A stretch of 37,770 nucleotides of DNA from an uncultured Acidimicrobiaceae bacterium (GTDB lineage Bacteria; Actinomycetota; Acidimicrobiia; Acidimicrobiales; Ilumatobacteraceae). The notes beneath the pieces were generated by a model. The model saw only the letters and a list, made by a program, of their open reading frames with translations. It had not been told where the DNA came from and did not search any database. The position numbers were made by a program, and so were the translations under genes. The stretch covers positions 1 to 37,770 of the forward strand of contig CALACK010000129.1 in NCBI GenBank assembly GCA_937890395.1, in the 5' to 3' direction. This document shows, piece after piece, positions 1 to 37,770 of this stretch (its first letter is position 1; every line of letters begins with the position of its first letter).

Positions 1-32
1 CTGACTTTTAGCCCTGACTTTTAGCCCTGACT
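1..32. repeat. 13-bp direct repeat at window edge
   Basis: Two exact copies of the 13-bp unit CTGACTTTTAGCC lie at 1-13 and 14-26, followed by a partial third copy (CTGACT) at 27-32. A small hairpin (GACTC, 4-nt loop, GAGTC) follows at 29-42. The array may continue to the left of the window, so its true length is unknown. No function can be assigned. Confidence 0.8.
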
Positions 33-108
33 CGACTGAGTCTGATTACAGAACTAACTGCACGGCAGTGCCATTCAAGGGAAAGGCGCCCACACAAAGG
101 AGATATTC

Positions 109-333
109 ATGGACTTCATTATCGAACGACAAGCACCAGGAGTTGGGGCAACTCCACAGGCACAACGCGAGGGGATGATCGCAAATTCGGAAGAACAACT
201 CGTAACCATGCGAAACGAACTGGAATGCCGTGCAATAAAGTCACACCAATCGCGATGGAAACACAGCACGACACTTCGAAAAAATAGTTTATTAATTTGT
301 CGCGTGGCTGATAGTCGAGCGATAGATCGTTGA
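109..333 (+). CDS. Possible small protein, 74 aa, unrecognised
   Basis: I do not recognise this protein. The ATG is preceded by a strong ribosome binding site, AAGGAG at 97-102, with a 6-nt spacer, which is the main reason for listing it. The first half (about residues 1-40) is acidic/polar and plausible as protein. The second half is rich in Arg, Ser and His and looks less protein-like. There is no signal peptide or membrane segment. A 103-codon frame on the opposite strand (75-386) lacks comparable start signals. It could be a real small gene, a decayed one, or a leader peptide, and confidence is low. Confidence 0.35.
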   Translation: MDFIIERQAPGVGATPQAQREGMIANSEEQLVTMRNELECRAIKSHQSRWKHSTTLRKNSLLICRVADSRAIDR

Positions 334-363
334 GAGACTCCGTTAGACGTGACAGTACTTATT

Positions 364-525
364 TTAAGTGTGCGCCATGTCCTCAACGTCTTGTGCAGTC
401 AAAAGCATGTCATGATTTATCTTGGCATGCTCTTGTACTTGTAAAATAAGTTCGCTCATTTCTGAATCAGAGATGATTGAGCCGCAAGGGCATTCAACCG
501 TGTAAATTTCGCCAGCGTTTTTCAT
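364..525 (-). CDS. DUF1059 family small protein
   Basis: This is a 53-residue cytoplasmic protein starting at MKNAGE. It matches DUF1059: an N-terminal Cys-Pro-Cys-Gly motif (residues 11-14), an acidic middle, and a helix with the family's EHA...H pattern near residues 32-39, followed by the typical C-terminal 'LT..D...MA' ending. The longer frame starting at 570 would overlap the divergent regulator gene and adds residues outside the domain, so the internal ATG at 525 is preferred; no strong Shine-Dalgarno is visible. The paired Cys and His residues suggest metal binding, but the family function is unknown. Only about 27 bp separate it from the divergent BTAD regulator at 553, so the two may share a control region. 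Confidence 0.75.
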   Translation of the reverse strand: MKNAGEIYTVECPCGSIISDSEMSELILQVQEHAKINHDMLLTAQDVEDMAHT

Positions 526-552
526 CACAGCGAACTTTAGTAGAGTTAGCGC

Positions 553-1305
553 GTGGCTATCCAAGTTCAACTTGCGGGTCGTATATCTGTGCGATGCGAT
601 AAAAAATTGTTACCACTGGCCGGCATGGGTGGCGTTTTGGGTCGGATGATCTTGGTTCATCTCTCACTTACTCCGCATCCAATTTCGCGCAATTTATTAA
701 TTGATGCATTATGGCCAGACAATTCGCCTCCTTCGACCGATTCGGTTCTTAATGCAACTTTTAGTCGATTACGTAAAGGTTTCTCTGCTATTGGCTTTGA
801 CGCAAAAAATCTTATTATTTCGAACGGCGGTTCTGTTGAAATTCGCTGGCCTGAAGAAACTCGTATTGATCTTCGTACAACGACCCGTGCGATCGATGAC
901 GCAGAGGCTGCGTATCACAAAAAAGATATGGCACTTGCATTACGCGGTGCGACGATTTCGTACGCTATTAGTCGCAATCCGATTCTGCCCGGCATTGACC
1001 GAATTTGGTTAGACAGTGAGCGCACTCGACAGAATCAAATTTTAGAAAGGTCGCTCAATATTCTCTGCGATGTCTGGGATTTCAGAAATGAACTTGATAA
1101 CAGTCTGTTGATGGCACAAACGCTATTGCGTGTTTCGCCATACTCGCAACAAGCAATTCAGAAAGTGGTGCGGACATATCTGAAGATGGATGATTATCCA
1201 GCCGCCTATGTAGCGCTCACTAAGTATGAAGAACTTATTTCAACCGATCTTGGAATCAGGGACACCAAAAATTTACGGGCATGGTTTAAAGAAATAAGCG
1301 TCTAA
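553..1305 (+). CDS. BTAD (SARP-like) transcriptional regulator
   Basis: This 250-residue protein resembles short SARP/BTAD regulators. Residues about 1-100 form a winged-helix, OmpR-like DNA-binding domain (motif around LLIDALWPD followed by a recognition-helix region with SVLNATFSRLRK). Residues about 105-248 form an all-helical bacterial transcriptional activation domain with repeated TPR-like helices (WLDSERTRQ, SPYSQQAI, AAYVALTKYEELI). It has no ATPase or sensor domain, so it is the minimal form of the family. The start is GTG at 553. It is divergent from the DUF1059 gene. BTAD regulators normally activate adjacent clusters, but no biosynthetic cluster is visible here, so its targets are unknown. 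Confidence 0.82.
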   Translation: MAIQVQLAGRISVRCDKKLLPLAGMGGVLGRMILVHLSLTPHPISRNLLIDALWPDNSPPSTDSVLNATFSRLRKGFSAIGFDAKNLIISNGGSVEIRWPEETRIDLRTTTRAIDDAEAAYHKKDMALALRGATISYAISRNPILPGIDRIWLDSERTRQNQILERSLNILCDVWDFRNELDNSLLMAQTLLRVSPYSQQAIQKVVRTYLKMDDYPAAYVALTKYEELISTDLGIRDTKNLRAWFKEISV

Positions 1306-1323
1306 CAAAACACAGTTGACTAG

Positions 1324-1539
1324 TTATCGGCTGCCGTTCTGAATCGGCTCAGTATTTGGCATCATCTTGTTCAAGATGAAATAAACCGGACAAAACCGAG
1401 TAAGTGGGCTGATGATTTGCAGAGCGGCAACTGCTCCTGCAATCCATAACCACTGCATATTTACTGATGCTCCTAACACGACGCTAATCATGTACAGCAC
1501 ACCAACAATTCCATCGTGGGCCCGAATCTTTGCTTGCAT
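1324..1539 (-). CDS. DUF2892 (YgaP-like) inner membrane protein
   Basis: This is a 71-residue membrane protein. Two hydrophobic helices (about residues 12-27 and 30-46) are followed by the conserved R-F-C-P-x-Y motif typical of DUF2892/YgaP-like membrane domains. The start is fixed by a near-perfect ribosome binding site (AGGAGG, on the minus strand at 1544-1549) five bases from the ATG at 1539. A longer frame reaching 1620 has no such support. The family often accompanies rhodanese domains, but here the protein stands alone, although a rhodanese-type TrhO is encoded about 1.3 kb away. The function is not established. Confidence 0.82.
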   Translation of the reverse strand: MQAKIRAHDGIVGVLYMISVVLGASVNMQWLWIAGAVAALQIISPLTRFCPVYFILNKMMPNTEPIQNGSR

Positions 1540-1543
1540 ATTG

Positions 1544-1549
1544 CCTCCT
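1544..1549 (-). promoter_or_regulatory. Ribosome binding site fixing the DUF2892 start
   Basis: The minus strand reads AGGAGG five bases upstream of the ATG at 1539. It is the strongest Shine-Dalgarno sequence I noticed in the window and rules out the 27-residue longer start. Confidence 0.85.
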
Positions 1550-1575
1550 ATATTTAAGTGAATTTTGACCTTCGG

Positions 1576-1589
1576 TTTTAATATTAAAA
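1576..1589. promoter_or_regulatory. AT palindrome in divergent intergenic region
   Basis: TTTTAATATTAAAA is a perfect 14-bp palindrome between the divergent DUF2892 and SRPBCC genes. It is flanked by two direct copies of TGACCTT (1566-1572 and 1593-1599). The placement suits an operator or divergent promoter element. No convincing -35/-10 pair could be matched, so this is only a candidate. Confidence 0.3.
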
Positions 1590-1656
1590 AGCTGACCTTG
1601 AAATTACCTTGCGGTTGCATTGCTTAAGATCTTGTAATGCGAGTAAGTTTTGTGTC

Positions 1657-2115
1657 ATGACTTACGCGGTGTCGGTAGTGCGAGACGTCAAAGCCAGCCC
1701 TGAAGATATATGGGCATTGGTCACCGACTTGTCTCGGATGGGTGAATGGTCACCCGAAAGCCAAGGCGGCGAATGGATTGATGGTGCTAGTTGTGCCGCA
1801 GTTGGAGCAAAGTTTAAAGGCAACAATCTGAACGGCGACAAGTCCTGGCAAGCAGTTGTAGTAGTAGATGTTCATGACGCACCGCGAAAATTTGTATTCA
1901 GTTTGAATGTTTCCGATATGCATTTGTGTGATTGGGTATACGAAATTGAACCAACAGCCGACGGTTGTCGTGTAACGCATGCGTGGGTTGAGGGTCCGCA
2001 ATGGGCAGAATTCGCACCGATCGGTAAAAATATCAGTGGCGTAGATGATCGAGCAACACACAATCTGAGCAATATGGAGATCACGCTCGACAACTTGCTA
2101 AAGGCAGTTAAATAA
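1657..2115 (+). CDS. SRPBCC (START/Bet v1-like) family protein
   Basis: This 152-residue protein has the polyketide cyclase/dehydrase-like SRPBCC fold. It opens with a strand ending in the signature V.ASPEDIWALVTDLSRMGEWSP region (residues about 10-33), has central beta strands, and ends with a long amphipathic helix (NLSNMEITLDNLLKAVK). Starting at ATG 1657 puts the protein directly at the first beta strand; the upstream extension to 1609 adds unrelated residues. SRPBCC proteins bind hydrophobic ligands in a deep pocket, but the ligand cannot be predicted. The stop codon is only 2 nt upstream of the crotonase GTG start, so the two are probably cotranscribed. Confidence 0.85.
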   Translation: MTYAVSVVRDVKASPEDIWALVTDLSRMGEWSPESQGGEWIDGASCAAVGAKFKGNNLNGDKSWQAVVVVDVHDAPRKFVFSLNVSDMHLCDWVYEIEPTADGCRVTHAWVEGPQWAEFAPIGKNISGVDDRATHNLSNMEITLDNLLKAVK

Positions 2116-2117
2116 TT

Positions 2118-2828
2118 GTGGAGAATCTTGCAAATTTTGTAGTGAGTGACGGGGTCGCTGTCATCACGATGGACGACGGTAAAGCAAATGCTTTGTCAAT
2201 GTTGATGCAACAGTCCGTGAACGCGGCGCTCGATGAAGCAGAAAAAGTAAAACTTCCTGTCGTATTAACGGGTCGCTCGGGCATCCTGTCTGCTGGTTTC
2301 GATTTGAAGACACTTTCTGCTGGTGGTCAGCCGGCAATTGAAATGCTTAACGGTGGTATTGAATTAGCAATACGCTTACTCGGCTTTCCGAGCCCAGTAG
2401 TAATTGCCTGTCCAGGTCATGCAATTGCAATGGGTGTTTTTCTCTTGCAAAGTTGTGACTATCGAATTGGTGTAGCCGGCAACTATAAATATCTCGCTAA
2501 TGAAGTCGCAATCGGTATGACGATGCCATATTCAACGATAGAAATTTTGCGTCAACGATTAACACCTGCCGCACTGTCGCGCGCAGTTCTACTCGCTGAA
2601 ACTTTTACTCCTGAAAATGGTGTCGAGACAGGCTTCGTTGATCGGGTCGTGGCAACAGAAGCAGAACTGATGCCCGCAGCACTTGAGTTTGCCAAATCAG
2701 CTTCGGCTTTAAACGCCGCCGCCCACTCGGCCAGCAAAAAACGCTTACGCGCGGATTCGTTAGAAGCGATTCACGCGGGACTTACTAAAGACAATCAAGA
2801 CTGGAAGAAACTGTTTTCAGCGTCTTAA
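2118..2828 (+). CDS. Crotonase / enoyl-CoA hydratase family protein
   Basis: This is a 236-residue crotonase-fold protein acting on acyl-CoA thioesters in the cytoplasm. The two oxyanion-hole segments are visible: SAGFD (residues 58-62) and GHAIAMG (100-106). Glu129 in NEVAIGM aligns by eye with the first catalytic Glu of enoyl-CoA hydratase. The second catalytic Glu position appears to be Ala, and the usual Gly-rich GAGG turn is absent, so isomerase or hydrolase activity is possible. At 236 residues it is somewhat shorter than classical hydratases (about 255-260). The start is GTG at 2118, 2 nt after the SRPBCC stop. Its 3' end overlaps the convergent trhO gene by 4 nt. Confidence 0.85.
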
Positions 2829-3697
2829 ATATTTTTTGCTCGGCAACTCGGGCAAGTAATTTTTGGCGATTTGTTCGCGCAGTCTTCGCAAACCAAAAAC
2901 AAGCATCGGCAATCTAAATTGGCGCAGTCATGAAACTGATTTGTACTTGACCCGCAATAGTCGCAAGACCCCAATACTTTTGCGTTTTCACTAAATTCGA
3001 TCTTCAGTCGCTTATCGAAAACATAGAGCGAACCCTCCCACAAAGAACTATCTGCGAATTCTTCGCCGTAACGCACGATGCCGCCATCAAGTTGGTAGAC
3101 CTCTTTGAAACCGCGATTCTTCATCAACACTGACAAAACTTCGCAGCGAATGCCACCAGTGCAGTAAGTAACTACGGGTTTGTTTTTGAGATGATCAAAT
3201 TTGCCGCTTTCAAGTTCGCTAACGAAATCGGGTGTTGATGCAACATCTGCAACGACTGCATTTTTGAACTTGCCAATGCGCGCCTCATGCGCACTCCGTC
3301 CGTCGAAGAAAACAACATCATCGCCACGTTGTGCAACAAGCTCATTCACTTCGTGTGGCTTTAGGCGTGCGCCACCACCGACAATGCCGTCTTGGTTGAC
3401 AGTAATTTCATCTGGCTTGCCAAAAGTAACTATTTCATCTCGCACACGAATCACTAATCGCGGAAATTCGTCACCTGCGCCTTCGGACCACTTGAAATCT
3501 ATTTCTTTGAACTGTGCAAACTCTTTTGTGGCACGAAGATACTTTTTGATGTTTGACAACAGACCACCAACAGTGCCATTGATGCCATCTTTAGAAATAA
3601 TGATTCGGCCCTTCAAGTCAAATCTTTCGCAGAGTGCACGTTGCCAAAGTCGAATTGCGTCTGGGTCTGCTAAAGGCGTGAACTTATAAAACAGCAC
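2825..3697 (-). CDS. trhO: tRNA uridine(34) hydroxylase (rhodanese, YceA/TrhO type)
   Basis: The protein has 290 residues from a GTG start at 3697. It resembles TrhO (YceA), which hydroxylates U34 in tRNA on the way to 5-methoxy or 5-carboxymethoxy-uridine derivatives. An N-terminal UPF0176-like domain (VLFYKFTPL, then [13 protein letters not shown]) precedes a rhodanese domain with the active loop CTGGIRCE, whose catalytic Cys is about residue 179. The C-terminal 50 residues carry multiple Cys pairs ([17 protein letters not shown]), probably a zinc ribbon. Longer starts would run into the divergent aminotransferase and add residues unlike the family. The start choice is moderately certain because no clear Shine-Dalgarno is present. 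Confidence 0.88.
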
Positions 3698-3770
3698 TAT
3701 TTTTGAAGGTTCTATACAGACAATTTTACGCGAGGTTTTACGCAGAACTATCGGCGTAGCCTTATTAATA

Positions 3771-4991
3771 ATGGAAATCATGCAGTCGCAGAAACTAGCC
3801 AATGTGCTGTATGACATTCGTGGTCCAGTGCTTGATGAAGCCAAGCGACTTGAAGCGCAAGGTCACCGGATTATCAAACTAAATATTGGCAACCCGCAAC
3901 CGTTTGGTTTTGAGACACCGCCAGAAGTTTTGGTCGAAGTTGTTCGCAACTTGCCAACCTCACAGGGTTATTCAGATTCGCAAGGCATCTTGTCTGCGCG
4001 AACCGCAGTTGTTCAGCACTATCAAGAACGCGGAATTGATATCACAGATGTCGATGATGTTTGGTTAGGCAATGGTGTCAGTGAATTGATTCAACTTGCA
4101 TTGAATGCGTTACTTGATCAGGGTGACGAGGTTTTGATTCCTGCTCCTGATTATCCACTTTGGACAGCCTCAACAAGTCTGGCGGGTGGCACACCAGTGC
4201 ATTATTTGTGTGACGAGTCAAACGGTTGGATGCCGATGATGGAAAGCATTCGCGCCAAAGTAACTGATCGGACAAAGGCAATCGTCGTGATCAATCCGAA
4301 TAATCCAACCGGTGCGGTGTATAGCCCAGAAATTTTGCGGGAGATCGCAGATTTCGCTGCCGAGCGTGGACTGATCGTCATGGCTGATGAAATTTACGAC
4401 AAGATTCTCTACGACGACGCTGTGCACACAACATTTGCCGCGATTGCGCCGGACGTTTTTACAATGACGTTTAACGGTCTTTCAAAGGCATATCGTCTCG
4501 CGGGCTTTCGTGCTGGTTGGATGATGATGACTGGGCCACGCAAACATGCGACAAGTTACATTGAAGGCATCAACATGTTGACCAACATGCGGTTGTGCGC
4601 AAATGTGCCTGCACAACATGCGATACAAACTGCACTGGGTGGTCGTCAAAGTATTAAAGATTTAGTTTTGCCTGGTGGCCGACTGCTTGAACAGCGTGAT
4701 GCAGCGATAACTGCACTTGAGCAGATCAAAGGTGTTTCATGTGTAAAACCTAAAGGTGCGCTGTATGTGTTTCCGAAATTAGATCCGAAAATTTATCCGA
4801 TTGTCGACGATCGAAAATTTGTGCTTGACTTCTTGCGCGCTGAACATGTGCTGGTTGTGCAAGGCACTGGCTTTAATTGGCCGACAACAGATCACTTGCG
4901 CATTGTGACTTTGCCTTACGCCAAAGATCTCACCGAAGCAATCGGTCGACTCGGCAACTTCTTGTCGACCTACGACCCAGCGAAAAAATAA
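3771..4991 (+). CDS. PLP-dependent class I aminotransferase (AlaA-like)
   Basis: This 406-residue protein is a fold-type I aminotransferase close to glutamate-pyruvate aminotransferase AlaA. Seen in order are the N-terminal [11 protein letters not shown] substrate segment, [26 protein letters not shown], the PLP Schiff-base Lys239 within [16 protein letters not shown], and the C-terminal LRIVTLP with the Arg expected to bind the substrate carboxylate. It probably transfers amino groups between alanine or a similar amino acid and 2-oxoglutarate. An ATG at 3780 is an alternative start three codons downstream. It is divergent from trhO, and its TAA stop directly abuts the stop of the convergent SDR gene. 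Confidence 0.9.
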
Positions 4992-5765
4992 TCAGCGAGC
5001 GTAAGTTACGCCACCGTCAACGATGATCGTTGAACCGACAACATAATCACCAGCACGAGACGCGAGATAAATCGCAGCACCAGCCATGTCTTCAGGTGTG
5101 CCAATACGCCCTGCAGGTATTTGAGTCGCAACAACATCGCCGTGATCACGTGCGACCTTGTTCATATCTGAGGCAAACGCACCTGGAGCAATTGCGGTGA
5201 CACTGATTTTGTCTTTTGCCAAACGCAACGCCATCCGTTTTGTCATGTGGATCAAGCCTGCCTTGCTTGCTGCATATGGATAAGTTTCCATCTCATTAAC
5301 CGAGATGCCGTCAATTGAAGCAATATTTATGACCTTGGCAATGTGATTATTTTTAATTGCAGCGGCTCGCAACTGTGGTGCAAGTGCCTGCGTCAAGAAA
5401 AACGGTGTCTTCATATTTATGTCAACTGTTTTATCCCAACCAGATTCAGGAAACTCATCAAACTCGGCCATCCAAGCTGCGCCAGCATTATTCACCAAAA
5501 TGTCAAGAGTCGGCTCGCGCTCGGCAATTGCTGCAGCTAGTGTCGTGACACCAGCCTGATTTGAAATATCGCCAGGAATCGAAATGCATTCGCCGTACTG
5601 CGAAAGTTCTTTAGCAGCAGCATCACACTGCGCAGCCTTGCGAGCAGTTATATAAACACGTGAGCAACCATGTTCGAGAAAACCTTGCACAATCATTGCG
5701 CCGATTCCGCGTGACCCGCCAGTGACTAGTGCAACCCGACCTTTGAGTGAGAAGAGATCTTTCAT
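4992..5765 (-). CDS. SDR family oxidoreductase
   Basis: This is a 257-residue classical short-chain dehydrogenase/reductase. The cofactor motif TGGSRGIG (residues 15-22) and NNAG (102-105 region) are present, as is the catalytic triad Ser150-Tyr164-Lys168 (YAASK). The C-terminal IIVDGGVTYAR ending is typical of FabG-like or gluconate-dehydrogenase-like SDRs. An Arg in the Rossmann turn leaves NADP(H) possible. The longer reading to 5822 would overlap the divergent MFS gene and adds a non-SDR leader, so ATG 5765 is preferred. The substrate is unknown. It is convergent with the aminotransferase with no spacer between stop codons. Confidence 0.9.
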   Translation of the reverse strand: MKDLFSLKGRVALVTGGSRGIGAMIVQGFLEHGCSRVYITARKAAQCDAAAKELSQYGECISIPGDISNQAGVTTLAAAIAEREPTLDILVNNAGAAWMAEFDEFPESGWDKTVDINMKTPFFLTQALAPQLRAAAIKNNHIAKVINIASIDGISVNEMETYPYAASKAGLIHMTKRMALRLAKDKISVTAIAPGAFASDMNKVARDHGDVVATQIPAGRIGTPEDMAGAAIYLASRAGDYVVGSTIIVDGGVTYAR

Positions 5766-5797
5766 CTCAAAGATGATACGAGCAGTAGTGTTGGCGC

Positions 5798-7093
5798 ATG
5801 CGAAAGAACCCAATGTTGGCAATTTTTACCACGGTTTTTATTGATTTATTGGGTTTCGGAATATTGATTCCAGTGTTTCCCCTATTAATTAGCGCCGGCT
5901 CACCGTTTCGAGTCACGCCAGAAGGTTGGTCATTTACTCAGGGTTTAATCATGCTGGGTTGGCTGCAGGCGATTTATCCATTTTGCATTTTTCTTGCCGC
6001 ACCAATTTTGGGCCAGTTGTCAGACCGTCACGGGCGTCGACCAGTTCTAGCTGCTTCAATCTTCGGTACTTCAATTGGTTACGTATTGTTCGCAATCGGC
6101 ATTAGCACGGCGATCATTCCGTTGCTGTTTGTGGCGCGAGCACTCGATGGAATCACAGGTGGCAATTTGGCAGTGGCGCAAGCCGCGATTGGTGATGTCA
6201 GCACCAACGAAAATCGTGCCAAGAATTTTGGTTTTCTTGGTGCAGCATTTGGATTGGGTTTTATTATCGGGCCATACCTTGGCGGACGACTTAGTTCGCC
6301 CGATGCCAGTTTTTACGGATTGTTTCACACACCGAGTTGGTTCGGTGCAACAACACCGTTTTGGTTCGCAGCGATAATTGCAATGGCCAATTGTCTGAGT
6401 GTTCTAACAACGTTTCCCGAAACACTCAAAGAAAAATTGCACGGCGGGCGAATCAAGATGGGTCGTGCAGTTAGCAATGTCGTCGCTGGCTTTAAGTCAG
6501 ATCGACTCCGAGTGATACTTGTAACTGGGTTTTTGTTTAGTGCTGGCTTCACATTTTTCACGACATTCTTCGGAGTCTATTTAAAAAATAGTTTTGACTT
6601 CTCGTCTGCGAAAATCGGTGATTATTTTGCACTCGTTGGTTTATTTATCGCAATCTCGCAAGCCGTCGTAGTTGGTCGCGTCGCCAAGAAACTTGCCGAT
6701 TTCAAGGTCTTGCGATTTAGTTTGTTAGGTACAGCGGCAATGATGTTGGTTTACTTTTTGACGCCCACGTCGTCACCTGCATACCTATATATGGTGATCC
6801 CATTCTTTACTTTTTTTAACGGTTTAACTATGGCCAACATGTCAAGCCTTGTTAGTCGCTCTGCTGAACCAGGTCAACAAGGTCAGGCCATGGGTATTTA
6901 CAGCAGTGTGCAAAGTTTGGCGCAAGTGCCAGCGTCAATTTTGGTTGGATACATCACATCAGGTATTACTTCAAGTCAGCCACTGATCGTTTCATCTGTG
7001 TGCATTGGTCTTGGCGGATTAATATTTGCCACAATGTTTCGTCCGAAATATGTTTCAAGTACCGTCGCTCATGCCGGCGCGCCAGTTCACTAG
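5798..7093 (+). CDS. MFS transporter, TetA/DHA1-like
   Basis: This 431-residue polytopic membrane protein has about 12 predicted helices. It begins with the TetA-like helix containing LLGFGILIPVFPLL, followed by the MFS motif A loop LSDRHGRRPVL and a motif C-like GFIIGPYLGG in helix 5. Sequence flavour is that of the tetracycline-efflux/DHA1 drug:proton antiporters. Substrate specificity cannot be inferred, and many environmental TetA-like proteins do not confer resistance. An ATG at 5813 is an alternative start. It lies 32 bp from the divergent SDR gene and 9 bp upstream of the Ddn-family reductase, which may be cotranscribed. Confidence 0.88.
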   Translation: MRKNPMLAIFTTVFIDLLGFGILIPVFPLLISAGSPFRVTPEGWSFTQGLIMLGWLQAIYPFCIFLAAPILGQLSDRHGRRPVLAASIFGTSIGYVLFAIGISTAIIPLLFVARALDGITGGNLAVAQAAIGDVSTNENRAKNFGFLGAAFGLGFIIGPYLGGRLSSPDASFYGLFHTPSWFGATTPFWFAAIIAMANCLSVLTTFPETLKEKLHGGRIKMGRAVSNVVAGFKSDRLRVILVTGFLFSAGFTFFTTFFGVYLKNSFDFSSAKIGDYFALVGLFIAISQAVVVGRVAKKLADFKVLRFSLLGTAAMMLVYFLTPTSSPAYLYMVIPFFTFFNGLTMANMSSLVSRSAEPGQQGQAMGIYSSVQSLAQVPASILVGYITSGITSSQPLIVSSVCIGLGGLIFATMFRPKYVSSTVAHAGAPVH

Positions 7094-7102
7094 AAAATTT
7101 TT

Positions 7103-7528
7103 ATGCCAAGCGACAGAAAACTAAAAGCAATGAACATGGTTCACCGGTTGTTGTTGGGCGTCACGCGCGGACGCAAAGGTTGGTTCATGGCAAACATGCC
7201 GGTGCTTGAACTTATAACAACAGGTAGAAAAAGTGGCAAGCAACGCGCGGTGATGTTGACTTCACCATTGCAAATAAATAACGAGATCGTGATCGTTGCC
7301 TCGCGTGGCGGTGACGATCAACACCCGGCTTGGTTTGTAAATTTACGAGATAATCCAAAAGTTTTAGTTCGATATATGGGCGAAGAAAAAAAGTTGATGA
7401 CGGCGCGAGTCGCAAGCAATACTGAACGCGAAACTCTGTGGCCACAAATCACGGCAAAATATAAGGGCTATGGCGAATATCAAACTCGTACCTCACGAGA
7501 AATCCCCCTGATCCTTCTAGCCGAATAA
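7103..7528 (+). CDS. Deazaflavin (F420)-dependent nitroreductase family protein
   Basis: This 141-residue protein matches the Ddn/DUF385 split beta-barrel family, whose members bind F420 or related flavins and reduce activated substrates. Visible family hallmarks are ELITTGRKSGKQR (residues about 36-48), the beta-barrel strands around EIVIVASRGG, and HPAWFVNLRDNPKVLVR (about 74-90). Most characterised homologues are actinobacterial. The gene starts at ATG 7103, 9 bp after the MFS stop, suggesting a transporter-reductase operon. Neither the cofactor nor the substrate can be proved from sequence. Confidence 0.85.
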   Translation: MPSDRKLKAMNMVHRLLLGVTRGRKGWFMANMPVLELITTGRKSGKQRAVMLTSPLQINNEIVIVASRGGDDQHPAWFVNLRDNPKVLVRYMGEEKKLMTARVASNTERETLWPQITAKYKGYGEYQTRTSREIPLILLAE

Positions 7529-7542
7529 CAAGAAATCATCTC

Positions 7543-7555
7543 TGACTAAAAGTCA
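7543..7555. promoter_or_regulatory. TGACT-N3-AGTCA dyad upstream of acyl-CoA dehydrogenase
   Basis: A perfect 5-bp-arm inverted repeat (TGACTAAAAGTCA) lies 28 bp before the ATG of the acyl-CoA dehydrogenase gene. It could be an operator for the downstream two-gene unit. No clear -35/-10 could be paired with it. Confidence 0.25.
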
Positions 7556-7583
7556 TATCTGGTTAGAGCACTAGCGTGGGGTC

Positions 7584-8897
7584 ATGGCCGCACCAAGAAT
7601 GCACTCAGGAATAACCACTGACGACTCAATGAACTTGGCGATGTCGCCTGGCGCAGTACCTCTTTACGAAGCAGTGATCGCGTTTATCAAAAATGAAATT
7701 GATCCAGTGACTGATGAATATTTCAAACTTGGCGAAGGTCGTCCAGATCGATGGCAATATGGCAAGGGTCAACTTGAGCTGCTTGACTCGGTGAAGGCGA
7801 AAGCCAAAGCCAACGGATTATGGAATTTTTTCTTACCGAATTCAGAAACTGGTCAAGGCTTGTCAAATCTTGATTATGCCTACATCGCGGCTGAACTCGG
7901 CAAAAACCCGATTGCTTCTGAATGTTTAAATTGCAGCGCACCGGATACGGGCAACATGGAAGTGCTCGAGCGAGTTGGCACACCAGAGCAAAAGAAACAA
8001 TGGCTTGAGCCGCTAATGAACGGAGAGATTCGTTCGGCGTATGCGATGACAGAGCCGGACGTCGCTTCATCCGATGCAAAAAATTTAGAGTGTCGCGCGG
8101 TTCTTGACGGTGAAGAGTGGTTGATAAACGGAGAAAAGTTTTATATTTCTGGTGCAGGTGACCCGCGGTGCAAGATAATGATTTGTATGTTGCAAACCAG
8201 TCCAGACGGTCCGCCGCATGGTCGCCACTCGCAAATCTTGGTGCCAATGGATACACCTGGAGTTGAAATTCTTGGAGCGATGCATGTATTCGGCGAAGAT
8301 GACGCGCCACATGGACACATGCATTTACGGTTCACCGATGTACGTGTGCCGAAAGCAAACATGTTGTTGGGTATCGGTCGAGGTTTTGAAATTTCCCAAG
8401 TTCGACTTGGGCCTGGTCGAATTCATCATTGCATGCGTTCAATTGGTGCTGCCGAACGCGCACTCGAATTGATGGTGCGTCGTGGGCTCAGTCGCGAAGC
8501 TTTTGGTAAACCGATTGCTCGTCTCGGCAAAAATACTGAAGTTATCGGTAAAGCGCGAATTGAAATTGAAGCGATGCGGCTAATGGTGCTGCGTGCGGCT
8601 CGTGCGATGGACACAATGGGTAACGCCGAAGCGCGAGTTTGGGTTAGCGCAGTTAAGGCGATGGTGCCAGAGCGTGTTTGCAAAATCATTGACGAAGCAA
8701 TGCAAGTTTTTGGCGCGACCGGTATTTCTCAATGGACTCCGCTAGCCAGAATGTACGCAGGTCAACGCACGTTGCGTCTCGCCGACGGCCCAGACGAAGT
8801 GCACTGGCAAGTAGTTGGTCGCGCTGAAATTTCGCGCTACGAACCCGATAGTTTAGGTAAAAATATAAATTCAGCACGAACAACAGGGGAAAAATAA
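7584..8897 (+). CDS. Acyl-CoA dehydrogenase, ACAD10/11-like
   Basis: This is a 437-residue FAD-dependent acyl-CoA dehydrogenase. An N-terminal helical domain (about 1-150) precedes the flavin-contacting YAMTEPDVASSDA segment (about 154-166), a beta-barrel domain, and a C-terminal four-helix bundle with RLADGPDEVHWQVVGR (about 395-410). The LADGPDEVH signature is characteristic of ACAD10/ACAD11-type enzymes. By eye the Asp in ADG occupies the place of the MCAD catalytic Glu. It probably oxidises a longer, branched or hydroxylated acyl-CoA. The start is ATG 7584; ATG 7629 is possible. Its TAA stop overlaps the next gene's ATG (TAATG), indicating translational coupling with the iron-containing alcohol dehydrogenase. 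Confidence 0.9.
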   Translation: MAAPRMHSGITTDDSMNLAMSPGAVPLYEAVIAFIKNEIDPVTDEYFKLGEGRPDRWQYGKGQLELLDSVKAKAKANGLWNFFLPNSETGQGLSNLDYAYIAAELGKNPIASECLNCSAPDTGNMEVLERVGTPEQKKQWLEPLMNGEIRSAYAMTEPDVASSDAKNLECRAVLDGEEWLINGEKFYISGAGDPRCKIMICMLQTSPDGPPHGRHSQILVPMDTPGVEILGAMHVFGEDDAPHGHMHLRFTDVRVPKANMLLGIGRGFEISQVRLGPGRIHHCMRSIGAAERALELMVRRGLSREAFGKPIARLGKNTEVIGKARIEIEAMRLMVLRAARAMDTMGNAEARVWVSAVKAMVPERVCKIIDEAMQVFGATGISQWTPLARMYAGQRTLRLADGPDEVHWQVVGRAEISRYEPDSLGKNINSARTTGEK

Positions 8898-10114
8898 TGG
8901 ATCCAGCAGTAAGCACTTTCGGTCTCGAGCCAATGTCGAGCACAGTATCTGGCCCAAATGTTGCAGTGACGCTTGCACAATATGTAACGCCCCACGGCAC
9001 ACGTGCATTTATTATTACTGATGCCGGAATCACCGCAACTGGAATCGTCAAACCGATTACTGATGCATTGACAACTGCTGGCATGAAGTGGCAAGTATTT
9101 GATCAAGTTTCACCAAACCCAACCGACATCAATGTTGCTGCCGGAGTGGCAGCGATAAATAAGTTCGGTCTTGACGGCACAGTTGTCGTCTTGATTGGTG
9201 GCGGTTCGGTAATGGACTGCGGAAAATACATCGCGCTTGCTGCACCGAACGGTGTTGATCATGTTGGTTTGGCATTTGCGCCAGATCTAGACGCAAATGA
9301 TCGAATTGATTTTTCAACACTTGCACCAAAAGCCAGTGCATCAAAGCCCGGTCTGCCAACAATTGCGATACCGACAACTTCGGGTACTGCATCAGAAACA
9401 AATGGTGGCGGGTTAATCACCGACACGATTACAAACCCTGCGAATCATCGCAAACTTACATTTAGTAACCCGACAGTTCGCCCACGCACAATTTTGCTAG
9501 ACCCGACTCTTACTGTTGGTATGCCTTCGAAAGGTACGGCCGCTTGCGGAATGGATGTCTTAACTCACGCAATTGAGTCGTACACATCGGTGCAGTCAAA
9601 CCCGTATGCGGATGCATTGGCGTTGCATGCGATTCGTTTAGTTGCAAAATATCTGCCGACTGTAGTTGCTAACGGCGCCGATCTTGAAGCTCGTGCTCAG
9701 ATGCAACTCGCATCACATTTGGCTGGCCGATCATTTTCGAGTGGGCCGTTACTCGGTCTTGTGCACGCGACTGGTCATCCAATTTCAGGGCAGTTGCATC
9801 AAGCACACGGACAAACTTTGGCGACGATGTTGCCACATGTGATGCGCTTCAATCGCGACGCACAAGGTATCGCCGAGCGATATGCAAATGTGGGTCAAGC
9901 ATTAGGCAGCGAACTCGATCCAGAAGCAGCGATTGCAGCAGTTGAAAAACTTTCAAAGACTGTTGGCACAAATCGCAAACTTAGCGAACTTGGTGCAACG
10001 AGTGACAGCATCGCTGCGCTCACGCAAGATGCGTTGCGTGACTTGATTATTTTAAATACACCGCGTTACCCAACACGTGGTGAAGTTCACGAACTTTACG
10101 CAACTGCGTTGTAA
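8897..10114 (+). CDS. Iron-containing (group III) alcohol dehydrogenase
   Basis: This 405-residue protein is a group III metal-dependent alcohol dehydrogenase. The nucleotide-binding GGGSVMDCGK (about 98-107) and PTTSGTASE (about 159-167) are seen. The metal-binding region follows, with GMDVLTHAIESY and a downstream pair VHATGH and HQAHG supplying conserved Asp/His ligands. Its ATG overlaps the acyl-CoA dehydrogenase stop by one base, so the two are made together. Known relatives interconvert primary or omega-hydroxy alcohols and aldehydes, including 4-hydroxybutyrate and lactaldehyde. Given the nearby succinate-semialdehyde-type ALDH, a hydroxy-acid oxidation route is possible but unproven. 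Confidence 0.9.
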   Translation: MDPAVSTFGLEPMSSTVSGPNVAVTLAQYVTPHGTRAFIITDAGITATGIVKPITDALTTAGMKWQVFDQVSPNPTDINVAAGVAAINKFGLDGTVVVLIGGGSVMDCGKYIALAAPNGVDHVGLAFAPDLDANDRIDFSTLAPKASASKPGLPTIAIPTTSGTASETNGGGLITDTITNPANHRKLTFSNPTVRPRTILLDPTLTVGMPSKGTAACGMDVLTHAIESYTSVQSNPYADALALHAIRLVAKYLPTVVANGADLEARAQMQLASHLAGRSFSSGPLLGLVHATGHPISGQLHQAHGQTLATMLPHVMRFNRDAQGIAERYANVGQALGSELDPEAAIAAVEKLSKTVGTNRKLSELGATSDSIAALTQDALRDLIILNTPRYPTRGEVHELYATAL

Positions 10115-10120
10115 AACTTT

Positions 10121-10597
10121 TTAGTTTTTTAGCGAATCAGCAGTCAGCGGCTTCAACGCAACCCAAGATTGTTTTAAGCCAGGATGAAGGTTTAGAGTTT
10201 CAACTTCTTCAATCGAAGACCATTTCGTTTCTGTTGATTCTGGGTTGGCGATATGAGCGCCAGCATCACTCATTGTGTGGGCGATAACCGTGTCGTAACT
10301 CCATGGACCATGGTTGTCTGAAAAAATATGTTTGACGGTAAGCGCCGATTCTTCAATCCCCATTTCTTCGTGAGCCTCACGCAGTGCTGCAGTTACCGAA
10401 TCTTCATGTGAATCTTTTGCGCCGCCAGGGAGTGCCCATGTTCCGCCACCGTGGGTCCACTCGGCTCGAAGTTGTAACAGCACTTGCGGTTGTGGTGTGT
10501 CGCGACGCACGAGCAATAAACCTGCGGCACCAAACCGACCCCAATGGCGAAAGCCACAATCACAATCGACCCAACCGTCACCGTCGCGTAATCCCAT
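10121..10597 (-). CDS. NUDIX hydrolase
   Basis: This 158-residue NUDIX hydrolase carries a textbook Nudix box starting at the Gly-Gly of LPGG (pattern GX5EX7REUXEEXGU, residues about 68-91), preceded by the WTHGGGTWALP substrate-side strand. It hydrolyses a nucleoside diphosphate linked to another moiety, but the exact substrate is unknown. The short N-terminal region has a Cys-containing WVDCDCGFRHWG stretch that resembles small-gene NUDIX proteins of actinobacteria. ATG 10597 is chosen because upstream residues to 10669 run into the preceding MFS gene. It lies 14 bp downstream of that MFS gene and probably shares its transcript. Confidence 0.88.
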   Translation of the reverse strand: MGLRDGDGWVDCDCGFRHWGRFGAAGLLLVRRDTPQPQVLLQLRAEWTHGGGTWALPGGAKDSHEDSVTAALREAHEEMGIEESALTVKHIFSDNHGPWSYDTVIAHTMSDAGAHIANPESTETKWSSIEEVETLNLHPGLKQSWVALKPLTADSLKN

Positions 10598-10611
10598 ATC
10601 CGATAACAGTA

Positions 10612-11805
10612 TTACGAAACGATATCTAACGCGACTGCAGACTTGGGTACGACATTTCGCACCGACCAATGACTGCCTGCCAAGATTCGAGCAGCTGCAA
10701 TTAACACAAGCATTATTGCGCCGGTGCCGATAAATGTTGTTGCGCGACCGAGATGATCGTAGGCAACACCCGCAAAACTTGCGGCAACTCCGCCGGCCAA
10801 AGTTTCCATACCACCAAGTAGTCCTTGTGCGCCGGCCTGTCGTTCGAGAGGCGCGCTAGTACCGACTGCGACGCCTGCACCAGTTACGAAAAAACCATCG
10901 TTGGTTGAATGAAAGAAAAATATCACCATCATCAGTGCTGGCGTAGGCACAAGACCATATCCAGTCATGAAAAGTGCGCCGAGAATCATCCCGAAACTGC
11001 CCGCACGATAGGGCCCGATGCGCTGCACGAATTTTCCGCCGAATGGTCCTAGCAAAATTAATGGCAAAACGAATACCGAAATTCCGACATTAGCCATCCA
11101 TTGTGCTGCCTTGAGGTCATCCATCATTAAAACCCACAGTGAATCAAATACTCCGATCATGAAAAACAGCGACACTCCAATCAAAATTCCTGAAGCAATT
11201 GCACGATTCTTTAGCAAGTCAATTGCGAATCGCTCTGTGGGTCGGTGTTCTTTTGCCGTCTCGGGCACTTTGATGCGGCTAATGACAAGTATGAACAAAG
11301 AAATTGTTGCCGCGAGAAATATAAATGGGCCAGGAATACCAAATGGTGCAGTTAATACAACGGAGAAAACTGGACCAGCAGCAAAACCAGCAACTTCAAA
11401 CGAAAGAATCCGACCCAGGTTGCGCCCAAAGTTTTTTGGGTCAGCAACGATGATTACACGGCGCAACGCTGGCAATGCAGCGCCAGCACCAAACCCCATG
11501 ATAATTCGTGAAATTAAAAGCACTTTAAATGTTTCGCCAAATGCCATACCGATGCAGCCAAAAACTTCGAGGCTCAAACCCAAAATAATTAATTGTCGAG
11601 CCCGACCACGATCAGCAAGTGGGGCGATACTCACTTGTCCGATAAAGGATGTGAAGAAACCCACGCCGACTATCAAGCCAAGCGCCGACTCGGTGATGCC
11701 AAAACTGTTGCGATAGTCGTCAAGCATCGTGAACATAACGCCATAAAGGCAAGAAGATACGCCGATTGTTATCAGCAGCGCCATCACAATTCGCTGTTTA
11801 CTCAC
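10612..11805 (-). CDS. MFS transporter (DHA1-like)
   Basis: This is a 397-residue major facilitator with about 12 hydrophobic segments. The motif A-like loop APLADRGRARQL between helices 2 and 3 and a Gly-rich helix 4 (IIMGFGAGAALPALRR) support the call. The start is GTG at 11805, followed shortly by an in-frame ATG. The C-terminal tail is short. It is divergent from the aldehyde dehydrogenase gene (53 bp apart) and upstream of the NUDIX gene on the same strand. Whether it imports or exports, and what it moves, cannot be told. Confidence 0.87.
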   Translation of the reverse strand: MSKQRIVMALLITIGVSSCLYGVMFTMLDDYRNSFGITESALGLIVGVGFFTSFIGQVSIAPLADRGRARQLIILGLSLEVFGCIGMAFGETFKVLLISRIIMGFGAGAALPALRRVIIVADPKNFGRNLGRILSFEVAGFAAGPVFSVVLTAPFGIPGPFIFLAATISLFILVISRIKVPETAKEHRPTERFAIDLLKNRAIASGILIGVSLFFMIGVFDSLWVLMMDDLKAAQWMANVGISVFVLPLILLGPFGGKFVQRIGPYRAGSFGMILGALFMTGYGLVPTPALMMVIFFFHSTNDGFFVTGAGVAVGTSAPLERQAGAQGLLGGMETLAGGVAASFAGVAYDHLGRATTFIGTGAIMLVLIAAARILAGSHWSVRNVVPKSAVALDIVS

Positions 11806-11858
11806 TTAATTATTCTACCGTTTCAAAATGTCGTGCTAGTTGCGTAAGACTGAACACT

Positions 11859-13313
11859 ATGCAAAACAGCGAACAAAAACTCAGCACGACACAACCACTT
11901 GATTCATTGATCGGTGGCAAGTGGATTAACAACGCAAAAAAAATTGATGTAACGAACCCAGTTGATGGTTCAACTTTGGTGCAGATCTCAACTGCAAGTA
12001 TTGACGATTGTTTGTCTGCTGTTGATGCGGCACAAGATGCATTTGGATCATGGAAGGCGACTGCGCCACGTGCACGTGCTGAAGTATTGCGCAAAAGTTT
12101 TGAAATTATGATTGCCGAACAAGAATCATTGGCGCGGTTGATCACACTCGAGAACGGCAAAGTTTTGAGTGATGCTCGTGCCGAAGTTGCATATGCCGCC
12201 GAGTTCTTTCGCTGGTTTAGCGAAGAAGCAGTACGCATCGACGGCGATTATCGGCGCGCGCCGAGTGGTGCCAACTGGTTGATGGTTTCGCGGCAACCTG
12301 TTGGTGTTGCGCTGCTGGCAACCCCATGGAACTTTCCAGCGGCAATGGCCACGCGAAAGATTGGCCCAGCGTTGGCGGCAGGATGCACGGTTGTTTTAAA
12401 ACCTGCCAGCGAGACGCCTTTAACTGCACTTGCAATTGCCGAAATCATGCAACGCGCCGGTGTGCCCGACGGTGTTGTCAATGTTGTGGTGCCGAGCCCT
12501 TCAGGCCCGGCCGTTAGCGCGATGTTGCAATCGAACAAAATTCGCAAACTTTCGTTTACCGGCTCTACACAAGTTGGCGCGTTGCTTCTTGCCCAAGCCG
12601 CAGAAAAAATTATCAACTGCACCATGGAACTTGGTGGTAATGCGCCATTTATTGTTTTCGAAGATGCTGATATCGCTGGTGCAATTGACGGTGCAATGTT
12701 GGCCAAGATGCGCAATGGCGGCGCTGCGTGCACGGCGGCCAACCGATTCTTTGTCCACGAAAAGATCTATGACGCATTCGCCGATGGTTTGACAGCGCGG
12801 ATGAACGCTCTCGTTTTGGGAGATGGGCTCGACGCAAAAACTACAGTCGGCCCGCTTGTTTCAAAATCACAGCAACAACAAGTAGCAAAGTTAGTTGAAC
12901 AGGCTAAAAGTTTTGGGGCCAAAGTTTCGTGCGGCGGCAATGCATCAACCGATGGATCTTTCGGTTACTTTCCAACAGTGCTCACAGATATTGCGTTTGA
13001 CGCACCAATTTTGCAGACAGAAATTTTTGGGCCAGTAGCGCCGCTGGTGCGATTCAAAGACAGCGATGATATTTTGGCGCACGCCAACAACGTCGAGCAC
13101 GGACTTGTTTCGTATGTATACACACGCGATCTGGGTCGGGGCATGCGAGTTGCCGAATCGCTCGAGTCTGGCATGGTTGGCTTAAATCGCGGGCTAGTTT
13201 CTGACCCGGCTGCACCATTTGGGGGCGTCAAGCAATCTGGTCTTGGTCGCGAAGGTGCCCACGATGGATTATTAGCTTTTCTTGAAACCAAATACGTTGC
13301 GGGAAACTGGTAA
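11859..13313 (+). CDS. NAD(P)+-dependent aldehyde dehydrogenase, succinate-semialdehyde type
   Basis: The protein has 484 residues from ATG 11859. The ALDH fold is complete: the cofactor-binding TPWNFPAAM and KPASETPLTA regions, the FTGSTQVG turn, catalytic Glu257 (MELGGNAP) and catalytic Cys291 (NGGAACTAANRFF). The C-terminal FGGVKQSGLGREG motif is typical of succinate-semialdehyde dehydrogenases (GabD-like). Predicted reaction: succinate semialdehyde to succinate, linking GABA or 4-hydroxybutyrate to the TCA cycle. The longer frame from 11766 overlaps the divergent MFS gene and is not supported. Its stop is 3 nt from that of the convergent DoxX gene. Confidence 0.9.
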   Translation: MQNSEQKLSTTQPLDSLIGGKWINNAKKIDVTNPVDGSTLVQISTASIDDCLSAVDAAQDAFGSWKATAPRARAEVLRKSFEIMIAEQESLARLITLENGKVLSDARAEVAYAAEFFRWFSEEAVRIDGDYRRAPSGANWLMVSRQPVGVALLATPWNFPAAMATRKIGPALAAGCTVVLKPASETPLTALAIAEIMQRAGVPDGVVNVVVPSPSGPAVSAMLQSNKIRKLSFTGSTQVGALLLAQAAEKIINCTMELGGNAPFIVFEDADIAGAIDGAMLAKMRNGGAACTAANRFFVHEKIYDAFADGLTARMNALVLGDGLDAKTTVGPLVSKSQQQQVAKLVEQAKSFGAKVSCGGNASTDGSFGYFPTVLTDIAFDAPILQTEIFGPVAPLVRFKDSDDILAHANNVEHGLVSYVYTRDLGRGMRVAESLESGMVGLNRGLVSDPAAPFGGVKQSGLGREGAHDGLLAFLETKYVAGNW

Positions 13314-13316
13314 AAA

Positions 13317-13700
13317 CTATTCGCGTGGTGTTTTGCGCGCGATGCTCACCGCCCACCAAATAAGCGGAATTTGAAACGGCAGTCGCAAATACGCAACTAA
13401 CTGTTGCGAAAAATCTCGATCACGCCAGTCGTAGGCCATATATATATTTCCTGGGTAGACGGCCAAAAAAAGTAATACTGCTCCCCATCCTGCGAGTCGT
13501 CTAGTGCGCGGAATAAACAAACCGATCGCCACAGCGAGTTCGGCAACTCCGCTCGCATATGTATAGAAAGTTGCGTTACCGGGCAACCAATAGGGGATAA
13601 GTGGGTTGAATCGTTCGGGCACAACGAAGTGAGCCACACCAGCGAAACCAAGAAAAGCTGCCATTATCTGTGAAGAAAATGCAGAGATTTTTTTTACCAT
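13317..13700 (-). CDS. DoxX family membrane protein
   Basis: This is a 127-residue integral membrane protein with four hydrophobic segments: FLGFAGVAHFVVP, SGVAELAVAIGLFIP, GWGAVLLFLAVYPGNIYMA, and IPLIWWAVSIA near the C-terminus. The G.AHF and PG.I.MA motifs are those of DoxX-like proteins. The start at ATG 13700 places the first helix normally. ATG 13748 adds 16 polar residues and lies close to the divergent gene; neither start has a good Shine-Dalgarno. Some DoxX proteins participate in respiratory or redox complexes, but no role can be assigned here. Confidence 0.75.
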   Translation of the reverse strand: MVKKISAFSSQIMAAFLGFAGVAHFVVPERFNPLIPYWLPGNATFYTYASGVAELAVAIGLFIPRTRRLAGWGAVLLFLAVYPGNIYMAYDWRDRDFSQQLVAYLRLPFQIPLIWWAVSIARKTPRE

Positions 13701-13753
13701 TCGTACATGATGCCACTGATTGAGCACAAAATCTGAAACAATGTTCATTTACG

Positions 13754-13758
13754 AGGAG
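13754..13758 (+). promoter_or_regulatory. Ribosome binding site selecting a TTG start
   Basis: AGGAG lies 7 nt before the TTG at 13766. An out-of-frame ATG at 13761 is only 2 nt from the AGGAG, too close to be used efficiently. Spacing therefore favours the TTG as the real start of the DUF4916 gene. Confidence 0.7.
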
Positions 13759-13765
13759 AAATGCT

Positions 13766-14302
13766 TTGGGCGAAATTATTGATACGCGAACGAATTGGCT
13801 TGAACCCAATCAACTTGAATTAGTGCGTGGTCAAGTTCCACTCGTATATATAGATGCGATACCCGTGCGGGTTAATGAGCTCGGTGTCGTTACTCATGTC
13901 GGAATGCTGTTGCGCCAAGCCCCTGACGGGTCAATTTCGCGAACAATTGTTTCTGGTCGGGTATTGCTCAACGAGCGAATTCGCGAAGCGTTACTACGCC
14001 ACCTCGAGAAAGATCTTGGGTCGATGGCTTTGCCGAACATTCCACTCAATCCCGCACCGTTTACGATCGTTGAATATTTTACCGACCCAGAAATCAGCGG
14101 CTTTCATGATCCACGACATCACGCAGTTAGTTTGGCATTTGTTGTCCCGGTTTCGGGCGATTGTCAACCATCGCAGCAGGCGCTTGACCTTGGTTGGTAT
14201 ACACCAGAGCAAGCAACCAGTGACCAGATGAAACTTGAAATGACAAGTGGCCACGACCGTTTGATACGACTCGCGTTGGCATCGGTCGGAGTGTTGCCTT
14301 AG
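13766..14302 (+). CDS. DUF4916 (NUDIX-like) protein
   Basis: This 178-residue actinobacterial protein belongs to DUF4916. Family landmarks in order are WLEPNQLELVRGQVPLVYID, a basic ISRTIVSGRVL segment, RHLEKDLG, FHDPRHHAVSLAFVVPV and a C-terminal WYTPEQA motif. It has a NUDIX-like fold flavour but lacks a canonical REXXEE box; the nearest equivalent is the REALLRHLEKDLG helix. Activity is therefore uncertain. It starts at TTG 13766 with a clear AGGAG. It lies 35 nt upstream of the Fpg/Nei-like gene on the same strand, possibly a damage- or nucleotide-housekeeping pair, which is inference. Confidence 0.8.
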   Translation: MGEIIDTRTNWLEPNQLELVRGQVPLVYIDAIPVRVNELGVVTHVGMLLRQAPDGSISRTIVSGRVLLNERIREALLRHLEKDLGSMALPNIPLNPAPFTIVEYFTDPEISGFHDPRHHAVSLAFVVPVSGDCQPSQQALDLGWYTPEQATSDQMKLEMTSGHDRLIRLALASVGVLP

Positions 14303-14337
14303 TAATACAAACTTGGCGAACGTTTATCACTTACTAT

Positions 14338-15213
14338 TTGAACATGCTAGTTAAGTCAATGCAACATAATGCTTCTGCATTGCGAACAGCGTTGATGGGA
14401 CAAAAGATGTTGAGTTTTGAAACTAGCGAATCACTAATTGTTTCTCCGAAGATTGGCAGAACGATTGAAGAATTGCGAGTGGAGAATCGGAGTATTGAAA
14501 TTATCTGGGACGACGGTCTCGTGCTTAAAACTGAGATGAAACTTCGTGGCTCTTGGTGTATTTTTCATAACGGAGAAAAATGGAGCAAGATAAAAAAATC
14601 GGCCCAAGTTATTATTAGTGTCGATGAATTGTCTGTGGTTTGTTTTGGTGCGCGCGAGATTGAGACATATCACGACTTTGATCTCCGTCGCCATCCGATG
14701 CTCGGTCGACTCGGCCCTGATTTAGCCGACCCCCGTGTCGATCTAAACGATTGTGTAGATCGCTTGATGAATTACGAGAATCCAGATGAAACAATTGCCG
14801 ATGTGTTACTTGATCAACGGGTGATGCGTGGCATCGGCAATGTTCACCGTTGTGAGTTGCTTTGGGCATGCGAATTACATCCGTGGGCGAAAGTTAGTTC
14901 GTTAAGTGTTGACGAATGTTTAGAACTAGTTTCGCTTGCTGCTGGAGTCTTGCGAGGTAACTCACGGCTCGCATCAACAGAACTAGCGGTTTACGGCAAG
15001 CATGGCAAAATTTGTAGTCGTTGTAGCGGGCAAGTCAGAGTTACCCACCACGGTGAAGCAAACAGAGTTCTCTACTGGTGCGTTGATTGCCAAGTGCGAC
15101 ATACAGACGTAACTTCGCAGGGATACGTAATAAAACACGACGCACCACTGGGCGTTCACCCAGCAGAACACCTTTATCTTTCTGAGTTAGCTAAGGTTCG
15201 AAAATCAGTTTGA
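14338..15213 (+). CDS. Fpg/Nei family DNA glycosylase homologue, catalytic N-terminus missing
   Basis: This 291-residue protein aligns by eye with Nei2/Fpg-type glycosylases. Conserved parts include the DDGLVLKTEMKLRGSW strand pair, RLGPDL, the helix-two-turn-helix DQRVMRGIGNVHRCELLW with the conserved Asn, and a C-terminal zinc finger (CSRC ... CVDC with NRVLYW) in the last 70 residues. However, the N-terminus (TTG 14338 or ATG 14344) reads MLVKSMQ instead of the invariant Pro2-Glu3, and the beta-hairpin catalytic Lys position appears to be Arg. No frame just upstream restores Pro-Glu. It may bind DNA without glycosylase/lyase chemistry. It overlaps the convergent ABC permease gene by 9 nt. 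Confidence 0.82.
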   Translation: MNMLVKSMQHNASALRTALMGQKMLSFETSESLIVSPKIGRTIEELRVENRSIEIIWDDGLVLKTEMKLRGSWCIFHNGEKWSKIKKSAQVIISVDELSVVCFGAREIETYHDFDLRRHPMLGRLGPDLADPRVDLNDCVDRLMNYENPDETIADVLLDQRVMRGIGNVHRCELLWACELHPWAKVSSLSVDECLELVSLAAGVLRGNSRLASTELAVYGKHGKICSRCSGQVRVTHHGEANRVLYWCVDCQVRHTDVTSQGYVIKHDAPLGVHPAEHLYLSELAKVRKSV

Positions 15214-17733
15214 GGCGATTGAAGAAATAATGTTAGTGCGTGTCGCGCGCCATGCAGGAAACACTGCAGCTACAACACCAATAACAAATGCGCCAACCAA
15301 AATAATGAACGTGTTGGCGATCGGCAATGTAAATGCACTGAAGCCTGAGTCGTTGAGCGATACGACGATCACGATGCCAGTCAAAATGCCAAGCACCACA
15401 CCAGTGATCGCGCCAAATAACGATGTAATGACACTCTCCCAACGCACCATCGTGCGCACTTGTGAGCGGGTCATACCCACACTTCGTAACAAACCTATTT
15501 CGCGTCGGCGCTCGAAGACCGACAACAACAGCGTGATGATAATGCCAACAATTGCGATGATCACCGACAAGAACAACAAGCCATAGATGAGCGCGAGAAA
15601 TTGATCGACCTGCCCCGCTTGAGTGTCGATGTATTCGTCGCGGCTTTCAAGTTTGCCGATGCCGAGGTCTTCGCTGACCGCCGAGATAGCAGTTCGCGCA
15701 CTTTCGTCGCTGACACCTTTGGCGGCTTTGATGTATACGAAACTGTCAAACAGCGGCGTGTTTGATCCTTCAAAAAGTTCGCGACTAACCGCATAGTTGC
15801 CATATGCATCTGTGTAAGTGCCAGCAACCATTAGTTGCATCGACCGACCATCGATGAGAGTGACTTGCACGCTAGAACCAACAGTCAGATTTTTTTCGAG
15901 CGCCTTGTCAGCCTCGACAAGAATTTCATTTTTGGCCAGACCTTGTTGCGTACCTTCGACCATTTCAAGGTCGTATAAACCATCAGAAGTTTTTGGATTA
16001 AATACCAAGACGAACGGCGATTCGTCGCCAACTTTGGCAGCGATGAAACCGACGCCAGTGGCTTGATCAACTTCGGAAAGTTGCGTGAGCTGATCGGTGA
16101 TAATGATCGGTATGCCACCAAAGCCACGACTATTGACGCTGAGTGCGTAGTCACCACGAAATGAACTGCCGATTGATTCACGAATTTCACTTTTGATGCT
16201 TGCTGCGAGTGCGGTAAATGCAGTAACGAGTGCGACACCAATTAGAACTGGCGCCGCCGTACGGGCGGTGCGCTTTGGGTTACGCGCCGCATTTTGTTGC
16301 GACATCGCACCTGTTACACCACGAAGTGCCGAAACCGGTTTACCGAGCAGAACAGCGACTGGTTTTGAAAGAGCGGGGCCGATAACGAGAACGCCGGCGA
16401 ACACACCGAGCACGCCAAGACCCAAAATCGTGACGGGTGCATCGTTCATCGCAGCGAACAGCGCGACTGCGCCAGCAACTATCAGTACGAAACCAATCGT
16501 TACTCGTCGGGTGAGTTTTTGGACAGTGTCAAGTGCGGTGTCGCGCATCGCGGCCACTGGAGGCACCCGACCCGATCGGAGCGCCGGAAGAATTGCCGAA
16601 AGAATTGTGATGACTGTGCCGATCAAAACTGTGCGTGTAATCGCCCCAGTTTCGATAGTCAAACCCGATGTCGGAATTTCGAGTCCAATCGCGTTAAGCA
16701 GCGCGCTCAGTGCGCGCGAAAGACCGATGCCGGCAACGAAACCAATCACAGAACCGAGCACACCAACAATTAGCGCTTCAACTAGCAGCGAAAACGTGAC
16801 TTGACGACGACTCGCGCCGATTGCTCGCAGTAACGCACTTTCACGTTGGCGTTGTGCGGCGGTGATCGAAAAAACATTGTAAATCACGAAACATCCGATG
16901 CCAAGCGCGATGTATGAAAACGCAGTTAAAAATGTAGTGAAGAAGCCCAAGACGGTTTTAATTTGGCTAGTTGTTTCTTCGGTTATTTCTGCGCCGGTGA
17001 GCGTTTCAAGTTTCGCATCTGCTGGCAATGCAGCGTTGATTGCCTTTGCTAATTCTTCATCGCTGAGCGTGCCGTCTCCTTGAATCAAAAACGCGTCGAC
17101 AAAACCAGGCTTGAGCAAAAACTCTGAAGCCGTGGGTTGATCGAACAATGCAAATGTTGCGCCATCTGGCGAAGAGACATCGCCGTAGTTGGCGATGCCA
17201 ACTAGAGCAAATTCGCGCGTTCCAGAAAGCGCGTTAACTCGCACTGTGTCGCCGATTTCAAACTTGCCTTTTTCTGACGTCTCGCGGTCAAGCATCATTT
17301 CTTTTGGCCCGACTGGTAGTCGACCATCTTCAACTTTCCATAAACCAGCGCTACTTTCTGAGGCAATGCCGCCAAATGTTGGCGGACCTTGATCTTGGCC
17401 GATCGGTTTTCCGTCTTTGTCTATGACTCGGGCGTAACTTTGCATGTCACCGACTGCAGCGCTTACACCTTTTACTTTGAGAATCACTTCGAGTGCCGAA
17501 ACTGCGGATGGTGCACGCTGCTCACCAAAGCCAGTGTCAACCGAGTCGGTTGATCGGACATATGCATCAACATCGCGAAACACATCTGTGAACAGTCGAT
17601 CAAAAGTGCTGTTGATCGTGTCTGAAAAAATTGTTGTACCCGACAAAAACGAAGTTCCAAGGATGATTGCCAGCGAAGTCAGCAACAACCGCCCCTTGCG
17701 GGCGAGGGTCATTTTGAGTGAAAGTCGAAACAT
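15205..17733 (-). CDS. ABC transporter permease, FtsX/MacB-like, 10 TM
   Basis: This 842-residue permease has duplicated FtsX-type halves. TM1 (about residues 12-32) precedes a large periplasmic MacB-PCD-like domain (to about 260). Three helices follow (about 268-295, 320-345, 368-390), then two central helices (about 412-455), another (about 498-516), a second extracytoplasmic domain, and three C-terminal helices (about 715-740, 768-792, 810-830). It carries the family's 'RRREIGLLRSVGMTRSQV' coupling loop before the penultimate helix. Such permeases are mechanotransmission exporters of lipids, lipoproteins or antimicrobials. The ATPase gene lies 8 bp upstream in the same operon. Confidence 0.92.
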   Translation of the reverse strand: MFRLSLKMTLARKGRLLLTSLAIILGTSFLSGTTIFSDTINSTFDRLFTDVFRDVDAYVRSTDSVDTGFGEQRAPSAVSALEVILKVKGVSAAVGDMQSYARVIDKDGKPIGQDQGPPTFGGIASESSAGLWKVEDGRLPVGPKEMMLDRETSEKGKFEIGDTVRVNALSGTREFALVGIANYGDVSSPDGATFALFDQPTASEFLLKPGFVDAFLIQGDGTLSDEELAKAINAALPADAKLETLTGAEITEETTSQIKTVLGFFTTFLTAFSYIALGIGCFVIYNVFSITAAQRQRESALLRAIGASRRQVTFSLLVEALIVGVLGSVIGFVAGIGLSRALSALLNAIGLEIPTSGLTIETGAITRTVLIGTVITILSAILPALRSGRVPPVAAMRDTALDTVQKLTRRVTIGFVLIVAGAVALFAAMNDAPVTILGLGVLGVFAGVLVIGPALSKPVAVLLGKPVSALRGVTGAMSQQNAARNPKRTARTAAPVLIGVALVTAFTALAASIKSEIRESIGSSFRGDYALSVNSRGFGGIPIIITDQLTQLSEVDQATGVGFIAAKVGDESPFVLVFNPKTSDGLYDLEMVEGTQQGLAKNEILVEADKALEKNLTVGSSVQVTLIDGRSMQLMVAGTYTDAYGNYAVSRELFEGSNTPLFDSFVYIKAAKGVSDESARTAISAVSEDLGIGKLESRDEYIDTQAGQVDQFLALIYGLLFLSVIIAIVGIIITLLLSVFERRREIGLLRSVGMTRSQVRTMVRWESVITSLFGAITGVVLGILTGIVIVVSLNDSGFSAFTLPIANTFIILVGAFVIGVVAAVFPAWRATRTNIISSIASN

Positions 17734-17741
17734 TGAAGTGT

Positions 17742-18506
17742 TTACTCGCCCAAGTGTTTTAGATAGTCGAGAACTTTTTCGGGTGTCGGGTCAGTCATCT
17801 CGCCAGCGACATGGCCGTCGCTAAGAAAAACAATACGGTCGGCATAACTGGCCGATACCGCGTCGTGGGTGACCATGACGATGGTTTGTTTCAAGTCGGT
17901 GACGGCGCGACGCATGAATTTAAGAATGTCAGTGCCTGACTTCGAGTCGAGGTTGCCGGTTGGTTCGTCGGCAAAAATAATTTCAGGCCGTGTTGCGAGT
18001 GCGCGAGCAACCGCGACTCGTTGTTGTTGACCACCTGAAAGTTCGCTCGGGCGATGGTCGAGTCGATCGTTGAGTGAGATTGTGTCGATGACTTGTTGAA
18101 TCCACGCCTTGTCGCCTTTCTTTTTGCCAAGCGAAAGTGGCAAGGTGATGTTCTCGTAGGCACTGAGAGTCGGTATCAAGTTGAAACTTTGAAAGACGAA
18201 CCCAACTTTTTCGCGACGTAGTTTCGTTATTTCTTTGTCGCTTAGCTGTGAGAGATCTACCTCGCCAATAAAAACGCTGCCAGATGTCAACGAATCGAGG
18301 CCAGCAACGCAGTGCATCAGTGTTGATTTGCCCGAGCCGCTTGGGCCCATGATCGCGCTGAACTTGCCGCGTTCAAAGCTGACGCTGACACTGTCAAGGG
18401 CTCGAACTTCGCTCTCGCCATTGCCATAAATTTTTGAAGCCGAGTCGGCGCGCGCAGCAATATTTTTCGGATCTATCTTTTGAGTTGCCTGAATTGTTTG
18501 GTTCAC
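17742..18506 (-). CDS. ABC transporter ATP-binding protein, MacB/LolD-like
   Basis: This is a 254-residue ABC ATPase. Walker A (GPSGSGKST, about residues 54-62), Q-loop (VFQSFNLIPTLSA), signature LSGGQQQR, Walker B with DEPTGNLDS and the H-loop (VTHD) are all intact. FNLIPTLSAYEN and DEPTGNLDS are typical of the LolD/MacB/FtsE subclass that pairs with FtsX-like permeases. The start is GTG at 18506. It is the first gene of a two-gene operon with the 842-residue permease. The pair probably forms a type VII ABC mechanotransmitter; substrate unknown. Confidence 0.93.
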   Translation of the reverse strand: MNQTIQATQKIDPKNIAARADSASKIYGNGESEVRALDSVSVSFERGKFSAIMGPSGSGKSTLMHCVAGLDSLTSGSVFIGEVDLSQLSDKEITKLRREKVGFVFQSFNLIPTLSAYENITLPLSLGKKKGDKAWIQQVIDTISLNDRLDHRPSELSGGQQQRVAVARALATRPEIIFADEPTGNLDSKSGTDILKFMRRAVTDLKQTIVMVTHDAVSASYADRIVFLSDGHVAGEMTDPTPEKVLDYLKHLGE

Positions 18507-18537
18507 GACAAATAATTATATGCCGTTATGCGAGCCC

Positions 18538-19170
18538 TTACTTTGGTTGTGGAAGAACTCTTAGATAACTCTTAACTGTTTTCCATCCTTGCGGAAACAA
18601 TTTTTTCGCATATTCATCTGAAACTGCGCCACCGATAATTACATCCTCGCCGTTCTTCCAGTTCGCCGGCGTTGCAACTTTGTGTTTCGCCGTCAATTGC
18701 AACGAGTCGATGACACGCAAGACCTCGTCAAAGTTGCGACCTGTTGATGCAGGATAGGTGATTGAGAGCTTTACTTTCTTATCTGGTCCAACAACAAACA
18801 CGCTGCGAACAGTAAGTGTGTCATTGGCATTTGGGTGGATCATGTCGTAGAGATTGCTGACATTGCGATCTGAGTCACCAATCATCGGAAAATTAACTGG
18901 CGTACCTTGAGTCTCGGCGATGTCAGCCTCCCATTTGACATGTGACTCAACAGAATCAACTGACAAACCAATAACTTTCACATTTCGCTTTTCAAACTCT
19001 GGTTTGATTTTTGCTACATAACCCAACTCGGTTGTGCAGACCGGTGTGAAGTCTTTTGGATGACTAAAAAGTACGCCCCACGAATCGCCTAACCATTCGT
19101 GAAATGAAATTTCGCCCTGGGTCGTGTTTGCTGTGAAGTCTGGAGCAGTATCGCCTAAACGGATAGTCAT
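18538..19170 (-). CDS. 1-Cys peroxiredoxin (Prx6-type)
   Basis: This 210-residue peroxiredoxin reduces hydrogen peroxide and organic hydroperoxides. The peroxidatic Cys45 sits in the PVCTTELG motif, with the catalytic Thr42 and a conserved Arg in the DRNVSNLYDM region. No other Cys exists in the protein, so it is a 1-Cys enzyme needing an external thiol. The length and the C-terminal extension (about residues 160-210, with WKNGEDVIIGGAVSDE) match the Prx6 subfamily. ATG 19170 is favoured by an AGGAAA ribosome binding site; the longer start at 19236 adds a non-conserved leader. A promoter-like sequence precedes it. Confidence 0.93.
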   Translation of the reverse strand: MTIRLGDTAPDFTANTTQGEISFHEWLGDSWGVLFSHPKDFTPVCTTELGYVAKIKPEFEKRNVKVIGLSVDSVESHVKWEADIAETQGTPVNFPMIGDSDRNVSNLYDMIHPNANDTLTVRSVFVVGPDKKVKLSITYPASTGRNFDEVLRVIDSLQLTAKHKVATPANWKNGEDVIIGGAVSDEYAKKLFPQGWKTVKSYLRVLPQPK

Positions 19171-19233
19171 AATTTTGATTTCCTTTTGGATGTTGTACTT
19201 GTGGTAATTGGGTTTCAGGTAACGACTGGTAAG

Positions 19234-19262
19234 CATATCTTAATCCCGACTAATTAAGTCAA
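19234..19262 (-). promoter_or_regulatory. Candidate promoter with embedded dyad for peroxiredoxin gene
   Basis: On the minus strand a TTGACT (-35-like, 19262-19257) is followed after 17 nt by GATATG (-10-like, 19239-19234). A perfect 6-bp-arm inverted repeat, CTTAAT-N8-ATTAAG (19239-19258), fits inside this spacer. The geometry suits a repressor or redox-sensor operator, but the regulator is unknown and the -10 is poor. Confidence 0.35.
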
Positions 19263-19282
19263 CTTTAAGGTGAATTTTTGCC

Positions 19283-19314
19283 TGAGCAGGCTTGCTCAAA
19301 CTCGCTTGCTCAAA
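19283..19314. repeat. Short hairpin and direct repeat upstream of subtilisin gene
   Basis: TGAGCA (19283-19288) and TGCTCA (19293-19298) form a 6-bp hairpin. GCTTGCTCAAA is directly repeated at 19290-19300 and 19304-19314. They lie 37 bp before the giant protease start, within the 180-bp gap that is the largest non-coding stretch of the window. A regulatory role is possible but unproven. Confidence 0.4.
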
Positions 19315-19350
19315 GTTATGTGTAACACCTGTTGGGTAGGTTGCTGATAG

Positions 19351-22300
19351 ATGAATCAAGCAAGAATTACACGATCGCAGTGGCGATCCTGGTGTTCGAT
19401 TTCGCTGATCTGCGCGTTGGGTGTGCAGTTTTTGCCGACACCCGTCGCGGGCGCTGATGCGCCGACAAACGATTACATAGTTATGTTTTCAGATAACGCA
19501 GATTTGCAAGCCAAAATTACTAAAGAGGCTCGCCTAGGTAATTCAATTAGCCAAGTTTATGACAACGCAGCAAACGGCTTTGTTGCTGAACTTGATGCAA
19601 GTGATGTGCGTCGACTCAAAGCCGACCGTGAAGTATTGGTTGTTGAACTTGATCGTGTTATCAAACTTGATGATGAGTCTGCAACTACAAGCAGTAGTTC
19701 GACTAGTTCAACTAGTTCAACGACGAGCACGACTAGTTCAACTAGTTCAACGACTAGTTCGACTAGCACGACCAGCACAACTATCCCGACTAGTTCAAGC
19801 ACTAGTACAACGAGCACAACATCATCTAGCTCCAGTACTAGTAGTTCGAGTACGACTAGTTCAAGTACTACTAGTACTACCTCAAGTACCAGCACTACTT
19901 CAACTAGTACGAGCACTACTAGCACAACAGTGCCAGTCACGGTTAGCGAATCAGGTGAGCCGGTACCGAATTCTTACATAATTAGTTTGCGTGGTGATGT
20001 TCCGGTGCAACAATTTGTATCTGCTGAGCAAGGTCTTGGTGTCAATGTTCTACAAGTTTTCACGCAGGCAATTAATGGTTATGTGGCTGTACTAACAAGT
20101 GCAGAAAAATCACGACTTGAAAAAGATTCTCGTGTAGAGAGCATCGAACAAGATGCAATAGTTACAGTTGACGGCGATCAAGCAAACCCACCGTCATGGG
20201 GTTTAGATCGCATTGACCAACGCGGTGTCACACTCGATTTAAATTATTCATATAACTTCACTGGCGTCGGCGTTAGTGCATACGTCATTGATACTGGTGT
20301 TCGTGCCGATCACTCGCAATTCTCTGGCCGTGTTTTAGTGGGTTACACATCAATTAGTGATGGTCGTGGTTCGGCAGACTGTCATGGGCATGGCACGCAT
20401 GTCTCTGGCACAATCGGTGGCTCAACTTACGGTGTCGCAAAATCGGTTTCGATCGTGCCGGTTCGTGTGCTCGGTTGCACTGGTAGTGGTTCAACATCTG
20501 GAGTTATCGCGGGTATCAACTGGATGATTACTCATCACCAGTCTGGGGTTCCCGCAGTTGCCAATATGAGTCTTGGTGGTTCGTTTTCATCCTCAATGAA
20601 CGCAGCAGTCGCAAATGCTGTCTCCGATGGAATCGTGATGGCAGTTGCCGCAGGCAATAGCAATGCAAATGCATGCAATTATTCACCTGCGTCTGCGCCG
20701 GTCGCGATCACGGTGGGCGCAACCACTTCGGCTGATGCGCGTGCAAGTTACTCAAACTACGGTAACTGCTTAGATATTTTTGCGCCAGGTTCAAGCATCG
20801 TCTCGTCTTGGTTCTCTTCGTCTAATGCAATTCGTTCGTTATCAGGCACGTCAATGGCATCTCCGCATGTTGCGGGGGCAGCGGCATTACTTCTTGAGTC
20901 AGATTCAACAATGTCGCCGGCAGCAGTCAGAGAAAAATTAATTACATTTGCAACACCTGATGCGATCAGCAGTGCTGGTTTGGGTTCTGTCAACTTATTG
21001 GTGTATACAAAATCTGCATGGTTGGCACCTGTCCCGATCGCGCCGAGTGTTCCGCGTGATTTAATTGCAATCGGCGGTAACGCCTCTGCTGTTTTAAGTT
21101 GGATTGCACCAACCTCTAGTAACGGCAATGAAGTTACAGATTATGTTGTCGAATATTCGTCAAATAGTGGTGCAGCGTGGTCAACATTTAATGACGGTAC
21201 ATCAGCATCAACTTCGGCAACCGTAACTGGTTTAGTCAACTCAACTGTTTACTTATTTCGGGTGAGTGCGGTCAGCAGCGCGGGTACGAGTAGTCCATCA
21301 AGTACGACGACAGCAACTATTGGTATTCCAGGTGCGCCGACCTCGCTGTTACCTACTGCGCTCAACTTGAGCATTAGTTTGACTTGGAGTGCACCGTTAC
21401 TAATTGGCGGGTCTGCGATTTCGGATTATGTAATTGAATATTCGAGCGATGCTGGCACGAGCTATACGATTTTTTCAGATGGGGTATCAACATCTCGTGC
21501 AACAACTGTTACTGGGTTAACCAACGGCACATCATATTTGTTTCGGGTTAGAGCAGTTAACTCAATCGGTACCGGTTCAGCATCTGGTGTGGTTTCTGCA
21601 ACTCCATGGAGTGTGGCTGTACCTAGTGCGCCACGCGATGTTCTGATTTCTACTGTTTCATTAGATCAAATTGCAATTCGATGGACAGCGCCTCTCACGG
21701 ATGGCGGCAGTTCAGTAGTTGACTACGTCATCGAATATTCAAGCAATGCAGGTGTTTCGTGGGCACTTTTTGCCGACAATTTTACGCCGAACACATCGGG
21801 CACGGTGACGGGCCTAACTAGTGGCACCACTTATATTTTTAGAGTTAGTGCAGCTAACGGCGCCGGAACAAGCGCAGTGTCTGCTTCATCGGCTGCTGCT
21901 GCGCCAGGTGTTCCTTCTGAGCCGTGTTGTGTAAACGACGCTCAAATTGGGCCCGGTTATGTAGCAATTCGTTGGGGTGCGCCAACTTCTAACGGTGGTT
22001 CGCCGATCACAAACTATGTCATCGAATATTCAGTTAACGATGGCGCGACATGGACAACTTGGAGTGGATGGACAGGTGTTGCTGGTTGCGTATGCGCAAA
22101 TGTTGCGAGAACTGTAAGCCCGCTAGCCGATGGTGTCGCACATCGCTTTCGTGTTCGTGCACAAAATGCGATAGGCCTGAGTCAGCCGTCAGTAGCTTCA
22201 GATGCGTCCACGCCATGGACACCGATAGCACCCGGTGCCCCGACAAATCTCACGGTTACGGCTCGCACCGGTCAAGTAGATCTTGATTGGGAAGAACCAA

Positions 22301-25300
22301 CGTCTGATGGTGGCGCATTTATAACCGACTACACGATTCAATATTCAACTAATTCTGGTACAACTTGGGCAACATTTGTTGACGGCGTACGCACTTCAAC
22401 TTTTGTCTCAATGCGCACACTCAGTGTTGGAGTAAGTCATATTTTTCGAGTCCAAGCGACTAACTCAGCAGGCACAGGTGTGCCGACAAGCGCGACCTCA
22501 CCAATTACAACAATTGGGTCACTTTCGAACGATCCGTTTTCTGGCGCGATCGCTATCTCGGGCGCGAATAGTTTCACATTAAGTTCGACGCTCACTTCAA
22601 CTCGTGAATCCGGTGAGCCGACACATGGTGGATATGCACCGAGTGCATCAATTTGGTACAAGTGGGTTGCGACCGAAACTGGCACTTTAGTTTTAACAAC
22701 TTTGTCGAGCGACTTTGACACGCTTCTTGGCGTTTACGCAGGTTCTGCAGTCAACAGTTTGACAACGGTCGCGGTTAATGATGATGCAGTTGGTGAAATA
22801 GGACTCTGGAGCCGAGTAACAGTTGCTGTCAGAAGTGGTACTACATATCAAATTGCGATTGATGGTTACAGTGGCAAAAAAGGTTCAACTCGTCTTAATT
22901 GGCAATACACCGCGGCACCGGTGCCGCAAGCACCGACTGCGCCACAAAATGTTCGTGCGAGTGCAGGCAATGCATCGGCAAATCTTTATTGGCTTGCTCC
23001 CTCTAGCGACGGCAATGCAACAATCACGAGTTACACCACAACGTCATCACCTGGGGCTAAGACCTGCTCAACTTCTGGTGCTCTGACTTGTGTAGTTAGT
23101 GGTTTAACTAACGGCGTTGCTTATACGTTTACTGTTACAGCGACTAACTCGGCAGGCACTTCAATTGCATCGGCTGCGTCTAGCGCTGTGACCCCAGTTG
23201 CGAACCCCGATGGTGGAGTAACCGCATTGTCATGGGGCTTAGATCGAATTGATCAACGCAACCTGCCACTCAACAGTCTTTACGCGCGAAACTACTCGGG
23301 TGCTGGTGTCAATGCATACATAATTGATACCGGTATTTTGGCTAGTCATGGTGAGTTTGGTGGGCGAGTTACGCCTGGCTACAGCTCAATCTCTGATGGA
23401 CGCGGATCCGAAGACTGCAACGGTCACGGAACTCACGTGGCCGGCACGGTCGCTGGTTCTAATTATGGTGTCGCACCGAGCGCCTCACTGATTGCAGTTC
23501 GCGTTCTTGACTGCAGTGGCTCCGGCTCAACATCAGGTGTAATTGCGGGCATCGACTGGGTCGTCGAGAATCACCAAAGTGGCGTGGCTGCTGTTGCCAA
23601 CATGAGTCTTGGTGGCTCTCGCTCGGCTGCACTTGATCTCGCAGTTGCTCGTGGTGTTGCCGATGGAGTTGTATTTGTTGTCGCTGCCGGAAACTCAAAT
23701 GCAGATGCGTGTAACTATTCGCCAGCTGCTGAATCTTCAGCGATAACTGTCGGATCAACAACTTCGGCCGATGATAGATCGTCATTTTCAAATTATGGAT
23801 CATGCGTCGATGTTTTTGCACCGGGTACGAATATCACTTCTTCTTGGTACACGTCAAATAGTGCGACTAATACAATCTCAGGTACGTCAATGGCGTCTCC
23901 ACATGTGGCCGGTGTTGCGGCATTGGCGCTCAGCGCAAGTCCGTCGCTTTCGGTTTCAGGTGTTGCATCATGGATAACTTCATCTGCGACTGCTGGCGTT
24001 GTTGCTGGGTCAGGTAGTGGCTCACCAAATCTTTTGGCGTATTCATTATTGAGTGCTTCGCCACCAGCAGGTTCGCCAACTGGCGCAACGACTACAACGA
24101 CTACAACATCGACGACGACTACCACTACGACAACAATCCCGAGTCGTCCGACAGTTTCATGGACACTCAATAACGGTGTCGTTGAATTCAATTTCTCCTG
24201 CGTTGATTGGCATATTACAAGCGGTGTCTTGGCGAGAAACGCTGCGCTGACGAACATTGTTGCTCGTGCCAGCGGCAGCGGCAGCGGGTCTACATGTGGT
24301 GGTGGATATGGAATCTCGCAACTCGGAGAACTTGATAGCGGCACTACTTACTATGCATCTGCAACCGTTACCGACTCTCGTGGTACAACAACTAGTAATT
24401 ATTCGTTCACAACTAGCGGCGGCACTACAACTACTACTGCCACACCTTCATCTGGCGGCGGTGGAAGCAGTGGCGGAGGTGGAAGCGGCGGCGGCGGTGG
24501 AAGCGGCGGCGGAGGCGGAAGCAGTGGCGGCGGAGGAAGCAGCCGGGCAACTACGACGACTGTTCTAGTTCGATCGTTGATTCCTGTGAATACATTTACA
24601 TCGTTGCCGAATCCAATCGGTGTAATTCCAAATATTCCAAATGTTCTGCCAATTGGTGCAGGTGCACCGATAATTCCAAACGGTTTTCCGATCGGGTTCC
24701 AAACTTCAAATGGTGATAGGGCAAATCGTCCAACACTTGGTCAACCAATGCCGCCATTATTGGTTAATACTCCACCAGCAGCGGCAACCGCCAAAGTAGT
24801 TGGTAATGCTGTGATTTTCAAAGTGAAAGCGAAACGTGGTGCAACAGTAAATATCTACCGCAACGGAATCCTTGTGAGTAGTGTTCCTGCATCTGCTGCA
24901 GCTTCTATCAAAGTTTCTGATAATCCAGGTGGCGTAAACATATTCCAGATTGTCGTTGTTGACAAAGATGGTGCTGTTTCAGCATCACCTAAAAAAACAG
25001 TTGCGATCAGGTCAAGTTCACCAAAGAAAGCAGCGGCAACCGCCAAAGTAGTTGGTAATGCTGTGATTTTCAAAGTGAAAGCGAAACGTGGTGCAACAGT
25101 AAATATCTACCGCAACGGAATCCTTGTGAGTAGTGTTCCTGCATCTGCTGCAGCTTCTATCAAAGTTTCTGATAATCCAGGTGGCGTAAACATATTCCAG
25201 ATTGTCGTTGTTGACAAAGATGGTGCTGTTTCAGCATCACCTAAAAAAACAGTTGCGATCAGGTCAAGTTCACCAAAGAAAAATGTAAATAAAGGTGCAA

Positions 25301-25383
25301 GAACTAAGACTGCGACATCTAAGACGGCTACGTCTAAAGCCGCAGTAACTGCAAATACCACTGCGTCTAAAGCCAGCAAGTAG
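19351..25383 (+). CDS. Giant secreted multidomain protein with two subtilisin (S8) domains
   Basis: This 2010-residue protein has a Sec-type signal peptide (about 1-35, ending VAGA). Order: I9-like propeptide (about 40-110), Ser/Thr linker (112-194), second I9-like domain (about 208-271), S8 peptidase 1 (about 282-550; Asp314, His347, Ser501), five FN3 modules (about 564-1057), a PPC-like beta domain (about 1058-1190), a sixth FN3 (about 1192-1290), S8 peptidase 2 (about 1291-1567; Asp1326, His1359, Ser1513), Thr-rich linker (about 1580-1600), beta domain (to about 1700), Gly-rich linker (1701-1731), two identical 84-residue repeats (1810-1977) and a Lys/Ala/Thr tail. Both catalytic triads are intact. 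No sortase signal or C-terminal helix is seen, so it is secreted or electrostatically wall-bound. Confidence 0.93.
19684..19930 (+). repeat. Low-complexity Ser/Thr-coding repeat region
   Basis: About 245 bp composed of short degenerate repeats built from ACTAGTTCA, AGCACGACT and related units. It encodes only Ser and Thr plus one Ile-Pro interruption and forms an extended linker between the two propeptide-like domains. It is likely prone to slipped-strand length change; the opposite strand is artificially open. Confidence 0.85.
24448..24543 (+). repeat. Gly-rich (GGGGS-like) coding repeat
   Basis: Tandem GGC/GGA/AGC codons encode a run of roughly 30 Gly and Ser residues in the giant protease, a flexible linker before the Pro-rich region and the C-terminal repeats. 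Confidence 0.85.
24777..25281 (+). repeat. Perfect 252-bp tandem duplication inside the protease gene
   Basis: Copy 1 (24777-25028) and copy 2 (25029-25280) appear base-for-base identical, and identity runs one base further. Each encodes an 84-residue unit beginning [13 protein letters not shown] and ending with SSSPKK, probably a small beta-sandwich. The 252-bp period keeps the reading frame. Absence of even synonymous differences implies a very recent duplication or continuing gene conversion; an assembly artefact must be excluded. Confidence 0.93.
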
Positions 25384-25450
25384 CCAATATTTACAGCAGA
25401 AATCGTTGTTGGCTTAGTCAAAGTCTAATTCATGCAACTAATGTCAAGTC

Positions 25451-26875
25451 ATGACTGAACTTGAGACCCCAGAAAATCTTGCAAAAACTCTTGGCGAATT
25501 AAAAAAAGCCGGATGGAAATCGGTTGCAGTTAAAGAAGAAATTCGAAAAAACGCAGTTGCACGAATAACTGCTGGCGAACAATTATTTGAGGGAGTTCTT
25601 GGTTTTGAAGAAACAGTTATGCCACAACTCGAGAACGCGTTACTTGCTGGCCACGACATCGTATTTCTCGGTGAACGCGGTCAAGCAAAGACGCGAATTA
25701 TTCGGTCGCTAATCTTTTTGCTCGACGAATGGATGCCAATTGTTTCAGGCAGCGAGATAAACGATGACCCGTATGGGCCGGTTTCACGTCAATCGCGTGA
25801 GTTGGTCATTCAGCATGGCGATGCAACACCTATTTCGTGGGTGCATAGAAGCATGCGATACGGCGAAAAGCTTGCCACACCAGATACATCTATCGCCGAC
25901 TTGATCGGCGAAGTTGACCCGATCAAAGTTGCAGAGGGTCGCTATCTGAGCGATGAGTTGACTTTGCATTACGGTTTGGTTCCGCGCTGCAATCGCGGAA
26001 TTTTCGCGATAAACGAACTGCCAGATCTCTCAGAACGAATTCAAGTTGGGTTGCTAAATGTTCTTGAAGAGCGCGATATTCAAGTTCGAGGATACAAAAT
26101 TCGTTTACCGCTTGACGTGATGTTGGTCGCCTCAGCCAATCCTGATGATTACACAAATCGTGGGCGAATTATCACACCACTTAAAGATCGATTTGGTAGC
26201 CAGATTCGCACGCATTATCCACTTGACATTGAAACCGAAATTGCAGTTGTGCGGCAAGAGTCGCGCCCAGCCAGCATTGGTTCAGTTCAAGTTCGAACGC
26301 CAAAGTTCATGGAAGAAATAATTGCCACAATCAGTCATCTTGCTCGAGCCAACAGCCAGGTCAATCAACGCAGCGGCGTAAGTGTTCGTTTAACTACGAG
26401 CAACCAAGAACTTTTGTGCGCAAATGCAGTTCGTAGAGCGTTGCATGCTGGAGAAACTGATGTGGCTCCGCGAGTTAGTGATCTAGACGCGATAGCCGCG
26501 TCAACTGCAGGGAAAATCGAAATCGATGCTGTTGAAGATGGCCGCGAGGGTCAGATTTTTCAGCAACTAGTTCGCGGAGCAGTACTCCAAGTTTTCAAAC
26601 AACACAGTGACTTAGAAAATCTTCGTGCAGTTGCAGAAGAGTTCAGTGAAGGTGTTGTTGTGCAAACTGGTGAAGATATTATTTCGACAGATTATGTAGC
26701 GCTTCTTGAAAAAATGCCAGCGCTTCGCACAACCGTAAATGGGCTTACAAACGGTGATGAATCACCTGCGGCAATTGCAAGTGCCGTTGAATTTGTGCTT
26801 GAAGGTTTACATCTCTCGAAACGCTTAAACAAAGATGCAACGGCTGGACGAGCGGTTTATCGCGCTAAAAATTAA
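25451..26875 (+). CDS. MoxR-like AAA ATPase (Mg-chelatase-like, Rv0958-type)
   Basis: This is a 474-residue AAA+ ATPase of the MoxR/ChlI-like group. Walker A is GERGQAKT (residues 74-81, Lys80). The Walker B region GIFAINE (183-189) has Asn where Asp is usual, followed by ELPDLSERIQVGLLNVLEERDIQVRGY. Sensor 1 (SANPDDY) and an Arg-rich ITPLKDRFGSQIRTHY segment follow, then a helical lid. The domain order and wording resemble mycobacterial Rv0958, annotated as a putative magnesium chelatase. These ATPases act as chaperones with a VWA partner, here the gene at 27484. No chlorophyll or cobalamin genes are nearby, so a chelatase role is unlikely. Confidence 0.88.
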   Translation: MTELETPENLAKTLGELKKAGWKSVAVKEEIRKNAVARITAGEQLFEGVLGFEETVMPQLENALLAGHDIVFLGERGQAKTRIIRSLIFLLDEWMPIVSGSEINDDPYGPVSRQSRELVIQHGDATPISWVHRSMRYGEKLATPDTSIADLIGEVDPIKVAEGRYLSDELTLHYGLVPRCNRGIFAINELPDLSERIQVGLLNVLEERDIQVRGYKIRLPLDVMLVASANPDDYTNRGRIITPLKDRFGSQIRTHYPLDIETEIAVVRQESRPASIGSVQVRTPKFMEEIIATISHLARANSQVNQRSGVSVRLTTSNQELLCANAVRRALHAGETDVAPRVSDLDAIAASTAGKIEIDAVEDGREGQIFQQLVRGAVLQVFKQHSDLENLRAVAEEFSEGVVVQTGEDIISTDYVALLEKMPALRTTVNGLTNGDESPAAIASAVEFVLEGLHLSKRLNKDATAGRAVYRAKN

Positions 26876-26898
26876 TCAACGCGCTAAAAATTAATCAA
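26861..26898. repeat. 19-bp tandem duplication between convergent stops
   Basis: The 19-bp unit CGCGCTAAAAATTAATCAA occurs at 26861-26879 and again at 26880-26898. It contains the 3' end of the AAA ATPase gene in copy 1 and the stop of the convergent cyclase in copy 2. Without the duplication the two stops would overlap within TTAA. Confidence 0.9.
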
Positions 26899-27442
26899 TG
26901 GGCAGTCGCTGCGCCCAGATTTCGCTGGTGTCATGGCGTTCTACGATAACGGGTCGACCTACAAGTACCGAAACATTGACGGGCTCATTGAATCCATGAA
27001 GTTTGATCGCATCATGTTGTTTTGTCTTGACGCCTTGCGGAAGTTCAATTATCTGCTCAGTCGCGATCAAAACACCAATTCCGATGGCATGGTCACAAAG
27101 TCGTGCAGCAAGATTTGGTGCCGGCCCAATGTAGTCGTCACCTTCAAACAGCATTGTGTCACCAGTGGCAATGCCAATGCGCAGTTTCAGAGGTGCGCAT
27201 ACTGTCTCGGCCCGTCGTTCAAGTTCTAAGGCAAATGTTATGCCCTCAATTTGGTCGACTGCCACGGCCATTAATCCGTCACCAAGAAACTTGTCGATTC
27301 GCACGCCACGTTCTGAGGCAATCGCTCGGGCTACAGCACGAAACTCGGCCAGCAACCCAGTCGCTTTGCGGTCGCCATTGGTTTCCATATAGTTCGTAAA
27401 CCCCGAAAGATCAACGAAAATAAAAGTTCTAGGAAATCTCAT
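26891..27442 (-). CDS. Stand-alone class III adenylate cyclase
   Basis: This 183-residue protein is essentially a bare class III nucleotidyl cyclase domain. All canonical residues are seen: metal-binding Asp11 (FVDLSGFT) and Asp55 (DKFLGDG), adenine-selecting Lys51 and Asp103, and transition-state Asn110 and Arg114 (PAPNLAARL). The Lys/Asp pair predicts ATP to cAMP. There is no receptor, HAMP or membrane segment, so it would work as a cytosolic homodimer or be recruited by a partner. It lies antiparallel between the AAA ATPase and VWA genes. Its start at 27442 is 41 bp from the divergent VWA start, so they may share a control region. Confidence 0.88.
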   Translation of the reverse strand: MRFPRTFIFVDLSGFTNYMETNGDRKATGLLAEFRAVARAIASERGVRIDKFLGDGLMAVAVDQIEGITFALELERRAETVCAPLKLRIGIATGDTMLFEGDDYIGPAPNLAARLCDHAIGIGVLIATEQIIELPQGVKTKQHDAIKLHGFNEPVNVSVLVGRPVIVERHDTSEIWAQRLPID

Positions 27443-27483
27443 ACGAATTATCAGTCTACGGCCGTCAGTACTAGCGTGCGATT

Positions 27484-29502
27484 GTGGTTAGTCGCTTTAA
27501 TTATTCGCGTTGGGATGGAACTCAACGTGGCTTTGAATTTGATGCACAAAGCATTGTTGATGAGATAACCGACGACCTGTTGTATCACGGTGATGTCAAC
27601 GCCGCACTGCGTCGGTTGATGCAAGAAGGTATGCGAAACGAACGTGGCGACCAATTAATGGGACTTCGCGAAATGATGCAACGACTGCGTGAGCGCCGCG
27701 AAGAAATAAAAGATCGTGGCGATCTGGGTGGCGTGTATAGCGAAATAGCAGCAGAGCTAGATGATCTCGTCGATGAAGAACGACATGCAATTGAAGATGC
27801 ACTTATGACGGCAGAAAAATCTGGCGATCAGCGTCGCGCTGAAGTCGCCAAAGAGTCATCGCAAGAGCGCAATTTTCGCCTTGACATGTTGCCAAGTGAT
27901 CTGGCGGGCAAAATTAACGAACTTGAACATTACGACTTTCAATCGTCTGAATCAAAGCAACGATTTGAAGCGCTTCTCGAAAAACTTCGTCAGCAAATAA
28001 TGCAACAAATGCTCGATCGAATGTCTGGCGCCGTTGAACAATTGACTCCGCAAGACATGCAACGAATGAAAGACATGATGGCGGCGTTAAATGAAATGCT
28101 TGTATCTCGCGAACGCGGTGAAGAACCAAAATTTGAGCAGTTCATGGAGAGTTTTGGAGATTTTTTTCCTGAAAATCCGCAGACGCTTGATGAGTTACTT
28201 GAAATAATGGCTCAACGTATGGCAAATGCTCAAGCGATGTTGAATTCAATGACACCTGAGCAGCGTGATCAGATGCGTCAACTTAGCGAAAAACTCTTAG
28301 AAGACATGGATTTACGATGGCAAATGGATCAACTTTCGCAAAAGCTACAGGGAATGTTTCCGCAAAAAGGTTGGGGCCAGTCGCATGAATTCACTGGCGA
28401 TGAACCATTGGGTTTTAGTCAGGCGATGCAGTCAATGCAAGAACTTGGTGATCTAGATCAACTAGACAATCTTTTGCGCAACGCGTCTTCACCGTCTGCC
28501 TTGGCTGAAGCCGACTTAGATCGTGTACGAGAAATGTTGGGCGAAGATGTTGCAAAATCGCTTGAGCAAATGGCTCAATTGACAAAGAAATTAAAAGACT
28601 CGGGGTTGATTGATCAGGTAGAAGGCAAACTCGAACTTACCCCCAGTGGTTTGCGAAAAATCGGTGCGAATGCTTTGCGCGATGTGTTTGGATCCCTAGA
28701 GAAAGACCGTCTCGGGCAACATCAAGTTGAGCGCCTAGGTGTCGGACATGAGAGAACTTACGACACAAAGCCATATGAATATGGTGACCCGTTTCAATTA
28801 GATCTGCAACGGACTTTACGTAATGCGCTACAGCGTCAAGGCCCGACAGTTCCGCTTAAATTGTCTGCCGATGATTTCGAAATTGAACAGACAGAACATC
28901 TAACAAGATCATCAACGGTGCTGATGTTAGATCTTTCATTATCAATGCCGATGCGCGATTACTTTTTGCCTGCCAAGAAAGTTGCCATGGCATTGCACTC
29001 TTTAATGAGTACGCAGTTTCCGCGAGATTATTTGGGTATTGTCGGTTTTAGCGAGGTGGCTCGTGAACTTACGCCACAGCAATTGCCGGAGGTTTCTTGG
29101 GATTTTGTTTACGGAACCAACATGCAGCACGGGTTTATGTTGGCTCGCAAAATGTTGTCAAGTCAGAGTGGCACGAAGCAAATAATTATGGTTACCGACG
29201 GCGAACCAACGGCCCATATTTCAAAGTCTGGGGATGTATTTTTTAACTATCCGCCAGTTCGTGAAACGATTGAAGCGACATTGAGTGAAGTCATGCGTGC
29301 GACCCGCGAAGGCATACGGATAAACACTTTTATGCTTGACGCATCACATGCGTTGCAGGCATTTATTGAGCAGCTAACCGCGATCAATCATGGTCGGGCA
29401 TTTTTTACGAGCCCAGAAAATCTTGGCGAATATTTGCTTGTTGATTTCATCGAACACAAGCGACAACTTTCTCGGCATCGGGGTTCTCGTCGCGCCAGCT
29501 AA
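27484..29502 (+). CDS. VWA domain protein, partner of MoxR-like ATPase (Rv0959-type)
   Basis: This is a 672-residue cytoplasmic protein. Residues about 1-440 are highly helical, charged and Gln/Met-rich (repeated MQQM, MQRMKDMM, MAQRMANAQAML), probably coiled-coil. Residues about 475-660 are a von Willebrand A domain with an intact MIDAS: Asp483-x-Ser485-x-Ser487, Thr545 and Asp572 (VTDGEP). MoxR ATPases typically work with such VWA proteins as metal- or cofactor-insertion or protein-remodelling pairs. The start is GTG at 27484. It is divergent from the cyclase gene, which separates it from the ATPase gene. Confidence 0.88.
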   Translation: MVSRFNYSRWDGTQRGFEFDAQSIVDEITDDLLYHGDVNAALRRLMQEGMRNERGDQLMGLREMMQRLRERREEIKDRGDLGGVYSEIAAELDDLVDEERHAIEDALMTAEKSGDQRRAEVAKESSQERNFRLDMLPSDLAGKINELEHYDFQSSESKQRFEALLEKLRQQIMQQMLDRMSGAVEQLTPQDMQRMKDMMAALNEMLVSRERGEEPKFEQFMESFGDFFPENPQTLDELLEIMAQRMANAQAMLNSMTPEQRDQMRQLSEKLLEDMDLRWQMDQLSQKLQGMFPQKGWGQSHEFTGDEPLGFSQAMQSMQELGDLDQLDNLLRNASSPSALAEADLDRVREMLGEDVAKSLEQMAQLTKKLKDSGLIDQVEGKLELTPSGLRKIGANALRDVFGSLEKDRLGQHQVERLGVGHERTYDTKPYEYGDPFQLDLQRTLRNALQRQGPTVPLKLSADDFEIEQTEHLTRSSTVLMLDLSLSMPMRDYFLPAKKVAMALHSLMSTQFPRDYLGIVGFSEVARELTPQQLPEVSWDFVYGTNMQHGFMLARKMLSSQSGTKQIIMVTDGEPTAHISKSGDVFFNYPPVRETIEATLSEVMRATREGIRINTFMLDASHALQAFIEQLTAINHGRAFFTSPENLGEYLLVDFIEHKRQLSRHRGSRRAS

Positions 29503-29605
29503 GAAATATTTGCATTTTCTTGAGTTTGGGGCTAAATTACATACTTGTAGTTACGAGGTGCTAGCGCGACTAGTTCTCGTAATTAAAGCAGAAGTCATTT
29601 AATTT

Positions 29606-29610
29606 AGGAG
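29606..29610 (+). promoter_or_regulatory. Ribosome binding site fixing the whiB TTG start
   Basis: AGGAG sits 5 nt before the TTG at 29616. No in-frame ATG lies between it and the conserved domain, which supports TTG initiation. Confidence 0.75.
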
Positions 29611-29615
29611 TCAAA

Positions 29616-29894
29616 TTGGATTTTAGAGCGAACAGATCATCAAATAGCGACCATGCGTGGCAAGACGAAGCCAACTGTCTAGGTGTTGATCCCGACCTCT
29701 TTTTTCCAGAGCGCGGTGCATCAACTCGCGAAGCCAAAGAAGTTTGTCGTGGCTGTGTTGTCAAAAATGATTGTCTTGAATATGCCCTAGAAAATGGCGA
29801 GAAGTTCGGTATTTGGGGTGGGCTTTCTGAGCGCGAGCGTCGCCGTCTGCGTCGTCAACGTGCGCAAGGCACTCGCAACATCGCCAGCGCTTAA
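29616..29894 (+). CDS. WhiB family iron-sulfur regulator, WhiB2/WhmD-like
   Basis: This is a 92-residue WhiB protein. Four cysteines ligate a [4Fe-4S] cluster: Cys21, Cys44, Cys47 and Cys53 (C-x2-C-x5-C). The turn FGIWGG is followed by the basic SERERRRLRRQR DNA/sigma-interaction tail. The FFPERGASTREAKEVC and ECRGC/CLEYAL wording is closest to WhiB2/WhmD, which controls septation in mycobacteria. It would act by contacting the principal sigma factor. The start is TTG 29616 with AGGAG upstream. It is a single-gene unit with a 113-bp upstream gap and strongly supports actinobacterial origin. Confidence 0.93.
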   Translation: MDFRANRSSNSDHAWQDEANCLGVDPDLFFPERGASTREAKEVCRGCVVKNDCLEYALENGEKFGIWGGLSERERRRLRRQRAQGTRNIASA

Positions 29895-29902
29895 GCGCCG
29901 GC
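29883..29902. terminator. Palindrome over whiB stop, possible bidirectional terminator
   Basis: A 20-bp palindrome with one mismatch (GCC-A-GCGCTTAAGCGC-C-GGC) spans the whiB stop codon, with TTAA as loop. It lies between convergent whiB and ftcD. No T-tract follows on either side, so terminator function is uncertain. Confidence 0.35.
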
Positions 29903-29946
29903 TCTTCGTATTATCGCCTGCGCATATCCGCCGCTGATTAGACGGT

Positions 29947-30753
29947 TCACTCAAAGTTTTGCATCGCGCGGTTGCGCGCAGCCAGGCACCATTCGATTGT
30001 CTTTTCTTTGCTTAAATCGAGTTCGGCCCATCGCGATTTTGTAATTTGAGTCAACACTCGTGCTGGCACGAGACCGACTAACTCGGCACGATCGATCTCT
30101 GCGCGCTTCGCAATTTCGTCAAAAACGAATGCAGGTCCGGCAACATCTGGGGCAATCAAATTCATGCTCACTTGAATCTCATCACCAAGTTTTAGTCCTA
30201 AAGTTCGCACTTCGCGGCTCCGTAGTTCACGAGCAATTCGGCGACCGTCTTCAATAGTCGAGTTTTTTAACCAGACGTTGTAGGCGACGAGAATTTGCCT
30301 TGCACCCACACAAATTGCACCAGCAGTAGGGTGAGATTCGTTCGGTCCAAAATCTGGCGTTAAGTCAACGAACGCTCGCTTGCGAACCTCGGGCAGGTCA
30401 CGCTCAGGCCCATATACAAAACTCGGAATCTTTAGCTCGCTTGCCGCAAATTCGGCAAACTCGTTGCGCGCATTAATCGCATCTTCAATCGTTGAGTCAT
30501 CAAGTGGCACAAATGGCACGACATCGATAATTCCAATACGTGGATGAACGCCAATATGTTCAGATAAATCAAATTGTTTGGCGCAAAGCTCAGCCAGTTG
30601 GTGAGGGGTTTTAGAACCCACGATTGTGAATACGCTGCGGTGGTGGTGATAATCACTATGAATGTCCAAGACATCGTTACCGATTTGGCTACGAATCTTG
30701 GCAATCGTGTCTAGTTGCCGTCCCTCACTGATGTTTATAACGCATTCAAGCAT
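29947..30753 (-). CDS. ftcD: Glutamate formimidoyltransferase
   Basis: This 268-residue protein is the formiminotransferase (FT) part of FtcD without the cyclodeaminase domain. Family hallmarks include the N-terminal CVINISEGR, DIHSDYHHHRSVFTIVG, the His-rich EHIGVHPRIGIIDVVPFVP and a C-terminal GLVPARVL motif. It transfers formimino or formyl groups between glutamate and tetrahydrofolate in histidine or purine one-carbon metabolism. No hut genes are nearby, so it may serve general folate metabolism. It is divergent from tatA with a 46-bp gap and convergent with whiB. Confidence 0.92.
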   Translation of the reverse strand: MLECVINISEGRQLDTIAKIRSQIGNDVLDIHSDYHHHRSVFTIVGSKTPHQLAELCAKQFDLSEHIGVHPRIGIIDVVPFVPLDDSTIEDAINARNEFAEFAASELKIPSFVYGPERDLPEVRKRAFVDLTPDFGPNESHPTAGAICVGARQILVAYNVWLKNSTIEDGRRIARELRSREVRTLGLKLGDEIQVSMNLIAPDVAGPAFVFDEIAKRAEIDRAELVGLVPARVLTQITKSRWAELDLSKEKTIEWCLAARNRAMQNFE

Positions 30754-30799
30754 CTGTAATTCTTAGCGCACTTTTGGTGGGTGATGCTAGAGTTGTGGC

Positions 30800-30979
30800 A
30801 TGTTCAACGGACCTGAAATTTGGATCATCATCTTGCTCGTCGTAGTGCTATTCGGAGGCAAGCGCCTTCCAAATATTGCTCGAAACCTAGGTAAGGCTCA
30901 AAGCGAACTCAAAAAAGGGCTTGCTGAGGGTGCTGCCGAAGCGAAAAAAGACGAAACTCCAAAAACCGACAGCAAATAA
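30800..30979 (+). CDS. tatA: Twin-arginine translocase subunit TatA
   Basis: This is a 59-residue TatA/E protein. It reads MFNGPEIWIIILLVVVLFGG: a short polar N-terminus, one membrane helix (about residues 7-18), the FGG hinge with KRLP, an amphipathic helix (NIARNLGKAQSELKKG) and a charged Lys/Glu/Asp tail. All are classic TatA features, although it is short for the family. It would form the translocation pore with TatC, which is not in this window. It lies between divergent ftcD and convergent ppx, whose stop is only 5 nt away. Confidence 0.93.
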   Translation: MFNGPEIWIIILLVVVLFGGKRLPNIARNLGKAQSELKKGLAEGAAEAKKDETPKTDSK

Positions 30980-30984
30980 TTCTC

Positions 30985-32514
30985 TTATTCAATCGCGACG
31001 ATTTTTACTTTCGTCCCGAGTACATCGCTGAGTAGACCGCGTCGCTCATTTGCTGCGTAGAGATTAAGCTCTAAATCAAATTTTGCTGAAGCTTTAACAA
31101 AAATCAGTAGTTGCTCATCCTCTGATCGGGTAGAAACTTTCTTCACTCGTCCATCTTGAGTGCGATCAAGCCCAATCGCTATTCGTAGCAAGCCGGCAAG
31201 TGAGCGCACAATGTGCTGGTCGGTTTCAGAAAGCAGAGCGAACTCAGGGTGCGAATCTTTTGGCACGCTCTTTCGGTGGTAGCGAGCGATCTGTGCGATT
31301 AACTCAATTTCGCGATCAGTAAGTCCGACGAGTTCTGAATTGCGAATTACATAATATGAGTGCAGATGATGTTTCGAATGTGAGACGACCACGCCGACAT
31401 TTGTTAGAAGTGCTGCAGCCTCAAGATATCTTCGACATGATTCATCAAGATCTAATTTCTTTTGCAAGTTTTCAAAAAGTGATAAGGCAATTTTGGCAAC
31501 ATTTCTGCTGTGCGCTGGTTGGTCATCACAACGATCTGCTAATTGCCGCACACTCGCAAGCGCCGGGTCAACACCATCGGGATGATCGAGTAAGTCTTGT
31601 CGTTGCAGAGTGTCAAAGAGTACACCTTCGCGCAATGCATAGTCTGAATACGTAAAGTTCGTGACCCCAAAAGACAATGCGACGCCTTCTAAAATTATGG
31701 CCCCAGCCAAAATAATGTCAGCGCGAGAGGACTCAAGGTCAAATTCTTTTTCTCGTTGCTTTACAGATGGTTGATCGGCCAGTAAGTCAACAACTTTGCT
31801 GACATCGTTAGCTGCGAACTCATAGCGGTTGAATGACTTCGGCTCTGGTTGTTTATTCTGCTTGGCAATAAGTTTGGCGATCGCTTCAATTGTGCCTGAA
31901 GAGCCAACCGCCACTTCAAACCCAAGTTGATCAACTTGCGGTTCAATTGTTGACAGCATTGATCGCACGAATTTTTGACAACTTCCTACTGCGCTCGGGT
32001 GCAATACTTCCGTTGCAAAAAATCGGTCTGTTAAGCGAACTGCACCAAGTTTGAAACTTCGCGACAGCAAAATCTTCTCGCCAGTTGCTATCACAATCTC
32101 GGTTGAACCCCCGCCGATATCGCACATCAACATCCTTGAATCGCCGATCGCAATTGCGTGCCTGACGCCCAGATGAATCAATCGAGCTTCTTCGATTCCT
32201 GAAATAATCTCGATTTCTACATCTGCTTCCTTGCGTGCGCGCTTAATAAATTCGTTTCGATTTTGGGCTTCGCGCACGGCACTTGTTGCAACGGCACGCA
32301 ATTTTGCGTTGTGAATATCAGCAAGTGCGCGCATTCGTTTAAGGGCCGCAATACCCCGATCCATTGCACCCTGCTCAAGTTGTTTCATATCCCCTGAGCC
32401 ATGACCTAGGCGGATTACTTCTTTTTCGCTTGTGATTACCTCGAAACCAGTTTCGACGGGTTTTGCGACAACCAAATGAAAACTATTCGTTCCGATATCA
32501 AGTGCAGCAAACAT
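30985..32514 (-). CDS. ppx: Exopolyphosphatase, Ppx/GppA family, long form
   Basis: The protein has 509 residues from ATG 32514. The N-terminal actin-like phosphatase domains show DIGTNSFHLVVA (residues 6-17), the Glu/Arg region SAVREAQN, DIGGGSTEIVIA and GSSGTIEAIAK. A C-terminal HD-like domain (about 310-470) contains the YHRKS and LRIAIGLDR motifs of E. coli Ppx. The HD dyad itself is replaced by Thr371-Asn372 (LLTNVG). It should degrade polyphosphate, or hydrolyse pppGpp, from chain ends. Starting at 32541 would add nine unconserved residues. It is divergent from the 111-residue protein gene and near ppk and phoU. Confidence 0.92.
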   Translation of the reverse strand: MFAALDIGTNSFHLVVAKPVETGFEVITSEKEVIRLGHGSGDMKQLEQGAMDRGIAALKRMRALADIHNAKLRAVATSAVREAQNRNEFIKRARKEADVEIEIISGIEEARLIHLGVRHAIAIGDSRMLMCDIGGGSTEIVIATGEKILLSRSFKLGAVRLTDRFFATEVLHPSAVGSCQKFVRSMLSTIEPQVDQLGFEVAVGSSGTIEAIAKLIAKQNKQPEPKSFNRYEFAANDVSKVVDLLADQPSVKQREKEFDLESSRADIILAGAIILEGVALSFGVTNFTYSDYALREGVLFDTLQRQDLLDHPDGVDPALASVRQLADRCDDQPAHSRNVAKIALSLFENLQKKLDLDESCRRYLEAAALLTNVGVVVSHSKHHLHSYYVIRNSELVGLTDREIELIAQIARYHRKSVPKDSHPEFALLSETDQHIVRSLAGLLRIAIGLDRTQDGRVKKVSTRSEDEQLLIFVKASAKFDLELNLYAANERRGLLSDVLGTKVKIVAIE

Positions 32515-32597
32515 CCCCTCAGATTTAGACCACACAAGCATTCATCTTAGAATGAGATTGTTTGACGGTAGGATTCACAAACGAATCGAGGCACGAT

Positions 32598-32933
32598 ATG
32601 ACAAACTTTGCTGAATCAACAACTCTTAACGAGCCGCCGCGCGGGCACGCCCGAATTGTCTACTTAGGCTCAGTTTCTCCTCACTGGGAGGTTTATGGCA
32701 ACTATGGAGACCAAAACCTACTTGAAGATTTCCGAGCTCGTGTGCTTGCGAGATTGATTCTTTTGCCGCGAAATGATCCTCAATTCCGCCGAAATCAAGA
32801 GCGAGTTAGTAAGGATGCTGAGCGTGAACGAATCAGTATCGAGTGGGAGTTGGGCTATCCAGTTTCGTCAGACTCAGCGTCAACTCCAGCAGTTAATGCT
32901 GCTGTTGATGCAACCGCGGTGCCAACCGAATAG
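32598..32933 (+). CDS. Conserved-looking hypothetical protein, 111 aa
   Basis: I do not recognise this family. The start is ATG 32598 with GAGG at 32588-32591; a TTG at 32562 is a weaker alternative. The core (about residues 16-87) reads as a compact domain: HARIVYLGSVSPHWEV, GNYGDQNLLEDFRARVLARLILLP, and a charged helix NPQFRRNQERVSKDAERER-type stretch, ending in a Trp-containing EWELGYPV. The tail is Ala/Ser/Thr-rich and probably disordered. No membrane segment or signal peptide is seen. It lies between ppx (divergent) and ppk (72 bp downstream, same strand), suggesting a role in polyphosphate or phosphate control, which is inference. Confidence 0.75.
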   Translation: MTNFAESTTLNEPPRGHARIVYLGSVSPHWEVYGNYGDQNLLEDFRARVLARLILLPRNDPQFRRNQERVSKDAERERISIEWELGYPVSSDSASTPAVNAAVDATAVPTE

Positions 32934-32983
32934 CAGTATCTCAAAATTTGCGGCTAAACAGCAACTAGTTGCGACGTCTAAAT

Positions 32984-33012
32984 ATGTCACTGAGATGAAA
33001 TCAAAGTGACAT
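32984..33012 (+). promoter_or_regulatory. Perfect inverted repeat covering the ppk start codon
   Basis: ATGTCACT (32984-32991) and AGTGACAT (33005-33012) are perfect 8-bp inverted arms separated by 13 nt. The right arm includes the GTG start of ppk. As RNA it could hide the start codon; as DNA it could be an operator. A short frame ATG-AAA-TCA-AAG-TGA (32995-33009) overlaps the GTG (GTGA), which could permit translational coupling. Confidence 0.5.
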
Positions 33013-35129
33013 CCTGGCGAAATCGACTGTCAATAGTTTATCGATCTGCTCAAAATTTATACGCTGAAAACATTGAACACAAAAATATAAATCGATATAT
33101 AAATCGCGAGTTAAGTTGGCTTGACTTCAATGATCGAGTGCTGGCACTTGCGTGCGACGAGAATGTTCCGTTGCTTGAGCGCTGTCGCTTCATATCAATT
33201 TGCTCGTCAAATCTTGACGAGTTTTACCAAATTCGAGTTGCCGCACTGAAAGATCAAGTTGCCGCAGACATTTCAACAAAAACCCCCGATGGGCGCTCGC
33301 CACTTGACCAACTTAGAGAGATTACTGAGCGCACGCAGAGTTTTGTTCAGCGACAAGAAGATATCTGGGGAAAAGAATTATTACCTCAGCTTGAACTATT
33401 TGATGTTCGAGTGCAGAGCTGGTCGCAACTCTCTGCCAACGAGAAGACAGAACTTTCTAAAGATTTTGATCAGAGAATTTTTCCGGTTCTGACTCCATTG
33501 GCAGTTGATCCTGCGCATCCTTTTCCATACATCTCGAACCTTGCATTAAATCTGGCTGTAGTTGCCAGTGATCCAAATTCTGGAGAGCAAAGATTTGCAA
33601 GATTGAAGATTCCTAAAAACATGAGTCGGTTTATGAGGGTCGGAAAGTCGAACAACTTTGTGTTGCTCGAAGAACTGATCGCGGCAAATCTTTCGCGATT
33701 ATTTCAGGGGATGACCATTGAGCAGTGTTTTGTTTTTCGTGTTACACGCAACGCAGATCTTTCACTTGATGACGAAGATGCCGAAGATCTTCTCGCCGCT
33801 GTCGAAGTAGAGTTGCGCCGTCGTAGGTTTGGACGCGCTGTGCGACTCGAAGTTCCGCATGGCACTGCTCAGTCAGTTATCGACTTGATGTGCGAAGAAC
33901 TCGAACTTGACCCAGAAGATGTGACTTATCATCGCAGCATAATTGAGATGGGTTGTATATCACAGTTGGCGTCTCTTGATATTTCGAGTTTACGATTTCA
34001 GCCGTGGCCGCCACTCACTGCCGGTCGTCTTGCCGCGGCTGATTTCAATGGTCAAAATATTTTTCAGGTGATACGCGAGCGACAACTCCTCGTTCATCAC
34101 CCACACGAGTCTTTTGCATCTTCTGTTGAGACATTCGTTGAACAGGCTTCAAGTGATCCGAAAGTGCATTCAATAAAAATGACTTTATATCGCACTTCGG
34201 GTGACTCGTCAATTGCCAAGCACTTAGTTCGCGCCGCCGAGTCGGGAAAGCAAGTTGCCGTAGTTCTTGAAATTAAAGCACGCTTTGACGAAGCGAGAAA
34301 TATCGCCTGGGCAAAAGAACTTGAATATGCGGGAGTGCATGTTACGTACGGCATCGTCGGCCTAAAAACTCATTCAAAGTGTGTTTTGGTCGTGCGTGAA
34401 GATAGTGATCAGATGCGCAGATATGTGCATATCGGCACAGGAAATTACAACTCAACAACAGCGCGGATGTATGAAGATATCGGTTTTTTTACCTGCGAAG
34501 AAGCAATCGGCGCAGATGCAACAGAACTATTTAACTATTTGACTGGCTATGCACGCGAGCCGGACTATCAACGCTTGTTTGTTGCGCCACACCAGTTGCG
34601 ACCGAAACTTATAGAACTAATTAAGGGTGAAGCGGCTTTTAAGGAAGCTGGTCACATCACAATAAAGTTGAACTCTATTTCTGATCCTGCAATTATTGAG
34701 GCGCTATATGCGGCGAGCAACGTTGGTGTAAAAATTGAGTTAATCGTCCGCGGAATTTGCTGTCTGCGTGCCGGCGTACCTGGAATGTCAGAGAACATCA
34801 CGGTGCGTTCAATCCTTGGTCGTTATCTTGAGCATTCTCGTATATATAGGTTCGCTCACGGTTTTGACGACGAATCGCCCTTGCACCTAATTGGCTCGGC
34901 AGATTTGATGGGTCGCAACTTAGATGGTCGAGTTGAAGTTCTCGTGCCTTTAACTCACCCGAAACATCGGGCATGGCTAGATAAAGTACTTGGGTTTTTG
35001 CTAGCAGAAGATGTAAGTAATTTTACTCTAGGCAGCGACGATAAATGGAACAAAGTCTTTGGTGATGAGCGAACAGGAGATGCCCAACAGAGTTTGCATG
35101 AGTGGGTAGTTGCAACCCAATTGCGCTAA
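33006..35129 (+). CDS. ppk1: Polyphosphate kinase 1
   Basis: This is a 707-residue PPK1, which reversibly makes polyphosphate from ATP. The N-terminal domain begins YINRELSWLDFNDRVLAL and contains CSSNLDEFYQIRVA. The head domain follows, then two phospholipase-D-like catalytic domains. The autophosphorylated His456 lies in GLKTHSKCVLVVR and the second conserved His610 in YLEHSRIYRFAHG. IHIGTGNYN-like motif and Arg-rich ATP-contacting residues are retained. The GTG start is forced because an in-frame TGA lies at 32991-32993 and no ATG occurs before the conserved domain. It is 123 bp upstream of phoU. Confidence 0.95.
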   Translation: MTSWRNRLSIVYRSAQNLYAENIEHKNINRYINRELSWLDFNDRVLALACDENVPLLERCRFISICSSNLDEFYQIRVAALKDQVAADISTKTPDGRSPLDQLREITERTQSFVQRQEDIWGKELLPQLELFDVRVQSWSQLSANEKTELSKDFDQRIFPVLTPLAVDPAHPFPYISNLALNLAVVASDPNSGEQRFARLKIPKNMSRFMRVGKSNNFVLLEELIAANLSRLFQGMTIEQCFVFRVTRNADLSLDDEDAEDLLAAVEVELRRRRFGRAVRLEVPHGTAQSVIDLMCEELELDPEDVTYHRSIIEMGCISQLASLDISSLRFQPWPPLTAGRLAAADFNGQNIFQVIRERQLLVHHPHESFASSVETFVEQASSDPKVHSIKMTLYRTSGDSSIAKHLVRAAESGKQVAVVLEIKARFDEARNIAWAKELEYAGVHVTYGIVGLKTHSKCVLVVREDSDQMRRYVHIGTGNYNSTTARMYEDIGFFTCEEAIGADATELFNYLTGYAREPDYQRLFVAPHQLRPKLIELIKGEAAFKEAGHITIKLNSISDPAIIEALYAASNVGVKIELIVRGICCLRAGVPGMSENITVRSILGRYLEHSRIYRFAHGFDDESPLHLIGSADLMGRNLDGRVEVLVPLTHPKHRAWLDKVLGFLLAEDVSNFTLGSDDKWNKVFGDERTGDAQQSLHEWVVATQLR

Positions 35130-35141
35130 AACTGCTCATCT

Positions 35142-35181
35142 GTTCACCGTTAAGTCACTTGATGGACGACTGCAGTTCACG
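35142..35181 (+). promoter_or_regulatory. PHO-box-like 11-bp direct repeat array upstream of phoU
   Basis: GTTCACC (35142-35148) and GTTCACG (35175-35181) are exactly 33 bp, or three 11-bp steps, apart. Intermediate phases hold AGTCACT (35153-35159, 4 of 7 match) and a poor GGACGAC (35164). Actinobacterial PhoP and RegX3 boxes are 11-bp direct repeats of GTTCACC type. A TAAGAT -10-like element follows at 35204-35209. The encoded RegX3-like regulator downstream is the natural candidate to bind here. Confidence 0.55.
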
Positions 35182-35252
35182 AAACAAGGACTACCGTTAT
35201 TCGTAAGATATAAGCAGTTAATACTGATCTTAAAATTATGGGGTGATGACTA

Positions 35253-35984
35253 ATGGAACAAATCCGAAAAGATTTCCACAATGATCTTGACGCTGCGCGT
35301 GCCGAGGTAATTCGCTTAGGGGCTTCTTTGACTGAGTCAATTCCGCGCGCGACAGCAATTTTGCTGAGTGGAGATCTAGAGGGCGCTGATTATTTAGTTC
35401 AAGCAGATGACGAATTCGATGCTCGGTCCGCAGAACTAGAAGCACTGTGTTTTGAAATCTTGGCACTTCAGGCTCCAGTTGCCGCCGATCTTCGGCAAAT
35501 TATTGCAATTATCAAAATTGCTGGAGAACTTGAGCGCTCAGCAGATCTTGTCGTCAACATTTGTAAAGCGGCGCGACGAATATATGGCCACAATATTGAT
35601 CCAATTTTACGCGGTGTGATTTCAAAGATGAGTGAGCAGGCTCAGAAACTTTTTGAATCAACAATGGAGGCGTTTGAAGAGAATGATGCAGCTAAAGCCG
35701 CAGCAATTGACGATATGGATTCGTACTTAGATAGTTTGCATCGCCAATTCATTCAGCAAATTTTTGAATCACATTCGAACTCTAAAATTGATCTTCAAGT
35801 GGCTGTGCAATTGGCAGTCGTTGCTCGCTTTTACGAGCGAATTGGTGATCACGCTGTCAACGTAAGTGAGCGAACACGTTTCATCGTGACTGGCTGGGTT
35901 CGCAAACGTGACGGTATTAATCGTTATAAAGCTCGTATAGGTGATACAACCGGAGAATTTACTTTGAATCTTGAGCAGAATTAG
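35253..35984 (+). CDS. phoU: Phosphate signalling regulator PhoU
   Basis: This is a 243-residue PhoU: two three-helix bundles, each with the conserved metal-binding E/D signature (IAGELERSADLVVNI, about residues 90-104, and ARFYERIGDHAVNVSER, about 192-208). It inhibits the PhoR/SenX3-type kinase when phosphate is plentiful and limits Pst uptake. In this window it immediately precedes the kinase gene (18 bp gap), forming phoU-senX3-like-regX3-like. The pst transporter genes are not in the window. The C-terminal tail (about 225-243) is short and polar. Confidence 0.95.
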   Translation: MEQIRKDFHNDLDAARAEVIRLGASLTESIPRATAILLSGDLEGADYLVQADDEFDARSAELEALCFEILALQAPVAADLRQIIAIIKIAGELERSADLVVNICKAARRIYGHNIDPILRGVISKMSEQAQKLFESTMEAFEENDAAKAAAIDDMDSYLDSLHRQFIQQIFESHSNSKIDLQVAVQLAVVARFYERIGDHAVNVSERTRFIVTGWVRKRDGINRYKARIGDTTGEFTLNLEQN

Positions 35985-36002
35985 TTTGATTTAAATTTCG
36001 TT

Positions 36003-37160
36003 ATGGGTGTTGTTTACTTTTTAATTGGCGTGTTATTGGCCACTGCAATTGCTTTTCTAATTTCAAAACGCTCAACTAGAGAAATTCAACTTGCATTAAC
36101 TAATAAGAGTGCTGTAACAAAGTCAACAACGAGAGATAATTTCGTACAATTGTTTGAGATTCTTGATTTTCTAGAGACCGGTGTAATTGTTGCCGATAAC
36201 AACTCAAATCATAAATTCAGAAATAAAGCTGCCATTGCAATGACTGGCATTAGATATGTGGATATTTTGATTGATCAAGCAGTCGACGAGATGATTAAGC
36301 AACTTGAACAGGAAGGTACAGGAAGTCGAATTCTTGAAGCTGTTGCTGGAACAACACGTTTTCTTCAAATTCGTGGCCGTAATCTAAAGAACGAATACAT
36401 ACTCGTAACTGTTGAAGACATCACAGCGAAATCACGAATTGAAACTGTGCAAACTGACTTCGTTGCAAATTTGAGTCACGAATTGAAGACTCCGATCGGC
36501 GCAGTTGCCGCGCTAGCAGATTCTTTAAATGGCGAGACCGAGACTGCGGTGGTTTGGCGACTTGCTGAAAGAATTGTTTCCGAATCTCATCGCATGGCAC
36601 GAATCGTGGATGCCCTGCTTGACTTGTCGAGAATTGAATTCAGTGGGACCGAAGATTGGACTGAAGTTGATCTAGCACCGGTGCTCGTTGAGGTTGTAAG
36701 TACTAATCAACATGCCGCAAAGCGGCAAGGTATCGAGCTTTCACTAACTGGTGCTTCGCATCTAAATGTGCTTGGCGATAGATCACAATTGTTGTCGGGT
36801 TTTTCAAATCTCGTTGACAATGCGATTAAATACAGCGAACCAGGCGGGATAGTTTCAGTGTCAAGCTCAATAGTCGGCCAGTTAGTTGTTGTGGCGATAA
36901 CCGACCATGGAATCGGTATATCGAAACAGCATCAAGATCGGATCTTTGAGCGCTTCTATCGGGTCGATAAAGCTCGAAGTCGAGCCACGGGAGGAACTGG
37001 CTTAGGCCTCTCAATTGTTCGGCACATAGTTTTAGAACATGGTGGCTCAATAGACATTGTCTCAGAAGAAGGAATCGGTTCAACTTTTACAATTCGGCTT
37101 CCGCATTTTGTCTCAGAATCAACAGACATGCCAACTATCACCACGGGAGTTTCATTATGA
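36003..37160 (+). CDS. senX3: Sensor histidine kinase, SenX3/PhoR-like
   Basis: This 385-residue kinase has one N-terminal membrane helix (about residues 4-20), a PAS-like domain (about 48-140), HisKA with the phosphorylated His159 in NLSHELKTP, and HATPase_c with N-box NLVDNAIKYSEPGG, G1 DHGIGIS, F-box RIFERFYRVDKARS and G2 GGTGLGLSIV. Architecture (a single N-terminal helix segment rather than a large periplasmic sensor) and neighbours match mycobacterial SenX3. The TGA stop overlaps the ATG of the response regulator (ATGA), so the two are translationally coupled. The symbol is by synteny and architecture rather than proven orthology. Confidence 0.92.
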   Translation: MGVVYFLIGVLLATAIAFLISKRSTREIQLALTNKSAVTKSTTRDNFVQLFEILDFLETGVIVADNNSNHKFRNKAAIAMTGIRYVDILIDQAVDEMIKQLEQEGTGSRILEAVAGTTRFLQIRGRNLKNEYILVTVEDITAKSRIETVQTDFVANLSHELKTPIGAVAALADSLNGETETAVVWRLAERIVSESHRMARIVDALLDLSRIEFSGTEDWTEVDLAPVLVEVVSTNQHAAKRQGIELSLTGASHLNVLGDRSQLLSGFSNLVDNAIKYSEPGGIVSVSSSIVGQLVVVAITDHGIGISKQHQDRIFERFYRVDKARSRATGGTGLGLSIVRHIVLEHGGSIDIVSEEGIGSTFTIRLPHFVSESTDMPTITTGVSL

Positions 37161-37770
37161 CGATCACTAATTCGCTGCCCACAATTTTGGTTGTAGACGA
37201 CGAAGAATCATTTATTGAAGCACTTCAAGTCGGTTTAAAGCGTGAGGGATTTCGAGTTGAAGTTGCTCGTGATGGCGCAGAAGCACTTGCAGTATTTGAT
37301 GCAGTTCGTCCAGATGCTGTGTTGTTAGATGTGATGTTGCCAAAAATCTCCGGCACAGATGTGTGTCGTGAAATTCGAAAGAAGAGCACGGTGCCGATCA
37401 TTATGGTGTCAGCCAAAGGTGCAGAAATTGACACTGTTGTTGGATTAGAAGTTGGGGCAGATGATTACATTGTTAAGCCGTATCGACTTAGAGAATTAGT
37501 TGCAAGATTACGAGCGGCACTTCGTCGTGGAGCACTCTCGGCCACAGGCGACGAAGCCGCAGGAGTCGGAACAGTTGCAATAGGCAGCATTTCAATTGAC
37601 CCTGAACAACATGTGGTGACAATTCGTGGCGATGTCACGAAACTTCCTTTAAAAGAATTCGAATTGTTGTATATCTTGATGTCTAACGCCGGTCGCGTGT
37701 TGACACGTGAAACTCTGATTGACCGAGTCTGGGGTTCTGACTACTTCGGTGACACGAAAACTTTAGATGT
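37157..37770 (+). CDS. regX3: Response regulator, RegX3/OmpR family (partial at window end)
   Basis: The first 204 residues of an OmpR-family regulator are present. The receiver domain has acidic residues Asp14-Asp15, phospho-acceptor Asp58 (LLDVMLP), Ser/Thr in IIMVSAK and Lys in YIVKPY. A winged-helix domain starts near residue 140 (IGSISIDPEQHVV, LPLKEFELLYILMSNAG, RETLIDRVWG). The window ends in the wing region, so the last roughly 20-25 residues are missing. Its ATG overlaps the kinase stop by 4 nt. The PHO-box-like repeats upstream of phoU make this the likely autoregulator. Confidence 0.93.
   Translation, partial: MTITNSLPTILVVDDEESFIEALQVGLKREGFRVEVARDGAEALAVFDAVRPDAVLLDVMLPKISGTDVCREIRKKSTVPIIMVSAKGAEIDTVVGLEVGADDYIVKPYRLRELVARLRAALRRGALSATGDEAAGVGTVAIGSISIDPEQHVVTIRGDVTKLPLKEFELLYILMSNAGRVLTRETLIDRVWGSDYFGDTKTLD

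Follow-up and report, generated by a model that had tools for sequence, protein, structure and literature searches.

The window, by which we mean the whole stretch of 37,770 nucleotides analysed here from an uncultured member of the Ilumatobacteraceae, holds a gene for a Nei2-type protein between a DUF4916 (Nudix-like) gene and a convergent ABC-transporter permease gene (Table 1). This gene order is kept in most orthologous loci of the family, in intact as well as altered lineages. The preliminary description had reported an open reading frame at 14338-15213 on the forward strand; our check of the window bears out that the frame is real, but its TTG at 14338 is probably not the start, which start-codon comparison most likely places at ATG 14344. 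This ATG is conserved in the sister and closest species, and in one of these, L009, a stop codon immediately precedes it. The probable -10 box TACTAT ends 6 bases upstream of ATG 14344, a distance that fits a leaderless start, and the pattern TAnnnT stands 5-8 nt 5' of the start in 116 of 156 homologues, as against ca. 5% in shuffles. The other half of the genus has the nei2 start overlapping the DUF4916 stop (ATGA, GTGA or TTGA), and the two arrangements together fix the N-terminus. Many nei2 promoters of the family, intact and altered, also carry the motif G..TATCnCnC near -35 (about -42 to -30; L027, L054, L141, L060 and others), some 27-28 bases upstream of where the -10 box begins; it is not evident upstream of nei2 in the window's genus. 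Residues of the window protein are counted from ATG 14344.

Table 1. Features of the nei2-type locus, in positions of the window.
Feature	Coordinates	Strand	Basis and remarks
DUF4916 (Nudix-like) gene	13766..14302	+	PF16262, 236.6 bits; synteny; conserved upstream neighbour
Probable -10 box TACTAT, leaderless promoter	14332..14337	+	TAnnnT pattern among homologues
Putative Nei2-type pseudo-glycosylase gene, 289 aa	14344..15213	+	Synteny, alignment, tree, start-codon comparison
Leu2-Val3, in place of catalytic Pro2-Glu3	14347..14352	+	Alignment with 142 orthologues
Arg49, in place of catalytic hairpin Lys51 (M. smegmatis Nei2 numbering)	14488..14490	+	Alignment
Leu67, in place of base-wedging Met	14542..14544	+	Orthologue alignment
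H2TH domain, with Asp157 (14812-14814) and Asn166 (14839-14841)	14710..14955	+	PF06831
Zinc finger, Cys224, Cys227, Cys246, Cys249, with DNA-contacting Arg241 (15064-15066)	14992..15096	+	Alignment
C-terminal extension, residues 253-289	15100..15210	+	Shared by intact and altered members of the family; lacking in outgroups
ABC-transporter permease gene, convergent, downstream	15205..17733	-	Present at most orthologous loci

The helix-two-turn-helix (H2TH) domain and the zinc finger, which the preliminary description took to be intact, are so: the former matches PF06831 at 45.4 bits (cut-off 34.7), and the zinc Cys4, Asn166, Asp157 and Arg241 are all kept. The Pfam zinc-finger model itself gave no match to the window protein, nor did the N-terminal model PF01149 (Fapy_DNA_glyco), which scores 37.4 bits in the intact sister L027, and the 79.6 bits obtained with the NCBIfam Nei2 equivalog NF040775 do not reach its cut-off of 400. 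Locus and tree position, both shared with intact Nei2, nonetheless assign the protein to the Nei2 orthologous lineage, and its N-terminal lobe still matches M. smegmatis Nei2 (8tjg) by fold. The best match by sequence and by Foldseek is E. coli Nei (1k3w/1k3x; E 1e-17 to 3e-18), whose phosphate-binding Asn and zinc-finger Arg are kept in the window protein while its catalytic Pro, Glu and Lys are replaced. M. smegmatis Nei2, also found by the PDB sequence search, belongs to the same fold family, with two lobes, H2TH and Cys4 zinc finger, at 26-29% identity in structure alignments; it differs in that it keeps Pro2, Glu3, Lys51 and enzyme activity, lies in an operon with lhr rather than beside a DUF4916 gene, and ends at residue 252, where the window protein adds a tail of ca. 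37 residues. This tail matched no known domain and has a family-wide core of approximately DTP...HPA[AE]...[YF]L that is absent from outgroup Nei2. An AlphaFold model of the window protein (pLDDT 86.3, pTM 0.80) aligns with 8tjg over 226 residues at Z 16.2 and an rmsd of 12.0 Å, which reflects a different placement of the lobes, since these fit individually and the closed arrangement does not. Lobe placement was considered as a functional signal and dropped, because the model of an intact sister deviates too (Z 20.1, 242 residues, rmsd 7.4 Å, with a low pTM of 0.55).

The roles of the wedge Met, and of the Asn and Arg mentioned above, are established for Fpg/Nei proteins. Those of the catalytic Pro, Glu and Lys follow from the structural comparison of Nei2 and Nei, and here we can uphold what had been noticed earlier: Pro2-Glu3 is absent from the window protein, and the hairpin Lys is an Arg. 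All 24 copies examined in the genus (23 genomes) are without Pro-Glu and without the Lys, the site of the latter being Arg in 23 and Gln in one, and residues 2-3 vary among them (LV, RV, LF, RF, IF, LA, IS, FA, TF, LP). The wedge Met is present in 41 of 50 intact and in 6 of 92 altered orthologues. A start-codon or sequencing error that masks an ordinary Met-Pro-Glu start, an outcome the preliminary description had itself envisaged, has practically no probability left: [AGT]TG-CCN-GAR is absent from 14000-14480 in any frame, so that no upstream frame restores the residues, the same N-terminus recurs in independently assembled species, none of the 24 copies has Pro-Glu, and the position of the -10 box agrees with ATG 14344. 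In one genome of the genus (G028:C370) the match to the gene is split, with a stop, into two overlapping pieces that differ in frame; either the gene carries a frameshift or the assembly is at fault.

Orthologues occur in 136 of 148 Ilumatobacteraceae genomes, usually as a single copy. The Pro-Glu-Lys triad is intact in 50 of the 142 family orthologues and partly or fully lost in the other 92; no acid stands at position 3 in 54 of these, and others, which keep Glu/Asp, or Lys, may be partly active. Outside the family every copy whose N-terminus can be read is intact: the triad stands in all 14 order-level outgroups, and the 17 additional class-level copies that are readable at this end all begin (M/V)PEGD. 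The direction of change is loss, as the triad is intact in both the outgroups and the basal rows. On a tree built without the trait columns (N-terminal, Lys and wedge positions) the number of changes is 15 or more for the intact triad and 14 or more for Glu3, counts that are approximate because the tree is a quick one with long branches; 11 independent pairs lie on starred, i.e. well-supported, branches. Seven genera mix intact and altered members (g2, g10, g12, g17, g18, g21, g25), and g1, the window's genus, together with g5, both altered throughout, adjoins g9, which is intact throughout (joint branch 100, starred). Loss of the Lys accompanies loss of Pro-Glu in 6.9 versus 0.3 of the 11 pairs (median p 0.03, range 0.008-0.22). 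The altered orthologues at the same time keep Asp157 (92 of 92), Asn166 (91 of 92), the zinc Cys4 (92 of 92) and the hairpin Arg241 (89 of 92). The part that is kept would be the one that holds the DNA backbone, and the part that is lost the one that acts on base and sugar.

So widespread a pattern could come from a gene that is decaying towards a pseudogene, and the repeated loss of catalytic residues, the small genomes, and a median dN/dS that is somewhat higher in some altered clades (0.13-0.19) than in intact ones (0.05) speak for it. Clade by clade, the altered medians are 0.19 in g19, 0.13 in g13, 0.09 and 0.16 in the two halves of g1, and 0.04 in g5, and one altered genus equals the intact genera (0.041 versus 0.047). 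Within g1 the zinc finger (0.01-0.04), the C-terminal tail (0.04-0.08) and the H2TH domain (0.05-0.07) are the most constrained parts, followed by the beta-sandwich (0.11-0.16); constraint is weakest at the N-terminal tip (0.22-0.36). Judging by these rates, the altered proteins are under strong purifying selection and are not pseudogenes. With a full-length open frame in nearly all of the 24 genus copies and almost invariant zinc Cys and DNA-contact residues besides, decay appears largely refuted, and we regard it as very improbable.

The genome from which the window derives (ca. 91% complete) encodes, as its only further H2TH protein, a MutM of canonical type that starts MPELPEV and lies beside an rnc-like gene; this is also its one PF01149 protein, and it has two HhH-GPD proteins besides. 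As another Nei was not found in it, the genome appears to be without an active one, and we rejected replacement by a second active Nei for the window's genus. Lhr (PF08494) was not found in that genus either; it is likewise absent where the triad is lost in g5, g22 and, with the exception of one member, g13, whereas the intact sister g9 has it. The raw association of Lhr with the triad (Fisher p 6e-7) shrinks to 4.0 versus 1.1 of 11 independent pairs (p ca. 0.38), and, being non-significant after correction for descent, is a lead only. The preliminary description had also suggested a task shared with the DUF4916 gene. This pairing is real and old, but it does not account for the loss of the active site, since DUF4916 adjoins intact Nei2 as well as altered Nei2, and in several genera the two genes do not lie side by side. 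A search of the literature collection used here found no paper on DUF4916, and its single close PDB relative is 4ktb. Its Nudix box (GRVL..ERIREALLRHLEKDLG) is non-canonical family-wide, with RHLEKDLG in place of REUXEEXGU, so that DUF4916 is perhaps something other than an ordinary Nudix hydrolase.

With Pro2, Glu3 and Lys all missing, the window protein should be unable to carry out either the lyase or the glycosylase step. From sequence comparison we give a probability of about 55% to the reading that it is a single-copy, syntenic Nei2 turned into a DNA-binding pseudo-glycosylase, which would recognise damaged or unusual DNA and hand it on. Its grip on DNA phosphates would be retained through Asn166 and Arg241, and its targets, by homology with Nei2, would be damaged, single-stranded or cross-linked DNA. 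Because it could neither excise the base nor cleave the strand, it would flag or shield the site, which would then pass to another pathway; the conserved C-terminal tail, whose constraint hints at a partner, might serve in this hand-over. Of the earlier suggestion that the protein is a DNA binder rather than a glycosylase, the DNA binding stands as the best reading, given the constraint on the DNA-gripping half and the many times the active site was lost independently; the lesion sensing is suggested by homology. Constraint on the beta-sandwich could also be compatible with a changed function that does not concern lesions.

Such a function might be that of a sequence- or structure-specific DNA-binding regulator, acting for instance on its own promoter or on the DUF4916 operon. 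The DNA-binding half would be kept for this purpose as well, and the family-wide motif near -35 of the protein's own promoter is a conceivable target, because its exact version with the -10 box, in a scan of eight genomes, fell on the nei2 promoter itself in six of seven matches. Yet the motif is equally frequent before intact Nei2, it is the very element that we do not see in the window's genus, and no H2TH-zinc-finger protein with this fold is known to act as a regulator; we hold a regulator to be unlikely. The idea that the protein has remained active as a DNA glycosylase or AP lyase, with the nucleophile supplied by an internal residue or by a different N-terminal amine, as by Val2 in NEIL3, draws on studies of M. 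smegmatis Nei2. There, AP lyase activity requires Pro2 and Lys51 and the 5-hydroxyuracil glycosylase requires Glu3 and Lys51, and the P2A protein keeps the latter activity (PMC11323726). In nine altered rows of related lineages only Pro2 is lost, with Glu3 and Lys kept, so that partial activity is plausible in those lineages. The window's genus, however, is also without Glu3 and Lys, both required by the Nei2 glycosylase, nothing conserved replaces Pro2 or Glu3, and residues 2-3 are variable in the least constrained part of the protein; the alternative nucleophile proposed earlier is accordingly quite improbable.

The pseudo-glycosylase reading would have its closest precedents in what Nei2 and NEIL3 do in cross-link repair independently of catalysis. 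In vivo, psoralen resistance of M. smegmatis is fully rescued by Nei2 P2A and P2C, the latter without measurable 5-hydroxyuracil activity, partially by K51A, and not at all by E3A (PMC11323726); this last result is evidence against our reading, for it means that Glu3 matters in M. smegmatis. The Nei domain of NEIL3 shares the fold and is likewise without the N-terminal Pro (Val2), and a non-catalytic scaffold role has been reported for NEIL3, as cited in PMC11323726; it differs in retaining the Glu that adjoins the N-terminal residue and in being an active glycosylase. Our literature search for catalytically dead Fpg/Nei proteins found only the truncated M. tuberculosis Fpg2 (Rv0944), a relative without the catalytic N-terminus that has full-length orthologues in related mycobacteria (PMC2734929); the window protein, in contrast, has both lobes, with only key residues changed, and is under selection.

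Alkyltransferase-like proteins, inactive homologues of repair proteins which mark lesions for excision repair, would offer a parallel case. Pseudo-enzymes usually originate from duplicated genes; in this family of aquatic bacteria, by contrast, a repair enzyme present as a single copy repeatedly loses its active site while the remainder stays strongly selected. We consider this recurrence to be the notable finding, and a stronger pattern than the preliminary description saw, as it suggests a useful job without catalysis. Tentatively, and at somewhat less than even odds, we propose that the glycosylase was converted in place, at least 11 times independently, into a conserved non-catalytic lesion binder, in which DNA binding would be the selected core, excision dispensable, and the family tail a link to a partner. 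This bears on the question, raised by the mycobacterial mutants, of a role of Nei2 in cross-link repair beyond its lyase, for which the family supplies naturally occurring proteins without the catalytic residues, to be compared with intact orthologues from sister lineages. Extra Nei2-type genes are met only in some g12 genomes (L172, L173, L174, L175), where a second one, starting PEGDT where readable, is situated elsewhere; in several of these the syntenic copy is altered.
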